64,000 nt of DNA from positions 1,814,008-1,878,007 of the forward strand of contig NZ_BMDI01000001.1 in the NCBI RefSeq assembly GCF_014635705.1, written 5' to 3'. Position numbers and translations under genes: made by a program. The notes under the pieces are model-generated. The model saw only the letters and a list, made by a program, of their open reading frames with translations, did not search any database and was not told the DNA's origin. Source of the stretch: Oxalicibacterium faecigallinarum (GTDB lineage Bacteria; Pseudomonadota; Gammaproteobacteria; Burkholderiales; Burkholderiaceae_D). Shown one piece after another: positions 1 through 64,000 of this stretch (the stretch's first letter is position 1; each line of letters begins with the position of its first letter).

Positions 1-125
1 AAGTGCAAAAAAGAGGCACATCAAATGGCCGGAACCAATAAGTCTACCCGGATTATGCGTTTTCCTTGAGAGCAACGAACAGTACGCTACCGGCCAAATA
101 AGCGCCGCGCGCGTACAATGCCTCA

Positions 126-338
126 ATGGAACTCACACTTGCAGAACTAGAACAAGCCATCAATCACTGGCGCAACCGCCGGCCATCAACCGGTGAAGAA
201 CATGCCTTGTCGCCAGAAGTCAATGCACTGGCCAAGATCTACGCCCTGATGATTTTTCATCAGCACAAAGCCGTTGCGCTGGAAACGATTGATCCGGCAA
301 GCCGCCAGTTGATCGAGACTTGGCAACAGACACGCTAA
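126..338 (+). CDS. DUF3717-type small protein
   Basis: A 70-residue soluble protein of unknown function. The opening MELTLAELEQAINHWRNRRP matches what I remember of DUF3717, a short family found almost only in Betaproteobacteria. The conserved part is an N-terminal helix followed by a helical tail, with no catalytic motif or membrane segment. The ATG at 126 has no Shine-Dalgarno sequence, and a TACAAT hexamer at 114-119 lies only 6 bases before it, so the transcript may be leaderless (inference). It converges on the radical SAM gene, whose stop lies 18 bases away. Confidence 0.75.
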   Translation: MELTLAELEQAINHWRNRRPSTGEEHALSPEVNALAKIYALMIFHQHKAVALETIDPASRQLIETWQQTR

Positions 339-355
339 TGTTGGCAGGCGTCCAG

Positions 356-1876
356 TCAGGCAGCCAGGTGACGAGCCTGACGCTCGTTTCGTCCTGACGC
401 AGCAACGGCCGCGCCATCCTTGCCCGGCACCTCTTTCGTCACTTGTTGCCTTGCGCGGTGGGCTTGTCCTGCGTAATCGCTGCGCACCAGTTCTTTTGCC
501 GTTTCTGCGGACATGCCTTCCAGCGTCAGCCATTGCGTGACCAGCATCGCCAGTTTTTCGAGTGCGATGCGATTGGTTGCATCGGTCGTTTCATACAGCC
601 AGTTCGATAACCGCATGAAGTTGGCAAAAGGCGTGGCGCCAAGGATCACGGGCAAGGTATTGCTGAACCTTCCCGAATTGGCGACCAGATCCCAGTAGCG
701 TGCAAAGCGCACGAGCTGCTGCATCTCGCCAAAGTCGATGCGATCGGTCGCCAGAATGGAATAGGGCGGATACGGATCGAAGACCAGTTTGTATTCTTCG
801 GTATGACGAATGATCGGCGTGCCACGCAGGCGCTTGAGAATGCCAAACTGGATTTCATGCGGACCGAGCGCCACCAGCTTGTCAAAGCCCTGCGCAAAAC
901 TGGCGACATCTTCGCCGGGTAAACCCGCAATCAGATCGACATGCAAATGTGCGTGCGAGTTGTCGCAGAGCCAGCGGATATTCTCGGCTGCCTTCTCGTT
1001 ATTCTGGCGACGACTGACAAGCGTCTGCACCTCGGGATTGAAACTCTGGATACCGATCTCGAACTGCAAGGTTCCCGGTGGAAACTGCAGAATGCTTTCA
1101 CGCAACGCCTCAGGCAAATGATCGGGTACCACTTCGAAGTGGGCATAGACCGGATCGTCAGGATTGGCCGCCAGCTTGTCGAGAAAAAACTGCATGATCT
1201 TCAGGCTGACCTTGACGTTCAGGTTGAAGGTGCGATCGACAAACTTGAACAGCCGCGCACCACGTGCATGCAGCGCTTCCATCTGACCGAGAAAATGGTC
1301 GATATCGAATGGCCACGCTGTCTTGTCCAGCGACGACAGACAGAATTCGCACTTGAACGGACAGCCACGCGATGCCTCGACATAGAGCGTGCGATGCTTG
1401 ATGTCTTCATCCGTGTAAAGATCGTAAGGCGTGATCAGATCTTCCAGTGGCGGCTGCACGCCTGCATGAATCTTCATCAGCGGTTTGGGACCGTGCAGAA
1501 TCTGTTTGCACAAGGCAGGAAAGGTCACTTCGCCCCAACCCGTTACCAGATAGTCGGCCAGCTTGACGATGTCCTGTCCCTCCGGCTCGTAGGACACCTC
1601 GGGGCCGCCAAGCACGACCGTGACCTGCGGTGCGACGCGCTTGAGCAAGGCCACCACTTTTGTGGTTTCTTCCACATTCCAGATGTAGACACCAAAGCCG
1701 ACGATGCGCGGCTGATGCGCAAGCAGACGTTCCACGATATCGCTCGCGCGCGCACCAATCACAAACTCTTGCAGTTTTGTCTGCGCCTGCAATTCGCCCA
1801 TGTTCGCCTGCAGATAGCGCAGGCCAAGCGAGGCATGCGTATAGCGGGCATTCAGTGTGGACAGCAGAATGGTCAT
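356..1876 (-). CDS. B12-binding-domain radical SAM protein
   Basis: A 506-residue protein with a cobalamin-binding-like N-terminal domain (about residues 1-140, starting MTILLSTLNARYTHASLGLR) and a radical SAM core. The CPFKCEFC motif gives cysteines 172, 176 and 179, which should bind the 4Fe-4S cluster that cleaves S-adenosylmethionine. The C-terminal third resembles the DUF4080 extension of this family. The substrate is unknown. An upstream in-frame ATG at 1909 would add 11 residues; the start at 1876 is chosen because the family begins with this beta strand. The last 30 residues are charged, Ala-rich and probably disordered. Confidence 0.85.
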   Translation of the reverse strand: MTILLSTLNARYTHASLGLRYLQANMGELQAQTKLQEFVIGARASDIVERLLAHQPRIVGFGVYIWNVEETTKVVALLKRVAPQVTVVLGGPEVSYEPEGQDIVKLADYLVTGWGEVTFPALCKQILHGPKPLMKIHAGVQPPLEDLITPYDLYTDEDIKHRTLYVEASRGCPFKCEFCLSSLDKTAWPFDIDHFLGQMEALHARGARLFKFVDRTFNLNVKVSLKIMQFFLDKLAANPDDPVYAHFEVVPDHLPEALRESILQFPPGTLQFEIGIQSFNPEVQTLVSRRQNNEKAAENIRWLCDNSHAHLHVDLIAGLPGEDVASFAQGFDKLVALGPHEIQFGILKRLRGTPIIRHTEEYKLVFDPYPPYSILATDRIDFGEMQQLVRFARYWDLVANSGRFSNTLPVILGATPFANFMRLSNWLYETTDATNRIALEKLAMLVTQWLTLEGMSAETAKELVRSDYAGQAHRARQQVTKEVPGKDGAAVAASGRNERQARHLAA

Positions 1877-1985
1877 GACAGCAGATAAAAAAGCCGGAGA
1901 AAGCATCATTCTACGCGTTCACTTCCCGTCACCGCTGCATTTTGCGGTAAGGTAGCGCGTCGATGTACACGCCGATATCTGCCGC

Positions 1986-2789
1986 ATGCCTACCTTCTCC
2001 CGCTGTTTGCGATTACGAATTCACGCCCTGCTCCTGAGCGTCAGCGGCGCAATGCTTTTCTGGTCACCCGCCGCACACGGACGCGTTCTCGATGTTGATG
2101 CTCCGTTGTGCCAAACCTTGCGTCAGAACGGTGTGCTGCGCGCCAGTGCGCCGGTACGTTGCGAGCAGTTGCGCGTCGTACGATTCAGTTATGTCGATTT
2201 TGATGGCAAAACGCACGACGATGGTGAAGTCACCGTGTTGGCGGCCGTGGCCGATCATGTGTCCGCCTTGTTTTCCACATTACGCGAACGCGGCTTCGCG
2301 CTGGCCGGTGCGCGGGGCATGCAGCATTTTCGTGGCGATGATGCAGCCTCGATGCGTGCCAACAATACATCCGCATTCAACGACCGCGCCATCGTCAGCG
2401 GCAGTGCGCCATCGCTGCATGCCTACGGGCTGGCGATCGATATCAATCCGGTGCAAAACCCATTCGTGGAAATCGGCAAGGATGGCAAGGCACAGATCAG
2501 TCCTGCCGAAGGACGCCTCTATCTGAACCGGCAAAAGGAACGGCCGGGCAAGCCTGCACGCAAAGGCATGGCGGAGGAGGTGGTCGAAGTGTTTGCCACG
2601 CATGGCTTCACGGTCTGGGGTGGTGACTGGGACGCGCCGATTGATTACCAGCATTTTCAGGTCAGCCGCTCACTGGCAAGAAAGCTGGCAGCGTTGCCGC
2701 CGGAACAGGCCAAAACCGTGTTCGAGCATCACGTCAAAACCTACCGGCAGTGTCGGGCCAACAAATCCCGCAGTGCGTGCATCGATTGA
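1986..2789 (+). CDS. Secreted M15-family D-Ala-D-Ala carboxypeptidase-like protein
   Basis: A 267-residue exported protein. Residues 1-33 form a signal peptide ending near SPAAHG. The catalytic region carries SLHAYGLAIDINP (His145, Asp152) and YQHFQ (His223), the usual zinc triad of M15 / extensin-C-type peptidases that cut peptidoglycan stem peptides. The expected place of action is the periplasm. The start has no clear ribosome site, but the signal peptide fits it. It is followed 87 bases later by corA, a probable independent unit. Confidence 0.82.
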   Translation: MPTFSRCLRLRIHALLLSVSGAMLFWSPAAHGRVLDVDAPLCQTLRQNGVLRASAPVRCEQLRVVRFSYVDFDGKTHDDGEVTVLAAVADHVSALFSTLRERGFALAGARGMQHFRGDDAASMRANNTSAFNDRAIVSGSAPSLHAYGLAIDINPVQNPFVEIGKDGKAQISPAEGRLYLNRQKERPGKPARKGMAEEVVEVFATHGFTVWGGDWDAPIDYQHFQVSRSLARKLAALPPEQAKTVFEHHVKTYRQCRANKSRSACID

Positions 2790-2876
2790 GCGGAATTGCA
2801 CAGTCCTGGAGCCGGCTCGGCCATATACTGTGCCAAACATCATGCGCATCTGAACAGATCAACCGGAGACCGTTTC

Positions 2877-3842
2877 ATGCTCATCAATTGCGTCGCCTAT
2901 CAGGATGGCAACAAGCTGGCCGACATTCAGGTCGAGGAGATCAGCGACTATCTGCAGCAGCCCAATTGTTTTGTCTGGGTGGCGATGAAAGATGCCAGCC
3001 CCGAAGAACTGCAGCAGATGCAGCAGGAATTCCATCTGCACGAACTGGCAGTGGAAGACGCCAATCACGGTCACCAGCGTGCCAAGATCGAAGAGTATGG
3101 TGACTGCCTGTTTGCGGTGGTGCCCACCGCAGAAATGGTCGATGGCAAATTGCAGGTCGGCGAGCTCGACGTGTTTGTCGGCCGCAATTACATTTTGTCG
3201 GTACGTACGCGCAGCAAACACGGCTTTCTCGGCGTGCGCGCCCGCTGCGAGCAGGAGCCGCATCAGTTGCGCAAAGGCTCGGCCTTTGTTCTCTACGCAC
3301 TGATGGATGCCGTGGTGGATCGCTACTTTCCCGTGGTTGAAGCGCTGGAAACCCAGCTCGACAAAATCGAAGGCGACATCTTCAATCCGGGACAGCAGCG
3401 CAACAACATCCAACAGCTTTATGCGCTCAAACGCGAAGTCGTGATGCTCAAGCACATCGTTGCGCCGCTGATGGAAGCCGTCGGCCGTCTGTACGGTGGC
3501 CGCGTGCCCAATCTGTGCGAAAGCACGCGTGATTACTTCCGTGACGTCGGCGATCACCTGTATCGCATCAATGCGCTGACCGATGCCATCCGCGACACCA
3601 TCGCCACCGCCATTCAGGTCAACCTGTCGATGGTGTCGATCGAGGAAAACGAAGTCAACAAGCGACTCGCCGCATGGGCAGCGATCTTTGCAGTGGCAAC
3701 CGCCTTCTTTGGTTTATGGGGCATGAACTTCAAGTACATGCCGGAGCTGGACTGGAAATTTGGCTATCCGGTCGCGATTGCAATGGTCACCGGGGTCTGC
3801 GGTTATCTGTATTACCGCTTCCGCAAATCCGGCTGGCTGTAG
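2877..3842 (+). CDS. corA: Magnesium/cobalt transporter CorA
   Basis: A 321-residue CorA-type channel for Mg2+ (and Co2+/Ni2+) in the inner membrane. The long N-terminal cytoplasmic alpha/beta domain and stalk helix run to about residue 260. Two transmembrane helices follow, with the signature GMN at residues 282-284 between them. A longer reading frame begins at 2796, but ATG 2877 has a GGAG-type ribosome site (about 2864-2867) and starts MLINCVAYQDG, as in the family. It ends one base before the convergent FAD gene, with no room for a separate terminator. Confidence 0.93.
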   Translation: MLINCVAYQDGNKLADIQVEEISDYLQQPNCFVWVAMKDASPEELQQMQQEFHLHELAVEDANHGHQRAKIEEYGDCLFAVVPTAEMVDGKLQVGELDVFVGRNYILSVRTRSKHGFLGVRARCEQEPHQLRKGSAFVLYALMDAVVDRYFPVVEALETQLDKIEGDIFNPGQQRNNIQQLYALKREVVMLKHIVAPLMEAVGRLYGGRVPNLCESTRDYFRDVGDHLYRINALTDAIRDTIATAIQVNLSMVSIEENEVNKRLAAWAAIFAVATAFFGLWGMNFKYMPELDWKFGYPVAIAMVTGVCGYLYYRFRKSGWL

Positions 3843-3843
3843 A

Positions 3844-5451
3844 TTAAGACTTCTTGAGAATGTCGAGTGCGACGGCTTCTGCCACACGGATGCCGTCAAT
3901 GGCTGCCGACATGATGCCGCCGGCATAACCAGCGCCTTCCCCTGCGGGGAACAGGCCGCGTGTATTCAGACTCTGCAGGTCGTTGTCATTACGCTTGATG
4001 CGGACGGGCGATGACGTGCGCGTCTCGATCCCGGTCAAGACGGCATCGTGCATCGAGAAACCCTTGATCTGCTTTTCAAACCCGGTCAGGGCCTCGCGAA
4101 TTGCCTCGATTGCATAATCGGGCAGGGATGGATTGAGATCGCCGAGTTTGACGCCCGGTTTGTAGGAAGGCTGTACGCTGCCAAACGCTGTCGATGGTTT
4201 GTTGGCAATAAAGTCACCAACCAGCTGGCCCGGCGCATCGTAATTGCCGCCGCCAAGTTCAAAGGCGCGCGATTCCCAGAAACGCTGCATTTCCATGCCC
4301 GCCAGCGGCCCGCCCGGAAAATCCTCCGGTGTAATCCCGACCACGATGCCGGCATTCGCATTGCGTTCATTGCGCGAATACTGGCTCATGCCGTTGGTGA
4401 CGACACGGCCTGGTTCCGACGTCGCGGCAACCACGGTGCCACCCGGACACATGCAGAAGCTGTAGACCGAACGGCCATTTTTGGCGTGATGCACGAGCTT
4501 GTAATCCGCCGCACCCAGAATCGGATGCCCTGCGCTCGGACCGAAACGACAGGCGTCGATCAACGATTGCGGATGTTCGATACGGAAACCCATCGAAAAC
4601 GGTTTGGCTTCCACGTATACACCGCGTTTGTGCAACATCTCGAACGTATCGCGTGCACTGTGCCCGATCGCCAGCACCACATGATCGGCGTCGAGCTGAC
4701 TACCATCGGACAGCAGCAGACTGCGGATGCGACCACCTTCGATCACCACGTCATCCACGCGCTTTTCAAAACGGAATTCGCCGCCCAGCTGCACAATCTT
4801 TTCGCGCATCAGCTCGATCATCTTGACCAGACGGAAAGTGCCGATGTGCGGCTTGCTGACGTACAGGATTTCCGGTGGTGCGTCGGCGGCGACAAACTCG
4901 GTCAGTACCTTGCGACCGTAGTGTTTGGGATCCTTGATCTGGGTCCACAGCTTGCCGTCAGAGAAGGTACCTGCGCCGCCTTCACCAAATTGCACATTCG
5001 ATTCCGGCTGCAATTCGCGTTTGCGCCACAAACCCCATGTGTCTTTGGTGCGCTCGCGCACGACCTTGCCCCGTTCCAGAATGATCGGCTTGAAACCCAT
5101 TTCGGCCAGGATCAGCGCAGCAAACAATCCGCACGGACCAAACCCGATGACGACCGGACGACTTTTTAGATCGGCTGGGGCCTGCCCGACATACTTGTAG
5201 CTGGTATCCGGCGCGAGCGCGACATGGCGATTGCCCTTGAGACGCTTGAATAAGGCCGCTTCATTCTTCACCGTAACGTCCAGCGTATACACCAGCGAAA
5301 TCGCACTGCGCTTGCGTGCATCGTAACCACGACGAAACACCGTATGCGACAACAGCTCATCACGCCCAATGCCGAGGTGGCGCAAGATGGCAGCCATCAG
5401 CTCGTCATCCGTGTGATCGAGAGGAAGTTGTACGTCGGTCAGTCGCAGCAT
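3844..5451 (-). CDS. FAD-dependent dehydrogenase (uncharacterised, HI0933/YtfP-like fold)
   Basis: A 535-residue flavoprotein. About 90 N-terminal residues form a small lead domain (MLRLTDVQLPLDHTDDEL). A Rossmann motif, VVIGFGPCGLFAA, then a Glu-rich segment (ILERG) bind the ADP part of FAD. The motif GLFPAGEGAGYAGGI near the C terminus is the second FAD contact typical of the family. The reaction is unknown; relatives are annotated as NAD(P)/FAD-dependent oxidoreductases. An upstream in-frame start at 5511 would add 20 residues not seen in the family, so ATG 5451 is preferred. It is convergent with corA. Confidence 0.85.
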   Translation of the reverse strand: MLRLTDVQLPLDHTDDELMAAILRHLGIGRDELLSHTVFRRGYDARKRSAISLVYTLDVTVKNEAALFKRLKGNRHVALAPDTSYKYVGQAPADLKSRPVVIGFGPCGLFAALILAEMGFKPIILERGKVVRERTKDTWGLWRKRELQPESNVQFGEGGAGTFSDGKLWTQIKDPKHYGRKVLTEFVAADAPPEILYVSKPHIGTFRLVKMIELMREKIVQLGGEFRFEKRVDDVVIEGGRIRSLLLSDGSQLDADHVVLAIGHSARDTFEMLHKRGVYVEAKPFSMGFRIEHPQSLIDACRFGPSAGHPILGAADYKLVHHAKNGRSVYSFCMCPGGTVVAATSEPGRVVTNGMSQYSRNERNANAGIVVGITPEDFPGGPLAGMEMQRFWESRAFELGGGNYDAPGQLVGDFIANKPSTAFGSVQPSYKPGVKLGDLNPSLPDYAIEAIREALTGFEKQIKGFSMHDAVLTGIETRTSSPVRIKRNDNDLQSLNTRGLFPAGEGAGYAGGIMSAAIDGIRVAEAVALDILKKS

Positions 5452-5766
5452 GCTTGAAGTCCAGCCAACCCGGGAAGAATGCTTTGCCGCCAGGGTTGAA
5501 TCGGTCGGCAACCCGCTATTTTACTCCAGCGCTCCTTCATTTTTCGCATCCCCACACAGGCAAAACCCGCCTGAAATGAATCACGGCCGCTGCCCGGCGT
5601 TGTTTTGCAACACAAGTCCGGACACAGATGAATTGACGGTAGGCAACGTTTTGATTAAGGTGAATCCAGCAAGGCGCACACCGTCGCAGAACGATGACGT
5701 ATTGCCATCACGATCAGACGTCCATGAGGACGCGATACGACAAAGAGACGAGAGACAGGAGGAGCC

Positions 5767-6261
5767 ATGACCGCATCCCGCATGCGATCTGCCGGCACGC
5801 ACGACAGCGCACACGAAGTGCTGTCATTCAAGCTTGGCAATGAAGAGTACGGAATCCCGATCCAGAAAGTACAGGAACTGCGCGGCTACGATACCGTCAC
5901 CCAGATCGCCAATGCACCGGCTCATCTGAAAGGCGTCATCAATCTGCGCGGCACCATCGTACCGATCATCGACATGCGTATCCGCATGCGGCTCGGCACA
6001 CCCACCTACGACCAATTCACCGTTGTCATCATCCTCAACATCGCCGGACGCGTGATCGGCATGGTGGTTGACAGCGTGTCGGACGTGATCGTGCTGCAAC
6101 CTTCCCAGATCAAACCCGCGCCCGATATGCACCCGGGCGTGGATACCGGTTATCTGACCGGCATCGGCACCATCGACGATCGCATGCTGATCCTGATCGA
6201 TATCGATTGCCTGCTGGATGGCGAAGGCATGGGTTTGCTGCGTACCGAAGCTGCCGCCTGA
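5767..6261 (+). CDS. cheW: Chemotaxis coupling protein CheW
   Basis: A 164-residue CheW-domain protein that links chemoreceptors to the CheA kinase at the cytoplasmic face of the membrane. Typical features are LSFKLGNEEYGIPIQKVQEL, then HLKGVINLRGTIVPIIDMR, and DSVSDVI in the second beta barrel. A strong AGGAGGA ribosome site precedes ATG 5767. The methyl-accepting protein gene follows 66 bases later on the same strand, so the two are probably cotranscribed as a receptor-coupler pair. No cheA, cheY or flagellar gene lies in the window. Confidence 0.92.
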   Translation: MTASRMRSAGTHDSAHEVLSFKLGNEEYGIPIQKVQELRGYDTVTQIANAPAHLKGVINLRGTIVPIIDMRIRMRLGTPTYDQFTVVIILNIAGRVIGMVVDSVSDVIVLQPSQIKPAPDMHPGVDTGYLTGIGTIDDRMLILIDIDCLLDGEGMGLLRTEAAA

Positions 6262-6327
6262 TTTTCCTTTCCTTTTTCGCTCCACTGCATGTATTGCAGG
6301 AGAGCCTCACGCATGGAGTGAAACATC

Positions 6328-8055
6328 ATGCTGAAGAACATCACGATCAAATCGCTGTTGCTGTTTGTCATGGGCTTGCTATCGCTGCTGCTGATCGGTA
6401 CCGGCGCGCTTGGCCTGTTTGCGCTGGACAAGACCGATGACTCATTGAAAACCGTGTACCAAGACCGTACCGTGCCATTGGGCAATCTGAACACCGTCAT
6501 TACCGAACTGACCATCAATCAACTGGATCTGGTGTCATCGATTTATGCCGATCCGGATCAGATGGCCCGCACCATGGATGCCATTGAAGCACGGCTGAAG
6601 AAAATCGATACGGCTTACGCCGCCTATATGGCAACCTATGCCAACGAAGAAGAGAAGCAGATCGCCGCCAAATTCGCGGCCGACTACAAGATCTTCGTTG
6701 ACAAGGCATTGCAACCTGCCGTCACTGCGGCACGCAACGGCAACATCCTGCGTGTGACCGAGATCGTCAATGAAAACATGACCCCGCTCATCCAGCCGGT
6801 GCGCAGGGGCATTGATCAGTTGATCGCCATGCAGCTGGAAGAAGCTCAACTCGCCTTTACCCTGTCACAAGAGCGTTTTGTCCTGACGCGCAATATTTCG
6901 ATCGGCATGATTGTGTTCGGCGTGCTGGTGGCCGGTTTTATGACCGCCATGCTGATTCGCGCGATTGCACGACCATTGCAGGATGCCGTCCAGATTGCAC
7001 GCAGTGTCGCTGCGGGTAACCTGACGCAGCAGATCGACGTGACATCCAGCAACGAAACCGGACAACTGCTCCAAGCCCTTAAAGAGATGAACAGCAGCCT
7101 GCTGCAAACCGTCAGCGCCGTGCGCAACAGCACGGAAACCATTACCGTGGCATCCGGCGAGATCGCATCCGGCAATGCAGATCTGTCGAGCCGCACCGAA
7201 GCACAGGCCGGCTCGCTGGAAGAGACGGCGAGTTCGATGGAAGAACTGACCTCGACCGTCAGGCAGAACGCCGACAATGCACGGCAGGCCAACCAACTGG
7301 TTGTCACCGCCTCCGAGATCGCCACACGCGGCGGCGAGGTCGTCAATCAGGTCGTGACAACCATGGGGTCGATCAAGGATAGCTCGCGCAAGATCGTCGA
7401 TATCATCGGTGTCATCGATGGCATTGCGTTTCAGACCAATATTCTTGCCTTGAACGCGGCCGTCGAAGCGGCCCGTGCCGGTGAACAGGGACGAGGCTTT
7501 GCCGTCGTGGCGGCCGAGGTACGCAATCTGGCGCAGCGCAGTGCCGGCGCTGCCAAGGAGATCAAGGCGCTGATCGGTGACTCCGTAGGCAAGGTGGATT
7601 CCGGGAGTGCACTGGTCGATGAGGCGGGCACCACCATGGATGAGATCGTCGCTTCCGTCAGACGGGTAGCGGACATCATGAGCGAGATCACGGCTGCCAG
7701 CCAGGAACAGAGCGATGGCATCGAGCAGATCAATCGTGCCATCAGCCAGATGGATGAAATGACGCAACAGAATGCAGCGCTGGTCGAGCAGGCTGCTGCC
7801 GCTGCGCAAAGCATGCAGGATCAGGCAGGCGAATTGTCACGTTCCGTCAGCATCTTCCGTCTGGACGCGCAGCATCAGGTAATGCCTGCAACAACACCGA
7901 GCGCGCCCGCTCGGTCAATCGTGAAAACCGACACGGCGGCAAAAGGAATGGCGAGTCAATCTGGCTCCGCTGTCACGACAAAGGCAATTGCCCCGCAAAT
8001 CAAAAAGCAGGTGATCACGGAAAAAGCAGGCGGTGACGACTGGGAAGAATTCTGA
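6328..8055 (+). CDS. Methyl-accepting chemotaxis protein with CheR/CheB tether
   Basis: A 575-residue chemoreceptor. A transmembrane helix (about 8-30) leads into a periplasmic four-helix-bundle-type sensor (about 31-187), then a second helix (about 188-210), HAMP, and the long methylated coiled coil with the conserved tip [20 protein letters not shown]. The chain ends in DWEEF, which fits the xWxxF tail that tethers the methylation enzymes in receptors such as Tar and Tsr. The ligand cannot be told from the sequence. ATG 6328 has a GGAG site. It lies directly behind cheW. Confidence 0.93.
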
Positions 8056-8179
8056 CCCCACGTTTTGTACCAATGCGGACAGGATGATTGTCGGCACGCC
8101 GGGATTGATAGACAATGACACGCGGCGATACAGAGGATGTGTCGCCGCTTTTTCATTTCAGCCCAACGCCACCACATCC

Positions 8180-8674
8180 ATGAGCGCATCCAGCAAGTCA
8201 AAGCATTCCAGGCCCGTTGCTCCAGAAAAGCCATACATCACCGTCCGCAATTCGCCGATTCATGGCCGCGGTGTGTTTGCCTCGCGCAAAATTCCTGCCG
8301 ATACCTTTATCGTCGAATACGAAGGGGAGCGCATCAGTGAAAAGGAGGCGAGTCGCCGTCACGGCACCGATCCCGACAATCCTTTCCATACATTTTTCTT
8401 CAGTCTGGAAAGTGGCAAGCTGATCGATGGCGGCGTCGATGGCAGCGATGCACGCTGGATCAATCATGCCTGCGAACCGAATTGTGAAGCACGCGAGGAA
8501 AAAGGACACGTCTATATCTACTCCCTGCGCGACATCAAAAAGGGCGAGGAACTGAATTACGACTACGGACTGGTGCTGGACGAGCGCTACACCAAGAAGG
8601 TCAAAAAGAACTATGAATGCCGTTGCGGTGCGCCAGGCTGTCGTCACACGATGCTGGCACCCAAGAAGAAATAA
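8180..8674 (+). CDS. SET-domain protein lysine methyltransferase-like
   Basis: A 164-residue protein formed almost entirely of a SET domain: HGRGVFASRKIPADTFIVEY, the catalytic RWINHACEPNC (Asn95, His96, Cys98), and LNYDYG. A post-SET zinc motif CRCGAPGC (Cys147, 149, 154) follows, with a Lys-rich tail. Such domains transfer methyl groups from S-adenosylmethionine to lysines; bacterial targets are mostly unknown. A longer frame opens at 8033, but it overlaps the receptor gene and ATG 8180 gives the family N terminus. Confidence 0.85.
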   Translation: MSASSKSKHSRPVAPEKPYITVRNSPIHGRGVFASRKIPADTFIVEYEGERISEKEASRRHGTDPDNPFHTFFFSLESGKLIDGGVDGSDARWINHACEPNCEAREEKGHVYIYSLRDIKKGEELNYDYGLVLDERYTKKVKKNYECRCGAPGCRHTMLAPKKK

Positions 8675-8722
8675 GCCGAAAAGGACGCGCCTCGCTGCGA
8701 GAGCGCCCTGATCGTGCCATCG

Positions 8723-9043
8723 TCAGTGGGTACTGAAAAACTTGAGTCCAACAATTCCGCTGACGATCAGGCCAATACAGATCATGCGCGGCAAGGTCAC
8801 CGGCTCGCCAAACAGCACCATCCCCAGAATGACTGTCCCCACCGTCCCTATGCCGGTCCAGACGGCATAGGCTGTGCCCACCGGCAGGGTTTTCATCGCC
8901 AGCCCGAGCAAGACGACACTCACGACCATGGCGATGACCGTACCGATGCTCGGCCATAGACGCGTAAATCCATCGGTGTACTTCAAGCCAATTGCCCATA
9001 CGGTTTCAAACACACCTGCTACCAGCAAAACAAGCCAAGCCAT
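8723..9043 (-). CDS. sugE: SMR-family guanidinium exporter SugE/Gdx
   Basis: A 106-residue four-helix small multidrug resistance protein. The segment [17 protein letters not shown] and the Glu in [15 protein letters not shown] match E. coli SugE (Gdx) closely; that clade exports guanidinium in exchange for protons. GAGGAG stands before ATG 9043. In many bacteria this gene is under a guanidine riboswitch, but I could not find one in the 250 bases upstream. It reads away from the two small RNA genes. Confidence 0.92.
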
Positions 9044-9279
9044 TACCGCTCCTCATGAAAACCGCATCACTTGCAGCATGGGATGAGACGTTCAATGCGC
9101 CAGCGATGTGCTTATATAACAACAAAATACGTCAAAAAATGAACGTGCAGCAACAAAACTGCTGATCAGACCACAAATTTTCATACTGGCAGATAAAGAG
9201 CGGGGACCGAGAGCAGAGGGAGAAAAAAGTATTGCCTTTCGTTATTCATTATTTCGATAACTGATATGACAAAAGGAAA

Positions 9280-9309
9280 TTGGCTTGTAAACAAGCTGAT
9301 CCCTATACT
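9280..9309 (+). promoter_or_regulatory. Promoter of small RNA copy 1, with palindrome in the spacer
   Basis: TTGGCT (9280-9285) and TATACT (9304-9309) are 18 bases apart, a good sigma-70 promoter. Between them lies GCTTGT-AA-ACAAGC (9283-9296), an inverted repeat overlapping the -35 end and spacer. The same arrangement is repeated in copy 2, so it is probably a regulator-binding site. Confidence 0.7.
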
Positions 9310-9315
9310 TCAGTT

Positions 9316-9377
9316 GTCTCCTCTATGTCTCCTCCTTTGATATAGATTTAGCCCGCTCCCAGAGCGGGCTTTTTTTT
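9316..9377 (+). ncRNA. Small RNA copy 1 with anti-Shine-Dalgarno motifs
   Basis: About 62 nucleotides from a predicted start near 9316 to a strong intrinsic terminator. The RNA has CUCCUC (9318-9323) and CUCCUCC followed by UUU (9329-9338), both complementary to Shine-Dalgarno sequences and similar to the 3' end of 16S rRNA. There is no open reading frame. A second copy lies about 206 bases downstream with nearly identical sequence from the -35 box to the terminator. This resembles the CUCCUCCC-motif (cuckoo/CcsR) RNAs and the toxic small RNA described in Betaproteobacteria; the family match is from memory. Exact ends are estimates. Confidence 0.72.
9350..9377 (+). terminator. Intrinsic terminator of small RNA copy 1
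   Basis: AGCCCGCTC (9350-9358), loop CCA, GAGCGGGCT (9362-9370), then a run of T. A 9-bp GC-rich stem with U tract. Confidence 0.9.
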
Positions 9378-9485
9378 GTTTGCAGTCTGACAGCGCGCTG
9401 GAAGCAGCATGTCAGCGCCTTGCTCAACCGGATTTGCGGAAATCGAGATATTCGAAATGTGAATATCGGATATCAGAAATGGAAA

Positions 9486-9515
9486 TTGGCTTGTAAACAA
9501 GCCCGTCCCTATACT
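9486..9515 (+). promoter_or_regulatory. Promoter of small RNA copy 2, with palindrome in the spacer
   Basis: TTGGCT (9486-9491), 18-base spacer and TATACT (9510-9515). The spacer palindrome here is longer, GGCTTGT-AA-ACAAGCC (9488-9503): both arms gained one matching base relative to copy 1, which supports selection on the dyad itself. Confidence 0.7.
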
Positions 9516-9521
9516 TCAGTT

Positions 9522-9584
9522 GTCTCCTCTATGTCTCCTCCTTTGATATAGATTCAGCCCGCTCTCGAAAGCGGGCTTTTTTTT
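9522..9584 (+). ncRNA. Small RNA copy 2 with anti-Shine-Dalgarno motifs
   Basis: Second copy of the small RNA gene, with CUCCUC at 9524-9529 and CUCCUCC at 9535-9541. The sequence is the same as copy 1 through the C/U-rich part; differences lie in the terminator loop. Its terminator stem AGCCCGCT / AGCGGGCT spans 9556-9577. A separate promoter for each copy suggests dosage or independent control rather than processing from one transcript. The DNA between the copies (9378-9485) is unrelated to the preceding spacer apart from short pieces next to the promoter. Confidence 0.72.
9556..9584 (+). terminator. Intrinsic terminator of small RNA copy 2
   Basis: AGCCCGCT (9556-9563), six-base loop, AGCGGGCT (9570-9577) and eight T in total. 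It lies just beyond the end of the tag gene on the other strand. Confidence 0.88.
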
Positions 9585-9633
9585 GCCTTTTTTCTGCCAT
9601 CCGTAGGCATCCTCATTCAACCAGCAGTATCTT

Positions 9634-10224
9634 CTACCGGCCTGTCTGTTTCTTTTTCGGTGATGTTTTGTGTAAATGGCAATCGCGCGCGTGGTCATTC
9701 ACCATGCCGATCGCCTGCATATACGCATAGACGATGGTCGATCCAACAAATTTGAAACCGCGTTTTGCCAAGTCCTTGGAGAGTCGATCTGACAATTCGG
9801 TTTTGGCGGGGGTATCCCAGGTCGACTCACGCGTGTTCAAAATCGGTTTGCCATCGACGTATGCCCATAAAAACGGATCGAGTCCGCCGATCTCATCGCG
9901 CAAGCGCAAGTAGGCCTGCGCATTGGTGATCGTTGCAGCCACTTTGAGCCGGTTGCGCACAATACCCGGATTAGCCAGCAACGCCGCCACTTTTTGTGTG
10001 TCATAGCGGGCAATCTTTTCTGCATCCCACTGATCGAACGCTTCCCGATAACTTTCACGCTTGTTGAGAATCGTCGACCAGCTCAGGCCCGCCTGTGCGC
10101 CTTCCAGATTCAGCAACTCGAATAACTGCGTTTCATCATGGCAAGGCACGCCCCATTCTTCATCGTGGTACCGAACATACAAAGGATTGGCGAGATTGAC
10201 CCAGGCACAGCGCGCGATCGTCAT
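9634..10224 (-). CDS. tag: DNA-3-methyladenine glycosylase I
   Basis: A 196-residue Tag-type glycosylase that removes 3-methyladenine from alkylated DNA. It starts with CAWVNLANPLYVRYHDEEWG; the Cys and His here, with HARDCHLH near residue 183, form the zinc site of the family. The base-pocket residues of QAGLSWSTILNKRE are present. Ribosome site AAGGGAAT stands before ATG 10224. It ends about 50 bases from the second small RNA terminator, facing it. Confidence 0.93.
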   Translation of the reverse strand: MTIARCAWVNLANPLYVRYHDEEWGVPCHDETQLFELLNLEGAQAGLSWSTILNKRESYREAFDQWDAEKIARYDTQKVAALLANPGIVRNRLKVAATITNAQAYLRLRDEIGGLDPFLWAYVDGKPILNTRESTWDTPAKTELSDRLSKDLAKRGFKFVGSTIVYAYMQAIGMVNDHARDCHLHKTSPKKKQTGR

Positions 10225-10373
10225 AGGATTCCCTTCACAAGCAGGCCAGCATTATCACCCAAGGCTTGAACAAATGTCGTGCATGATCAAGAATGGCGCC
10301 TTTCCGGTCTTACCCTGTCCGCCATGCATTCCGCAGCCTTTCAATCCATGCAGCCCTGCTGCCTAACGCTCCT

Positions 10374-11609
10374 ATGAACGCGCGCGTTGCCGTCATTGGT
10401 GGCGGACCAGCCGGCCTGATGGCAGCTGAAACGATAGTAGCACAAGGCATCGCCGTCGATCTGTACGATGCCATGCCCTCTGTGGGCCGCAAGTTTCTGC
10501 TCGCGGGCAAGGGTGGCATGAACCTGACACATGCGGAACCTGCCGCACAATTTGTTCAGCGCTATGGTTCTCGCAGCGAGCAACTGGCACCGATACTGGC
10601 GCGCCTTGACGCGGACGCGTTACGTCTCTGGGCAAAAGAGCTCGGCATCGAAACCTTTGTCGGTAGTTCACAACGTGTTTTTCCGATCGACATGAAAGCC
10701 GCACCGTTACTGCGCGCCTGGCTGAAACGGCTGCGCGACCGTGGTGTGCAGTTTCATATGCGGCATCGCTGGCTGGGATGGCACGGCAATGATGCGTTAC
10801 GGTTTGCCACACCCGATGGTGAACACTATATCCATGTGGATGCGGTCGTGCTGGCGCTGGGCGGTGGCAGCTGGGCACGCCTGGGATCGGATGGCAAGTG
10901 GTTACCTGTCCTGCAAGCGCAAGGCATCATCAGCACACCACTCAAGCCTGCCAACTGCGGATTCGACGTCGCATGGAGCGAACATTTCCGTACCCGCTTT
11001 GCCGGTGAACCGGTCAAATCGGTGGTGGCATCCTGTCACGGTGTGCACGGCGCTCTGCTGGCGCGTCAGGGCGAGTTCGTCATTGCGGAAAGTGGTGTGG
11101 AAGGTAGCCTGATCTACGCCTTGTCATCCGCCTTGCGTGATCGGCTGGATGCAGAAGGCCACGTCACGCTGATGCTGGATCTGGCACCAGGAAAATCAGC
11201 CGAGCGCGTTCTCGAAGAAGTCAGCCACCCGCGCGGAGCGCGTTCACTTTCCAGTCATCTGCAAAGCAAGGTCGGGATTGCCGGTGTCAAGGCAGGCTTG
11301 TTGCGCGAGGTACTGGGCAAGGACGAATTCAGCAACCCGACACGACTCGCAGCAACCATCAAGGCACTGCCTCTGACGTTGCATGCCACGCGTCCGCTAG
11401 ACGAGGCGATCAGCAGTGCAGGCGGCGTCTGCTTCGAATCATTGACCGGATCACTGATGAGCAAGACCAAACCCGGCCTGTTCTGTGCAGGTGAAATGCT
11501 GGACTGGGAAGCGCCGACCGGTGGTTATCTACTGACCGCCTGCTTTGCCAGCGGCCGTGTCGCGGGTGAAGGCGTACTCCACTGGCTGCAACAACGGACA
11601 GCAGGCTGA
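10374..11609 (+). CDS. HI0933/TIGR03862-like flavoprotein
   Basis: A 411-residue FAD protein: [19 protein letters not shown] (dinucleotide fold), GRKFLLAGKGGMNLTHAE, and a C-terminal FAD motif GLFCAGEMLDWEAPTGGYLL. These match the HI0933-like family, in the branch I recall as TIGR03862. The function is unknown. The frame is open from 10293, but the Rossmann strand sets the start at ATG 10374. A bare 7-base gap separates it from the convergent permease gene. Confidence 0.87.
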   Translation: MNARVAVIGGGPAGLMAAETIVAQGIAVDLYDAMPSVGRKFLLAGKGGMNLTHAEPAAQFVQRYGSRSEQLAPILARLDADALRLWAKELGIETFVGSSQRVFPIDMKAAPLLRAWLKRLRDRGVQFHMRHRWLGWHGNDALRFATPDGEHYIHVDAVVLALGGGSWARLGSDGKWLPVLQAQGIISTPLKPANCGFDVAWSEHFRTRFAGEPVKSVVASCHGVHGALLARQGEFVIAESGVEGSLIYALSSALRDRLDAEGHVTLMLDLAPGKSAERVLEEVSHPRGARSLSSHLQSKVGIAGVKAGLLREVLGKDEFSNPTRLAATIKALPLTLHATRPLDEAISSAGGVCFESLTGSLMSKTKPGLFCAGEMLDWEAPTGGYLLTACFASGRVAGEGVLHWLQQRTAG

Positions 11610-11616
11610 ACTCAGA

Positions 11617-12654
11617 TCAGACCAGGCCGCGGTCTGACAGCTCGCGCTTGATGTAAGCGTAGAACACCGGCGCGGCAATCAATCCAGGAATGCCAAACAT
11701 CGCCTCCATCACCAGCATCGCAGCCAACAATTCCCACGTGCGTGCATTGATGTGATGGCCGATGATGCGCGCATTGAGAAAATATTCAAGCTTGTGAATG
11801 CCAATCAGAAAGACCAGCGAGATCAGCGCAATATGCAGGGAATGGGATAGCCCGATCACGACCAGAATGGTGTTCGATACCAGATTGCCGACCACAGGCA
11901 ACAAGCCCACCAGAAAGGTCACGACGACCATGGTTTTGCGCAAAGGCAGTTCCACACCGCACAAAGGCAGAATCACCAACAGATAGATGCCGGTCAGTAT
12001 GGCATTGATCGCTGCAATCCTTACCTGCGCGAACACCACGTTACTGAATGCATTGTGCAAGGTCACGACACGCGCATGCAATGCGGCGGCCAGCGGACGA
12101 TAAGCAGGCGTGGTCGTGGTATCGAACAGGGCCGCCATGGCACCAATGATCATGCCTATCAGGATATGCGCCAGAATGCGTCCGGCTGTCGCACCGATGG
12201 TGCGCGCTTCAATCGCATGTGCATGCAGCCAGTTGACGATCATGGTGCGCAGCGCTTCGGCATCGACCGGCACATACGCCGCCAGCCAGTCGGGAATCTG
12301 GCCTCGCGTAGCCTCCAGCACATCGGCCATCTTGCGCAGCAGTACCTGCATGCTGCCGGCATCGCTGCGCAGGAAGGTCACACCACCCCAGATCAGCGCC
12401 GTCAATGCAGTCACGATCGCGGCACTGAGCAATGCCACCACAAACATACGGGCGCGCCGCCCAACCAGTTTCTTGCCGAGATGCGGCGCAATCAGCTGCA
12501 CCAACGCATACACCAGCAAACCGGAAAACAAGGCTGCCAGCAAACCAAGATGCAGCACCAGCAACAAGGCGAGCGCCGCCAGAATGTAAGAAGCAATCGC
12601 GATTACCTCACCGCGCTTGTTTGCCGACATCTCTTTTTCGGGGTTTGATGCCAT
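11617..12654 (-). CDS. AI-2E-family (PerM/TqsA-type) membrane protein
   Basis: A 345-residue inner-membrane protein with about eight hydrophobic helices and the family pattern of an N-terminal pair of helices, a soluble middle (about 95-150) and a C-terminal bundle (LVGLLPVVGNLVSNTILVVIG, GIHKLEYFLNARIIGHHI). Relatives transport small molecules, including AI-2 in TqsA, or Na+/H+; the substrate here is unknown. ATG 12654 with a GGA site is preferred over a TTG at 12675 that overlaps creA. It is 10 bases from creA, probably one operon. Confidence 0.87.
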   Translation of the reverse strand: MASNPEKEMSANKRGEVIAIASYILAALALLLVLHLGLLAALFSGLLVYALVQLIAPHLGKKLVGRRARMFVVALLSAAIVTALTALIWGGVTFLRSDAGSMQVLLRKMADVLEATRGQIPDWLAAYVPVDAEALRTMIVNWLHAHAIEARTIGATAGRILAHILIGMIIGAMAALFDTTTTPAYRPLAAALHARVVTLHNAFSNVVFAQVRIAAINAILTGIYLLVILPLCGVELPLRKTMVVVTFLVGLLPVVGNLVSNTILVVIGLSHSLHIALISLVFLIGIHKLEYFLNARIIGHHINARTWELLAAMLVMEAMFGIPGLIAAPVFYAYIKRELSDRGLV

Positions 12655-12664
12655 GCTGGTTCCG

Positions 12665-13144
12665 TTACTTGGCAAGCGGAATCGGATTGCTGCGGGGCAC
12701 CGGCACGGCTGTCACGGCATTCTGCGGACTGCCTTCAATCAGCTTGTCGGAATAAGTCAGATAAACCAGCGTATTCCGCGCTGAATCAACCACGCGCACG
12801 ATATGCAGACGTTTAAACAGGATTGATGTGCGTTCGGTAAAGACGTCCTCCTGCTGGGGCAACTTGCCCTTGAATTGCAACACATCGCCAACCTGACGGC
12901 AGGCAATCGAAGCATCCGACTTATCTTCGGCCAGACCGACGGTGCCGCTGATGCCGCCGGTACGGGCACGCGAGACAAAACAGGTGACGCCCTGCACCTT
13001 GGGGTCGTCATAGGCTTCGATCACGATGCGATCGTTCTTGCCAAGAAAACGGAAGACCGTGCTGACCTCGCCAATCTGCTGCGCCTGTGCGGGCAATGCA
13101 CATACCGTAGCAATCAGCAGCAACAAGGAAGGAAGGGAACGCAT
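12665..13144 (-). CDS. creA: CreA-family secreted protein
   Basis: A 159-residue protein with a signal peptide (MRSLPSLLLLIATVCALPAQA). The body has the CreA pattern: IGEVSTVFRFLGKNDRIVIEAYDDPKVQGVTC, then CFVSRARTGG, and VYLTYSDKLIEGSP near the C terminus. Two conserved Cys probably form a disulfide in the periplasm. The role is unknown. The frame opens upstream at 13255, but the signal peptide fixes ATG 13144. It is followed by the AI-2E-type gene. Confidence 0.9.
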   Translation of the reverse strand: MRSLPSLLLLIATVCALPAQAQQIGEVSTVFRFLGKNDRIVIEAYDDPKVQGVTCFVSRARTGGISGTVGLAEDKSDASIACRQVGDVLQFKGKLPQQEDVFTERTSILFKRLHIVRVVDSARNTLVYLTYSDKLIEGSPQNAVTAVPVPRSNPIPLAK

Positions 13145-13323
13145 GGGCTTCTCCGAATGAACAAACGAATGAGGACGCACAACAAGATTACCAGTAACCG
13201 ATGAAACATGATGTGGGGCAGCGCACCGCCCGCTATCTGCATATGCGCGCCTCACTTCGACGATGCGATCACAAGGACAAAGATGTCATAATCGCGCATC
13301 CGCCATTTCTACAGGAACAGACC

Positions 13324-13626
13324 ATGATTCTCGAACTCGTCGATCTCCGCATTCAACCAGGCAAGCAAGCCGAATTTGATGAAGCCGTGCAACGCGGCCT
13401 CAACACCGTGATCGGCAAGGCGAAGGGCTACCAAGGCCACGCCATCAACAAGGGGATTGAATCCCCGGAACGTTACGTGATTCAGATCTATTGGGAAACA
13501 CTGGAAAATCATACGGTCGATTTCCGTGAATCGCCCGCCTTTCAGGAATGGCGCGGTATCGTCGGCCCGTTCTTCGCTGCGCCGCCGGCAGTGGAACACT
13601 TCAATCTGCTGGCAAAATCGGCCTGA
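13324..13626 (+). CDS. Antibiotic-biosynthesis-monooxygenase-like (ABM) protein
   Basis: A 100-residue dimeric alpha+beta barrel protein of the ABM fold: MILELVDLRIQPGKQAEFDE at the start, a central GYQGHAINKGIESPERYVIQ and a His-containing helix. Such proteins are cofactor-free oxygenases, heme-degrading enzymes or simply stress proteins; the substrate is unknown. ATG 13324 follows an AGGAAC site; the longer frame from 13201 has no support. Confidence 0.82.
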   Translation: MILELVDLRIQPGKQAEFDEAVQRGLNTVIGKAKGYQGHAINKGIESPERYVIQIYWETLENHTVDFRESPAFQEWRGIVGPFFAAPPAVEHFNLLAKSA

Positions 13627-13656
13627 TAGACAGATAAGGCGCATGGCGCCGCCAAC

Positions 13657-13691
13657 AAAAAGCCTCGATCCTTGCGGTATCGAGGCTTTTT
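13657..13691. terminator. Bidirectional terminator
   Basis: AAAAAGCCTCGAT and ATCGAGGCTTTTT form a 13-bp stem around a short loop. It serves the ABM gene on the plus strand and the DUF3144-type gene on the minus strand. Confidence 0.92.
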
Positions 13692-13716
13692 ATTACACAG
13701 AACTGCTTTCCGCAGA

Positions 13717-14058
13717 TTACTGCCATTTTTCCGGATGGTAGTTCTTGAAGTTGTCGGCGTAATCACGCATGTTTTCACGCAGCATTTTCTCGAACTCACC
13801 GCGGAAATACTTGATGGCCGGATCAATCTCCTTGTTGAAGACTTCAACCGTCGGCGCATCAACCGAAGCAGCGAATGCATTGAAACGGGCAGCAGCATAC
13901 ATGATCGCCGCACAGACCTGGCCACGCTCAGTCGTCTTGCAGGCTTCATTCGCCAGACGGATGAAATCGTCCGCTGCGTCCCAGAATTTCTGATTCGGAT
14001 CCGGCTCCTTGGAGGTCTGGCGGGAAATGCTTTTGGGTTTGAAATCGTCGTCACTCAT
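13717..14058 (-). CDS. DUF3144-like protein
   Basis: A 113-residue soluble helical protein. The central FWDAADDFIRLANE and CAAIMYAAARFNAFAA are, as I remember, the signature of DUF3144. No catalytic motif or membrane segment is seen. Start ATG 14058 (MSDDDF) is preferred to a GTG four codons upstream. It ends at the shared terminator 13657-13691. Confidence 0.72.
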   Translation of the reverse strand: MSDDDFKPKSISRQTSKEPDPNQKFWDAADDFIRLANEACKTTERGQVCAAIMYAAARFNAFAASVDAPTVEVFNKEIDPAIKYFRGEFEKMLRENMRDYADNFKNYHPEKWQ

Positions 14059-14162
14059 GATCAAATTCACAATAATTAAAGAAATCGGGGCGTCGCCATC
14101 AGCACAAGCAACGCGAAGCCCGCATTTTCACATGAATTAACATTGCCCGCCCAGGTTCGCTG

Positions 14163-14585
14163 TCACAACCACGGATCGTAAGTGCCAAAATTCCACAAGC
14201 GGCCTTCCGGATCACGACAGCTAAAACCCTGTCCGCCATAGTCCTCAAACTTGAGCTCAACCACAATCGTGGCACCGGCGGCTTTGGCGCGTGCATACAT
14301 GGCTTCTGCATCCTGCACGATCAGATACGGGCTTTGCGTCTCGAAGCCCCCGATTTCATCCGGCTGCCTGATCAAGCCATCAAAATCCGTCTCGGTCTTG
14401 ATCGAGCCGATCATGATCATGCCGTTCCCGAACGTCAGTTGCGCATGCACGATCGTGCCGTCCGGATTCTTGTAGATGTCATCCACTTCAAAACCAAACG
14501 CCTTGCACAGCCAGTCAACGGCTGCAGTCGCATCGCGATAGCGCATGCCAGGGATGATCGTGGCGGTCGTTTTCTTGGCTGTCAT
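14163..14585 (-). CDS. VOC-family (glyoxalase/PhnB-like) protein
   Basis: A 140-residue vicinal-oxygen-chelate protein: IPGMRYRDATAAVDWLCKAFGF opens the first beta-alpha-beta module and FSCRDPEGRLWNFGTYDPW closes the second. The pattern is that of the PhnB-like branch, often without metal. The substrate is not known. A very strong GAGGAGGAGC site precedes ATG 14585. Confidence 0.85.
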   Translation of the reverse strand: MTAKKTTATIIPGMRYRDATAAVDWLCKAFGFEVDDIYKNPDGTIVHAQLTFGNGMIMIGSIKTETDFDGLIRQPDEIGGFETQSPYLIVQDAEAMYARAKAAGATIVVELKFEDYGGQGFSCRDPEGRLWNFGTYDPWL

Positions 14586-14659
14586 GTGCTCCTCCTCTGA
14601 TGGGTTTGCATGGATGCCGGCATTAGCGACATTTTGTTATGCGACAGCACCGGATTGGG

Positions 14660-15295
14660 TCAGTTCCGCTCTCCTCGCAGACGTGCAATCTGACGGTCAT
14701 GCCAGCGCCGTAGAATCAGCATGGCAAACAAGGCTCCCATGCACGCAAACCACATGTCGGACTGCGTGTCCCACTCGTCGCCCTGCAAACCCAAGAATTC
14801 ATCCGCACCCTGCCCCATCAACAGGGCCGCCCACCATTCGATCAGTTCATACCAGGCACTGATTGCCATCGCCACACAGATCGACAGAAAGGCCACCATC
14901 TTGCGGCCTGTCACATGGCCGTTACGCAGCAGAATTTCCTTTGCCACCAGGGCCGGCACCAGGCCTTGCCAGAAATGGCCCAGCTTGTCGTACGGATTGC
15001 GCGCCAGATCCAACCAGTCCTGCACGACAAAACCAATCGGCACCCGCGCATAGGTGTAGGTACCGCCAAGAATCAGGATCAGCGCATGCAGAAAGATCAG
15101 GAAGTACAACAGATTGGTCAGCGGAAAACGCTTGTAAGTCCACGCGAGCAACGGGACGGCGATCAACACCGGCATGACTTCCATCAGCCAGGTCGCACGT
15201 TCGTATGGATTGATAAAGGAAACAATCAACGCCGCGACAATCAGTGCGACACCAAGCAGCAGCCAACGGATTTGAGAGGAAGACGCAGTATTCAT
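14660..15295 (-). CDS. yjdF: DUF2238 membrane protein, YjdF-like
   Basis: A 211-residue inner-membrane protein with six or so hydrophobic helices, about the length of E. coli YjdF. The motif YDKLGHFWQGLVPALVAKEI and, later, SAWYELIEWWAALLMG with GDEWDTQSDM are the conserved acidic/His-rich core of the family. Its function is not known. The frame extends to 15598, but ATG 15295 matches the family N terminus. Confidence 0.87.
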   Translation of the reverse strand: MNTASSSQIRWLLLGVALIVAALIVSFINPYERATWLMEVMPVLIAVPLLAWTYKRFPLTNLLYFLIFLHALILILGGTYTYARVPIGFVVQDWLDLARNPYDKLGHFWQGLVPALVAKEILLRNGHVTGRKMVAFLSICVAMAISAWYELIEWWAALLMGQGADEFLGLQGDEWDTQSDMWFACMGALFAMLILRRWHDRQIARLRGERN

Positions 15296-15359
15296 AGGCA
15301 GACATATTGGCGCAATAGCAACCACGATACGCTGATTTCGCTCATGTGCCCACTCCCAC

Positions 15360-15965
15360 CTAGCGCACGCGCGGCATGGCCAGCGCATCGATTGCCGGCC
15401 CTGCCGTAATGAAGTGCCCGCCCGCCACATGATGAATCGTGCGCAGCTGATCATGCCCGTCAAAATGCCAGCGACCATTGCTGAAGACTCGCTCGTCTGC
15501 CTGCGCAAACAGGATTTCACCGAGGAAGAGATCGTAGGTTTCCTGAATATGCGGCTCCGGGTACAAGCGACACTCAAGCCAGGCGACACAACCTTCAATC
15601 AAAGGTGCATCGGTAACCTGTCCTGGAAATACGCTCAATCCATACGCCGCGAACTTGTCGATGTTTTCCTCGTCAATCAGCACCTTGCCGGCGCTGCTAC
15701 CTACCGCTTCCACCATGTGTGCCTGTGCCACGGTTGGTACCTGCAAAGCAAAATGGCCGGATGCCTCCACCAGCGTGCGCGTCCATGTACTTTTGTCCAG
15801 CACAACAGCGACCTTACCCGGTTTGAAATCCAGCGGCATGGCCCATGCCGCCGCCATGATGTTGCGCTGGCCTGCGTATGCGGCACTGACCAGAACGGTC
15901 GGACCATGATTGAGTAGGCGATAGGCTTTTTCCGCCTCGACGGGACGACGATACGATGTGTTCAT
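15360..15965 (-). CDS. Flavin-reductase-like domain protein
   Basis: A 201-residue FMN-binding split-barrel protein: YAGQRNIMAAAWAMPLDFKPGKVAVVLDK and FALQVPTVAQ follow the flavin reductase pattern (FMN reductase component or stand-alone flavoprotein). The substrate cannot be told. The start is MNTSYRRPVEAEKAYRLL at 15965; the longer frame to 16061 adds unrelated residues. Confidence 0.87.
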   Translation of the reverse strand: MNTSYRRPVEAEKAYRLLNHGPTVLVSAAYAGQRNIMAAAWAMPLDFKPGKVAVVLDKSTWTRTLVEASGHFALQVPTVAQAHMVEAVGSSAGKVLIDEENIDKFAAYGLSVFPGQVTDAPLIEGCVAWLECRLYPEPHIQETYDLFLGEILFAQADERVFSNGRWHFDGHDQLRTIHHVAGGHFITAGPAIDALAMPRVR

Positions 15966-16105
15966 ACATGACTTTCCTGCCTGATCAAGAGCGAAACGAT
16001 ACCGTGAATGTTGCAATCCTGCATGCGAGACAAGATGTCCACTTGTCAGCCCGATGAACACGCCCGTATGATGCCCACAGTTCGCCCTTCTATTTGCCCG
16101 CCACG

Positions 16106-16510
16106 ATGAGAATGACGCTTGTCATGCAACGCAGTGCTGCATGGATCGCCTTGTGCACGATCCTGCTGGCTGCATTGGCGCCGTCGATTTCACACGCCTT
16201 GGCCAAACACAATGCGCATGGCATTGAACAGACGGTCGTGGAAATCTGTACGATGGAAGGCAGCAAGATGGTGCAGGTGGATGCAGCACAGCAGCCTGAA
16301 CCCACGCATCACCAGGAACAGGTCGATCACTTCGAGCATTGCCCGTTCTGTAAAACCAACAGTGTCGCAACGGGACTGCCGGCAACGACCGCACCCCTCA
16401 TTCATTCCATTCCGCCACGCGGCGCATTCCCCGCGCTCTTCTATCAGGCCCCTCAAGGTCTGTATGTCTGGACCACAGCCTCTCCGCGCGCACCCCCTGC
16501 ACTTTCCTGA
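16106..16510 (+). CDS. DUF2946-type exported protein
   Basis: A 134-residue protein with an N-terminal hydrophobic segment that looks like a signal peptide (AAWIALCTILLAALAPSISHA). It has a Cys in VVEICTMEG and a HFEHCPFCKT motif, the CPFC/His pattern I recall for DUF2946. Members often lie beside TonB receptors and copper or siderophore genes. Here it is followed by a TonB receptor and a PepSY protein. A metal-binding role is inference. TTG 16094 is an alternative start. Confidence 0.8.
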   Translation: MRMTLVMQRSAAWIALCTILLAALAPSISHALAKHNAHGIEQTVVEICTMEGSKMVQVDAAQQPEPTHHQEQVDHFEHCPFCKTNSVATGLPATTAPLIHSIPPRGAFPALFYQAPQGLYVWTTASPRAPPALS

Positions 16511-16519
16511 TCATTGCCA

Positions 16520-16697
16520 GACGCTGCGCATCCTCTTGCGGATGTACGCAGCGTCGTTATCCACTGTCAGCACAGACTGATGTCGTGCTGACAAACAGGA
16601 ACGTGCCAGAAACCCGATTACCCGTACTTGAGTATCACATCGCCATTGAAGCGATGGATGGGTAATCGCCTTCATGGCGCTGCAACCAATTTGCAGG
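16520..16697 (+). promoter_or_regulatory. Series of hairpins in the leader of the TonB receptor gene
   Basis: Four stem-loops lie in a row between the DUF2946 gene and the receptor start: GACGCTGCG / CGCAGCGTC (16520-16555); GTCAGCAC / GTGCTGAC (16566-16592); CGATTACCC / GGGTAATCG (16615-16668) enclosing CATCGC / GCGATG (16638-16656); and CTGCAA / TTGCAG (16680-16696). The last one takes in the first bases of the ribosome site AGGA (16695-16698). None has a good U tract. The first may be a weak terminator of the DUF2946 gene; the others may control translation or stability of the receptor mRNA (inference). I do not recognise a riboswitch class. Confidence 0.55.
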
Positions 16698-16704
16698 AAT
16701 AAAA

Positions 16705-18900
16705 ATGATTCGATCCGATCAAGGGATGTTCACGCCGAAGAAAATCGCGCTGCTGATCGCCGTACTGTTCTCGTCCTCCGCCGTCACGCTGGCCCATGCC
16801 CAGACCAGAGAAGAAAAGACATTGCCGATAGTAGATGTCACCGCATCGCAAGAAAACAGCAGACTCAATCTGGACACGCCATCCGATACCGGCAGCCGCC
16901 TGCGCCTGACACCACGTCAAACACCCGCTACGGTGACCATCGTGGATCGCGCCACCATCGATGCACGCGGCGCAGATGACACGCAGGAAATCCTACAGTC
17001 CATTCCTGGCATCACCGCACACAATGCGCCAGGCAGTGTTGGCGTCAGTTACCGTGGTTTCAACAGCAGTTCATTGAGTCAGCTGTACAACGGCATCGAC
17101 GTCAAATACACGATTGCCAGTCGCGCTATCGATAGCTGGATTTTTGATCGCGTGGAGGCGATCGGCGGTCCCTCGAGTTTTCTATACGGTGCCGGCGCGG
17201 TTGGCGGTTCAATCAATTACATTACCAAGCTGGCGCAGCGACAGGATCTTTCCGAGGGTCGCATCCGCTTTGGCTCCGACAATATGAAGGAAGCCTCCAT
17301 CGGCATCAATCGTCGCATCACCGATGGCGAAGAGGGCGGCCCGTCACATTACGCGCGCATAGACCTCAATCATCGTGATGCGGGCAGCTGGATCGATGGG
17401 ACGCAAACCAGGTCAACGCAATTGGCAACCTCGCTGTTATCCGATCTCGGACGTGGCCTCACGCATACGCTGGCTTACGAATATCAGAACGAAAAAGTAG
17501 ATCGCCCATACTGGGGCACACCATTGCTCAATCCGGTCAGCGGCAGTTTGCATATCGATGAAGGCACCCGCTTCAAGAACTACAACAGCGCCGATGCCGT
17601 GTATGAGCAACGTGTGCAGTGGCTGCGTTCCATGACTGATCTGAAGGTCAACGACACTTTACAGTTCAAGAACACGTTTTATGCCTACGATGCACAACGA
17701 GATTATCGGAATGTAGAAAGTTATCGCTTTGATCCAGCCAACACCAACGTCATTCGCTCGGGTGCATTGCTCCAACGCCACGATCAGCGACTGGTCGGCA
17801 ATCGCATTGATGGCACGTATCACGGAGAGATTGGCGGCCGGCGCAGTGACTGGTCTTTCGGACTCGATGTCAGTCTGAACAAGCAAACGCGTTTTCCACG
17901 CAGCCTGACAGGAACGATCAGCACGGTTGACCCCTATAACTACGTGACCGAGAATTTCTTCAACATTCCCGGCATGAGTCCCGGCTTTAACGCAGATCGC
18001 ACCAACAAGATCACAACCACAGCGCTTTATCTTGAGAACCGGACCGCATTACTGCCAACACTGAATCTGGTCACGGCACTTCGGCACGAACGTATCAATC
18101 TGGATCTGATCAATCGTCGGGCAGTCAGTGCGACCAGTCCCGCGAATTATCAGCGAAGCTATAACCCGACTACCGGTCGAATCGGATTAGTTTGGGACAT
18201 CACCCCTCATGCGATGGCATATGTTCAATATGCTACGGCAGCCGATCCGCCTGCGGGCTCGCTCTCGACTGCCACCTTTGCCAATGCCATCAACAACACA
18301 GACCTGACGACAGGTCGTCAGCTCGAAATCGGCAGCAAGATGGATTTCTGGCAAGGCAAGGGTAATGCTGGCGTGGCGCTTTACAGCATCACTCGCAAGA
18401 ACGTCGCGGTCACGAGCAACAACATTACGCAATTGATCGGCGAGCAAAGCGCAAAGGGCATCGAGCTATCTGCGGGACTACTCATGACGCCCGCATGGAG
18501 CGTCCAGGGAAATCTGTCATACGTGGATACGCAATACGAAACCTTCCTTACCAGCACCGGCGTGTCATTGGCAGGGAATACCCCCGCCAATACGCCATCG
18601 ACCATTGCCAACTTGTGGACAAGCTATGCATTTACACCCGACCTCAAGGCTAGTCTGGGCATGAGACACGTTGGCAAAGTCTATGCAAACAACACCAATT
18701 CAGCGACATGGCCTGCGTACACATTAGTGGATCTGGGTCTTGCCTATCAGATAAACAAGAATCTCTCTCTGGTTGCTCGCGTAAAAAATGTCACAGACAA
18801 GATTTACGCTCTGAATGTGAGTAGCGATAACAATGTTCCACAATCTGTCTACCTCGGCGCACCACGCACCGCCGATGTGAGCTTGCGCATCACGTTCTGA
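16705..18900 (+). CDS. TonB-dependent outer-membrane receptor (siderophore/metal type)
   Basis: A 731-residue receptor. A signal peptide of about 33 residues ends at AHA. The plug (about 50-190) has TPATVTIVDRATIDARG, VSYRGFNSSSLSQLYNGID and VEAIGGPSSFLYGAGAVGG, and the barrel ends in RITF with a terminal Phe. The substrate is probably a ferric siderophore or another metal complex, given the DUF2946 neighbour and the PepSY protein that follows after 14 bases. Start ATG 16705 has AGGA seven bases ahead; ATG 16726 is possible. Its leader is unusually structured. Confidence 0.9.
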   Translation: MIRSDQGMFTPKKIALLIAVLFSSSAVTLAHAQTREEKTLPIVDVTASQENSRLNLDTPSDTGSRLRLTPRQTPATVTIVDRATIDARGADDTQEILQSIPGITAHNAPGSVGVSYRGFNSSSLSQLYNGIDVKYTIASRAIDSWIFDRVEAIGGPSSFLYGAGAVGGSINYITKLAQRQDLSEGRIRFGSDNMKEASIGINRRITDGEEGGPSHYARIDLNHRDAGSWIDGTQTRSTQLATSLLSDLGRGLTHTLAYEYQNEKVDRPYWGTPLLNPVSGSLHIDEGTRFKNYNSADAVYEQRVQWLRSMTDLKVNDTLQFKNTFYAYDAQRDYRNVESYRFDPANTNVIRSGALLQRHDQRLVGNRIDGTYHGEIGGRRSDWSFGLDVSLNKQTRFPRSLTGTISTVDPYNYVTENFFNIPGMSPGFNADRTNKITTTALYLENRTALLPTLNLVTALRHERINLDLINRRAVSATSPANYQRSYNPTTGRIGLVWDITPHAMAYVQYATAADPPAGSLSTATFANAINNTDLTTGRQLEIGSKMDFWQGKGNAGVALYSITRKNVAVTSNNITQLIGEQSAKGIELSAGLLMTPAWSVQGNLSYVDTQYETFLTSTGVSLAGNTPANTPSTIANLWTSYAFTPDLKASLGMRHVGKVYANNTNSATWPAYTLVDLGLAYQINKNLSLVARVKNVTDKIYALNVSSDNNVPQSVYLGAPRTADVSLRITF

Positions 18901-18914
18901 ACGGAGCACCACGC

Positions 18915-20435
18915 ATGCAAACCCGTTTGAAACGCTGGCTGTTTCTCATCCATCGCTGGCTGGGCATTGTTGCCTGCCTGTTCTTTGCGATGTGGTTTGT
19001 CTCGGGGGTCGTCATGATGTACGTCGGCTACCCGAAACTGACCGAGCGGGAACGCTTGCAGCATCTGCCAGCGCTCGATGCACAAGCCGAACTCTTATCG
19101 CCTAGTCAGGCATTGCATGTCGCAGGCATCAACGGTGTATTGGAAGAATTGCGACTTGCCAATGCGCGCGGTGGAGAACCGGTCTACATGGCAACACCTG
19201 CCGCGGAGCAAACCTCAGCGCAGGCGAAGGCGCGCCAGCGTAACGGGACCGTCATCGTCGATGCCCGGTCGGGGCAACGTCTGCAGCACGTAGATCGCGC
19301 GCTGGCACTCGCCAGTGCCGCGGCATACGCCGGACCGAACATCACCACGACCTACATCGATGAGATAGACGAAGATGCATTCAGTCATTCCCGCAACCTC
19401 GATAAGCATCGCCCGTTGCATCGCGTACAACTCGACGATGTCGACAACACCTTGCTGTACATCTCAGGCAAGACCGGTGAAGTCGTGCGCGATGCGACAC
19501 GCAACGAGCGTGTCTGGAATTATGCCGGCGCATGGATACATTGGCTGTATCCGTTCCGCGGCAACGTCTTCAACGCATGGTGGAGCGACATTGTCATCGG
19601 GCTTTCCATCGGTGGCATTGTCGTCGCGCTGAGCGGTACGATTATCGGCATATTTCGATGGCGTTTCTCCAAGCCCTACCGCAGTGGGTCACATTCACCT
19701 TACCGTGGCGGCTTCATGCGCTGGCACCACATCACCGGACTGCTGTTTGCCTTGATCACCATCACATGGATCTTTAGCGGATTGATGTCGATGAATCCAT
19801 GGCGTATTTTTGATAGCGGCGCTGCACCCTTGCAAACATCACAAATGCATGGCGGTCCACTCATACTTTCGTCGCAGGATGCCGTACCGGGCACTCTATT
19901 GCACGCCGCCGGATCATCAGTAAAGGAACTGCGCTGGACACGCACGCTTGCACAGAACACGGTGTCCGCCTCCGATGCGCAAGGCGCGTCGATTCTGCTG
20001 GATAGCCATACCGCACAAGCCCGCGTGATTGATCGACAGGAACTGGATGCGGCTGTCACCCGTTTATTGCCTTACCCGGTGCGCGGCATCACACAGCTGA
20101 ATGACTACGATCTGTATTACTACGCACGCGATGCGCACACCATGCTTGGCGGCACGGAAAAGCCGCTACCGGTTTTACGTGTGATCTTTGATGATCCGCA
20201 GAAAACGTGGGTACATGTCGATCCGCGACCCGGCGCGATCTTGGGAAAAACGGATGAAGCACGTCGCATCAATCGCTGGCTATTTGCCATGCTCCACAGC
20301 TGGGATTGGCTGCCGTTGCTGGAAAGACGACCGTTGTGGGACGTCCTCCTGATTGCACTGAGCCTGGGCGGGCTTGTCCTCAGCGTGACAGGCATTGTGA
20401 TCGGCTGGCGACGACTGGGAATAAAACTGCGATAG
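18915..20435 (+). CDS. PepSY-domain transmembrane protein
   Basis: A 506-residue inner-membrane protein. Its first helix LFLIHRWLGIVACLFFAMWF with His24 is typical of the PepSY_TM (PiuB-like) family; further helices lie near residues 220-250, 275-300 and 475-500. PepSY-like segments lie in the periplasmic parts. Family members go with siderophore receptors and may act in ferric-siderophore reduction. GGAG precedes ATG 18915, 14 bases after the receptor stop, so the two are cotranscribed. Confidence 0.88.
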   Translation: MQTRLKRWLFLIHRWLGIVACLFFAMWFVSGVVMMYVGYPKLTERERLQHLPALDAQAELLSPSQALHVAGINGVLEELRLANARGGEPVYMATPAAEQTSAQAKARQRNGTVIVDARSGQRLQHVDRALALASAAAYAGPNITTTYIDEIDEDAFSHSRNLDKHRPLHRVQLDDVDNTLLYISGKTGEVVRDATRNERVWNYAGAWIHWLYPFRGNVFNAWWSDIVIGLSIGGIVVALSGTIIGIFRWRFSKPYRSGSHSPYRGGFMRWHHITGLLFALITITWIFSGLMSMNPWRIFDSGAAPLQTSQMHGGPLILSSQDAVPGTLLHAAGSSVKELRWTRTLAQNTVSASDAQGASILLDSHTAQARVIDRQELDAAVTRLLPYPVRGITQLNDYDLYYYARDAHTMLGGTEKPLPVLRVIFDDPQKTWVHVDPRPGAILGKTDEARRINRWLFAMLHSWDWLPLLERRPLWDVLLIALSLGGLVLSVTGIVIGWRRLGIKLR

Positions 20436-20495
20436 GCACCTCGTGCCTGCGTCTACTGTCCGACAACCTGCCGTGCAAGTGATTCGACTGAGGAA

Positions 20496-20702
20496 TCAGG
20501 CTGTTGCGAACAGACTTCTCTGATTCAGGCTCAAATAGCCCGGGCGCTGCAGGTCGCCTTTGATATCGCAATGCAGGACTTCACAATTCCTGTACACCTG
20601 GCGCAATTTACGTTCGGCATCATTGCGGTCCATGCCACCGATGATGATGCTTTTCAGACAAAGGCCGTCTCTGGTTTTCAGCGAAAAATCGTACTTCAAC
20701 AT
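20496..20702 (-). CDS. Small conserved protein of unknown function
   Basis: A 68-residue soluble protein starting MLKYDFSLKTRDGLCLKSII. It has the look of a beta hairpin followed by the helix DRNDAERKLRQVYRNCEVLHC. I do not recognise the family for certain. ATG 20702 has AAGGG upstream. The regular alpha/beta pattern and the ribosome site support a real gene. The divergent gene at 20959 shares the spacer. Confidence 0.6.
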   Translation of the reverse strand: MLKYDFSLKTRDGLCLKSIIIGGMDRNDAERKLRQVYRNCEVLHCDIKGDLQRPGYLSLNQRSLFATA

Positions 20703-20750
20703 CTTGATCCCTTTCACGCTTCTTCATGCACAATGACGTAGCGTCAATAT

Positions 20751-20771
20751 TGCGTTACATACCGTAACGCA
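20751..20771. promoter_or_regulatory. Perfect inverted repeat in a divergent spacer
   Basis: TGCGTTAC-ATACC-GTAACGCA, 8-bp perfect arms, lies 49 bases upstream of the small gene at 20702 and 188 bases before 20959. There is no T run, so it is more likely an operator than a terminator (inference). Confidence 0.45.
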
Positions 20772-20958
20772 CAGACATTGTTCATCTTCATCGCTCATTC
20801 TGCTATTTTGAAACCATTGCGGCCCAAAATCGCACAAATTGCGCTGGAGCAAACCATTTAGCAAGGAACAGACCAGCTCATTCATGCATTTTTGGCGCAA
20901 CCTTTGTATGCCCTTGCGGTCACAAAAGGCCAGCCACTACATTTGGAGGAATTTCGTC

Positions 20959-21189
20959 ATGCGCGTCGATATCTACAGAAGAGCGGAACATGCGGGTCAT
21001 TTTTCCTATCTCGCCGTACCAGAAGGCAAGATCATCCCGGAAGAAGCCATCAACACCGACTGGGAACTGAGCGATCGCGGTGTGGATGTGGATGACGATG
21101 CCACGCAGCTTCCCGAATTCGCCATCGACGACCCACATGAACAGATCAGCGCCAAAGGTTATGCCATCACCAGCGTCAAAGCGATCTAG
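20959..21189 (+). CDS. Small conserved protein (possibly DUF6139)
   Basis: A 76-residue acidic soluble protein starting MRVDIYRRAEHAGHFSYLAV. I recall similar proteins in Burkholderiales, perhaps named DUF6139, but cannot confirm this. GGAGGA eight bases before ATG 20959 is a strong ribosome site, which rejects the longer frame from 20839. No active-site motif is visible. Confidence 0.7.
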   Translation: MRVDIYRRAEHAGHFSYLAVPEGKIIPEEAINTDWELSDRGVDVDDDATQLPEFAIDDPHEQISAKGYAITSVKAI

Positions 21190-21299
21190 GCAACGCATCC
21201 CGCTGCAGTGACCGTCTTGCCAGCTAGCGATTACGACGGTCGCTGCCTCCATTTAGATTCTCGCCGCACCCGTCTTTTGCCAGTGAAAGGTCGCCCTAC

Positions 21300-22454
21300 A
21301 TGTCGCAATCCTCCGCCACATTGACGCTCCCTGTCTGCTCGTTGTGGACACCGGTTCTTGGCCTTGCCGTATTGGCCACCATGCTCCCGGCACAGGCAGT
21401 CGAATTGCGCACCGAAGTCGTGGCAAAGGGACTCGAACATCCGTGGGCGATTGCCTTCATCGATACCAACACCATGCTAGTGACCGAGCGGCCCGGCCGC
21501 CTGCAACTCATCCAGGCAGGCAAGCCCATGTCGGCAGTAAGTGGTCTGCCAAAAATACAAGCCGGCGGGCAGGGCGGATTGCTGGACATCATTGTCGACA
21601 GCAAATTTGCCAGCAATCGTACGGTCTATTTTTGCTATAGCGAACCCGCCAACGATAAAACAGGTGGCAACGGCAGCTCCACCGCATTGGCATCCGCAAG
21701 GTTGTCGGAAGACGACAGGTCGCTCAGCAACGTCAAAGTTCTCTTCAGCCAGTTGCCGAAGTCCCGTAGCGCACTCCATTTCGGATGTCGGATTGTCGAG
21801 AATCCAGATGGCACCCTGTTCCTTGGCCTGGGCGAACGCTACCACCGCGCGCAGGACGCACAGACACTGGACAACCATCACGGCAAGGTTGTACGCATCA
21901 ACAAGGACGGCTCCGTCCCCAAAGACAATCCATATGTCGGCAAAGCGGGCGCTCTGCCTGAAATATGGAGCATCGGACATCGCAACATTCAGGGAGCAAC
22001 GCGCGGGCCCAACGGGCAGCTATGGATTCACGAGCACGGACCACAAGGCGGTGATGAGATCAACCATCCGGAACCCGGAAAAAACTATGGCTGGCCGGTT
22101 ATCACCTACGGCGAGCAATATGGCGGCGGCAAGGTTGGTGAAGGTATTACATCGAAATCGGGCATGGAACAGCCGGTCCACCACTGGACACCCTCGATTG
22201 CAGCGTCTGGCATGACCTTTCTGAATAGCGATCGCTACGGCAAGGCATGGCAGGGAAATCTGTTTGTCGGCTCACTGGTATTCCGCAATCTGGAGCGATT
22301 GGAGATCAAGGACGGCAAAGTCGTGCGCCAGCAAAAACTGCTGCCGGATTTAAAAGCACGCGTCAGGGATGTGCGAGAGGGGCCGGATGGCTATCTGTAC
22401 ATTGCAACAGATGAATCTGCAGGACAAATCCTGAAGCTTCTGCCCGCGAAGTAA
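21300..22454 (+). CDS. PQQ-dependent soluble aldose dehydrogenase-like protein
   Basis: A 384-residue exported beta-propeller protein. A signal peptide of about 33 residues ends near LPAQA. The body follows the glucose/sorbosone dehydrogenase fold: EHPWAIAFIDTNTMLVTERPG, LHFGCRIVENPDGTLFLGLGER, IWSIGHRNIQGA, and WIHEHGPQGGDEIN. Related periplasmic enzymes (YliI/Asd) oxidise aldoses at C1 with pyrroloquinoline quinone and Ca2+. The substrate range is not known, and no PQQ biosynthesis genes lie in the window. AAAGG precedes ATG 21300. Confidence 0.88.
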   Translation: MSQSSATLTLPVCSLWTPVLGLAVLATMLPAQAVELRTEVVAKGLEHPWAIAFIDTNTMLVTERPGRLQLIQAGKPMSAVSGLPKIQAGGQGGLLDIIVDSKFASNRTVYFCYSEPANDKTGGNGSSTALASARLSEDDRSLSNVKVLFSQLPKSRSALHFGCRIVENPDGTLFLGLGERYHRAQDAQTLDNHHGKVVRINKDGSVPKDNPYVGKAGALPEIWSIGHRNIQGATRGPNGQLWIHEHGPQGGDEINHPEPGKNYGWPVITYGEQYGGGKVGEGITSKSGMEQPVHHWTPSIAASGMTFLNSDRYGKAWQGNLFVGSLVFRNLERLEIKDGKVVRQQKLLPDLKARVRDVREGPDGYLYIATDESAGQILKLLPAK

Positions 22455-22527
22455 GGTTAGGATTTGAGAAGAATACGGCCGGTTAAATCACGTGATGCGC
22501 ATGGTTCGCGCATGTATATGGGCGTGA

Positions 22528-23346
22528 TCAGGCCGTGGTATTGAAAGGATTGACCTGCGCGGTCGCATTCGCGACCTGTGCATCAAACCGACCGTAGGTC
22601 TGCACAAGTTGCGTCGTGATGCGGTTGACGATGTCACGCTCCTGCTGCGAGGTTTGCTCTACTTGCTGCACCTGCGCCTGCTTGGTCTGGAACGACACCA
22701 GTTCCTGCAGCCCAACCAAACCATCACTATTCATATCTGCAACACTGCTGCTCTCTACCGCAGTCGACTGCACCGGCACGCCCAAAGCTGCAGGCACCGA
22801 AGCAGACTCTGCCACAACATCGGTTACGTCAGCACTGCTCAGCGCATCAGCCGCACTCGCATCCTGCGGTGCGATCTGGCTCACGCCTGCAGCAAACTGA
22901 TCGGCAGAAATTTGCTCATTACCATCGGCCAGCTCCTGCAGCAGTTGCTCAACCTTCTGCGCGTTCGCTTCGCTGTCGTCCGACATCTTGTCGAACGCCG
23001 CCTGCAATGCCTGGCGATCAAGGTAGCCCTTGTTTTCCACATCCAGACTGGTGAATACGGTTTGCGCCGTCGGATTGCGAACAGCAATTTCTTCACGGGA
23101 AAAACGGGACTGATCCAGTTGCGCCGCCAGCTCATCACCGAGCTGTACGTCGGCAGGGAAGCCACGGGCATAACCAATGCCGCCATCCCCGGTATCCTGA
23201 TCCGCCGGACGGGTCAGGGCAGTCTGGCGAGTCGGCTTTTCGGTGCCTTGCAGAATGTCATCGGCCTTGGCCAGTAAATCGGTCGCAACCTTGGCCGAGT
23301 CGGTCTTCTGGACCGCCCATCCTCCATTGTTTATGCCACCGATCAT
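22528..23346 (-). CDS. EF-hand protein
   Basis: A 272-residue, Gln/Ala/Ser-rich acidic protein with no signal peptide or membrane segment. Two EF-hand-like loops are seen: DVENKGYLDRQAL near residue 101 and DMNSDGLVGLQEL near residue 208; the second has a full set of Ca2+ ligands. Between them lies a helical region with DGNEQISADQF, which may be a third degenerate loop. A GGAGG ribosome site precedes ATG 23346. Its role is unknown; similar bacterial EF-hand proteins may be Ca2+ sensors or export substrates. Confidence 0.75.
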   Translation of the reverse strand: MIGGINNGGWAVQKTDSAKVATDLLAKADDILQGTEKPTRQTALTRPADQDTGDGGIGYARGFPADVQLGDELAAQLDQSRFSREEIAVRNPTAQTVFTSLDVENKGYLDRQALQAAFDKMSDDSEANAQKVEQLLQELADGNEQISADQFAAGVSQIAPQDASAADALSSADVTDVVAESASVPAALGVPVQSTAVESSSVADMNSDGLVGLQELVSFQTKQAQVQQVEQTSQQERDIVNRITTQLVQTYGRFDAQVANATAQVNPFNTTA

Positions 23347-23524
23347 GATGTCCTCCGCTGAAAAAGTCCGCCCTCAGGCGAACACATGTCCGATCATCTT
23401 TGCACATGAATCGGCGAGTGCCAAGGTTTACAAGGCTCAGGGACGGAAATTTAACAAAATATTGAGATTGATGCGTGGATTTGTGAGCTCCCTTACAATA
23501 GCGCTCTTATCAAAAGGAGTAACC

Positions 23525-23800
23525 ATGTTTGGGGAATCCCTCGAAGCCTTGCTTCAACAGAAACGTGTTCGCCTCGGCCTGGCTGTAATTTGCATCTTTT
23601 TTGCCGTCATCGGCGCGCAACAGTTGCTGAGCGGTGCCAATGAAAACGACTGGCTGCGCGGAGGCGGCAACCTGCTGGCGTGGGGTGGATTTGCGGTTCG
23701 CAATCTGACCAAGGCTTACGGTCGCGAACAAAAGGGCCTGAATATTCCGATCAACGTCGGGATTGTGATGATCATTGCTGGCTGGTTTGTTGGAAAGTAA
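23525..23800 (+). CDS. Small inner-membrane protein of unknown function
   Basis: A 91-residue protein with two hydrophobic helices (about 18-36 and 74-89) and a Gly-rich, basic loop between them. ATG 23525 follows AAAAGGAG; the longer frame from 23243 has no support. Its stop TAA (23798-23800) is directly followed by the GTG of the DUF1653 gene, so the two are translated in tandem. I do not recognise the family. Confidence 0.72.
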   Translation: MFGESLEALLQQKRVRLGLAVICIFFAVIGAQQLLSGANENDWLRGGGNLLAWGGFAVRNLTKAYGREQKGLNIPINVGIVMIIAGWFVGK

Positions 23801-24022
23801 GTGCCCGCCATCGTGGAAAGTTACGCCAAACAATATCAGCACTTTAAAGGTGGCCTGTACAACTTTATCTGTGCAGCCCGTCTTGAGTCCGATCCGGATG
23901 TCACGATGATTGTCTACACGGCAGCCGATGGCTCCTACTGGACACGACCTTCTTCTGTTTTCTTTGAAAAAATCGAGCATCAGGGCAAAACGGTACAGCG
24001 CTTTACACCGGTCAAGGATTAA
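23801..24022 (+). CDS. DUF1653 protein
   Basis: A 73-residue soluble beta protein that fits DUF1653: YQHFKGGLYNFICAARLESD, MIVYTAADGSYWTRPSSVFF and the closing VQRFTPV. The function is unknown. It begins with GTG at 23801, the base after the stop of the membrane protein gene, a case of tight translational coupling. The same operon probably covers both. Confidence 0.82.
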   Translation: MPAIVESYAKQYQHFKGGLYNFICAARLESDPDVTMIVYTAADGSYWTRPSSVFFEKIEHQGKTVQRFTPVKD

Positions 24023-24115
24023 TCCCAAGACACACGCCAACGTGTCGCCGACCTGTCAGAATGGCATGCCAACCTGCCACGCTTAACCGACACGCAACTG
24101 CCACGGGAGCGCACC

Positions 24116-24463
24116 ATGATTGCCGTCATCTTTGAAGTCGTTCCGCATCCGGATCATCAGGCAGATTACTTTGATGCGGCTGCGGCCTTGAAACCCTTGT
24201 TGCAAACCATCGATGGGTTCATTTCCATCGAACGCTTCGAAAGCCTGGCACAGCCGGGCAAGTTTGTTTCCCTGTCTTACTGGCGGGATGAAGAAGCGGT
24301 GCGGCAATGGCGCAACTTGGAAGCGCATCGTCATACGCAGGCTGCAGGTCGCCAGACCATTTTTGAAAATTACCGCCTGCGTGTCGCGCATGTCGTGCGC
24401 GACTACGGCTTGCACGATCGGGCCCAAGCACCGACCGACTCACGCACCGCACACAAGGACTAG
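24116..24463 (+). CDS. ABM-domain protein (YqjZ-like monooxygenase family)
   Basis: A 115-residue alpha+beta barrel protein: MIAVIFEVVPHPDHQADYFD, IDGFISIERFESL and KFVSLSYWRDEEAVRQWRN, followed by the helix HRHTQAAGRQTIFENYRLRV. This is the ABM fold in a version I recall near YqjZ. GGGAG precedes ATG 24116. Its reaction is unknown. Confidence 0.85.
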   Translation: MIAVIFEVVPHPDHQADYFDAAAALKPLLQTIDGFISIERFESLAQPGKFVSLSYWRDEEAVRQWRNLEAHRHTQAAGRQTIFENYRLRVAHVVRDYGLHDRAQAPTDSRTAHKD

Positions 24464-24485
24464 CATCGCCCGTGCCTGCGTCGCA

Positions 24486-24677
24486 TCAGCGCGTGTTCAG
24501 TGCGCGCTGTATTTTTTTGTCGGTGTTGTACTGACTTAATGCGTACACAGCCCAGATCGCGGCTGGCACCCAGCCGATCAAGGTAATCTGCAGAATCAGG
24601 CAGACAATGCCCGCAATCGGACGACCGATCGTAAAAAAGGTCAGCCACGGCAAAATCAGTGCAATCAGCAATCTCAT
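24486..24677 (-). CDS. YqaE/Pmp3-like small membrane protein
   Basis: A 63-residue protein with two hydrophobic helices: LIALILPWLTFFTIG and ITLIGWVPAAIWAVYAL. The sequence around IGWVPAAIWAVYAL fits the YqaE/Pmp3 (UPF0057) proteolipid family, which in other organisms is linked to salt stress. ATG 24677 has AAGGA upstream; the 84-residue frame from 24740 is too long for the family and overlaps the next gene. Confidence 0.78.
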   Translation of the reverse strand: MRLLIALILPWLTFFTIGRPIAGIVCLILQITLIGWVPAAIWAVYALSQYNTDKKIQRALNTR

Positions 24678-24736
24678 GGTCGTTCCTTGATGAAGTGATG
24701 ATGAATCAGTCGTGCGCTCTGTCCTTGCTACGCAAC

Positions 24737-24970
24737 TCAACGCAGACGCGCACTCAAACGCTCGAATTCCTCTTCGAGACTATTGGCTGGCAACGTGCTG
24801 TTGCCTCGGCTGTACCAGTAGCGGGCATTGCTCAAGTCGCCTTCCACACGATGAAGATAACCGTGGATCTGGCACGACAGTTCGTCGCCGTGCACCTGCA
24901 CCAGCGCGTGAGACTCTTCCCAGTTTCCGGCTTTCGCCAATTCCAATACTTTTTTGTGATCGCACGCCAT
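24737..24970 (-). CDS. Conserved hypothetical protein
   Basis: A 77-residue protein: WEESHALVQVHGDELSCQIH, then GYLHRVEGDLSNARYWYSRG. I recall this pattern in many Proteobacteria as an unnamed family; it looks like a short TPR-like helical pair. The function is unknown. A GGAAGGAAG ribosome site precedes ATG 24970. It lies 38 bases after the PIG-L gene on the same strand and may end the efflux operon. Confidence 0.75.
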   Translation of the reverse strand: MACDHKKVLELAKAGNWEESHALVQVHGDELSCQIHGYLHRVEGDLSNARYWYSRGNSTLPANSLEEEFERLSARLR

Positions 24971-25008
24971 CGCGCTTCCTTCCTGTTACTTCTCGGTTGC
25001 TTCGGACG

Positions 25009-25767
25009 TCAGCCAAAGCGCTCCACTTCAAAAATCTCTGCATACGGTGCATGGACCGTCGCACCCGCCTGACGATTGATCGCCAGCACACGTTCGTCGA
25101 ACCCCTTGCCGCGGGTATGCAGATTACGCTGATGTTGCGAACAATGCAGCCGCAACAACGCAGCTTTCCATTCTGCAGATGCTTCGTCAAACGGCGTATA
25201 CAAATCGGTACGAATCTTGACGGTCTTGGCGTCCTGATTCAACACTGCCCACATCGACCATTGCTCGGCCAATGCCACAGCGCGGAACAGGGCATACGTC
25301 CGCTGATGCGTGACATTGCTGTCATTACCATGCGGCATGAATACCAGTTGCGGCGAGCGTGCTGCCAGATAATCCCGAATGCATGCATGATTTGCATCAT
25401 CCAGCTTTGGATTCCCGCTTTCATCCGGCGGCAGTTTCAGGAACGTGATGCGTTCGAGTGGCAAGCCGAAGAAAGCACAACTGTCTTTCTGTTCGGCTTC
25501 ACGCAAATCGCCTTTTTGCTGATCCGTCGTCGCGCCCGCAAAACCATCCTCCACACCGCTGGCACCGGTCGTGAGCACCGCGAGATGGATCGCCGCCCCT
25601 GCCTGATGAAAATGTCGCAAGGTCACGCCAATCGCATCGAAATCATCCGGATGCGGTGCCAGCACCACAATGCGTGGCGGCACTGCCATCGACAAAGCAT
25701 GCAGTGCAAGCGGGCGCGGTGTCTGTGGAAAATCCCACACGTCAGTCGTCATCTTTGTTTCCCGCAT
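25009..25767 (-). CDS. PIG-L (LmbE)-family deacetylase
   Basis: A 252-residue zinc-dependent N-deacetylase-like protein. The motif VLAPHPDDFDAIGV binds the metal with His/Asp/Asp; FMPHGNDSNVTHQRTY supplies the second His site. Substrates in the family are N-acetylglucosaminyl compounds. Its ATG overlaps the TGA of the RND gene (TGATG), so translation is coupled to the pump. This neighbour is unusual for an efflux operon and may point to a sugar-containing substrate (inference). Confidence 0.87.
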   Translation of the reverse strand: MRETKMTTDVWDFPQTPRPLALHALSMAVPPRIVVLAPHPDDFDAIGVTLRHFHQAGAAIHLAVLTTGASGVEDGFAGATTDQQKGDLREAEQKDSCAFFGLPLERITFLKLPPDESGNPKLDDANHACIRDYLAARSPQLVFMPHGNDSNVTHQRTYALFRAVALAEQWSMWAVLNQDAKTVKIRTDLYTPFDEASAEWKAALLRLHCSQHQRNLHTRGKGFDERVLAINRQAGATVHAPYAEIFEVERFG

Positions 25768-28700
25768 CAGTTCTCCGGTTGCGGTTTGGGTTCGGCATGG
25801 GACGCATGTCCGTCACCATGTGCGTCACGTCCCATGAGGCGCTTCAACCATTGTTCCAGATCATCGATGTAGGTGAACACGGCCGGCACGACCAGCAAGC
25901 TCAGCATCGTCGACGTAATCAGACCGCCGATCACCGTGATCGCCATCGGTGAGCGGAAGCTCGGATCCGCGCCCCAGCCCAGGGCCAGCGGCAACATACC
26001 GGCGCCCATCGCGATCGTCGTCATCACAATCGGACGCGCACGTTTATGACAGGCATCGACCAGCGCCTCAAAACGTGCCATCCCTTCGCGACGCGCCATG
26101 ATCGCGTAATCAACCAGCAGAATCGAGTTCTTGGTGACGATCCCCATCAGCATGATCAGACCGATCATGGATGGCATCGACAGCGCCTTGCCTGCCAGCA
26201 GCAACAGCACAAATGCGCCGCCAATCGACAATGGCAAGGCCGCCAGAATCGTGATGGGCTGCATGAAGTCGCGGAACAGCAAGACCAGTACGCCATAGAT
26301 ACACAGCACACCAATCAGCATCGCCAGACCGAAACTCTCGAAGAGTGCCTGCATCTCCTGCGCATCGCCCAGTTCCGCAATTTTCACATTTGGCGGCAGA
26401 TTGCGCATCGACGGCAGGGCGCGCGCTTCCTGATTCAACTCACCGAGTGAGCGCGCCCCCAGTTCGACATCCAGTGTCACATTGCGGCTGCGATTGAGAC
26501 GGTCGATCTGGGCCGGTCCGCTATCCATGGTGACCGTCGCCACATTACCGATCATCACCGGGCCATTCCGGCCCGGCACAGTGAGTCGTTCGATCGTCGA
26601 CAAATCGGCCCGCGCTGCGTCCGGCAACTTGATCAGGATCGGCACCTGACGTTCGCTCAGGTTCATCTTGGGCAGGTTCTGATCATAATCGCCGGCCGTG
26701 GCAACACGCACGGTTTCGGCAATGCTCGACGCCGTCACGCCCAGTTCGGCCGCACGTGCCGTATCGGGGCGCACGATGATCTCTGGCCGCACCAGCGAAG
26801 CACTGGAGGTCACGTTGCCGATGCCACGCAAGGTACGTAATTCACGTTCGACCTTTTTGGCAGCATCACTTAACGCGACCGGATCGTCGCTGCGCAAAAC
26901 AAGCTGCATCTTGACGCCGGTATCCGGCGGGCCAACGGTAAAACGTGCGCCCGGAATATTGGCGATATTGGCACGAATACCGTTTTCGATCTGCGACATG
27001 GTTTGCTTGCGATCATTGCGGTGGGTCGTCGTCAGTGTCAACACCGCACGACGCGCCTCTGCAGCAGCACCCGGCGCAAAGGCATCACCACTCGAACCAC
27101 CGCCAATCGAGCTGAAGACACTGGTGATGTTTTTATCGCCCATCACAGCAAGACGGACGCGTTCAGAGACAGCAATCGTTTCATTGAGCGTACTGCCCGG
27201 CGGCAATTCGATCGTGATTTGCGTCTGGGCACGATCAGCCGGCGGCACAAACCCCGTTGGCAACAACGCTACCAGCGACACGGACACCACAAAGAAAATC
27301 GCTGCCGCAATCACCGTTGTCAGACGATGCCGCAAACACCACTGCATGGTGCGCATGTAGTGCTGCATGATCCAGCCATCTTTCTCGACATGCTCTTTTT
27401 TTGGTTTGAGAATGTAGGCTGCCATCATCGGCGTCAGCAAACGTGCAACCACCAGCGAGGCCAATACCGCCAGCACTGCCGTCCAGCCAAACTGCTTGAA
27501 GAATAATCCGGGAATCCCCGCCATGAAGGCAGTCGGCAGAAACACCGACACCAGTGCAAAGGTGGTGGCAATCACCGCCATGCCGATCTCATCCGCCGCC
27601 TCCATCGCGGCCTGCATCGGCGTCTTGCCCATCGATAAATGTCGCGAGATGTTTTCAATCTCGACAATCGCATCATCTACCAGTACACCGATCACCAGTG
27701 CCAATGACAACAGCGTCACCGTGTTGAGCGTATAGCCAAAGTAACTGAGACCGAGGAAGGTTGGAATGACGGACAGCGGCAACGCCGACGCTGCCACGAT
27801 CGTGGCACGCCAGTCGCGCAAGAACCACCAGACCACCAGCACCGCCAGGAAGGCCCCTTCGTATAAAAGCTCCATCGATCCGTCAAAGTTTTCCTGCACT
27901 GGCTGTGCATTGTCGATGGCTTGCTTGAAAACGACATTCCGGTTGGACGCCTGCAGTTCTTCCACGGCCTTGGCAACACCTTCGGCGACCTTGACTTCAC
28001 TTGCACCCTTGGAGCGGAAGATTTCAAATCCGACGACTGTCTTGCCATCCTGAGACGCCGTCGCGCGTCGCTCTGCAATCGTATCGATCACCCGTGCCAC
28101 CTGATCCAGACGAATACGACGGCCATCGGACAATGGCACTTGCATTTGCGACAGCTCTGCCGCGGTCTTGACAGTCGCGATCGTACGCACCGCCTGTTCG
28201 GCACCGCTGACATCCCCACGACCACCCGGCGCTTCCAGCTGCACCGCACGCAATTGACGCGATACATCCGCAGCAGACACGTGCAATGCCGCCATGCGAT
28301 CCGTATCAAGTTCGACACGGACTTGTCGTTTGACGCCACCAACACGTTTGAAGGAGCCCACACCCGGCACGCTCAGCATGCGCTTGCCAACGGTGTTGTC
28401 GACAAACCAGCTCAGCTCTTGTTCATCCATGTTGCTGTCTGCCGAGGGCGATGCGGTATACGTCACCACCACACGACCGGCCGTGGCAACCTTGGTCACT
28501 GCCGGATCACGCAGATCGGCCGGCATGTCGGCACGCACCAGCGATACGGCATCGCGCACTTCATTCACCGCATCGGACAGATTCTTTTCAAGAATGAATT
28601 CAATCGTGATCGTGGCAACGCCATCGAGCACCTTGGTATACATGTTCTTGATGCCTTGCACCGACGCAACCGAATCTTCGATCTTGCGCGCCACTTCCGT

Positions 28701-28880
28701 TTCCAGCTGGGCAGGTGCCGCGCCAGGCAAGGTTGCCGTGACGGTGACGATGGGCAATTCGATATCCGGAAAATCCTGAACCGCACTCGACTTGAAAGCG
28801 AGCAGACCTGCCAGGGTCAGCAGGACAAACAGCATGATTGCCGGAATCGGGTTCTTGATGGAAAGCGAAGAAAAATTCAC
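25767..28880 (-). CDS. RND efflux pump inner-membrane subunit
   Basis: A 1037-residue AcrB/MdtB-type transporter. Two homologous halves each have a first helix, a large periplasmic porter domain and six further helices. The conserved VLVDDAIVEIENISRHL segment of helix 4 carries the two Asp of the proton relay. It starts with GTG 28880 behind GGAG. It works with the adaptor and outer-membrane factor encoded just upstream. The substrate is not predictable. Confidence 0.94.
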   Translation of the reverse strand: MNFSSLSIKNPIPAIMLFVLLTLAGLLAFKSSAVQDFPDIELPIVTVTATLPGAAPAQLETEVARKIEDSVASVQGIKNMYTKVLDGVATITIEFILEKNLSDAVNEVRDAVSLVRADMPADLRDPAVTKVATAGRVVVTYTASPSADSNMDEQELSWFVDNTVGKRMLSVPGVGSFKRVGGVKRQVRVELDTDRMAALHVSAADVSRQLRAVQLEAPGGRGDVSGAEQAVRTIATVKTAAELSQMQVPLSDGRRIRLDQVARVIDTIAERRATASQDGKTVVGFEIFRSKGASEVKVAEGVAKAVEELQASNRNVVFKQAIDNAQPVQENFDGSMELLYEGAFLAVLVVWWFLRDWRATIVAASALPLSVIPTFLGLSYFGYTLNTVTLLSLALVIGVLVDDAIVEIENISRHLSMGKTPMQAAMEAADEIGMAVIATTFALVSVFLPTAFMAGIPGLFFKQFGWTAVLAVLASLVVARLLTPMMAAYILKPKKEHVEKDGWIMQHYMRTMQWCLRHRLTTVIAAAIFFVVSVSLVALLPTGFVPPADRAQTQITIELPPGSTLNETIAVSERVRLAVMGDKNITSVFSSIGGGSSGDAFAPGAAAEARRAVLTLTTTHRNDRKQTMSQIENGIRANIANIPGARFTVGPPDTGVKMQLVLRSDDPVALSDAAKKVERELRTLRGIGNVTSSASLVRPEIIVRPDTARAAELGVTASSIAETVRVATAGDYDQNLPKMNLSERQVPILIKLPDAARADLSTIERLTVPGRNGPVMIGNVATVTMDSGPAQIDRLNRSRNVTLDVELGARSLGELNQEARALPSMRNLPPNVKIAELGDAQEMQALFESFGLAMLIGVLCIYGVLVLLFRDFMQPITILAALPLSIGGAFVLLLLAGKALSMPSMIGLIMLMGIVTKNSILLVDYAIMARREGMARFEALVDACHKRARPIVMTTIAMGAGMLPLALGWGADPSFRSPMAITVIGGLITSTMLSLLVVPAVFTYIDDLEQWLKRLMGRDAHGDGHASHAEPKPQPEN

Positions 28881-28891
28881 GCCGGCTCCGA

Positions 28892-30103
28892 TCAGTTCTT
28901 GGCAGGTTGGGTCGGCGCGCCTTGTGGCGCAGCCGGTACCGCAGGTGTTACCGGATCGGCTGCCGGGGTCTGGACCGGTGCCTGTTCCTGCACGACGTGC
29001 ACCAGGTCGCCATCATTCAGAAAGCCGGCACCGCTCTGCACAATCACGGCATCTTGAGCCAACCCTTCCACAATCTCGATACGATCATCCAGACGACGGC
29101 CCGGCACAATCTTGACCTGCGTTACACGATTGTCCGCATTCAGACGGAACACATAGCTGAAGCCGTCACGAATCACGACGCATTGCTGCGGCACCGTAAT
29201 CGCATTGGACTCACCCAGCTCAAACGCACCGCTCGCGAACATACCTGCACGCACGGGTGCGGCCTTGGGCGGTGTCGGCAACAGATCCACATACACGAGC
29301 GCCGAGCGGTTATTGGCGTCAACCGTTGGTGCGATCATGCGCACCTTGCCAGCGACTTCCGTTCCATTTGCAGCGCGCAACAAAACAGGCGTACCGACAT
29401 GCAGATGTCCAAGCTCTTCCGACGTCACTTCCGCACGCCACTCCAGCCGCCCCTGACGAATCATGCGGAACAGTTCCGTACCCGCGCCCACGACGGCACC
29501 GACCGTCGCGCTGCGGGCCGAGATCACACCATCATCCGGTGCCACTACCTCGGTCTGCGTCAGACGGATTTGTTGCACTTCCAGCGTGGCACGTGCGGCT
29601 TCCGCACGCGCCTTGGCCGTTTGCGCGGTCGTCAGATACTGATTGATCTGTTGCGTACTCAGCGCACCCGTGCTTTCCAGTGTCTTTGCGCGATCCGCGT
29701 TGGCCTGTGCGTCTGCGGCATTGGCTTCCGCTTCCATCACCGAGGCACGTGCCTGTGCCACGTCGGCCTTGGTTGAGGTTTGCGAGAAGGTTGCCAATAT
29801 CTGACCACGCTTGACGACATCGCCGACATTGACGCGTACGTCGGTCAGTTTCAGGCCATTCGACTCACTGCCGATGATCGCTTCCTGCCATGCCGTGATC
29901 GTACCGTTGGCATTCATGCGGATTGGCAATGCCGCTTGCGCGGGCTGCACAGTCGTTACGGTCAGCGCGGGTTTTGGTGCGGCTTCATCCGCTTTCTTCT
30001 CGTGTGCACCACCGGCAAAGACGATGATCAGAATGACGACCAGAACGATGAATGCGCTGATCGCGATGATTTTGTTTTTCTTATTGAGGTTGATGCGTTT
30101 CAT
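28892..30103 (-). CDS. RND efflux periplasmic adaptor (membrane fusion protein)
   Basis: A 403-residue adaptor. It has an N-terminal membrane anchor (IIAISAFIVLVVILIIVF), lipoyl half-motifs around ANGTITAWQEAIIGSES and DGVISARSATVGAVV, an Ala-rich alpha hairpin (about 110-180), then beta-barrel domains. A Pro/Ala-rich tail of about 35 residues ends the chain. It overlaps the outer-membrane factor gene by 4 bases (ATGA) and is 11 bases ahead of the pump gene. Confidence 0.93.
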   Translation of the reverse strand: MKRINLNKKNKIIAISAFIVLVVILIIVFAGGAHEKKADEAAPKPALTVTTVQPAQAALPIRMNANGTITAWQEAIIGSESNGLKLTDVRVNVGDVVKRGQILATFSQTSTKADVAQARASVMEAEANAADAQANADRAKTLESTGALSTQQINQYLTTAQTAKARAEAARATLEVQQIRLTQTEVVAPDDGVISARSATVGAVVGAGTELFRMIRQGRLEWRAEVTSEELGHLHVGTPVLLRAANGTEVAGKVRMIAPTVDANNRSALVYVDLLPTPPKAAPVRAGMFASGAFELGESNAITVPQQCVVIRDGFSYVFRLNADNRVTQVKIVPGRRLDDRIEIVEGLAQDAVIVQSGAGFLNDGDLVHVVQEQAPVQTPAADPVTPAVPAAPQGAPTQPAKN

Positions 30104-31608
30104 TTTTTCAATCCGTCAGAGGAATCGGAAGAGGTGCCAGAAGATGACTGCAACGAAGTCGCGACTGCGGCATTTGCGTTCTGATCCGGGTTGCGCCAGC
30201 CACCGCCTGCTGCACGATACAGTGCCACCCATGCCTGCATGCGCTCACGCTCGAGTGTGACGGCGTTCAGTTCGGACGCCAGCCGCATGCGTCGCGCATC
30301 TTCCAGTTCCATCAGGCTGGCCAGGCCACTGCGGTAGCGTGCTTCGGTTGCCTCGAAAGAATTGCGATAGCCATCCACTGCCGTACGCGCGTCATCGCTA
30401 CGCGAAGCCGTACTCTGCAGATTGACCATTGCTTCTTCGACCTCGCGCACTGCCTGACGCACGGTACCGCGATAGCTGGCAACCGCAGACTCGTAATTGG
30501 CACGCGCCGCATCCACATTGGCAGCGCGTCGACCGCCATCGAAAATGGGAAGAGAGAGCTGCAATGGCCCGATGCTCCATGTCTGTAAATCGGTCGCCAC
30601 GCCAGCGGAATGGAAGCGCGCCACACCAATCGAGCCGTTCAGTGTCAGGCGCGGATAACGTGCCGCCATGGCGCTGCCGGTTTCTGCACTGGCGGCGGCG
30701 ACCTCACGCTCGGCAACAAAGACGTCCGGACGTTGCACCAGCGTCTGGGCCGGCAAGCTGTCAATCACGATGCCCGGCGTCGTCGCAGGCACGGATGACG
30801 CAGCAAGCTTGCTGAGCAGTACCGGCTCGTCGATGGCCGTCAACGCAACCATTGCCTTGACGTCAATGTCGCACAGCGCCTGCTGCTGCGTGGCGCGTCC
30901 GTTTGCTTCTGCCGCGCTGGCGCGCGCCAGCGCGGCGTTGGCCGGTGCTTCAAAACCGGCTTTCATGCTCAAGTCCGACAATCGTGCGGTTTCGCTGCGC
31001 GAAGCCGCGTCCGAACGCGTTACTTCTACCAGTTTCTGACAGGTGCGCAGGCTGTAATAGCGATTGGCAACTTCCGCGGCAACCGCCACGCGTGCATCGT
31101 GCCAGTTGGCTTGCGCACCCTGGTAACGCACGATGGCCGCACGATTGGTGGCGCGATTGGCTCCGAACAAGTCGATTTCCCAAGATGGCTGCAACGCCAC
31201 TTGTGATGTGGTGTTGAGCGGCAAGGGCGGCTGACTGTTGGTGCGATTCATGCTGGCGTTCAAATCCAGTTTGGGGATCAGCGCCGCGCCCGCTGCTACT
31301 GCGTTGGCACGCGATTGCTCGATCCGAGCATGCGCCGATGCCACGTTCGGACTGACAATTTGCGCTGCTTCGATCAACTCGACCAGCAAGGGATCGTTCT
31401 GTTGCTGCCACCATTGCGACAGATCAGTGACAACACCGCCATGTGGCAAGCGTGCTTCCGCTGCATCGATTGTTGGTGCAGCTGGTGCAGACGCATACCA
31501 CCGTGTCGGAGCCGGCGCATCGACACTGGCCGGCGGCGCCTTGAGCGCACAACCTGCCAGTAGAACCGGCAGGCCGGCACACACAAGCAAAGGAAGTCTG
31601 TTCATCAT
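30100..31608 (-). CDS. Outer-membrane efflux lipoprotein (NodT family)
   Basis: A 502-residue TolC-like outer-membrane factor. The lipobox LLAGCAL gives an acylated Cys at about residue 20. Two repeats of the barrel-tunnel fold follow (ANAVAAGAALIPKLDLNASM; LSLPIFDGGRRAANVDAA). A Ser/Asn-rich tail follows. It overlaps the regulator gene by ATGA at its start and the adaptor gene at its end. The order regulator - outer factor - adaptor - pump is unusual but seen in Proteobacteria. Confidence 0.93.
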   Translation of the reverse strand: MMNRLPLLVCAGLPVLLAGCALKAPPASVDAPAPTRWYASAPAAPTIDAAEARLPHGGVVTDLSQWWQQQNDPLLVELIEAAQIVSPNVASAHARIEQSRANAVAAGAALIPKLDLNASMNRTNSQPPLPLNTTSQVALQPSWEIDLFGANRATNRAAIVRYQGAQANWHDARVAVAAEVANRYYSLRTCQKLVEVTRSDAASRSETARLSDLSMKAGFEAPANAALARASAAEANGRATQQQALCDIDVKAMVALTAIDEPVLLSKLAASSVPATTPGIVIDSLPAQTLVQRPDVFVAEREVAAASAETGSAMAARYPRLTLNGSIGVARFHSAGVATDLQTWSIGPLQLSLPIFDGGRRAANVDAARANYESAVASYRGTVRQAVREVEEAMVNLQSTASRSDDARTAVDGYRNSFEATEARYRSGLASLMELEDARRMRLASELNAVTLERERMQAWVALYRAAGGGWRNPDQNANAAVATSLQSSSGTSSDSSDGLKK

Positions 31609-32351
31609 TTTTGTTGTTGTTCGGATTGAGAGGCAAGCTTGCGACGTTGTGCTGCGGCAGCCAGCACCATGGCTTCGGCGTACCCGGTCAATTGCGTTGT
31701 CCAGCGCTCCAGCTCATCGTCCCTCGCAATCAGTGACGGACGAATCGCTCGCAGAATGTCGTCATTAATGTAGACCTGCATTGCCAAGCCAGCGATTGAA
31801 AATGCCAGTCGATGAATTTCGTCGTCTTCTTGCTCGACTTGCATATGTTTGAGCAGCAGTTGCACCAGTGCGGCATGCGATGGCTTGATCTGTCTGTCGA
31901 TCTCTTCCTGCCACATACCGGTTGGTTCCAGCACTTCACGGAAATGCAAAAGGATGCCCAGTTGCGTCGTTTCGCTCTGCTTGAGTGGCGCCAGAAACTC
32001 CTTGTAGAACACCATCAACGCATCACGCAGTGATAATGCGTGGACATCGTGACCTTCGCTCCAGCTATTGCATTCCGGTCCCATCGATTCAGCAAACGCG
32101 GCGCGGTACAGCCCGTCCTTGTCACCAAAATAATATTTGATTGAAGCAACGTTGACGCCTGCCGTCTGTGCGATATCCCGCGTGGATGTCTTGCTGAACC
32201 CTTTTTCGGCAAAGAGTCGCAATGCGGCGTGCAACAGGCGCTGGCGCGCCTCTGCGCCATCGGCGCGCTGACGGCGCTGATCGGCTTCCGGCACGGAATC
32301 ATCCGGCGTCAAAGAGGGGGAGGTTTTTTTGGCAGCGTTCATGACCGCCAT
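31605..32351 (-). CDS. TetR/AcrR-family repressor of the efflux operon
   Basis: A 248-residue regulator. The helix-turn-helix lies near residues 38-82: RQRLLHAALRLFAEKGFSKTSTRDIAQTAGVNVASIKYYF. The C-terminal ligand domain (about 95-230) is of the CecR/DUF1956-like type. It is the first gene of the minus-strand operon, overlapping the outer-factor gene by four bases. A near-perfect 30-bp palindrome 15 bases upstream is its probable operator. A second Met at 32342 is another possible start. Confidence 0.92.
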   Translation of the reverse strand: MAVMNAAKKTSPSLTPDDSVPEADQRRQRADGAEARQRLLHAALRLFAEKGFSKTSTRDIAQTAGVNVASIKYYFGDKDGLYRAAFAESMGPECNSWSEGHDVHALSLRDALMVFYKEFLAPLKQSETTQLGILLHFREVLEPTGMWQEEIDRQIKPSHAALVQLLLKHMQVEQEDDEIHRLAFSIAGLAMQVYINDDILRAIRPSLIARDDELERWTTQLTGYAEAMVLAAAAQRRKLASQSEQQQK

Positions 32352-32365
32352 TAAACCACAAAATT

Positions 32366-32395
32366 AAACACTTGATTTAATTAAATCAGATGTTT
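32366..32395. promoter_or_regulatory. Operator of the TetR-type repressor
   Basis: A 30-bp dyad: AAACA, two bases, then TGATTTAATTAAATCA (perfect 16-bp centre), two bases, and TGTTT. All positions match across the axis except the pair next to each outer arm. It lies 15 bases before the repressor start and in the AT-rich promoter zone, as expected for autorepression of the efflux operon. Confidence 0.85.
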
Positions 32396-32430
32396 GATGT
32401 AATTGCATATCCGATAAGATCAGAGGCAAA

Positions 32431-32460
32431 AAAATAGCCGACATTCTTGTCGGCTATTTT
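32431..32460. terminator. Bidirectional terminator before the efflux operon
   Basis: AAAATAGCCGACA / TGTCGGCTATTTT, 13-bp stem with a TTCT loop. It ends the response regulator transcript coming from the right and isolates the tetR promoter. Confidence 0.92.
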
Positions 32461-32481
32461 TAATCCATCCGTCGGACAGCT

Positions 32482-32838
32482 TCAGTGTCCTACTACCTTG
32501 GCAAGCAGTGCGGCGTATTCTTCAATGCCGAAAGGCTTCATCAGCCAGCCCACGTCATCGGGCACATCATCACCGCGTGCGTAACCGCTGGCGACTGTAA
32601 TGTCGAGCTCCTGAATTTCACGCGCCTTGCGCGCAAGCTCCAGACCCGACATGCCGGGCAGACCGATATCGGTCACCATGACATCAAACGATTCTTTGGT
32701 CAGAAGATCAAGCGCCGATTCTGCAGAAGCGCATCCATGCGCTTCGTGGCCGAAAAACCGTGTCATCTCGATCATGCCTTCCAGCGCGTCGACGTTGTCC
32801 TCGACCAGCAAGACCTGCAATGTTTTTTCGTTTGTCAT
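32482..32838 (-). CDS. Stand-alone response regulator receiver protein
   Basis: A 118-residue receiver domain with no output domain: acidic pair EDN near residue 13, phospho-acceptor Asp in VMVTDIGLPGMSGLE, and the switch Lys in LMKPFG. It probably works as a phosphorelay link or by protein contact. No histidine kinase is adjacent. It is transcribed alone and ends at the 32431-32460 terminator. Confidence 0.9.
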   Translation of the reverse strand: MTNEKTLQVLLVEDNVDALEGMIEMTRFFGHEAHGCASAESALDLLTKESFDVMVTDIGLPGMSGLELARKAREIQELDITVASGYARGDDVPDDVGWLMKPFGIEEYAALLAKVVGH

Positions 32839-32986
32839 TTGCCACAGCCCAATACTTGATGCACTGCCATGCAGTCGTTGTTATTTTTCAGATGCGACGA
32901 TTCTACGCGTCAAATCCTCTTTACGGTACCGTCGTGCCGTAATTTATGTAGAGCAAACTGTGAGCAACAACTTGTAAGCCAGCTAT

Positions 32987-33175
32987 TTATTCAAGGTCAG
33001 GGATGATCGTTGGCGGCCCTTGTTCATCCGCACTTTGTACGAATAGCAAAGTCAGCATAAAACCCGATAGTGAAAGAATGCCAAGCAGGACGGCAGCAAA
33101 ATCTTGATACATTGCAAACCAGACAATCGATGACAACATGCCAAAGGTGGAAACACTTTTGAAAAGAATATTCAC
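32987..33175 (-). CDS. Possible small membrane protein
   Basis: A 62-residue reading frame with two hydrophobic stretches (about 8-24 and 27-46) and a polar acidic tail. It starts with GTG 33175 behind GAGG. The family is not known; the hydrophobic pattern and ribosome site are the only support. Confidence 0.45.
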   Translation of the reverse strand: MNILFKSVSTFGMLSSIVWFAMYQDFAAVLLGILSLSGFMLTLLFVQSADEQGPPTIIPDLE

Positions 33176-33433
33176 GACAAACCTCGCTGAGTAAGCAATT
33201 TCATAACAAACTCCACCTTTGTTAAATATTGTTAAAAACGTGTGTTCGTAATGTAGTCAGCTACGCGATTGTTACCTATAGGTATTGCGCTCGATTTCAT
33301 GTAGGAAAATAGGGCATTCCTTATCATTTATTGCACGCCTGCCTCGTCGATTCGTTCTTCCGCAAACCACGTGTACTGTGGGTTTGCGTACCGAGATGCT
33401 TGCCATTTTGGCGCTACAGTGAAAAACCCCGAT

Positions 33434-33447
33434 GTGCAGATCTGCAC
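33434..33447. promoter_or_regulatory. 14-bp perfect palindrome before the stress flavoprotein gene
   Basis: GTGCAGATCTGCAC lies 23 bases before ATG 33471. It may be an operator or a leader hairpin; no regulator gene is adjacent. Confidence 0.4.
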
Positions 33448-33470
33448 CATTATTTCCAAAGGAGTTTTTC

Positions 33471-33968
33471 ATGGCTGAGACCCACAAGGAGCAACTTGCC
33501 AATCTGCGTCAGAAAATTGAGAACGTTAAATTCGGCATGCTGACCACCGTCAACCCCGATCAGACCCTGTCCAGCCGCCCCATGACGGCGCAGCAGATCG
33601 ATGCGCAGGGTCAGATGTGGTTTTTCACCTCGGACAAAAATGCCTTTACCAAGGATCTGTCGCGCCAGCCCGAAGTCAACATCACATTCTCAAATCCCGA
33701 TGACAGCCTTTATGTGTCCGTCTCGGGACGAGCCACGCTGGTCCACAATCGTGACAAGGCAGAGGAGCTCTGGAACCCGATGGCCGGCGCCTGGTTTCCC
33801 GGCGGTCTCGATGATCCAGATCTCGCCCTCATCAATCTGGATATCGTCACTGCCGAATACTGGGATTCCTCATCCAGCAAAATGACGCAGTTGTTTGCCA
33901 TCGCCAAAGGCATCCTGACGGGACAACGTCCGACCGACGTCGGCGAACATGTCGAGATGAAGCTGTGA
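33471..33968 (+). CDS. General-stress-protein-26-like FMN-binding protein
   Basis: A 165-residue PNPOx-like split-barrel protein: FGMLTTVNPDQTLSSRPMTA, MWFFTSDKNAF, VSVSGRATLVHNRDKAEELW and WFPGGLDDPDLALINLDI. This is the pattern of the GSP26 group, which binds flavin or F420-like cofactors and is induced in stress. AAAGGAG precedes ATG 33471. It is monocistronic. Confidence 0.9.
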   Translation: MAETHKEQLANLRQKIENVKFGMLTTVNPDQTLSSRPMTAQQIDAQGQMWFFTSDKNAFTKDLSRQPEVNITFSNPDDSLYVSVSGRATLVHNRDKAEELWNPMAGAWFPGGLDDPDLALINLDIVTAEYWDSSSSKMTQLFAIAKGILTGQRPTDVGEHVEMKL

Positions 33969-34374
33969 TAACGGGCCACATCTTGCGACCATCCTGACCC
34001 AACATCCGGTGATGGGTGGGCGGCAGCCATATAGCTCGAATGCGCGATGGCAAGAACTGGTCCCCACCCGACACCAACTCAGTATGGATCTGGCGACGGA
34101 AACGGCAATGCCGTGAAAGGCCCACACACTGTAAATCAACACTAAGGCGATATCTTGTGGCTTCAGGCTGCCAGGCTTATCGTGGCCGAGTAACCTGCAA
34201 CGCCATAGGAGTGAAATGATAGAGGGGTATGATATGAAAAAGCGGTTTTGCCATATCTGCCTCTTGCCGTAGTGGGCAGACCGTGATCAGGGAACCAAAT
34301 CCCTTCTCGTCCAAAATCAGGACCAGAGAAACCGTCATTATGCTGAAGTGAAGCGCACCAAAAGGACTATCGAG
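33969..34374. other. 406-base intergenic region without a convincing gene
   Basis: The longest sense frame (34016-34219) has no ribosome site and no family pattern. The long minus-strand frame 34177-34941 reads across the I78 gene and is a shadow. Short direct and inverted repeats near 34000-34030 lack a T run. It could be the remains of a lost gene, but I see nothing that shows this. Confidence 0.5.
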
Positions 34375-34677
34375 ATGAAAACGAAACCGATTTCTGTCGT
34401 AGCGATTTTGCTCGCCACGTGGACACTCACCGCTTGCCAAACCAGTAGAGGCAATATGGATAACAGCACCAAGACGAACGTCTGCCGTCCGGATGCCGCT
34501 GAGGCGCTGGTGGGCATGAACCGCCTCACCGATGAGCAGGCGATGCAGAGGACGGGGGCGACGATCGTTCGCCAGATCGCACCGGGCCAGGGCGTGACGA
34601 TGGATTATCGCCAGGAGCGCGTGACGATCGAAACCGATCCACGAACCGGCAAGATCACCCGCGCCGCCTGCGGCTAG
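34375..34677 (+). CDS. Peptidase inhibitor I78-family lipoprotein
   Basis: A 100-residue lipoprotein. The signal segment ends in the lipobox LTAC. The mature part follows the I78 pattern: CRPDAAEALVGMNRLTDEQA, TGATIVRQIAPGQGVTMDYR, VTIETDPRTGKITRAACG, with two Cys that can pair. Proteins of this family inhibit serine peptidases and may protect the envelope. AAAGGA precedes ATG 34375. A terminator follows at 34769-34796. Confidence 0.87.
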   Translation: MKTKPISVVAILLATWTLTACQTSRGNMDNSTKTNVCRPDAAEALVGMNRLTDEQAMQRTGATIVRQIAPGQGVTMDYRQERVTIETDPRTGKITRAACG

Positions 34678-34768
34678 CGTCCCTGATCCGTATTTTTGCC
34701 GCGGCCACGATACCGGCTGGGCTTGGCTCCATAGGGCATCGAGACGAGGAGCGTGTGCATGGATCAAC

Positions 34769-34796
34769 AAGCCGCCGGCTGGCGGCTTTGCTTTTT
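34769..34796 (+). terminator. Intrinsic terminator after the I78 gene
   Basis: AAGCCGCC, GGCT loop, GGCGGCTT, then TGCTTTTT. Confidence 0.82.
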
Positions 34797-34906
34797 CTGA
34801 CATTGCAGTAATCGTGTTCGCACTTGACGTGACGACATGAGGTGCGACATAAGGTGCCAAGGCACGCAGGACAACAAGAAAATCGGGTAACAGGCAATAA
34901 CACTGC

Positions 34907-34912
34907 GATAAT
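34907..34912 (+). promoter_or_regulatory. Possible extended -10 box of the PnuC-type gene
   Basis: TGCGATAAT at 34904-34912 fits an extended -10. Transcription would begin about 22 bases before ATG 34941, leaving a short leader with no ribosome site and no room for a riboswitch. Confidence 0.35.
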
Positions 34913-34940
34913 TCCGGCGACCAATCGCAACTGTCTACCA

Positions 34941-35549
34941 ATGCACACCCCCATCCTGTTATTCGGTTTCTTGCAGACCTCCTGGCTGGAAATCATTTCC
35001 TTCCTGCTGGCACTCGCCATGGTCGCGCTGAACATCCGGCAATCACCGTGGGGCTGGTTATTTGCGATCATCTCAGCCGCGTTATATGCAAAAGTCTTTC
35101 ACGAAGCACGGATCTATGGCGACATGGGTCTTCAGTTTGTCTTCATTGCCGTCTCCATATGGGGAGCCTATCAATGGCTGTTCGGCGGCCGACTGCATCA
35201 GGGCATCACGGTTTCGCACTTATCAAGAAAAGGCTGGTCATTGACAATCGCGAGCTGGGGCGCGGCATATGGCTTGATTTTCATCTTGTTGGCGCGCTTC
35301 ACCAACAGTGATGTTGCCCATATCGATGCTTTCCTCACGGCAGGCAGCTTGGTTGCCCAGTTTCTGCTTGCACGCAAGACACTGGAGAACTGGCATATGT
35401 GGATCACGATTGATCTGCTGTATATCGGTCTATACATCCACAAGAATCTCTATCTGACCGCTGTGCTTTACGGACTGTTTGCCGTGCTGGCGTGCATTGG
35501 ATTAAACGCCTGGAAGAAATCCCTGACAATCCGAGCGGGAGTGCCATGA
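34941..35549 (+). CDS. PnuC-family vitamin-precursor transporter (PnuC or PnuT)
   Basis: A 202-residue inner-membrane protein with about seven helices: TSWLEIISFLLALAMVALNI, SPWGWLFAIISAALY, and WITIDLLYIGLYIHKNLY with the WxxxDxxYI motif that contacts substrates in the family. PnuC proteins import nicotinamide riboside, PnuT proteins thiamine. The convergent TonB receptor under a TPP riboswitch makes thiamine the better guess; the NadR-like kinase downstream would also suit nicotinamide riboside. It overlaps the kinase gene by ATGA. The frame opens at 34842; ATG 34941 fits the family length. Confidence 0.87.
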   Translation: MHTPILLFGFLQTSWLEIISFLLALAMVALNIRQSPWGWLFAIISAALYAKVFHEARIYGDMGLQFVFIAVSIWGAYQWLFGGRLHQGITVSHLSRKGWSLTIASWGAAYGLIFILLARFTNSDVAHIDAFLTAGSLVAQFLLARKTLENWHMWITIDLLYIGLYIHKNLYLTAVLYGLFAVLACIGLNAWKKSLTIRAGVP

Positions 35550-36076
35550 GCACAACTGTGCAACGCGTCGTCATCCTCGGTGCCGAGTCGACCGGTAAAT
35601 CCACACTGGCGAAGACGCTGGCTGCGCATTATCAGACCCGCTGGGTACCGGAATATCTGCGCACCTTTGTCGATTTGCACCAACGCACACCACATGCAGA
35701 AGAACAGTTTCTGATTGCCACGATGCAGCGACAGCATGAGGCGGAAAATGAAGTGTTCGCGCATCGCTTTCTGTTTTGCGATACATCACCGCTGATGACG
35801 GCAATTTACAGCGACTATTATTTCGGTGGAATCGATGCGCCGCTTGGCTTGCTAGCGTCACAGCATGATTATGCTGCCACCATCGTCACGGCACCGACTA
35901 CACCCTGGATGCCGGATGGCTTGCAACGGGAATCGGACGATGTGCGACAGCAGATTCATGCGCGCCTGTTGCGCGCGCTCGCCGCGGCCAACATTGCTTA
36001 TCAACTCGTCGATGGCAATGTGGAAGCGCGCATGATGCAGGTAATCGACTATCTCGAGAACACCCATCGACAATAA
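35546..36076 (+). CDS. NadR-like P-loop kinase
   Basis: A 176-residue nucleotide-binding protein: Walker A GAESTGKSTLA, EYLRTF, and the Walker B-like LFCDTSPLMTAIYSDYYFG. The fold is that of the ribosylnicotinamide kinase domain of NadR, without its DNA-binding and adenylyltransferase parts. It is translationally coupled to the PnuC-type gene, so it should phosphorylate and trap the imported compound: nicotinamide riboside, or thiamine (inference). It ends at a shared terminator with the TonB receptor. Confidence 0.85.
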   Translation: MSTTVQRVVILGAESTGKSTLAKTLAAHYQTRWVPEYLRTFVDLHQRTPHAEEQFLIATMQRQHEAENEVFAHRFLFCDTSPLMTAIYSDYYFGGIDAPLGLLASQHDYAATIVTAPTTPWMPDGLQRESDDVRQQIHARLLRALAAANIAYQLVDGNVEARMMQVIDYLENTHRQ

Positions 36077-36077
36077 A

Positions 36078-36111
36078 AAATGCCGCTAGAACATTCGTCG
36101 TAGCGGCATTT
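36078..36111. terminator. Bidirectional terminator
   Basis: AAATGCCGCTA / TAGCGGCATTT, 11-bp stem with a 12-base loop, with A and T runs on the outside. It lies between the kinase gene and the convergent TonB receptor gene. Confidence 0.88.
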
Positions 36112-36129
36112 CCGTAAAAATAAAATTGA

Positions 36130-38280
36130 TCAGAAATCGAATTGTGCCGACATGCGGAAGAGTCGTGGTGCACCCGGAATCAGATAGCCACCAAAGGCAT
36201 TCGAGGCATCTCCCCAATAAAACTTGTTAAATGCGTTATCCACACCGAACCGCAATGTGGTCGCCGTATTGCCAATTTTCGTCGCATAACGTGCTCCCAG
36301 GTTAACGATATGGTAGCCGTCCACCTTGCGGTTCAGTTCTGCAATCTGGTTGTTCGGTGCAAATGTTTTGCTTGTCGAATAAATCCAGGTCGCATTCAGC
36401 TTCACCGCAGGCATTTGCGGGAGTGCATAGTCCATGTAGACCGCCGATTTGAAGCGCGGTACGTTACCGATGCGTTTGCCTTCGATACGATCATCCCCCG
36501 TTCCTTCGGCCTTTGCCTGCAGCGCGGTAAAGCTGGTCCCCACCATTAGCTCGCGTGTAACACGCCCTTGCACGGCCAACTCGACACCGCGATGTATTTG
36601 CGTGCCAGACATCACGTAGTCTGATGCTGCGTTCACATATTCGTTATTGCGTTTGATCTGGAACACGGCAGCAGACACATTGATATCCTGCGTAACGTCC
36701 GCTTTCACACCGAACTCGATCTGCTTCGATTTGCTTGGATCGAGAATGATCTCGGCATTATTTGTGCCGGTCGGTGCCTCGCCTCCCGGCTCCAGGCCTT
36801 GCGAGTACGCGCCATACACATTGACGTTGGGACGCAACGCGTAGACAAGGGCCACATTGGGCAGAACGAAATTGTCATCGGTGCTGCGCGTCGTCGTGCC
36901 AGCAGAATTGAATTGCTCACGCTTGAGCTGCACATAACGAACACCCGCATGCAACTTCATGCGATCGGTCAGCGTGATCACATCCTGAATGAAAGCTGCA
37001 CGCTCTTCATCCTTGCGGCGCAGGGAAACAGGATTGGTTGGACCAAGCGCATAGTCATAATATGCCGGGTCATAGATACTGCTTTCACCAACATAACCGA
37101 ACGTGTAGTCGGCAAAATTATCACGGCGATTGAGTGTGGAAACGCCCGTCGTCAGATCATGGCGCACACTTCCCGTCATGAAGTTACCTTGCAATAGAGC
37201 CTGCGTCGTCATGATGGAACGCTTGTCATTGTCTCGGCGCAGATCATATAAAGAATAACGACCATCACTGCAATAACCAATAATCAATCCTTCCGGAACA
37301 CAGCCGGAAGGCAATGCCACCGCATCATCACGACGCAAGGTTGATTTGTTGGCCTGCAATGTCGTGCGCCAGTTGTCGTTCAATTCATATTCAAACTTGA
37401 TGCCGATGTTGTCGTTGTCATCAACAACCGGACGACTCCACGACTGATCGTTGAGCATTCTCTTCGCACTCACATTGGTTGGAATGCTTTGCGCAGCACC
37501 CAGCAACTGATAACCCGGCACAGTCAGTTGTGACTTGTGCTGGTAATCCATATCCAGCTGCACAACAGCACGCGGACTCAGGCGCCAATCAAATGCACCG
37601 GAGATGAAACGACGGTCGCCATTCGACCCACGTACATAGGATTTGATCTCTTCCGCAGCCGCATTGATGCGATAGCCAAAAACGCCATCATCAGAACGAC
37701 CACCGAGATCAACTGCGCCGTACACCGTACCGCGCTCGCGTACTTCAAACGTTGCTGAACGTGTCGGCGTATCGGTTGGGCGCTTGGTCACATAGTTCAG
37801 CACACCGCCGGATGCCGCAATACCGGCCTGCAAACCAGCCAGGCCCTTGAGCACTTCAATGCGCTCCTTGTTTTCCATCGGCACCATGGCTTGCGCAAGA
37901 ATCACCATGCCATCCTTGCGATAGTTCGCGCCCTGATCGAGAACAAAACCACGAATCGCAAACCAGTCGGCCAGACCAACCGCGTTATACGAGTTTTGCA
38001 CGCTGGCATCCCATTTCACCGCATCCGTTGCAGATCGCACGCTGCGTTCCTGCATCTGTTCGTGCGTAATGACACTGATTGATGCCGGTGTTTCGCGCAA
38101 AGGCGCTTCAGAAAAACCACCCACGCTGGCATTGCGTGCGATGCCCTCGGCAGGCGCGGAAGTTACGACGACTTCCGGCAAGACATTTTCGCCTGTACTG
38201 GTCTGTGCAAAGGCAGCAGGGGTCAATGCGCTGGCAACGGCCAGTGCGATCAATTTGTGACGGAAGGGAAATGCAGACAT
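36130..38280 (-). CDS. TonB-dependent receptor under TPP riboswitch control (predicted thiamine receptor)
   Basis: A 716-residue outer-membrane receptor. The signal peptide ends near TPAAFA. The plug has RETPASISVITHEQMQERSV, DWFAIRGFVLDQGANYRKDG and IEVLKGLAGLQAGIAASGGV, as in siderophore receptors; the barrel ends in SAQFDF with a terminal Phe. By sequence alone it would be called a siderophore receptor, but the TPP riboswitch upstream points to thiamine or a related compound. ATG 38280 with GAGTGAG upstream is preferred over TTG 38295. Confidence 0.9.
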   Translation of the reverse strand: MSAFPFRHKLIALAVASALTPAAFAQTSTGENVLPEVVVTSAPAEGIARNASVGGFSEAPLRETPASISVITHEQMQERSVRSATDAVKWDASVQNSYNAVGLADWFAIRGFVLDQGANYRKDGMVILAQAMVPMENKERIEVLKGLAGLQAGIAASGGVLNYVTKRPTDTPTRSATFEVRERGTVYGAVDLGGRSDDGVFGYRINAAAEEIKSYVRGSNGDRRFISGAFDWRLSPRAVVQLDMDYQHKSQLTVPGYQLLGAAQSIPTNVSAKRMLNDQSWSRPVVDDNDNIGIKFEYELNDNWRTTLQANKSTLRRDDAVALPSGCVPEGLIIGYCSDGRYSLYDLRRDNDKRSIMTTQALLQGNFMTGSVRHDLTTGVSTLNRRDNFADYTFGYVGESSIYDPAYYDYALGPTNPVSLRRKDEERAAFIQDVITLTDRMKLHAGVRYVQLKREQFNSAGTTTRSTDDNFVLPNVALVYALRPNVNVYGAYSQGLEPGGEAPTGTNNAEIILDPSKSKQIEFGVKADVTQDINVSAAVFQIKRNNEYVNAASDYVMSGTQIHRGVELAVQGRVTRELMVGTSFTALQAKAEGTGDDRIEGKRIGNVPRFKSAVYMDYALPQMPAVKLNATWIYSTSKTFAPNNQIAELNRKVDGYHIVNLGARYATKIGNTATTLRFGVDNAFNKFYWGDASNAFGGYLIPGAPRLFRMSAQFDF

Positions 38281-38365
38281 TGTTTGCTCACTCAATCGCG
38301 TTACGGACAGGCCGCGCGGGAATGAACAAAGAGTCTCTGGAGGGAAGAATTACCTTGAGTGACTT

Positions 38366-38451
38366 TTCGCTTCCCTACGCTGGCATTATCCAGGTCAGGT
38401 TCAAGGGTTTCATCTCACCCGAAGATTGCTCTTCAGGACCCCTAGCGTGGG
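38366..38451 (-). promoter_or_regulatory. TPP (THI-box) riboswitch
   Basis: Read on the minus strand, the region has the conserved pieces in order: TAGGGGT, a variable arm, GGGTGAGAT, AACCTGACCTGGATAATGCC and AGCGTAGGGA. These are the pyrimidine- and pyrophosphate-binding cores of the thiamine pyrophosphate riboswitch. About 85 bases separate it from the receptor start. In Proteobacteria such elements usually block translation when TPP is bound; no terminator is seen, so that mode is likely here. Confidence 0.95.
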
Positions 38452-38623
38452 CCGCATACTAACAGAAAAAAGCTGCGAATCAAGTGATTCCCGGCCTTTC
38501 GGCAGGGTTGGAATGTTGCGTCATGTCGACAGAGTCTGCGACAAAGACGGTAAAAAGTACGCTAAAACTTCAATGACGATCCTGTCTTTCCTCAATAAGA
38601 ACAGAGCGAATGCACATAAAAAA

Positions 38624-38653
38624 TGCCACGTGAAATCGTACGCGGCATTTTTG
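38624..38653. terminator. Probable terminator of the FPASDP-protein gene
   Basis: AAATGCC-A-CGT / ACG-C-GGCATTT forms a 10-bp stem with one mismatch, flanked by A and T runs. It lies about 40 bases beyond the end of the minus-strand gene. Confidence 0.6.
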
Positions 38654-38693
38654 CAGAAAGCTGACTTATCGGTGAGCGCAATGGGTTGGCGTT

Positions 38694-39110
<417 letters not shown>

Positions 39111-39128
39111 TCAGACAAGCGGCAATGA

Positions 39129-39626
39129 TCAGGGTTCCGCCGCCTTGGGATATCGAACCTCGATGACCGACAGTTCTTCTTCACCGGATGGCGATTCCAG
39201 GACGACACTGTCACCGGGTTCTGCATTGAGCAATGCCTGCGCGATCGGTGAAAGCCAGCTGATGCGGCCATCTGCCGGATCGATTTCATCAAGACCGACG
39301 ATCGTGATGGCGTGCTGCGCACCATCCTGATGTTCGTAGGTGACAGTCGCACCGAAGCGAATCGGCCCGCCATCTTCATGCACCGATGGATCGACGATTT
39401 CTGCGGTTTCCAGCCGCGCCTGCAGATAGTGGATGCGTTGATCGCGCTCACGCGCGTCAATCGACTCTCCCAGTCCACTATCACGCGCCGTCGACAAACG
39501 CTGCAACTCTTGCTGCATCTGTTCAAAGCCAGCTGGTGTAATGTAGTTTTTTACACCGACCGGCATCGTCGGCACTGGAATGAGTGTCTCGTCCTCAGCA
39601 CCTTCCTTGACGAAAGCCTTGTTCAT
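39129..39626 (-). CDS. GreA/GreB-family paralogue with shortened coiled coil
   Basis: A 165-residue protein. The C-terminal half has the Gre FKBP-like fold (VDPSVHEDGGPIRFGATVTY, SWLSPIAQALLNAEPGDSVV). The N-terminal coiled coil opens with YITPAGFEQMQQELQRL but its middle is short: the segment with the acidic tip residues that Gre factors place in the RNA polymerase channel (GD..EN..Y) is missing. It should bind the polymerase secondary channel without stimulating transcript cleavage (inference). AAAGGA precedes ATG 39626. Confidence 0.82.
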   Translation of the reverse strand: MNKAFVKEGAEDETLIPVPTMPVGVKNYITPAGFEQMQQELQRLSTARDSGLGESIDARERDQRIHYLQARLETAEIVDPSVHEDGGPIRFGATVTYEHQDGAQHAITIVGLDEIDPADGRISWLSPIAQALLNAEPGDSVVLESPSGEEELSVIEVRYPKAAEP

Positions 39627-39697
39627 TGCGAATCCTTTCGTTGTTGATCAGGATCGCCGGATAAGGCGCGCGCGTCAGTACGCTGCAGCACATAAGA

Positions 39698-40561
39698 TCA
39701 GCCGTCGAACTTGCCCGCCTGATAATCAGCAATTGCCTGACGAATCTCATCGTGCGTATTCATGACAAACGGGCCGTGCGATACAACCGGCTCGTCGAGT
39801 GGCTCGGCGTGACAAAGCAGGATGACGGCATCGGCAGAAGCCGATATGTGGAGTTGCTCACCATCATCGGCAAACGTGGCGAGATGCCGCGCATCAACAG
39901 TGCGTCCGTTGACCACCACACTGCCGTGAATGACATAGAAGAACACCGCACGTTGCGATGCAATCGACAAGGAGAATTGCTGGCCTGCTGAAAGCGTGAA
40001 CCACATGCTGACAATGTCCAGCAGTGGCGTGAATGGTCCGCGATGCCCATTCCATTCACCGGACACCAGATGCACCAGCGCGCCACCAGCATCGGCAATC
40101 TGCGGAATGTCTTCCTGCTGCAAACCGCGATAGGCGGGTTGCGTCATCTTCAGTCGTGCCGGCAGGTTGACCCACAACTGCAGAATCTCCATCGGCCCGC
40201 CATTTTTCTTGAAGACGTCCGATGAGGTTTCCGAATGGATCAGACCGCTACCAGCAGTCATCCACTGCACGCCCCCTGCACCGATCACGCTTTCGTGACC
40301 GCCGCTGTCGCGGTGGGCGATATCTCCCTCAAGGATGAACGTGACCGTTTCAAAGCCGCGATGCGGGTGCGGACCAAAAGGCAGGCCGCGATTATTGCGT
40401 GGATAAACCTGACGACCGTGATGATTGAGAAACAGGAAAGGATCGACCATCCAGACGTGTTCCGTGGGCAGGGCGCGCCACGTATGCAGATCGGCAATGT
40501 CGTCCCGGATGGCGGGAAATACGTCTTGAACGGTTCTGGCTGTCAGCGCATCGGCTCTCAT
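39698..40561 (-). CDS. Pirin-family protein
   Basis: A 287-residue bicupin. The N-terminal cupin has the metal ligands in FGPHPHRGFETVTFILEG and SGLIHSE; the C-terminal cupin is degenerate. Bacterial pirins act as quercetin dioxygenases or bind other proteins. The tautomerase and aldolase genes follow upstream on the same strand, separated by 61-92 bases. Confidence 0.92.
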   Translation of the reverse strand: MRADALTARTVQDVFPAIRDDIADLHTWRALPTEHVWMVDPFLFLNHHGRQVYPRNNRGLPFGPHPHRGFETVTFILEGDIAHRDSGGHESVIGAGGVQWMTAGSGLIHSETSSDVFKKNGGPMEILQLWVNLPARLKMTQPAYRGLQQEDIPQIADAGGALVHLVSGEWNGHRGPFTPLLDIVSMWFTLSAGQQFSLSIASQRAVFFYVIHGSVVVNGRTVDARHLATFADDGEQLHISASADAVILLCHAEPLDEPVVSHGPFVMNTHDEIRQAIADYQAGKFDG

Positions 40562-40622
40562 GATTGGATCTCTGTGAAATCAAATAAACGAGGGCCGATA
40601 ACGGCCGGTTACACAACAAAAA

Positions 40623-40811
40623 TCAGGAGGCGTCCGACCACAGTTTACCGCCAGTCGCCCAGTGCTCGCGTTTGACCTCGGTCAGGATGATATCGACCGA
40701 TTCCGCGCTGGAACCGAGAGTTTCTACCGTCGCTTCGGTCACGGCTTTCACAAAAGCACGTTTCTGTTCGATGGTACGGCCCTCGAATAACTGGACGTTG
40801 ATAGTTGGCAT
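40623..40811 (-). CDS. 4-oxalocrotonate tautomerase-like protein
   Basis: A 62-residue tautomerase. Pro2 after the starting Met is the catalytic base once the Met is removed (MPTINVQLFEGRTIEQKRAF). The length and the hexamer-forming beta strand match 2-hydroxymuconate tautomerases. The physiological substrate is unknown as there is no aromatic degradation operon here. AAGGAAG precedes the start. Confidence 0.9.
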   Translation of the reverse strand: MPTINVQLFEGRTIEQKRAFVKAVTEATVETLGSSAESVDIILTEVKREHWATGGKLWSDAS

Positions 40812-40903
40812 GCCTTCTTCCTTTCTGATGAAAATGGTGAAACGGTAAAAAAAGATCGTCGTCGCGCCTGTTAAGCGTTGCTGCGATCAATAATGTATCG
40901 GGC

Positions 40904-41680
40904 TTAGTTACGATATGACGGATCAATGGCATCGAGCTTGCGCAGCAACGCGGGCCACTCAAGAATACCTTCAGGGGAACCGTCGCCGAGCAGTTCCTTG
41001 TACGTTTTTGCGCAAACCTCAGGCGGCGGGATATTGAGCGGACCACCACCGGATTGGGCCTTGAGCTGGAACGAGCACGCCTTGTCCAACGTATCCATCA
41101 ATGTATAAGCCTCTGCAATCGTGCGGCCACTGATCAATGTGCCGTGATTGCGCAACAACATCGCCGGATAAGTGCCCAGGTGAGCGATCAGCCGCCCTTG
41201 TTCAGCAGCCGAGAGGGCCAGTCCTTCGTAGTCGTGATAGCCCATTTGCTCGTAAAACCGCAAGGCATGTTGCGATAAAGGCAGCAAGCCGCCTTTTTGC
41301 ATGCCAACTGCGACACCGTTTTCGTTATGCAAATGCATGACGCAGATGGCATCGGCACGGGCTGTATGCACGGCACCGTGGATTGCAAAGCCGGTCACAT
41401 TGACGCGTGCGGTTTGATCGCCAATGATCTTGCCGTTGATATCGATCTTGACCAGACTGGAAGCAGTGATTTCGTCGAAGCGCCAGCCAAAGGGATTGAT
41501 CAGATAACGGCCTTCTTCGCCCGGAACCATCGCCGAGATGTGCGTATAGATCAGATCGTCCCAGTTCTTCAGCGCGCAAAGACGATAGCAGGCAGCAAGA
41601 TCGACACGGGTCTGCCATTCTTCTGCGCTCATCCCCGCCGGTACAGGAGAATCAACCGGTAAACGGCTTGCATCATTCAT
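40904..41680 (-). CDS. Class II aldolase/adducin-family protein
   Basis: A 258-residue protein. The zinc ligands are in CVMHLHNENGVAV and LLRNHGTLISG; YTHISAMVPGEEGRYLINPFG forms the phosphate-site region. Bacterial relatives are sugar-phosphate aldolases, but many of this adducin-like type have unknown reactions. It lies 92 bases before the tautomerase gene on the same strand. Confidence 0.9.
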   Translation of the reverse strand: MNDASRLPVDSPVPAGMSAEEWQTRVDLAACYRLCALKNWDDLIYTHISAMVPGEEGRYLINPFGWRFDEITASSLVKIDINGKIIGDQTARVNVTGFAIHGAVHTARADAICVMHLHNENGVAVGMQKGGLLPLSQHALRFYEQMGYHDYEGLALSAAEQGRLIAHLGTYPAMLLRNHGTLISGRTIAEAYTLMDTLDKACSFQLKAQSGGGPLNIPPPEVCAKTYKELLGDGSPEGILEWPALLRKLDAIDPSYRN

Positions 41681-42025
41681 AAAAGCACCTTGCCAAATCG
41701 CCTGATTGACGTCATGTCGTCATCAGGCAGAGCGAAAATCAAGCTGAAATTATAAAGCGGTCAGGTTTTTCCCGTTGTCGGTGTGCATATTCTGGCCGTC
41801 CGACCCGTGTCGGGCTGCGCCAAACGAAAAAGACGGAACACTGCATAATAGACAATTCGCTATTCGGTTTTGGCTAAATCCAACGCCTCTCGATAGCGAA
41901 AACAAATCGAAAAGCTAAAGTAAATCAATTATACAAATAGATGATTGATCTTTACACTTCGAACTCGTACCGATTTTTAACCCGAGTTTTCAACTCATTT
42001 CATTAACCAGTAAGGAAATTAGACA
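41681..42025 (+). promoter_or_regulatory. Upstream region of ahpCF
   Basis: A 345-base spacer between the divergent aldolase and ahpC genes; AT-rich toward ahpC. ATAG (41848-41851), eight bases, CTAT (41860-41863) and following CTA/GATAG pieces to about 41905 resemble an OxyR-type array of ATAG/CTAT elements, but spacing is off by a base, so this is only a candidate. No gene is seen in it. Confidence 0.4.
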
Positions 42026-42589
42026 ATGTCCCTTATCAATACCCAAGTGCAGCCATTCAAGGCACAAGCTTTCCACAACGGCAAGTTCATCGAAGTGACG
42101 GAACAATCGCTCAAGGGCAAATGGTCCGTTCTGATTTTCATGCCAGCAGCATTCACGTTCAACTGCCCAACCGAAGTTGAAGATGCAGCGGACAGCTACG
42201 CAGAATTCCAGAAACTGGGCGCAGAAGTCTACATCGTCACCACCGACACCCACTTCTCGCACAAAGTTTGGCACGAAACGTCGCCAGCAGTTGGCAAAGC
42301 AAAATTCCCACTGGTTGGCGATCCAACCCACGCACTGACCAATGCTTTCGGCGTTCACATCCCTGAAGATGGTCTGGCCCTGCGCGGCACGTTCGTCATC
42401 AACCCAGAAGGCGTTATCAAGACGCTGGAAGTGCACGACAACGCAATCGCTCGTGACGTTTCGGAAACCGTCCGTAAATTGAAAGCGGCTAAATACGTTG
42501 CCGAGCATCCAAATGAAGTTTGCCCAGCAAAATGGAAAGAAGGCGAAAAAACCTTGGCTCCATCGCTGGATCTGGTCGGCAAGATCTAA
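42026..42589 (+). CDS. ahpC: Alkyl hydroperoxide reductase C (2-Cys peroxiredoxin)
   Basis: A 187-residue typical 2-Cys peroxiredoxin, the same length as the E. coli protein. Cys47 in FTFNCPTEVED is the peroxidatic residue and the Cys in NEVCPAKW near 166 the resolving one. It reduces H2O2 and organic peroxides in the cytoplasm. AAGGAA precedes ATG 42026. Codon choice is more biased than in the neighbours, as in highly expressed genes. ahpF follows after 107 bases. Confidence 0.96.
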   Translation: MSLINTQVQPFKAQAFHNGKFIEVTEQSLKGKWSVLIFMPAAFTFNCPTEVEDAADSYAEFQKLGAEVYIVTTDTHFSHKVWHETSPAVGKAKFPLVGDPTHALTNAFGVHIPEDGLALRGTFVINPEGVIKTLEVHDNAIARDVSETVRKLKAAKYVAEHPNEVCPAKWKEGEKTLAPSLDLVGKI

Positions 42590-42624
42590 TCCGCCGTAAA
42601 GCAATAGCGTAGTAAACGTAGTAC

Positions 42625-42654
42625 GTCCGGGCTTGCAATTCATGCAGCCCGGAC
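42625..42654 (+). promoter_or_regulatory. Intercistronic hairpin between ahpC and ahpF
   Basis: GTCCGGGCT / AGCCCGGAC, 9-bp GC-rich stem around a 12-base loop, without a T run. It may protect the ahpC message or partly stop transcription, so that AhpC is made in excess over AhpF (inference). Confidence 0.65.
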
Positions 42655-42696
42655 AAGCAGGACCCCAATTTAACTGTAAAGAAAGCAGGGACCATC

Positions 42697-44292
42697 ATGT
42701 TGGATGCAAATCTCAAAACCCAATTGGCAGCCTATTTGGAAAAGATCGTGCAACCGATCGAGATCGTCGCGTCACTCGATGGCAGCGACAAATCTCGTGA
42801 ACTGCAGGAATTGCTGCAGGAAATCGTTGTATTGAGCGACAAGATCACTTTGGTCGAACGCACCGACGACAGCGAGCGCAAACCCTCCTTCGTCATCAAG
42901 CGTCCTGAAGGACCCGCCGGCATTCAGTTTGCCGCGATCCCGATGGGCCACGAATTCACCTCTTTGGTCCTGGCGTTGCTGCAAACCGGCGGCCACCCAT
43001 TGAAACTCGAAGATTCGGTCATCGAACAGATCCGCAATCTGGACGGTGATTACACCTTCGAGACGTATATGTCGCTCTCGTGCCATAACTGTCCGGAAGT
43101 CGTGCAGGCGTTCAACGTCATGGCCTTGCTCAACCCGCGTATCCGCGCCGTCACGATTGATGGCGGCCTGTTCCAGGACGAGGTCAAGGATCGCGAAATC
43201 ATGGCGGTGCCAACTACCTTCCTGAATGGTGCGCCGTTCGAGTCGGGCCGCGTCAGCATCGAACAGATTCTGGCCAAGCTGGACACTGGCGGCAACAAGC
43301 GCAAACAGGAAGAACTGAGCGCCAAAGAGCCATTCGACGTGCTGATCGTCGGCGGCGGTCCTGCAGGTGCAGCGGCAGCGATCTACGCCGCACGTAAAGG
43401 CATTCGCACGGGCGTAGTAGCAGAGCGTTTCGGCGGTCAGGTGCTGGATACGATGTCGATCGAAAACTTCATTTCGGTGCAGGAAACCGATGGTCCGAAG
43501 TTTGCCGTCGCGCTGGAACAGCATGTCCGCTCGTATGAAGTCGACATCATGAACGTGCAGCAGGCTGTCGAACTGGTGCCGGGCAAGCTGATCGAAATCA
43601 AACTGAAGGACGGCGGCTCACTCAAGGGCAAAACCGTGATCCTTTCAACCGGTGCACGCTGGAGAACCATCAATGTGCCGGGCGAGGCAGAGTACCGCAA
43701 CAAGGGCGTGGCGTATTGCCCGCACTGTGATGGCCCGCTGTTCAAAGGCAAGCGTGTTGCTGTGATCGGTGGTGGTAACTCGGGCGTGGAAGCGGCAATC
43801 GATCTGGCTGGTATTGTTGGTCATGTGACCTTGCTGGAATTTGCACCGGAACTGCGTGCCGATGCTGTGCTGCAAAAGAAATTGCGCAGCCTGGCAAACG
43901 TTACCGTGATTACGTCGGCACAAACCAGCGAAATCACCGGCGATGGCAAACGTGTCAACGGTCTGGTCTATACGGATCGCAAGTCCGAAGAAACCAAGAC
44001 TGTCGAACTGGAAGGCGTCTTCATCCAGATCGGTCTGGTGCCGAACACCGAATGGCTGAAAGGCACGGTTGCCTTGTCGCGCCACGGTGAAATCGAAGTG
44101 GATTCGCATGGCCGCACTTCAGTGCCAGGTGTGTTTGCAGCAGGTGACGTCACCACGGTGCCTTACAAGCAGATCGTGATTGCGGTTGGCGAAGGTGCGA
44201 AAGCATCGTTGTCCGCTTTCGATCACCTGATCCGAAGTTCAGTCGATGACGAGATCGTTGCAACCAAGAGCGGTGAAACAGTCGCTGCGTAA
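42697..44292 (+). CDS. ahpF: Alkyl hydroperoxide reductase F
   Basis: A 531-residue flavoprotein that passes electrons from NADH to AhpC. The N-terminal double-thioredoxin part has SCHNCPEV (Cys129, Cys132). The thioredoxin-reductase-like part has [16 protein letters not shown] for [14 protein letters not shown] (Cys341, Cys344), [11 protein letters not shown] for NADH and the closing [10 protein letters not shown]. The order matches E. coli AhpF. A terminator follows at 44314. Confidence 0.96.
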
Positions 44293-44313
44293 AGACTGAT
44301 CCATGCTCACAAG

Positions 44314-44338
44314 AAAGCCGCAGAAATGCGGCTTTTTT
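44314..44338 (+). terminator. Intrinsic terminator of ahpCF
   Basis: AAAGCCGCA, GAAA loop, TGCGGCTTT and further T. Confidence 0.92.
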
Positions 44339-44492
44339 CATTCCCTAATCCAACTTTCGTTGTATTTGTTTGCGATGGGAAAGAGATTCAGCAGTTTAGT
44401 CTGCTCAAATATGCAAAACCCCATAATCGTGGGATGGCAAACAGTCATCCGTTCGTATGTAATCCCAGCAGAATTTTTACTGAGGTGATTTC

Positions 44493-44687
44493 ATGGCAAA
44501 TGCGAGCGTGGTCGGCACGTTTATTCATAAAGAGAACAGTACCGTTCATACCATCATGAAGTTTGTACCGCTGTCACCTTCCGACACACCTGCTTTCTTC
44601 GTGACCTGTGCGCTCGAACATGTCGCCCCGGTTGAAAACTCCTCTGCTTTTGTCGATCGCAATGGCGCATTGCTGATTCCTGCCTAA
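44493..44687 (+). CDS. Small protein of unknown function
   Basis: A 64-residue soluble protein (MANASVVGTFIHKENSTVHT) with a mixed beta pattern. I do not recognise it. It is supported by a GAGGTGAT ribosome site seven bases before ATG 44493 and by a clean terminator 18 bases after the stop. It lies between ahpF and the gntR operon as its own unit. Confidence 0.65.
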   Translation: MANASVVGTFIHKENSTVHTIMKFVPLSPSDTPAFFVTCALEHVAPVENSSAFVDRNGALLIPA

Positions 44688-44704
44688 GCATTTGAATTCC
44701 TGCC

Positions 44705-44732
44705 AAAAAAGCGAACTTCGGTTCGCTTTTTT
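44705..44732 (+). terminator. Intrinsic terminator
   Basis: AAAAAAGCGAAC, TTCG tetraloop, GTTCGCTTTTTT. Confidence 0.93.
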
Positions 44733-44930
44733 TATTGCCCTATTAACGGCGATCTAAACATAGCCCGCAATTTCGCACCATTCCAATTCACCTGCACCTC
44801 AATTGTGCCGAGTAGGTGCATTCCAGATTACCAAGATTCAATGGCCTCTCACTCAGAATTTGATCATCTGAGAAACATCCTTTTCAGAGAGAAAAGTCGC
44901 CAAAACCAGCAAGAAAAATCTTGTATACCA

Positions 44931-44940
44931 GCAATGCACA
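44931..44940. promoter_or_regulatory. Candidate GntR/FadR-subfamily operator
   Basis: TTGTATACCA fits the TNGTNNACNA half-palindromic consensus bound by FCD-type GntR regulators. It lies 34 bases before the gntR-type start and suggests autoregulation of the transport operon. Confidence 0.55.
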
Positions 44941-44973
44941 CAAGATTGGCATACATATTGCTGAACGGTAGGC

Positions 44974-45852
44974 ATGACTACCGATTCTTCCAACAAAACC
45001 TCTTTGCAGATCGCCACGCGCATTACCGAGTCGATTCTGGCAAAACAGCTGGCGCCGGGCACACGCCTCGGTGAGCAGCAACTCGCGGACCTGTTTGGCG
45101 TCTCGCGCACGCTGATTCGCGAAGCGTTGATGCGGCTGGCAGCGCGCGGCATTGTGCAGGTCAGCGCACGCCGTGGCTGGTATGTGATTGAGCCGACCGC
45201 AGCTGAAGCACGCGAAGCATTTGAAGCGCGCCGTGTGATCGAACTGGGCTTGTTACGTCATGCGCGACCATTGACCAAAGCAGCGCTCGACAAATTGCAC
45301 GATCACATTGCGCAGGAACAGTCGGCGATCTCGGGTGACGATGTTGGTGCCCGCAGTTATCTGCTCGGCGACTTCCATGTCTGCCTGTGTGAATGCCTGG
45401 GCAACAATCTTTTATCAGACACGCTGCGCGATCTGACAGCGCGCACGACGCTAACTGCCATGCTGCGTCAGTCGTCTTCGCAAGCCGTCGATTCGTGTGA
45501 AGACCACGTGCACATTGTCGATGCACTGGAGCGTGGCGATATCGACGAAGCAGAACGGCTGATGCTCGATCATCTGCAAATCGTAGAAAGCACACTCTAT
45601 GACGAAGTGCAGCCTAACGATCCACTCAATGCATTACGTACGGCATTGACACCTGTCAGTGCCGCAAAAGGGCGGCGTGCCGCCACTCAATCAAGCAACC
45701 CATCCGTAACAACACCTGCCAGAAAATCTGCAATGAAATCTGCAGTAGGCAAGCGCGCAGCACCCAAAACAAGCAGCAAACCAACGTTGTCTTCTCTCTC
45801 AACGCAGTCCCGTGCTTCATCGAATTCACCTGGAAAGGAAATGGAAAAATGA
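44974..45852 (+). CDS. GntR/FadR-family regulator with a basic C-terminal tail
   Basis: A 292-residue regulator. The winged helix lies at about 12-75 (LGEQQLADLFGVSRTLIREA). The FCD ligand domain follows (about 80-215, with His/Asp metal-type residues). The last 65 residues, from about 228, are a Lys/Ala/Ser/Pro-rich tail (PARKSAMKSAVGKRAAPKTS) like bacterial H1-type histones, rare in this family. Its ATG-TGA junction overlaps the binding-protein gene. The operon suggests control of amino-acid-derivative uptake. Confidence 0.88.
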   Translation: MTTDSSNKTSLQIATRITESILAKQLAPGTRLGEQQLADLFGVSRTLIREALMRLAARGIVQVSARRGWYVIEPTAAEAREAFEARRVIELGLLRHARPLTKAALDKLHDHIAQEQSAISGDDVGARSYLLGDFHVCLCECLGNNLLSDTLRDLTARTTLTAMLRQSSSQAVDSCEDHVHIVDALERGDIDEAERLMLDHLQIVESTLYDEVQPNDPLNALRTALTPVSAAKGRRAATQSSNPSVTTPARKSAMKSAVGKRAAPKTSSKPTLSSLSTQSRASSNSPGKEMEK

Positions 45853-46628
45853 AATTCAGCAAACTCCTGATCGGCCTGATGGCCGGCGCATTATTGTTGT
45901 CCAACGCCGCACGCGCTGATGCGCTCGACGACATTCAAAAGAAAGGCGTCCTGCGCGTCGCCGTGCCGCAAGACTTCCCGCCATTCGGCTCCGTCACGGT
46001 TGATATGAAACCGCAAGGTCTGGATATCGATGTTGCCACGCTGATCGCCAAGAAACTCGGTGCCAAGGTTGAACTGATTCCTGTCACCAGCGCCAATCGC
46101 GTGCCTTATCTGCAAACCAAGAAAGTCGATCTGGTGATTTCCAGCATGGGCAAAAACGCCGAGCGTGAAAAAGTCATCGACTTCAGTGCCGCTTACGCCC
46201 CCTTCTTCAACGGCGTGTTTGGCCCGGCTGATCAGAAAGTCGCTTCCGCCGCCGATCTGGGAGGCAAGACAATTGGTGTAACGCGTGGCTCGGTGGAAGA
46301 TCTGGAACTGACCAAGATCGTGCCTGCCAACGCAACCGTCAAACGCTATGAAGACAACAACGGCACGATCAGTGCGTTCCTCTCCAATCAGGTGCAACTG
46401 GTTGCAACCGGTAACGTGATTGCCGCTGCCATCATCGCCAAAAATCCACCGAAGAAACCGGAAACCAAGTTCCTGATTAAGGATTCGCCATGCTTCATCG
46501 GCATGAACAAGGGTGAAGAAAAACTGCAAGCCAAGGTCAATGAAATTCTCGAGCAAGCCAAGAAAGACGGCTCTCTCAACGCACTGACCGAAAAATGGCT
46601 GGGCATGCCGCTGCCCGCCAATCTGTAA
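45849..46628 (+). CDS. ABC transporter amino-acid-type binding protein
   Basis: A 259-residue periplasmic family-3 solute-binding protein. The signal peptide ends near SNAARA. VLRVAVPQDFPPFGSV and GLDIDVATLIAKKLGAKVEL are the usual N-terminal lobe; RGSVEDLEL and the QLVATGN segment close the second lobe. The ligand should be a polar or ureido/acyl amino acid. It overlaps the gntR gene by ATGA; AAAGGAAATGG precedes it. Confidence 0.92.
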   Translation: MKFSKLLIGLMAGALLLSNAARADALDDIQKKGVLRVAVPQDFPPFGSVTVDMKPQGLDIDVATLIAKKLGAKVELIPVTSANRVPYLQTKKVDLVISSMGKNAEREKVIDFSAAYAPFFNGVFGPADQKVASAADLGGKTIGVTRGSVEDLELTKIVPANATVKRYEDNNGTISAFLSNQVQLVATGNVIAAAIIAKNPPKKPETKFLIKDSPCFIGMNKGEEKLQAKVNEILEQAKKDGSLNALTEKWLGMPLPANL

Positions 46629-46640
46629 TCAGACAGCAAG

Positions 46641-46668
46641 CGTACTCGTCTGATATCAGACGGGTACG
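46641..46668 (+). promoter_or_regulatory. Intercistronic palindromic hairpin
   Basis: CGTAC, T, CGTCTGATATCAGACG, G, GTACG: a 28-base dyad with one mismatched pair and no T run, 13 bases after the binding-protein stop. It probably shields the 3' end of the binding-protein message, which gives excess binding protein over permeases (inference). Confidence 0.7.
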
Positions 46669-46712
46669 TCATCTGTTTGCATCACACCGGCAATACGGAA
46701 AGCGAACGCATC

Positions 46713-47384
46713 ATGGCTTATCAATTTGATTTTGCATCGACCTTCGATTACACCGACGTGCTCGTCAAAGGCATCGTCACGTCGATCGAACTGATTGCGA
46801 TCGGCGGCGTGCTCGGCGTGGCCGTCGGTATCTTCGGTGCATGGGCACGCACGCAAGGACCGCGCTGGTTGCGGCCCTTCGTCAGCATGTATGTCGAGCT
46901 CATTCGCAATACGCCGTTTCTGATTCAGCTGTTCTTCATCTTCTTCGGCTTGCCAAGCGTCGGTGTACAGATCACAGAGATGCAGGCAGCCAGTCTGGCG
47001 ATGGTCATCAATCTGGGCGCCTACAGCACCGAGATCATTCGCGCCGGTGTGGTTGCCGTGACCAAAGGACAGATCGAAGCGGGTTTAAGTCTGGCAATGA
47101 CGCGCCTGCAGATTTTCCGCCACGTGATTCTTCGCCCTGCACTGCAGAAAATCTGGCCAGCACTGTCGAGCCAGATCGTGATCGTGATGCTGGGCTCTGC
47201 CGTGTGTTCACAGATCGCTGTGGAAGAGTTGTCCTTTGCTGCCAACTTCATTCAAGGACGCAACTTCCGTGCATTTGAAGCCTATCTGATCACAACCGTC
47301 ATTTATCTGGTGATGGCCATCGTACTGCGACAAATTCTGCGTCTGATCGGCACGCACTTCATCATCGGCCGGAGGTTGGCATGA
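46713..47384 (+). CDS. Amino-acid ABC transporter permease 1
   Basis: A 223-residue HisM/GlnP-type permease. VELIRNTPFLIQLFFIFFGL and the EAA-loop segment GQIEAGLSLAMTRLQIFRHVI, which docks the ATPase, are present with about five helices. It overlaps permease 2 by ATGA. Start ATG 46713 is set by the family N terminus; 46677 is unsupported. Confidence 0.92.
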   Translation: MAYQFDFASTFDYTDVLVKGIVTSIELIAIGGVLGVAVGIFGAWARTQGPRWLRPFVSMYVELIRNTPFLIQLFFIFFGLPSVGVQITEMQAASLAMVINLGAYSTEIIRAGVVAVTKGQIEAGLSLAMTRLQIFRHVILRPALQKIWPALSSQIVIVMLGSAVCSQIAVEELSFAANFIQGRNFRAFEAYLITTVIYLVMAIVLRQILRLIGTHFIIGRRLA

Positions 47385-48037
47385 TTTCATTTTCGCTGTG
47401 GGACATTCTGCGCAATCTGCTGCTGGCAGGGCGCTGGACGATTGTTCTCTCGCTCGCCACTTTCATTCTCGGTGGCATGCTGGGCCTGCTGATTCTGTTT
47501 ATCCGCACATCCAGGAGTCGCGTGCTGCAGAACACCGCGCGCGTTTATATCGAGATTTTTCAAGGCACGCCGCTGCTGATGCAGTTGTTCTTGGTGTTTT
47601 TTGGCATTGCCCTGTTCGGTATCGAAGTACCCGCATGGCTGGCAGCAGGACTGACGCTGACTTTGTGGAGCGCCTCCTACCTCGCCGAGATCTGGCGTGG
47701 TTGCGTTGAGGCGATTCCAAAAGGCCAGTGGGAAGCCTCTTCGGTGCTGGCGATGAACTACCTCCAGCAGATGCGTCATGTGATCCTGCCGCAAGCCTTG
47801 CGTATCGCGATTCCACCGACCATCGGCTTCAGCGTACAGGTGATCAAGGGAACGGCCGTCACTTCCATCATCGGCTTTGTTGAGTTGTCGAAAGCGGCAA
47901 CCGTCATCACCAACGCAACCTTCATGCCGTTCACGGTCTACGCTGCCGCCGGCCTGTTCTACTTCATGCTGTGCTGGCCTTTGTCCAAGTACAGCCAGTT
48001 CCTCGAAAGGAAATATCATGCCGCTCATCACCATTGA
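47381..48037 (+). CDS. Amino-acid ABC transporter permease 2
   Basis: A 218-residue permease of the same type: IEIFQGTPLLMQLFLVFFGI and KGQWEASSVLAMNYLQQMRHVI. The two permeases form the heterodimeric membrane channel. Its last 20 bases overlap the ATPase gene start at 48018. Confidence 0.92.
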   Translation: MISFSLWDILRNLLLAGRWTIVLSLATFILGGMLGLLILFIRTSRSRVLQNTARVYIEIFQGTPLLMQLFLVFFGIALFGIEVPAWLAAGLTLTLWSASYLAEIWRGCVEAIPKGQWEASSVLAMNYLQQMRHVILPQALRIAIPPTIGFSVQVIKGTAVTSIIGFVELSKAATVITNATFMPFTVYAAAGLFYFMLCWPLSKYSQFLERKYHAAHHH

Positions 48038-48749
48038 TAACGTCAAGAAAAGCTACGGCGCCAATCAGGTGCTCAAGGGCATTCGCATGGATGTCGAACC
48101 GGGTGAAGTGATTGCCATCATTGGCAAGAGCGGTTCGGGGAAAAGTACGCTGCTGCGCTGCATCAACGGCTTGGAAAGCATTGATGAAGGCGCAATCAGC
48201 GTTGCCGGCTCACACCTTGGCAAGACAGAGCTGGAACTGCGCAATCTGCGTCTGAAAGTCGGCATGATTTTCCAGCAGTTCAATCTGTTTCCACATTTGA
48301 GCGTAGGCCGCAATGTGATGATCTCGCCGATGATCGTCAAAGGTGCATCGGAAGAAACTGCACGTGAATTGGCAATGAAGAATCTGGCACGCGTCGGCCT
48401 TGCCGAAAAATTCGACAGTTTTCCTGATCAGTTATCCGGCGGTCAGCAGCAGCGTGTGGCGATTGCGCGCGCACTCAGCATGGAGCCGCAGGCCTTGCTG
48501 TGTGATGAGGTCACGTCGGCCCTTGATCCGGAACTGGTCAACGACGTGTTGAGCGTCGTGCGCAGTCTGGCTGATGAAGGCATGACGCTGATCATGGTCA
48601 CGCACGAGATGCGCTTTGCACGCGAAGTCTGCGACCGCGTCGTCTTCATGCATCAGGGCAAGGTACATGAGATCGGTGCGCCGGAAGAAATCTTCGCCAA
48701 TCCCGCTACGCCGGAACTCAAGCAGTTCCTCGGCATGACCACGCACTGA
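48018..48749 (+). CDS. Amino-acid ABC transporter ATP-binding protein
   Basis: A 243-residue ATPase: Walker A GKSGSGKSTLLR, Q loop MIFQQFNLFPHLSV, signature LSGGQQQRVAIARAL and Walker B ALLCDEVTSALD. It powers the importer encoded upstream. AAAGGAAAT precedes ATG 48018, inside the end of permease 2. Confidence 0.95.
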   Translation: MPLITIDNVKKSYGANQVLKGIRMDVEPGEVIAIIGKSGSGKSTLLRCINGLESIDEGAISVAGSHLGKTELELRNLRLKVGMIFQQFNLFPHLSVGRNVMISPMIVKGASEETARELAMKNLARVGLAEKFDSFPDQLSGGQQQRVAIARALSMEPQALLCDEVTSALDPELVNDVLSVVRSLADEGMTLIMVTHEMRFAREVCDRVVFMHQGKVHEIGAPEEIFANPATPELKQFLGMTTH

Positions 48750-48781
48750 TTTATATCCAGACTCACATCCTGAACCACACC

Positions 48782-50059
48782 ATGCCTTCGACCTTGAACG
48801 CACCGACCACCACAACCGCGCAGGAAATCATGGAACGCCTGCATCTGCTCGCTCAACATACCGAACAGGAAGGCATGATGACGCGTACCTATCTGACAGC
48901 GGCACATCGTGGTGCGGCTGGACAGATTGCGGCCTGGATGCGTGATGCCGGCATGACTGTGCGACGTGATGCCGTCGGCAATGTGATCGGACGCTACGAA
49001 GGCACGGAAGAGGGACGCGCAGTACTCATGACGGGTTCGCACTTCGACACCGTGCGTAACGGCGGGATCTATGATGGTCTGCTCGGCATCATCTTACCGA
49101 TCAGCTGCGTTGCTGCATGGCATCGCGCTGGCAAGCGATTTCCGTTTCCGATCGAGATCGTCGCCTTCAGTGAAGAAGAAGGCGTGCGCTTCAAGGCACC
49201 GATGCTCGGCAGCCGCGCGATTGCCGGTACGTTCCAACACGCCGTGCTGAACAATACGGACGAGCAGGGCATCAGCATGCGTGATGCGATGCAGGCTGCC
49301 GACTTTGATCCGGCAAAGATCAGCGCCGCCGCTGCACCGAAAGACAGCATCGCTGCCTTCATCGAAGTCCATATCGAGCAGGGCCCTGTTCTGCTCAACG
49401 AAGGTTTGCCGCTCGGTATTGTGACGGCGATTTCCGGTGCCTCACGCTTCATGCTGGAACTGGAAGGTCTAGCAGGTCATGCCGGCACCGTACCGATGAA
49501 CATCCGGCACGATGCAGCCATGGCGGCGGCAGAACTGGCGCTATTCATCGAGCAACGTTGTAGCAACGTCGACGGGCTGGTCGGTACCATCGGTCAGTGG
49601 CAGGTGCCCAATGGCGCAACCAATGTCATCCCCGGTCGTTGCACACTGTCACTCGATGTACGCGCCGGCGACGATGCCATACGACTGGCAGCGGTCAACG
49701 ACATCGAAACTGAACTGGCCCGCATCTGCAGCAAACGCGGTGTACGCAGCAAGCTGACCAAAACGTATGAAACCACCAGCGCAACCTGTGCACCGTGGCT
49801 GCAGGACGGCTGGCGCACAGCAATGGCGTTGAACAACTGCACACCGCGTTTGCTGCCGTCCGGTGCCGGACATGATGCGATGGCGATTGCCACGATTGCG
49901 CCAATGGCGATGCTGTTCGTCCGGTGTGGCAACGGTGGCATCAGTCACAATCCGGCAGAAACCATGACAACCGAAGATGCAGGCATTGCTGCCGATGTCT
50001 TCATGGATTTTGTGGAAAATTTTGACGCGGTCGCTGCCAAAGCAAGCGCCAGCAATTAA
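48782..50059 (+). CDS. M20-type amidohydrolase: allantoate/N-carbamoyl-amino-acid hydrolase
   Basis: A 425-residue metal enzyme of the hydantoinase/carbamoylase family: TGSHFDTVRNGGIYDG (His, Asp), FSEEEGVRF (acidic pair), EVHIEQGPVLLNEGLPLG, and GGISHNPAE (His) complete the two-metal site. It cleaves carbamoyl or ureido groups from amino acids or allantoate. With the importer upstream it should process the imported compound in the cytoplasm. The spacing to the ATPase gene is 32 bases. Confidence 0.9.
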   Translation: MPSTLNAPTTTTAQEIMERLHLLAQHTEQEGMMTRTYLTAAHRGAAGQIAAWMRDAGMTVRRDAVGNVIGRYEGTEEGRAVLMTGSHFDTVRNGGIYDGLLGIILPISCVAAWHRAGKRFPFPIEIVAFSEEEGVRFKAPMLGSRAIAGTFQHAVLNNTDEQGISMRDAMQAADFDPAKISAAAAPKDSIAAFIEVHIEQGPVLLNEGLPLGIVTAISGASRFMLELEGLAGHAGTVPMNIRHDAAMAAAELALFIEQRCSNVDGLVGTIGQWQVPNGATNVIPGRCTLSLDVRAGDDAIRLAAVNDIETELARICSKRGVRSKLTKTYETTSATCAPWLQDGWRTAMALNNCTPRLLPSGAGHDAMAIATIAPMAMLFVRCGNGGISHNPAETMTTEDAGIAADVFMDFVENFDAVAAKASASN

Positions 50060-50105
50060 GCCGCATAAATTTTTTACAGCAACATAGAAAAGAATCGAAC
50101 ATCCG

Positions 50106-51338
50106 ATGGACAAGACTTTACTCAAGCAACAACTCGCCGACTGGATCGATCAACATACCGAAGAACAGATCGATTTTCTTTCCAGGGTCGTGCAATGCCC
50201 GTCCGATAATCCTCCGGGCAACTGTGCACCGCATGCACTGATGACGGCTGCCTTGCTGGAAGACATGCAACTGGCAGTCGAGCAGCATGTCGTACCCAAT
50301 GACTTTGCCAACAGCACCGGACTGGAAAGCGCGATCAACCTGATCGTGCGCGAACGCTTTGCCGATGGCCCGACCGTGGCATTGAATGCACATGGCGATG
50401 TGGTACCACCGGGCAGCGGCTGGAGCGTCGATCCGTACTCTGCGACTGTGCGCGATGGCTGGATGATTGGCCGTGGTGCAGCGGTTTCCAAATCAGACTT
50501 TGCGACGTACACCTTCGCGCTGCGCGCGCTCAAGGCACTGGACGTACCGTTGCAAGGCAGTATCGAGCTGCACTTTACCTATGATGAAGAAACCGGCGGT
50601 CTCGCCGGTCCGGGATGGATTTTGCAGCAAGGATTGAGCAAACCCGATTACGCCATTTGCGCAGGTTTCTCTTACAACGTCACCACTGCGCACAATGGCT
50701 GTCTGCATCTGCAAGTGACGGTGCGCGGCACATCAGCTCATGCCGCTCGCCCGGATACGGGGCATGATGCGCTGGAAGCGGCAAACAAGCTGATGACAAC
50801 ACTGTATGCGTATCGCGATGGCTTGGCAGCAACTGTCTCCGCCACACCCGGCATCACCTCACCCACCATCGTGATCGGCACCATCCACGGCGGCATCAAT
50901 ACCAATGTCGTCCCGGATGAAGTGACATTGCGTCTGGACCGTCGCATCATCCCGGAGGAAAATCCGGAAGAAGTCGAAGCACAGCTACGTCTCCTGATCG
51001 AACAAACTGCCAACAAACTAGCCGGCATTCAATGCAACGTCGAACGCATACTGCTCGCTGCGCCATTCAAGCCGGTCGGTGACGCGGCGCGTTTGCGCGA
51101 CATTGTGTGTGCCGAAGCATCCACTGCGCTGGGTGAAGCCGTTACGCCAATCGGTGTGCCGCTGTACTCCGATGCACGACTGTATGCGGAAGCAGGCGTC
51201 GCGACTGTCATGTACGGCGCCGGACCACGCACGCTGCTTGATGCCAACGGCCATCGTGCCGATGAAAAGGTACCGCTCTTTACGTTGCCTGTTGCCACAA
51301 AGACAATCGCCTGGAGTCTTCTTGAATTGCTCGGCTGA
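50106..51338 (+). CDS. M20-family metallopeptidase (ArgE/DapE/acylase type)
   Basis: A 410-residue enzyme. LNAHGDVVPPGSGW supplies the first metal His/Asp, TYDEETGG the bridging Glu, and MYGAGPR lies near the last metal His. The dimerisation domain spans about 195-315. Members remove acyl groups from amino acids or dipeptides. Together with the carbamoylase it suggests stepwise breakdown of an N-substituted amino acid. The canonical last His falls in DANGHRADE. It is the last gene of the operon; a terminator follows at 51473. Confidence 0.9.
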   Translation: MDKTLLKQQLADWIDQHTEEQIDFLSRVVQCPSDNPPGNCAPHALMTAALLEDMQLAVEQHVVPNDFANSTGLESAINLIVRERFADGPTVALNAHGDVVPPGSGWSVDPYSATVRDGWMIGRGAAVSKSDFATYTFALRALKALDVPLQGSIELHFTYDEETGGLAGPGWILQQGLSKPDYAICAGFSYNVTTAHNGCLHLQVTVRGTSAHAARPDTGHDALEAANKLMTTLYAYRDGLAATVSATPGITSPTIVIGTIHGGINTNVVPDEVTLRLDRRIIPEENPEEVEAQLRLLIEQTANKLAGIQCNVERILLAAPFKPVGDAARLRDIVCAEASTALGEAVTPIGVPLYSDARLYAEAGVATVMYGAGPRTLLDANGHRADEKVPLFTLPVATKTIAWSLLELLG

Positions 51339-51472
51339 CAGGTGCCGTTCGGCTTGTCACGCCAACGCGCGCCTGACTGATCTGTAGTGAGCGCACGCGC
51401 TCTGGTCTTGCTTCAGTTTGGTTACGACCGTAGACCATGGGCCAGGTGGGAGCGCCCTATCTCCCTAAAAAT

Positions 51473-51498
51473 AAAAAGCCGCAATCAGCGGCTTTTTT
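51473..51498 (+). terminator. Intrinsic terminator of the transport/hydrolase operon
   Basis: AAAAAGCCGC, AATCA loop, GCGGCTTTTTT; symmetric enough to work in both directions. Confidence 0.9.
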
Positions 51499-51553
51499 AC
51501 CATCCGCGTAAGCGAATCAGGGTGAGTCGTTCTGTGTGACATCGTCGTCGCCG

Positions 51554-51613
51554 TTATCGCAACAGCAAAACCAGCACCACGATGACCAGAAGTGTACCAA
51601 TACCGATGTACAT
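51554..51613 (-). CDS. 19-residue hydrophobic peptide
   Basis: A 20-codon frame encodes MYIGIGTLLVIVVLVLLLR, one transmembrane helix with an Arg at the cytoplasmic or surface end. GAGGAGCTCAGC before the ATG is a strong ribosome site. I recall similar MYIGxGTLL peptides in other Proteobacteria, with no role known. It lies alone between the hydrolase operon and ompW. It is too short for a coding-statistics test, so the ribosome site and the memory of relatives are the support. Confidence 0.6.
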   Translation of the reverse strand: MYIGIGTLLVIVVLVLLLR

Positions 51614-51829
51614 GCTGAGCTCCTCAAGGTTGACAGTGGAGCCATGAAACCATGGCGCCATCGTTGCCATCTGTTCGCTATATCACTTTGACATGTAAAT
51701 CTGTAACACCCGGCATTTTTACGCGTTAACCATTCGACTTTCGCATTCGTTTGGCGATAGGATGAAGAGGCATCCGTACCAGAATGATTCTTTCCCGATC
51801 GTGCATTACAACAACATCTGGAGACAACA

Positions 51830-52585
51830 ATGAATCGCTTCCCTTCCCCTCGCATGGTGCCCCGGTTTGCCGCTTTTTCCTTCTTGTCCGCACTGACGGC
51901 ACTCTCGTTGCCAGCCGCTGCACAGACTGCCGGCAGCAATGTCGTAAATATCGGCTGGTTTCATCTGTACACGGATGATTCAAGCCAACCTTTGCGACAA
52001 ACATCACCAGGTTCAACCACATTCGCTGGCAGCGGTGCCACCGTCAGCAGCGCCGACACCTTAGGCATTGCCTATACCCGCTTTGTCACGGACAACTTTG
52101 CAGTGACGCTCGATGCAGGCATTCCACCAAAATTCAAACTGGATGGCGAAGGAACATTGGCCAGCAGAGGACAACTCGGTACGGCCAAACAGTGGAGCCC
52201 CGCGATTGTGGCCAAATGGTTCTTTGGTGAACCCAATGCAAAATGGCGTCCCTTTGTGGGTCTGGGTGTCACCCACGTCTGGTATTCGGATGTCAAACTG
52301 TCGCAGTCACTGCAGTCGCTAGTGACATTCGGCACACCCGGGGCAACCGCAACGGCAAATCTCAGTTCTTCCTGGGCGCCGGTTGCCAATGTTGGCGTTC
52401 GCTACAACCTTGATGAAAAGTGGTCGATCGGATTTTCGTTGTCTTATATCCCGCTCGATACCGATGCAGAAATCATTGGGCGCAGTGCAGCTGGCACGCC
52501 CATTTCACGACACGTCACCAACCTGACTCTCGATCCCTATGTTTCCTTCCTCCGTCGGTTACAAGTTCTAATCATTTTGTGCTGA
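51830..52585 (+). CDS. ompW: OmpW-family outer-membrane protein with shifted C terminus
   Basis: A 251-residue reading frame. A signal peptide ends at PAAAQ; the eight-stranded barrel follows (IAYTRFVTDNFAVTLDAGIP, WRPFVGLGVTHVWYSDV, YNLDEKWSIGFSLSYIPLDT). The last strand reads LDPYVSFL and then RRLQVLIILC, unlike any OmpW. The expected end SVGYKF-stop is present in another frame at 52551-52571. So the gene has a frameshift at about 52550, or the sequence has an error there. Without the terminal Phe, assembly into the outer membrane would be poor. GGAGACAAC precedes ATG 51830. Confidence 0.85.
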   Translation: MNRFPSPRMVPRFAAFSFLSALTALSLPAAAQTAGSNVVNIGWFHLYTDDSSQPLRQTSPGSTTFAGSGATVSSADTLGIAYTRFVTDNFAVTLDAGIPPKFKLDGEGTLASRGQLGTAKQWSPAIVAKWFFGEPNAKWRPFVGLGVTHVWYSDVKLSQSLQSLVTFGTPGATATANLSSSWAPVANVGVRYNLDEKWSIGFSLSYIPLDTDAEIIGRSAAGTPISRHVTNLTLDPYVSFLRRLQVLIILC

Positions 52586-52587
52586 CA

Positions 52588-52613
52588 AAAAGCGGTCTTG
52601 GCAGGCCGCTTTT
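52588..52613 (+). terminator. Intrinsic terminator after ompW
   Basis: AAAAGCGG / CCGCTTTT around a 10-base loop. Confidence 0.75.
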
Positions 52614-52836
52614 CACTATTTAAGCCGTCGCATTGCGACACCTGTACGACAGACAACATCGAACACCCATTTCTTTAAGCAACGCACTGCGCGGATTTAA
52701 CAATAGATTGCAATGCGAAAACGCTTTTATCACCTCACGCCACAATTAACTGGTTATGATGTTTCCGCATGGCATCGCTCCATGCTTTTCTCCTTTTTCT
52801 GTGCTGTTAGTGTGATTCGTTTGTGATTGGACGCAG

Positions 52837-54696
52837 GTGATGAGCAGGTTGACTCGCAGTATGTCCCGACTTGGTATCGGTACCCGACTTTCCGCAATTG
52901 TTTTCGTTTCGATTGCTCTCCTTCTTGGCATCTTTGTTTGCGTCAGCGGTAAAACAACCGCTGATCTGCTTGTGCAACGCACTGCGGATGACATGACTGG
53001 CAAGGCACGCCTTGTTGCCGACATGTCGACAGATCAAACTCAGACGCGCCAGAGGCTGCTCACGCTCAAACCCGGCACCTTTTACCTGATCGATCTCGCC
53101 ACCGGATCGGCAGATGGCAGCCAGCGCGCGCTGGCCGAACAAACCACGGATGGTCGGCCGCTCGTCAAAGCCATGCAAGATCAAAAGGAAGGCAGCCTGC
53201 GCTATCGCGCACAAGACGGGCGTAATCATCTTGTCGCTTTCATCACTGTGTCAGATCGCAACTGGCTGATCGTCGGCGACATGCCGATTGATGCGATTAC
53301 CCAGGATGCCACACGTGTACGCGACATCGCCATACTCGCCGCCATCGTCGCCGTGTTGCTGATCAGTGGGGTGCTTTATATCGTCATTCGCAAAACCGTT
53401 GCACAGCCACTGGGGCAGGCTACCGAGCTTGCGCATCAGCTGGCAAGCGGCGACCTGACCACCCGCGTCGACCATCATCGTCATGATGAGATCGGTCAGT
53501 TGCTCAGTGCCATCAACAGCATCGGTCAGAGTCTGGCCAACGTGGTCTGGCATATCCGCCAGGGAACCGAACGTCTCGCCGTATCGACCAGTGAAATCGC
53601 TGCCGGCAATCTCGACCTGTCATCGCGTACTGAACAGCAGGCTGGCTCGCTGGAAGAAACCGCTTCAGCGATGGAGCAGATGACTTCCACCGTCAAAGGC
53701 AATGCCGGTAACGCAAACGAGGCCAATCAGCTGGCCCGCACCGCATCGGAAATTGCCGTCAAAGGTGGCCATGTCGTAGGCGACGTTGTGCACACCATGG
53801 AGTCGATCAATACCTCATCCAAGCGCATTGTGGACATCATCAGCGTGATCGATGGCATTGCGTTTCAGACCAACATCCTTGCATTGAATGCCGCAGTCGA
53901 AGCTGCGCGTGCGGGTGAACAGGGACGAGGTTTTGCCGTGGTCGCCGGCGAGGTCCGCAGTCTGGCGCAACGCAGCTCTGCCGCTGCCAGAGAGATCAAG
54001 CAACTGATCGAAGACTCGGTCCATCAGGTGCAAGGCGGTAGCAAGCTCGTCGCCCAAGCCGGTGCCACCATGAAAGAAGTCGTCGCCAGCATCCAGCGTG
54101 TTGACGCCATCATGAACGAGATCAGCACAGCCAGCCGTGAACAGAGTATCGGCATTGAACAGGTCAATGAAGCGATCGCGCAGATGGATCAAGTCACGCA
54201 GCAAAATGCCGCACTGGTAGAGCAGGCCGCTGCGGCCGCCGACTCGCTACAGAATCAGACGACCGAACTGACCAATGTCGTCAGCGTCTTCAAGATCAAA
54301 ACCAGCAGCCACGGTACCACCGACGAAGCCGTCGACATGGTCGAGAAAGCCATCGACGCAATGCAGGATCAGGGTGTGGACAAGGCCTTTGCCGACATCA
54401 GCAACAAACTTGGCCCGTTCTGCGACCGCGATCTGTATGTGGTCGTGTATGACATGCACGGCAAGAATCTGGCGCACGGTGCCAATGCCGCATTGATCGG
54501 CAAGGACCTGATCGATGCCAAGGATGGTGCCGGCAATCTGTACGTGCGCGAGCGTATCGCCATCATCCAGAACCGCAGCAAGGGCTGGCAGGACTATATG
54601 TTCCTCAATCCGATCAGCAAGCAGGTCGAAGCCAAATCCATGTATCTGGCACGTTACAAGGACATGATCGTCGGCTGCGGCGTTTACAAAAGCTGA
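52837..54696 (+). CDS. Chemoreceptor with N-terminal and C-terminal Cache-like sensors
   Basis: A 619-residue methyl-accepting protein. Transmembrane helix 1 (about 17-37), a short periplasmic Cache-like sensor (to about 155), helix 2 (about 160-182), HAMP, then the signalling coiled coil with [20 protein letters not shown]. After it, from about residue 500, comes a further domain: AVDMVEKAIDAMQDQG, DRDLYVVVYDMHGKNLAHG, LIGKDLIDAKDGAGN and a closing IVGCGVYKS. That is the pattern of a single Cache (sCache_2) domain, placed in the cytoplasm. It has no xWxxF tether. The start is GTG 52837 or ATG 52840. Confidence 0.9.
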   Translation: MMSRLTRSMSRLGIGTRLSAIVFVSIALLLGIFVCVSGKTTADLLVQRTADDMTGKARLVADMSTDQTQTRQRLLTLKPGTFYLIDLATGSADGSQRALAEQTTDGRPLVKAMQDQKEGSLRYRAQDGRNHLVAFITVSDRNWLIVGDMPIDAITQDATRVRDIAILAAIVAVLLISGVLYIVIRKTVAQPLGQATELAHQLASGDLTTRVDHHRHDEIGQLLSAINSIGQSLANVVWHIRQGTERLAVSTSEIAAGNLDLSSRTEQQAGSLEETASAMEQMTSTVKGNAGNANEANQLARTASEIAVKGGHVVGDVVHTMESINTSSKRIVDIISVIDGIAFQTNILALNAAVEAARAGEQGRGFAVVAGEVRSLAQRSSAAAREIKQLIEDSVHQVQGGSKLVAQAGATMKEVVASIQRVDAIMNEISTASREQSIGIEQVNEAIAQMDQVTQQNAALVEQAAAAADSLQNQTTELTNVVSVFKIKTSSHGTTDEAVDMVEKAIDAMQDQGVDKAFADISNKLGPFCDRDLYVVVYDMHGKNLAHGANAALIGKDLIDAKDGAGNLYVRERIAIIQNRSKGWQDYMFLNPISKQVEAKSMYLARYKDMIVGCGVYKS

Positions 54697-54801
54697 ACGG
54701 CCTGCCCGACAAGCAGCACACTCGTCTGTCGGGCAGCGCACAAACAAACCGTCTGCGTCGTGCTAAGCTGAAGTCTCACCAAGTCCAAGAAGGAGGCGAT
54801 C

Positions 54802-55026
54802 ATGGCGACGACCAAACTGAGCACACAGGAGTTTCTGGATGAACTCAATCGCAACCTGAAGGAGCATCCAGGCTATGAAGAATGGATGCAATTCGTGCCG
54901 CCGCCTGAAGGCGTGACACCCGATACGGTAGAAGGGTTTGAACGCGCCGGTCCCGAACCGCGTCATTCGCTATACGATCTGGTTGCACTCAAGGTTGGTG
55001 AAGCGTTCGAGATTTTCCCAAAGTAG
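54802..55026 (+). CDS. Small soluble protein of unknown function
   Basis: A 74-residue acidic protein (MATTKLSTQEFLDELNRNLK) with two predicted helices around a Pro-rich link (FVPPPEGVTPDTVEGFE). AGGAGGCGATC before ATG 54802 and a terminator 14 bases after the stop support it. The family is not recognised. Confidence 0.7.
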   Translation: MATTKLSTQEFLDELNRNLKEHPGYEEWMQFVPPPEGVTPDTVEGFERAGPEPRHSLYDLVALKVGEAFEIFPK

Positions 55027-55039
55027 ATTCCATCCAATG

Positions 55040-55076
55040 AAAAAGTCCGCCGGTTTAATCGCCGGCGGGCTTTTTC
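55040..55076. terminator. Bidirectional terminator
   Basis: AAAAAGTCCGCCGG / CCGGCGGGCTTTTT around a short loop, one G:T-type mismatch. It lies between the small protein gene and the convergent kinase gene. Confidence 0.88.
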
Positions 55077-55095
55077 ATTGGTCGATGGCACGAGG

Positions 55096-56493
55096 TCAGG
55101 CGTTACTTCTGTTTGTACGCGGCAAGGTCAGCGTCACTTCCAGACCGCCGGCTTCACGGTTGCGCAAGGTCAGCCTGCCGCGATGTGCCTGCGCTACGGT
55201 ACGGGCAATACTCAAGCCCAAACCAAAGCCCCCGGTATGCGTATTGCGTGACCCTTCGACCCGCATGAAAGGTTCCATTACCTGTTCCAGCAGTTCGGGT
55301 GGAATACCTGGTCCCTGATCGCTGATGATGATCTGTAACTGGGCCGGGGTATCGACAACCTCGATATGTGCGGTCTGCCCGTATCGAATGGCATTCTCCA
55401 GAAGATTCTGCACGCAACGTCGCAAGCTGCGCGCGTAGGCGGGTAACGGTTGCGCCTTGCCGTGGAGCGTGACCTGCGAGCCGATCTCTTCGGCATCGAT
55501 CTTCAGACTTTCCAGCAGTGCGTTGATATCGACGTTGCGCAGCTGTTCTTCGGTATCGATATTGCGTACGAAATGCAGCGTCGATGTCACCATCGCCTCC
55601 ATCTCTTCCAGATCCTTGCGGAACTTGGCTTGTGCCGCCTCATCCTTGAGCATCTCGGTGCGCAACTTCATCCGCGTAATCGGCGAGCGCAGATCGTGCG
55701 ATACCGCCGCCAGAAAGCGCGTCCGTTCGGCAATCCCGTCGATCAGCTTGCGTTGCATGATGTTGAATGCCTGCGCTGCCTGCTTGACTTCATCCGGGCC
55801 GGTCACATCCAGCGGTGGGCTGTGGATATTCTCACCCAACTGCTCGGCGGCGTTCGCCAGCTTCTTCAGCGGCTTCATCACCAGACGTACGACGATCAAT
55901 GCAATCGCAACGATGGCAATGATGCGCAGCACATAGATGCGCATCAGATAATCGTAGAGTGCGGTCTGCGGCGCCATGCTGAGACCAGCCTGTCCTTCAT
56001 GCGCATTGACTTCCAGCCAGCGATGATCCGGCAGCTCCACCTGCACGACAAAATGTCCTTCCGGAAAATCTTCTCTGAGCAGAGAAAAGAAACTGCTCTC
56101 GCTGCCGTCGCGGTTTTGCAAGTCCGCCTTGAGAATGCGGGTTGGCAGATGTTGTCCGAGCTGCTGCTCCAGCACGTTTTCAAACAGCATCGCTACCGCC
56201 TGATGACGCGTTTCCGTCCGTGTGGATTCAGCCGGTTGGTCGATCTGTTTCAGTGTGAAATGCGGACTGCTGATCTTGGCCAACATGGCAACTTGCTGCT
56301 CCAGCGGCAGCGTTTCCAGCAACCGTATGCGCAGCGCCAGTTCGCTGGCCACCAGTCGTGTCGGCACTTCCATCGCTTTGCCGTAGCGCATATCGAACCA
56401 GATGGTGCCGGTCATCAGCTGTGCCGACAACATGCCGATCACCATGATGATGACCAGCCGGCCCGTCAGCGATCGCGGCCAAAACCACTTCAT
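55096..56493 (-). CDS. Sensor histidine kinase (EnvZ-like)
   Basis: A 465-residue kinase. One helix near residues 10-30, a periplasmic sensor (about 31-180), a second helix (about 182-204), HAMP (to 256), phospho-acceptor His in AVSHDLRSPITRMKL, and the ATPase motifs NLLENAIRYG, DQGPGIPPEL and GGFGLGLSI. It is coupled to the response regulator gene by ATGA. The signal is unknown. Confidence 0.94.
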   Translation of the reverse strand: MKWFWPRSLTGRLVIIMVIGMLSAQLMTGTIWFDMRYGKAMEVPTRLVASELALRIRLLETLPLEQQVAMLAKISSPHFTLKQIDQPAESTRTETRHQAVAMLFENVLEQQLGQHLPTRILKADLQNRDGSESSFFSLLREDFPEGHFVVQVELPDHRWLEVNAHEGQAGLSMAPQTALYDYLMRIYVLRIIAIVAIALIVVRLVMKPLKKLANAAEQLGENIHSPPLDVTGPDEVKQAAQAFNIMQRKLIDGIAERTRFLAAVSHDLRSPITRMKLRTEMLKDEAAQAKFRKDLEEMEAMVTSTLHFVRNIDTEEQLRNVDINALLESLKIDAEEIGSQVTLHGKAQPLPAYARSLRRCVQNLLENAIRYGQTAHIEVVDTPAQLQIIISDQGPGIPPELLEQVMEPFMRVEGSRNTHTGGFGLGLSIARTVAQAHRGRLTLRNREAGGLEVTLTLPRTNRSNA

Positions 56494-57239
56494 TCTTCGA
56501 CGACGACGTCCGCTGTGAGCATGTACCCGGTGTTACGCACGGTACGAATCAGGGTAGGGTGACGCGGATCAGGTTCCAGATGCTGGCGTAAACGGCTGAT
56601 GCAGACATCGATCGAACGATCAAACGGCAGGCTGTCCTTGCTATACACATTGTTGAGCAGATAGTCGCGCGTCAATGCGCGATTGGCGTGGTCGATCAGG
56701 GTACGCAACACCAGATAATCCGAACTGCCCAGCGTAATCACCGGCTCGTCATCACGCTGCAACTGCCGCGCCTGCGTATCCAGCCGCCATCCGGCAAAGC
56801 GGATGAAGCCCGGTGCATTACGTGCCGCCTGCAAGGGATAGCTGCGTGCACGTTTGAGAATGACCTTGATGCGCGCCACCAGCTCGCGCGGTTCAAATGG
56901 CTTGGGCATGTAATCGTCGGCACCCACTTCCAGTCCGACGATGCGATCCAGTGGTGAACCGCGTGCGGTCAGCATGATGACCGGAATATCGCTGTGCGTA
57001 CGCAGTTCACGGCACAATGCGACGCCGTCTTCGCCCGGCATCATCAGATCCAGCACAATCAGATCGATCTGCACCTTGTCCAGCTGCTCTCGCATGGCCT
57101 TGCCGTCGGCTGCGACCCAGGTGCGATAACCGGCCGACTGCAGATAATCCGAAAGCAGTTGCCGAATTTCCTCATCATCATCAACGATCAGGATGTGGTC
57201 AGATTTATTCATAGTAGTGGAAGAGAAACGGGAGATCAT
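56490..57239 (-). CDS. OmpR-family response regulator
   Basis: A 249-residue regulator. The receiver has ILIVDDDEEI, phospho-acceptor Asp in LIVLDLMMPGEDG and Lys in YMPKPFEPREL; the winged helix is at the C terminus (VLRTLIDHANRALTRDYLL, RSIDVCISRLRQHLE, TVRNTGYML). Three starts are in frame: 57260, 57239 and 57212. GGGAGG lies seven bases before ATG 57239, so that is preferred; the receiver itself would be complete from 57212 also. Confidence 0.92.
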   Translation of the reverse strand: MISRFSSTTMNKSDHILIVDDDEEIRQLLSDYLQSAGYRTWVAADGKAMREQLDKVQIDLIVLDLMMPGEDGVALCRELRTHSDIPVIMLTARGSPLDRIVGLEVGADDYMPKPFEPRELVARIKVILKRARSYPLQAARNAPGFIRFAGWRLDTQARQLQRDDEPVITLGSSDYLVLRTLIDHANRALTRDYLLNNVYSKDSLPFDRSIDVCISRLRQHLEPDPRHPTLIRTVRNTGYMLTADVVVEE

Positions 57240-57516
57240 CGTCAGCCTCCCGCTCGACATGTCTTTTTTTGGTGAAAACGACGTGATGGAGACCGGAAAC
57301 GATGCAAAATTTTTAAGAAATTACGGCCATGCGTGTTGCAATCGACAATGCATTATAGCCAAGCACCTCGATCCTCGTAGCCCGTCAGCCCTTGCCGCAA
57401 AACAGGCCTGCATTTTTTTTCATTTGGTGTAATCTTTAAACATCGCGGCAATGAACGCCGCCTTCCATAAAAAAGCCATCCGCACATATGACGGAAAACA
57501 GGGCAAGGAGGAGACA

Positions 57517-58074
57517 ATGAAAAGTTTGGCCATTCTGGGTCTGGCGCTCTGTCTGACCGCCTGTGGTAGCGGCGATGATCTCGCCATCGGCAGCAAGACG
57601 AATTCCTCACAAATCGCACCGAAAGCCGGTGAGTTCGCGTTCACTCCGAAAGAGTTTGTCGATGCGTTCAACACCGCGGCACGCAATTTCAACAAACCCT
57701 TCCATATCAACACCGTCGAAATCCGGCGCGGCGCGGTACATGATTACTTCCAGCAGGTATTCGACACCGGCGTCTCGATCACGGCCAGCGTCTCCAAAGA
57801 TACAGGTTATATCACCACCATTACGGCACTGGTCCGGCGCGATGGGGGACAGGCAGATCGCGAGATCGTGTTCTCGCTTTCCAAACTGGTCACGGCTGCG
57901 ACCAATCCAAACATGTCGCGCGAGAAGATCGCGGACATGGTGAACGCCATGTTGCAGGAATCCTCGCCAACTGCCGATGCCAAGATGTTTCCGCAGCGCT
58001 TCATGAATCATGTGCGTTACGCACTGCGCAATGACAGCGGCGTCGGCTACTGGTGGATTGCCAACCCGGTCTGA
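57517..58074 (+). CDS. Lipoprotein of unknown function
   Basis: A 185-residue lipoprotein: MKSLAILGLALCLTACGSGD with acylation at Cys18. The mature part is mixed alpha/beta, with FTPKEFVDAFNTAARNF and a strand-rich centre. I do not recognise the family. AAGGAGGAGAC precedes ATG 57517. It lies between the two-component pair on the other strand and the MscS-type gene. Confidence 0.8.
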   Translation: MKSLAILGLALCLTACGSGDDLAIGSKTNSSQIAPKAGEFAFTPKEFVDAFNTAARNFNKPFHINTVEIRRGAVHDYFQQVFDTGVSITASVSKDTGYITTITALVRRDGGQADREIVFSLSKLVTAATNPNMSREKIADMVNAMLQESSPTADAKMFPQRFMNHVRYALRNDSGVGYWWIANPV

Positions 58075-58438
58075 TTTCGCGTTTCTTTCATCCAGGTGCA
58101 AGGGCCTGTGCATCGCTGCGGCATAGGCCAATTTTGCATCGGCTGTTATCATGTCGGCTGGGCAAGGATCTTCTGATCGGTCTGTGACCGCATCATCGCT
58201 GCAAAGCATTCTGTCACGAAGGCGAGAAAGTCTTCTCCCTGACATCGCCGTTGTCACGCCGGACAATCACCACAACAACACGCTGGGTATCACGCAAATG
58301 CGTCTGTTCATGCATTGTCGCCACGGCTTTATCAACACCATTTGCTTGCCCTGTCCGTAGCGCATTGCGCGTTGTCGCGGGCCATACCGATGGCCTGCAC
58401 ACTGTTTCATCAACATCCGATCTGTGGAGGAAGCCGAT
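58075..58438 (+). other. 364-base intergenic region
   Basis: No reading frame with a ribosome site or a family pattern lies here. Frames 58151-58360 (plus) and 58214-58462 (minus) lack support. I see no terminator with a T run. It probably carries the promoter of the channel gene. Confidence 0.5.
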
Positions 58439-60874
58439 TTGGGTTCGATCATTCAACCGCACAACATCACACTATTCATTCCGCGACGACACGCGTCCGA
58501 CACACGCCTTCACCGGATTCAGGCTTTTTTTCTGGTCCTGATACTTGCCATCGGTATTCCCTTTTCCGCGCATGCCCAATCCACTGCGACGGACACAACA
58601 GCCGGCAACACCACTTCATATGCTGCACTGGCCGATCTTCTGGAAACGGAAAGCACGCGCAATCAACTGATTTCCGAACTGCGCACCCTCGCCGATACGC
58701 AAAACAAGAGCGGCAGTACCGAGGCTGCCGGCACCAGCGCACCGCAAGACTCAGTCGTCGGCGCATCCACAACGTCGACGCCGCCTGCCTCACCGGCGTC
58801 CGCAAGTAGCAAGACCAACATCGTCAAATCGGCACCGATCGAACCGGATAGCAATCTTCTGTTTTCCCGCAATATCGCAGACGGCATTCAGCACTTCATT
58901 GCCAGTATCAGCGCCGACGTGTCCGAGGCAATGGCCGCTGTCCGCAGCATGGGTCAGGAGCAGCAAGCCGATGAACCGGGCAATATCGTGCCCGGTGCCT
59001 GGCGTGCCTTACTAGTTAATCTGCTGATGATTGCCGCTGCGACGATCGTTGCCTTCTTCCTGTTTCGCGCACTGGCTGCGCGTATCTATGCGCGCAGCAA
59101 TCGATGGATTACTGCAACGCCAGCCGAGCCTGCCGATGCCACAACCGGTGAATCGGTTCGCTTCGTGGGATCGGCACTGTATCGAAAATCGGTCGCCATC
59201 GTGTTTGCCATGATGGTGGATATTGCCGCCATTCTGCTGGCCGGCGCGGTCGGTTATGGCGTGGCACTGTTTGCTGTCGGCGAGGCCGAGACGATCAATA
59301 CGCTCGAATCCCTGTTCATCAATGCCTTCGTCGCGGTCGAAATCGCCAAGGCCGTCGTGCGCGGCATTTTCTCGCCACGCTTTGATCGTCTGCGTCTGTT
59401 CACCATGCGCGACGAAACGGCAACCTACTGGGGCAACTGGCTGGAACGCGTGATCAGTGTAATGGGCTACGGCATTCTGGTTGCAGTGCCAGTCGTCAAA
59501 ACCGCACTGTCGCCGACGATTGGTCATCTGCTTAACATCGTCATCATGCTGGGTGTGTATGTCTATGCCATCAATACCATCCGCCGCAATCGCAAATCGG
59601 TACGTGACAGCCTGGAGGACTATGCCAAGACGGCGTCGACTTCGTTCTTCTCGACAATGATCCGTGTGCTTGCACGTGTCTGGCATACATTGGCCATCGT
59701 CTATTTCACCGTGCTGCTGATTGTCAGTCAGATTGCACCACACGATGCCTTGCCATTCATGGCAGAAGCGACCTTGCAAACGCTGCTGGCGATTGGCATC
59801 GGTCTGTTGCTATCGACCATCGTGTCATCGATCTTTGCGCGGCGCATTCGCCTGTCGGAAGACTTGCGCACGCGCCTGCCCATGCTGGAGGCACGCATCA
59901 ACTCCTACGTGCCGCCTGCACTCAAGGGCTTCCATCTGATCAACATGATGGTCGTGGTACTGGTTGTACTCGACGCGTGGCGCGCCTTCAATCTGAGTCA
60001 CTGGATTGCATCGGATCGCGGCAGCGCGGTCATCATTGCCACCGTACACGTCGCCATCATTCTGGTGATCGCCGCGCTGATCTGGACCACCATTGCCAGC
60101 ATCATCGAGCATCGCCTGAGTCCGATCAGTCTGCACGCACAGCCGAGCGAACGCGAGAAGACACTGCTTTCATTGTTCCGCAATGCGGCGCTGGTCGTGA
60201 TCGTGACGCTGACGATTCTGGTTGTGCTGTCGCAAATCGGGATTGATATCGCACCGCTGATTGCCGGTGCCGGTGTGGTCGGTCTGGCCATCGGCTTTGG
60301 TGCGCAAAAGCTGGTGCAGGACGTCATCACCGGTGTGTTCATCCAGCTTGAGAATGGCATGAACCAGAATGACGTGGTGGAAGTCGCCGGCATCTTTGGT
60401 ACGGTCGAAAAAATCACGATCCGTTCGGTCGGCATCCGCACGCTCGATGGCGGCTTCCACATGATTCCATTTTCATCGGTGGACAAGGTTTCCAATCACA
60501 CGCGCGACTTTGCTTATCACTATGGCGAGTACGCGATCGCCTATCGTGAAGATGTCGATAACGCCATCCATCATCTGAAAGAAGCCTTCAAGGAACTGAT
60601 GCAGGATGAAGAACTGGCGCCATCGATTCTGGAAGAGATTTCGATTCCCGGCGTGACGTCCCTGCACGAACGCGGCTTCAACATCCGTGTGTTGATCAAG
60701 ACGGCACCCGGCATGCAATGGATGGTGCAGCGTGCATTCAACCGGTTGGTCACACGCCACTTTGCCGCCGCCGGCATCGAGATTCCGTATCCACACACCG
60801 TTCTGGCTTTCAGTCAGGATAAGGATGGCAATACGTCGCCGCTGCCTATCATGCGTAGTCAACCAGCACAGTAA
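58439..60874 (+). CDS. MscS-family mechanosensitive channel (YbiO-like, large)
   Basis: An 811-residue channel. After an N-terminal signal-like segment (FFLVLILAIGIPFSAHAQ) comes a Ser/Thr/Ala-rich periplasmic part (to about 180), then about ten helices. The pore helix and beta domain are GAGVVGLAIGFGAQKLVQDV, FIQLENGMNQNDVVEVAG, IPFSSVDKVSN. Length and order resemble YbiO/YnaI-type proteins. GGAGG (58426-58430) is eight bases before TTG 58439, so a TTG start is preferred to the GTG at 58424. It ends two bases before the HD gene. Confidence 0.9.
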   Translation: MGSIIQPHNITLFIPRRHASDTRLHRIQAFFLVLILAIGIPFSAHAQSTATDTTAGNTTSYAALADLLETESTRNQLISELRTLADTQNKSGSTEAAGTSAPQDSVVGASTTSTPPASPASASSKTNIVKSAPIEPDSNLLFSRNIADGIQHFIASISADVSEAMAAVRSMGQEQQADEPGNIVPGAWRALLVNLLMIAAATIVAFFLFRALAARIYARSNRWITATPAEPADATTGESVRFVGSALYRKSVAIVFAMMVDIAAILLAGAVGYGVALFAVGEAETINTLESLFINAFVAVEIAKAVVRGIFSPRFDRLRLFTMRDETATYWGNWLERVISVMGYGILVAVPVVKTALSPTIGHLLNIVIMLGVYVYAINTIRRNRKSVRDSLEDYAKTASTSFFSTMIRVLARVWHTLAIVYFTVLLIVSQIAPHDALPFMAEATLQTLLAIGIGLLLSTIVSSIFARRIRLSEDLRTRLPMLEARINSYVPPALKGFHLINMMVVVLVVLDAWRAFNLSHWIASDRGSAVIIATVHVAIILVIAALIWTTIASIIEHRLSPISLHAQPSEREKTLLSLFRNAALVVIVTLTILVVLSQIGIDIAPLIAGAGVVGLAIGFGAQKLVQDVITGVFIQLENGMNQNDVVEVAGIFGTVEKITIRSVGIRTLDGGFHMIPFSSVDKVSNHTRDFAYHYGEYAIAYREDVDNAIHHLKEAFKELMQDEELAPSILEEISIPGVTSLHERGFNIRVLIKTAPGMQWMVQRAFNRLVTRHFAAAGIEIPYPHTVLAFSQDKDGNTSPLPIMRSQPAQ

Positions 60875-60876
60875 TC

Positions 60877-61533
60877 ATGCACACATCGACACAATCCGAA
60901 CAAGACTGGCGCCAGGAATTTGTTGCCATCGCTACCGCCGCAGCAGAAGACGACGGTGCGCATGACATCAACCATTTGCATCGCGTGTGGAAGACCGCAC
61001 AACATTTGCTGACCGATTATCCTCGCGCTGATCGGCTGGTCGTACAAGCAGCATGCTATCTGCACGATCTGGTCAATCTGCCCAAGAATCATCCGGATCG
61101 TGCGCAAGCATCACGCCTCGCTGCAGAGAAGGCATGCACTGCGTTACGCGCGGTCGGCTTTTATCCGGACAAGCTGCCGCTGGTTGCGCATGCAATCGAG
61201 GCGCATAGTTTTTCTGCTGCGATCAGCCCTGTCACGATCGAAGCACAGATCGTGCAGGATGCGGATCGCCTTGATGCATTGGGTGCAGTCGGACTGGCAC
61301 GGTTGTTTTATACGGCAGGGCGCATGGGTTCGGCACTGGCGCATCCCGCTGATGTACTGGCACGGGACAGGACGCTGGATGATCGTGCTTATGCGCTCGA
61401 TCACATCAGAGTCAAACTGGCGACCTTGCCGGCAACGATGCAAACCGAAGCAGGGCGACGACTGGGTGAAGAACGTCTGGCCTGGTTGATTGCATTCCGC
61501 CAGACATTCGTAGAGGAATGGGGCGAGGAATAA
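60877..61533 (+). CDS. HD-domain phosphohydrolase (YedJ-like)
   Basis: A 218-residue metal-dependent phosphohydrolase: HDINHLHRVW supplies the first His, CYLHDLVNL the HD pair, and IVQDADRLDALG the last Asp. Members act on nucleotides; the substrate is unknown. ATG 60877 lies two bases after the channel stop, so translation is probably coupled. Confidence 0.9.
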   Translation: MHTSTQSEQDWRQEFVAIATAAAEDDGAHDINHLHRVWKTAQHLLTDYPRADRLVVQAACYLHDLVNLPKNHPDRAQASRLAAEKACTALRAVGFYPDKLPLVAHAIEAHSFSAAISPVTIEAQIVQDADRLDALGAVGLARLFYTAGRMGSALAHPADVLARDRTLDDRAYALDHIRVKLATLPATMQTEAGRRLGEERLAWLIAFRQTFVEEWGEE

Positions 61534-61557
61534 GAGGTGCCTCCTCCATCCCAAAAT

Positions 61558-61592
61558 AAAACGCGTGCCGATGAAGATCAGGCACGCGTTTT
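61558..61592. terminator. Bidirectional terminator
   Basis: AAAACGCGTGCC / GGCACGCGTTTT, 12-bp stem with an 11-base loop and T run, between the convergent HD and mutarotase genes. Confidence 0.93.
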
Positions 61593-61607
61593 TTATTTCC
61601 TATCGAC

Positions 61608-62528
61608 TCAACCGGCAATCGACAGTACCTGACTGCCTATCCAGGTTTCGCCCGGCTGGACGATCACCGGTGCCGATGCACAGGCCGCTTCCACGCACAG
61701 CATGTGCTGCCAGTCGCTATCCGGCATGTCTTTCAGCGTCTGGATCAGTTCCGGCCCCGGATTCCACACCACCGTATCGGTGAAACCGGTTTTGCCGATG
61801 TGTAGCGCAGGCTTGCCTTCCTCGACCAGTTGCAATGATGCCGGCGGCGAGAGATAAACGCGATCGGTTTCCTCTCCAATGCGGAGACTGTCGTCCGGAT
61901 CAATGACATCCACATTGTCGGCCGTCGCATCTTCGTAATGTGTACCTCGCAAGCCGATCAGTTCGGTTTTGGCAATCTCGTCCACCAACAGGTAACTGTG
62001 CAAGGCGCCGGTAAACGTCCAGGCTTCCTCACCGGTATTTGTCACTTGCAAGGCAATCATCAGACGTTGCGGCTCCAGCGTCACTGTCAACTGCACCAGA
62101 AAAGCATACGGCCAAATCGAACGCGTGCGCGCGTCATCACGCAGGGAAAAAACCGCCACGCTACGCTCCGCATCGTGATTGACCAGCGACTCCAGCGTCC
62201 AGGGCAATGCACGTGCAAAACCATGCTTGAGAATCGCGCCTCGCACCGAGAATTGTGGGAAGCAGATCGGTACACCACCACGGATCGCCTGTGCCAGTGT
62301 TGCCGCATCCAGCGCGTCCTCCCGCTTCATGCCTCCTGTTTGAGTGGAAAGATAAAAGCGTTCACGTCCGTCACTGGCGCGCCATGAAATGACCTGTGCA
62401 CCCTGACGCGTTACACGCGCCTCGGCCCGCCCACATACCAGCGTCAGACAGGGCAAACCCAATACGTTGTCAAAAAAAGGATCAGACTGGACCACATCGT
62501 CATGCAGATTAGTGGGTAGTGAACTCAT
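61608..62528 (-). CDS. D-hexose-6-phosphate mutarotase (YeaD-like)
   Basis: A 306-residue galactose-mutarotase-fold protein: ARVTRQGAQVISWRA, GVPICFPQFS, FARALPWTLES, and WNPGPELIQTLKDMPDSDWQ with the closing CVEAACASAPVIVQPGETW. These match the YeaD/aldose-1-epimerase-like group acting on glucose-6-phosphate anomers. ATG 62528 is chosen by the family start; the frame opens at 62597. The ribosome site is weak. Confidence 0.9.
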   Translation of the reverse strand: MSSLPTNLHDDVVQSDPFFDNVLGLPCLTLVCGRAEARVTRQGAQVISWRASDGRERFYLSTQTGGMKREDALDAATLAQAIRGGVPICFPQFSVRGAILKHGFARALPWTLESLVNHDAERSVAVFSLRDDARTRSIWPYAFLVQLTVTLEPQRLMIALQVTNTGEEAWTFTGALHSYLLVDEIAKTELIGLRGTHYEDATADNVDVIDPDDSLRIGEETDRVYLSPPASLQLVEEGKPALHIGKTGFTDTVVWNPGPELIQTLKDMPDSDWQHMLCVEAACASAPVIVQPGETWIGSQVLSIAG

Positions 62529-62627
62529 GTGTCGCTTTCTGAAATAGGTAATTGATCTTGTTTTTACTTCGCGGTTGCGCGCGCAATGTTGCACCAAACG
62601 CGCAAGGTAAGGTGTACATCGCTGACA

Positions 62628-62786
62628 TTATCGATGTGAGCCAATACCAACATCGATAACGCCGTACGTTTCTACGCCGGATTTAGCACGCGGCTGATCG
62701 GCATATCCGCTACAACCCATCAGTGCGAACACGATAGCAAGCATCCCGGCACGGGCGAACCATCGATTTACGCGCATTTTCATCAT
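62628..62786 (-). CDS. 52-residue lipoprotein
   Basis: The frame encodes MMKMRVNRWFARAGMLAIVF, then ALMGC with the acylated Cys at residue 25, and a 27-residue mature tail ending YGVIDVGIGSHR. The tail resembles the start of porin barrels (YGxIDxG), and I recall similar short lipoproteins in Burkholderiales. Start may be either of two adjacent ATG codons (62786, 62783) or 62777. The ribosome site is weak (GGGA). Not previously supported by length, only by the lipobox and composition. Confidence 0.6.
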   Translation of the reverse strand: MMKMRVNRWFARAGMLAIVFALMGCSGYADQPRAKSGVETYGVIDVGIGSHR

Positions 62787-63086
62787 TCTTTGTCCCAAGA
62801 AAGATCAACCTTGGATAGACGCATCTGCACGCACAAAATTCCATACGCAGATGATTGTAAGGTGATTTCAAATACAGCCAGGCGTGGGTGCAACACCATT
62901 ACGACTATGAGACAGGTGCGCGACACATCAAGAACCGCCTTATGTCGAAGCAGACCCGGCATTCAGTTCGTTCCTCATTCAGGCTCTTTGCGCAAGTTGC
63001 AAATCAGCAGCACTGCGTGTGCCGCCGCACAGAACGAAAGTCCTACAGGATGGATGATCTAGCCATATTTACGACGGGAGAACCCT

Positions 63087-63239
63087 ATGTCCACCATCCT
63101 TTTGATTATTCTGATTCTGTTGTTGATTGGAGTCTTGCCTACTTGGGGTCACAGCCGTAACTGGGGTTATGCACCAAGCGGCATCACCGGTATTCTGGTC
63201 ATCGTACTGATCGTGTTGCTGCTTACGGGCCGTATTTAA
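63087..63239 (+). CDS. DUF3309 small membrane protein
   Basis: A 50-residue protein with two helices and a central motif: ILLIILILLLIGVLPTW, GHSRNWGYAPSG, then ITGILVIVLIVLLL. This matches DUF3309, a tiny membrane family of unknown role. GGGAG precedes ATG 63087. A terminator follows at 63253. Confidence 0.92.
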   Translation: MSTILLIILILLLIGVLPTWGHSRNWGYAPSGITGILVIVLIVLLLTGRI

Positions 63240-63252
63240 CACGAGCTGAAGT

Positions 63253-63287
63253 AAAAAAGCGTACATCATCACGATGTACGCTTTTTT
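63253..63287. terminator. Bidirectional terminator
   Basis: AAAAAAGCGTACATC / GATGTACGCTTTTTT, 15-bp stem with a five-base loop, after the DUF3309 gene. Confidence 0.93.
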
Positions 63288-63363
63288 GCGCTGAGATCCA
63301 CCTTTGAAGAAACAATCTACAGGCGCTTTCAACCAGACGAGCAGATGAAGTGCATTTTTCTCG

Positions 63364-64000
63364 TTATCCCAGACTATTCTGCCAAGCCACAAAATCCGCT
63401 GGCATAAGTGGCGGCGAAAACAGATAACCTTGCGCTTCGTCGCACCCCATCTGCTGAAGCACAGCCATGATTTCCGCGCTTTCCACGCCTTCAGCGACGA
63501 CCGTGTAATCGAGCTCGTGCGCCAATCTCAGCATGGCCAGTACTAACGATTTTTGTCTTTCGTCTATCGCAAGATCTTTTACAAAAGAGCGATCAATTTT
63601 TAGAATCTTCGCCGGAAGTTTCTGCAAATATGCAAGGCTGCTATAACCTGTACCGAAATCGTCAATCGCAATTTTTAATCCATGGGCGACCAACTGCTCG
63701 AGAACCAGATTGGCATCCTGTGGATTTGTCATAATCGCGCTCTCGGTTACTTCGAGCTCCAACTCTGATGGATCAACCCCATATCGCTTCAGTACCGCAA
63801 ACAGATGCTGCGCAAATAGTGGCTCCAACAAGTTAGACGCGGAAATGTTCACCGCTATCTGCCAATGCTTTCCTTCCTTACGCCACGTTGCAAGTTGCCT
63901 CACTGCGTTTTCGATGACCCATGCTGTCGTGGCATGGATCATTGCACTGCATTCGACGATCGGCATGAATTCAGCCGGCGATACCGCACCTAGTTCCGGA
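63364..64000 (-). CDS. EAL-domain cyclic-di-GMP phosphodiesterase (5' end outside the window)
   Basis: The C-terminal part of an EAL protein. The frame is open past the right edge; the residues before Met at 63966 read ELGAVSPAEF, as expected for the domain. Conserved pieces: VNISASNLLEPLFAQHL (Asn), ELEVTESAIM (Glu), IAIDDFGTGYSSLAYLQ (Asp-Asp), LKIDRSFVKDL (Lys), VVAEGVESAE (Glu). All the catalytic and metal residues seen here are intact, so it probably hydrolyses c-di-GMP. The EAL triplet itself and any sensor or GGDEF domain would lie beyond the window. Confidence 0.9.
   Translation of the reverse strand, partial: PELGAVSPAEFMPIVECSAMIHATTAWVIENAVRQLATWRKEGKHWQIAVNISASNLLEPLFAQHLFAVLKRYGVDPSELELEVTESAIMTNPQDANLVLEQLVAHGLKIAIDDFGTGYSSLAYLQKLPAKILKIDRSFVKDLAIDERQKSLVLAMLRLAHELDYTVVAEGVESAEIMAVLQQMGCDEAQGYLFSPPLMPADFVAWQNSLG

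What the first reader, a model, noticed from the sequence alone, without database searches (positions are those of the whole stretch)
9280..9584. Twin small RNAs with double anti-Shine-Dalgarno motifs
Two nearly identical units of about 100 bases, each with its own sigma-70 promoter, C/U-rich body (CUCCUC and CUCCUCC) and intrinsic terminator, lie 206 bases apart. The body copies the anti-Shine-Dalgarno end of 16S rRNA, so these RNAs could bind ribosome sites of many messages. They resemble CUCCUCCC-motif RNAs and a toxic small RNA known from Betaproteobacteria (from memory); their job in this lineage is open.
Basis: partly seen in the sequence, partly recalled or inferred. Interest (0 to 1): 0.75.

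Follow-up and report, generated by a model that had tools for sequence, protein, structure and literature searches.

The report
Twin metabolic sRNAs under LysR control
Two near-identical copies of a known family of small regulatory RNAs sit side by side in this bacterium, and sequence evidence suggests that one conserved LysR-type regulator, encoded elsewhere beside a third copy, switches them on; the RNAs are known, the proposed switch is new.

Summary
Window 9315-9377 and 9521-9584 (+) are two members of Rfam RF02278, 'Betaproteobacteria toxic small RNA' (72.6 and 70.7 bits, cut-off 50), published as 'double-hairpin RNAs' (ncS27/bdhR1 of Burkholderia; S17 of Bordetella is a homologue). The RNAs are known in kind.

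New here: (1) the tandem pair is present in 13 of 13 genomes of the genus (Herminiimonas/Oxalicibacterium group). (2) Each copy has a conserved 36-base block at -76 with a dyad near -65, 64 bases before the -10 box. The same block, same spacing, precedes the operon divergent from one LysR-type gene about 123 kb away (26 of 30 LysR loci score above the rest of the window). A third RF02278-like RNA follows in 16 of those 30 loci. (3) Of 145 family genomes, 122 with the LysR gene average 6.6 RF02278 matches, 23 without it 1.0.

Best reading: LysR-activated sRNAs that repress selected metabolic mRNAs at their ribosome sites. Control by this LysR protein is inferred; nothing was measured. A rough window test for general ribosome-site binding was negative, so 'blocks many messages' lacks support here.

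The parts
9315..9377 (+). sRNA copy 1 (RF02278); start inferred from model and -10 box, not mapped
   Evidence: cmscan 72.6 bits, cut-off 50; own-genome search; fold z -6.63
9521..9584 (+). sRNA copy 2 (RF02278)
   Evidence: cmscan 70.7 bits; fold z -5.65
9322..9346 (+). copy 1 hairpin 1: 8-bp stem 9322-9329/9339-9346 with 9-nt loop UCCUCCUUU (9330-9338)
   Evidence: across 68 anchored heads (of 78 distinct) 383 of 408 cells of six pairs are standard pairs, best of 500 shuffles 79%
9528..9552 (+). copy 2 hairpin 1: stem 9528-9535/9545-9552, same loop
9350..9370 (+). intrinsic terminator of copy 1, T run to 9377
9556..9577 (+). intrinsic terminator of copy 2, T run to 9584
9280..9309 (+). promoter of copy 1: TTGGCT (9280-9285), 18-bp spacer, TATACT (9304-9309)
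   Evidence: conserved in the 26 genus copies
9486..9515 (+). promoter of copy 2: TTGGCT (9486-9491), 18-bp spacer, TATACT (9510-9515)
9240..9275 (+). conserved 36-bp block of copy 1, proposed LysR-type activator site, 64 bases before TATACT
   Evidence: matrix score 38.4; whole-genome pattern scans
9446..9481 (+). conserved 36-bp block of copy 2, proposed LysR-type activator site
   Evidence: matrix score 49.3
8723..9043 (-). neighbour: SugE, small multidrug resistance transporter
   Evidence: NCBIfam PRK11431 141.3 bits, cut-off 126; near the pair in 9 of 13 genus loci
9634..10224 (-). neighbour: DNA-3-methyladenine glycosylase I (tag) family
   Evidence: Pfam PF03352 260.8 bits; NCBIfam tag 223 bits, cut-off 232.5 just missed; near the pair in 13 of 13 genus loci

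Best explanation
The twins are two paralogous trans-acting sRNAs of family RF02278. Shown by sequence: two hairpins, an anti-Shine-Dalgarno loop, a C/U-rich 5' tail and an intrinsic terminator; a shared block at -76. Inferred: a LeuO/BsrA/DntR-like LysR-type activator, encoded about 123 kb away (G000:C1:1946410-1947366), binds the dyad near -65 in front of each twin and in front of its own divergent operon (a small ORF followed by a third RF02278-like RNA), and makes up for the poor -35 box. When its unknown signal is present the RNAs accumulate, and the 5' tail and loop pair with ribosome-site regions of a limited set of metabolic and transport mRNAs and repress them, as reported for relatives. 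The pair probably arose by tandem duplication at the base of the genus, presumably for dosage.
For: RF02278 membership. Pair in 13 of 13 genus genomes, spacing 206-228, near a SET-domain gene and tag in 13 of 13; one copy only, with the block, beside SET in three sister-lineage loci, L037, L041, L044. Block: 0.03-0.12 bits per base from -120 to -81, 0.56-1.16 from -80 to -31. Matrix from 26 twin promoters: leave-one-out 16.5-49.8; best other score in the window 2.1 among 127,060 positions; LysR-divergent promoter above that in 26 of 30 loci examined (30 of the 32 LysR+ genomes), 12 of 13 in the genus. Block to TATACT 64 bases in 24 of 26 twins (65 in 2) and in 23 of those 26 LysR promoters (63 in 3). 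At <=2 mismatches the own genome has four sites: two twins, the LysR promoter, and one inside a coding frame. Third sRNA by pattern in 16 of 30 LysR loci. 115 of 122 LysR+ genomes have >=2 matches, 4 of 23 LysR-. Published relatives: S17 represses an mRNA through Site 1, with compensatory mutations (PMC11722255, parts 1-3 of 8); ncS27 over-expression attenuates growth (PMC5688073, passages and Discussion).
Against: No binding or expression data for this lineage. The own LysR promoter scores 10.8 (3.8 with the first, misaligned matrix) against 38.4 and 49.3 for the twins; O. flavum (L167) scores -4.3, though best at the same place; L180, L186 and L190 also miss. Of 40 other copies 14 fall below the threshold, including all four scored second-locus copies of the genus, and only 17 of the 26 above it have the 64-base spacing. 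Four LysR-negative genomes have 2-6 matches; G134 has the LysR gene and no match; genus g11 has a 55-56% LysR relative and one match per genome. Co-occurrence is not corrected for phylogeny beyond a genus table. The general ribosome-site test was negative; no gene in 13 genomes has the 11-nt loop complement close before an ATG (reversed control also 0); one candidate target is not conserved.
Confidence: 0.7

Rival explanations
1. Same sRNAs, but the -76 block is bound by another transcription factor that also controls the operon beside the LysR gene; the LysR protein is not the regulator.
For: Nothing measured ties the LysR protein to the block; the block is also strong (22.8) before a 42-aa ORF in one genome, away from the LysR gene.
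Against: The block is a T-N11-A dyad near -65 in the gap between the LysR gene and its divergent operon, the usual LysR arrangement (established knowledge); RF02278 copy number goes with presence of this LysR gene.
Confidence: 0.2
2. The block is only a promoter part (UP element plus extended -35) inherited by duplication, with no regulator.
For: It is A+T-rich and abuts the -35 box; LysR-operon and twin promoters also share TATACT.
Against: A specific dyad kept at a fixed distance in loci whose LysR proteins outside the genus are 72-80% identical to the own one; not found in 13 of 13 S17-like copies of the same RNA family.
Confidence: 0.08
3. The RNAs are true toxins that shut down translation broadly by sequestering Shine-Dalgarno sequences.
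For: Family name and growth inhibition of E. coli, as cited in PMC4603805 and PMC5688073 (passages).
Against: No better than shuffled RNA against 49 window start regions; [quoted passage not shown] coli and only modestly impaired entry into stationary phase (PMC11722255); kept as a pair in 13 of 13 genomes. No search for an antitoxin was made.
Confidence: 0.07

Closest known systems
Rfam RF02278 / double-hairpin RNAs ncS03, ncS05, ncS27 (bdhR1), ncS62 of Burkholderia cenocepacia (PMC5688073, passages and Discussion)
   Same: Covariance-model match; two hairpins, C/U-rich free segments, terminator.
   Different: Here a tandem pair; that paper says its RNAs 'occur not in tandem'. It notes a common upstream motif in three homologues but the text seen names no regulator; its figure S3 was not seen, so whether it is the same block is unknown.
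S17 of Bordetella pertussis (PMC11722255, parts 1-3)
   Same: C/U-rich 5' tail and loop; two-mismatch homology to RF02278 bdhR1 by the authors' account.
   Different: S17S is cut from a 190-nt precursor by RNase E; the twins have a -10 box ending 6 bases before the RNA. S17-like copies lack the -76 block (0 of 13).
Herbaspirillum seropedicae Hsnc059/063/086/107 (PMC7011215, passages)
   Same: RF02278 members in a named betaproteobacterium, in the paper's set of 117 RNA-seq-supported sRNAs.
   Different: No regulator or tandem pair in the passages seen.
NmsRA/NmsRB sibling sRNAs of Neisseria meningitidis (PMC5362039, passages)
   Same: Tandem near-identical sRNAs acting on metabolic genes, with C/U-rich free segments (as told in PMC5688073).
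   Different: Tied to RelA and the stringent response; no LysR link in the passages. RF02278 relationship not tested here.
VtlR/LsrB - AbcR circuit of Alphaproteobacteria (PMC7486931, abstract and one section)
   Same: A LysR-type protein directly activates several sRNAs and a small protein gene, with few genomic sites.
   Different: Different RNA family; whether the LysR proteins are orthologous was not tested. Binding is shown there, inferred here.

Membership tests
RF02278 Betaproteobacteria toxic small RNA | Covariance score at or above gathering score 50 | tested here: met
   72.6 and 70.7 bits
RF02278 Betaproteobacteria toxic small RNA | Two hairpins, second a terminator; C/U-rich 5' tail and loop | tested here: met
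RF02278 Betaproteobacteria toxic small RNA | Expressed as a short RNA | not testable with these tools
   No transcript data for this lineage
RF02278 Betaproteobacteria toxic small RNA | Inhibits growth of E. coli when cloned | not testable with these tools
   Reported for Burkholderia members in passages seen
CUCCUCCC-motif (cuckoo) RNAs | CUCCUCCC motif (definition recalled) | tested here: not met
   Copies carry CUCCUC and CUCCUCC, not CUCCUCCC; no other sRNA family at gathering score; presence of a cuckoo model in Rfam not checked
LysR-controlled sRNA circuit (as VtlR-AbcR) | Shared site before the sRNAs and the LysR-linked operon | tested here: met
   26 of 30 LysR loci above the window background
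LysR-controlled sRNA circuit (as VtlR-AbcR) | Direct binding and loss of expression in the LysR mutant | not testable with these tools
   Needs gel shift and deletion
Type I toxin-antitoxin | Toxin peptide mRNA with antisense RNA | not tested
   The ORF list was cut at 60 aa, longer than the RNA could hold, so it says nothing

The most novel reading that the evidence does not exclude
One conserved LysR-type regulator is the master switch of the multicopy RF02278 sRNAs across the GTDB family of the window: it activates the twins, a third RF02278-like RNA in its own divergent operon, and many dispersed copies (up to 21 matches per genome), together with small proteins, a betaproteobacterial counterpart of the VtlR-AbcR circuit; the S17-like branch stands outside it.
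Probability: 0.55. Interest if true: 0.72.

Novelty: new variant of a known kind. Interest (0 to 1): 0.55.

Why it matters
RF02278 RNAs are common in the sampled family (126 of 145 genomes over cut-off), yet the 2017 Burkholderia study says that what regulates accumulation of its sRNAs is unknown (PMC5688073), and the S17 study postulates a repression whose agent is not named in the parts read (PMC11722255). The proposed regulator, site and spacing make that question testable with one deletion and one gel shift in a harmless environmental genus, and would explain how up to about 20 near-redundant sRNAs can be switched together.

Tried and rejected
Dyad GCTTGTaaACAAGC between -35 and -10 as an operator: rejected, not kept in relatives. 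Cuckoo/CUCCUCCC family: no support. General anti-Shine-Dalgarno blocking: negative in a rough test whose ORF starts (first ATG) may be wrong.

Target prediction: full loop complement AAAGGAGGAGA shortly before ATG, 0 of 13 genomes, reversed control also 0. AGAGGAGACA before ATG, 17 rows in 7 of 13 genomes, six of them the sRNA loci themselves, reversed control 6; none in the own genome. GAGGAGACA before ATG, 61 rows in 12 of 13 genomes against 9 for the reversed control; at least 13 rows are sRNA loci and one gene is counted twice, and GAGGAG is itself Shine-Dalgarno-like. In the own genome that gives three genes: a class V aminotransferase (best NCBIfam BhcA, 381.5 bits, cut-off 650 not met, scored on 330 of 407 residues), a glyoxylate-reductase-like dehydrogenase (347.8, cut-off 455 not met) and a protein without NCBIfam hit. 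Of 12 orthologues of the dehydrogenase 11 could be read and 3 keep GGAGAC; a lead only. A FAH-family protein recurs in 5 genomes. A NahR-type site resemblance was from memory and not confirmed.

Rows dropped: of 92 loci given to the promoter analysis (L001-L032, L047-L106) 18 gave no row by my regular expression; the 86 distinct rows were 26 twins, 40 others, 13 S17-like and 7 third-class RNAs, the last 7 not scored there. A fourth batch of 20 regions was listed but not fetched. Of 36 LysR matches, 30 had loci and were scored. L036 has one copy but its stretch ends 110 bases upstream of it, so it is not counted as single.

Full report
What is there. Window 9240-9584 holds two near-identical units on the + strand. 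Each is a conserved 36-bp block (9240-9275; 9446-9481), a sigma-70-like promoter with poor -35 and good -10 (TTGGCT-18-TATACT), a 63-64-nt sRNA (9315-9377; 9521-9584) and an intrinsic terminator. Both RNAs match Rfam RF02278 well above cut-off; the only other match in the window at gathering scores is a TPP riboswitch. Both fold as two hairpins with z -6.63 and -5.65. Of 78 distinct heads, 68 could be anchored; in these hairpin 1 keeps standard pairs in 383 of 408 cells (shuffled partners: mean 76%, best of 500 79%), with several pairs changed on both sides. The heads were picked by a regular expression that demands GTCTCC and a later TCC, so conservation of those motifs is not independent evidence; the pairing is.

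Where. The own genome (3.3 Mb) has three RF02278 matches, the twins and a third of 31.6 bits, below cut-off. An exact 34-mer of the RNA occurs in 14 stretches of named genomes, among them Oxalicibacterium solurbis, O. flavum, Herminiimonas fonticola, H. contaminans and Lacisediminimonas profundi; contig lengths equal those of several genus genomes, so the window is from the Herminiimonas/Oxalicibacterium group. All 13 of 13 genomes of the genus carry the pair, 206-228 bases apart. A SET-domain gene and tag lie near it in 13 of 13 and sugE in 9 of 13. In three sister-lineage loci (L037, L041, L044) one copy with the same block lies beside SET (in L041 between SET and tag) and no second copy was found by the same pattern. 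A tandem duplication at the base of the genus is the simplest account. Tandem or clustered copies exist elsewhere too: three with a 185-bp period in G026, six in 16 kb in G017.

The upstream block. Aligned on the RNA start, 26 twin promoters show 0.03-0.12 bits per base from -120 to -81, 0.56-1.16 from -80 to -31, a dip in the spacer (0.33) and 0.86-1.42 around the -10. The core is TATTC-N7-GAATATC-N-GATAT, a T-N11-A dyad centred near -65, the classical place and form of a LysR-type activator site (established knowledge). S17-like copies lack it (0 of 13 above threshold; S17 itself is cut from a longer RNA). Of 40 other copies 26 are above threshold and 36 have their best score at -76 or -77; 17 of the 26 have the 64-base spacing to a TATACT-like box. 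The 40 include four second-locus copies of the same genus, all below threshold.

The LysR gene. A whole-genome pattern scan of the genus found, besides the twins, sites about 620 bases upstream of a third-class RF02278 copy in two genomes (G006, G010). There a LysR-type gene (own genome C1:1946410-1947366; L153:3911-4870) is divergent from a small ORF, which is followed by that third RNA. The protein has LysR HTH and substrate domains; the best NCBIfam model is BsrA (208.9 bits, cut-off 480 not met), then LeuO (156.8, cut-off 262 not met); the closest solved proteins by sequence are LysR-type regulators of the 1UTH/5AE5 group, DntR by recall. A matrix made only from the 26 twin promoters scores the LysR-divergent promoter above every other place in the window (2.1 among 127,060 positions) in 26 of 30 loci, 12 of 13 in the genus; the 30 are those of 36 matches that were given loci. 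The own LysR promoter scores 10.8, the twins 38.4 and 49.3. The distance from block to TATACT is 64 bases in 24 of 26 twins and in 23 of those 26 LysR promoters. In 526,060 positions of 27 loci and the window, 71 exceed 2.1: 52 near a twin-type RNA, 10 at the LysR promoter (either strand), 9 elsewhere. With up to 2 mismatches the own genome has four sites: two twins, the LysR promoter, and C2:216317, which lies in an open frame of at least 279 codons. A third RNA of the RF02278 type, by pattern, lies within 1.5 kb of the LysR gene in 16 of 30 loci (a loose match in L183 not counted).

Co-occurrence. In 145 genomes of the GTDB family, 122 with the LysR gene (E <= 1e-100) average 6.6 RF02278 matches (E <= 0.001) and 115 have two or more; 23 without it average 1.0 and 4 have two or more (6, 4, 2, 2). 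Fisher p is 1.7e-14 by genome and 7e-7 by genus (41 of 44 genera agree, 3 do not). Two of the four exceptions, G072 and G081, have sister genomes with the gene and are 95% and 89% complete, so an assembly gap is possible; G069 and G108 are not so explained. G134 has the gene and no match. Outside this family none of 24 sampled genomes has the gene at that threshold. Genomes are not independent; the genus table is only a partial correction.

Function. Published work on relatives gives the action: S17 represses an mRNA through Site 1, shown with compensatory mutations, and 70 of 91 genes up in the deletion (92 in the abstract) have matches near their ribosome sites; two of the further four reporter candidates showed no effect (PMC11722255, parts 1-3 of 8 read). 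Burkholderia ncS27 attenuates growth when over-expressed, and ncS03, ncS05 and ncS27 rise in biofilm and glucose medium (PMC5688073, passages and Discussion). A review reports that ncS27 affects phenylalanine and tyrosine catabolism and carbohydrate transport genes (PMC10987360, passages). Here, own-genome targets could not be fixed, and general binding to ribosome sites was not seen, which fits a seed-limited set better than a broad toxin.

Novelty. The RNA family is known. Searches for RF02278 (4 papers), for LysR with double-hairpin or sRNA-promoter terms, for VtlR/AbcR2/DUF1127, and for LysR-type with Oxalobacteraceae terms listed no paper whose title or abstract start ties a LysR regulator to this family; in two reviews looked into, LysR is absent (PMC10987360) or appears as the target of another sRNA, ncS11 (PMC6321483). 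Only open-licence papers are held; Kimelman 2012 and Sass 2019 were not read. The closest circuit is VtlR-AbcR/VrsA of Agrobacterium, where a LysR protein directly controls sRNAs and a small protein gene (PMC7486931, abstract and one section).

Judgement. Observation confirmed; RNA identity known (about 0.97); control by the named LysR protein likely but inferred (about 0.7); action on selected mRNAs likely by homology (about 0.8).

Noticed in passing
window 38355-38453 (-): TPP riboswitch, 64.1 bits, cut-off 54.3.
   Followed up: no
L153:3481-3759 (-) and the same place in other LysR loci: Small ORF divergent from the LysR gene; in several species it is longer and repeats a motif like ALNxKANxIAQxxPxLAAxLR. 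The own version had no Pfam or NCBIfam hit, a second version (G007) no Pfam hit.
   Followed up: partly
L161:675 (-), ORF L161:566-438 (-): Strong copy of the block (22.8) before a 42-aa ORF in genome G003, perhaps a further small-protein member of the regulon.
   Followed up: partly
G017:C113:125971-141581; G026:C1:961093-961529: Clusters of RF02278 matches: six in 16 kb (one below cut-off), and a triple tandem with 185-bp period.
   Followed up: no
G134: A 1.7-Mb genome keeps the LysR gene but has no RF02278 match.
   Followed up: no
window 5767 (+): Start region of a CheW-like ORF (name from memory) has the strongest predicted duplex with the sRNA among the window ORFs examined (-26.8 kcal/mol).
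   Followed up: no
genus genomes, further locus (e.g. L047, L048, L050, L052): A further RF02278 match of 43.7-61.3 bits in 9 of 13 genus genomes, none in the window's own genome; taken as one locus without a synteny test. The four copies scored lack a good -76 block.
   Followed up: partly
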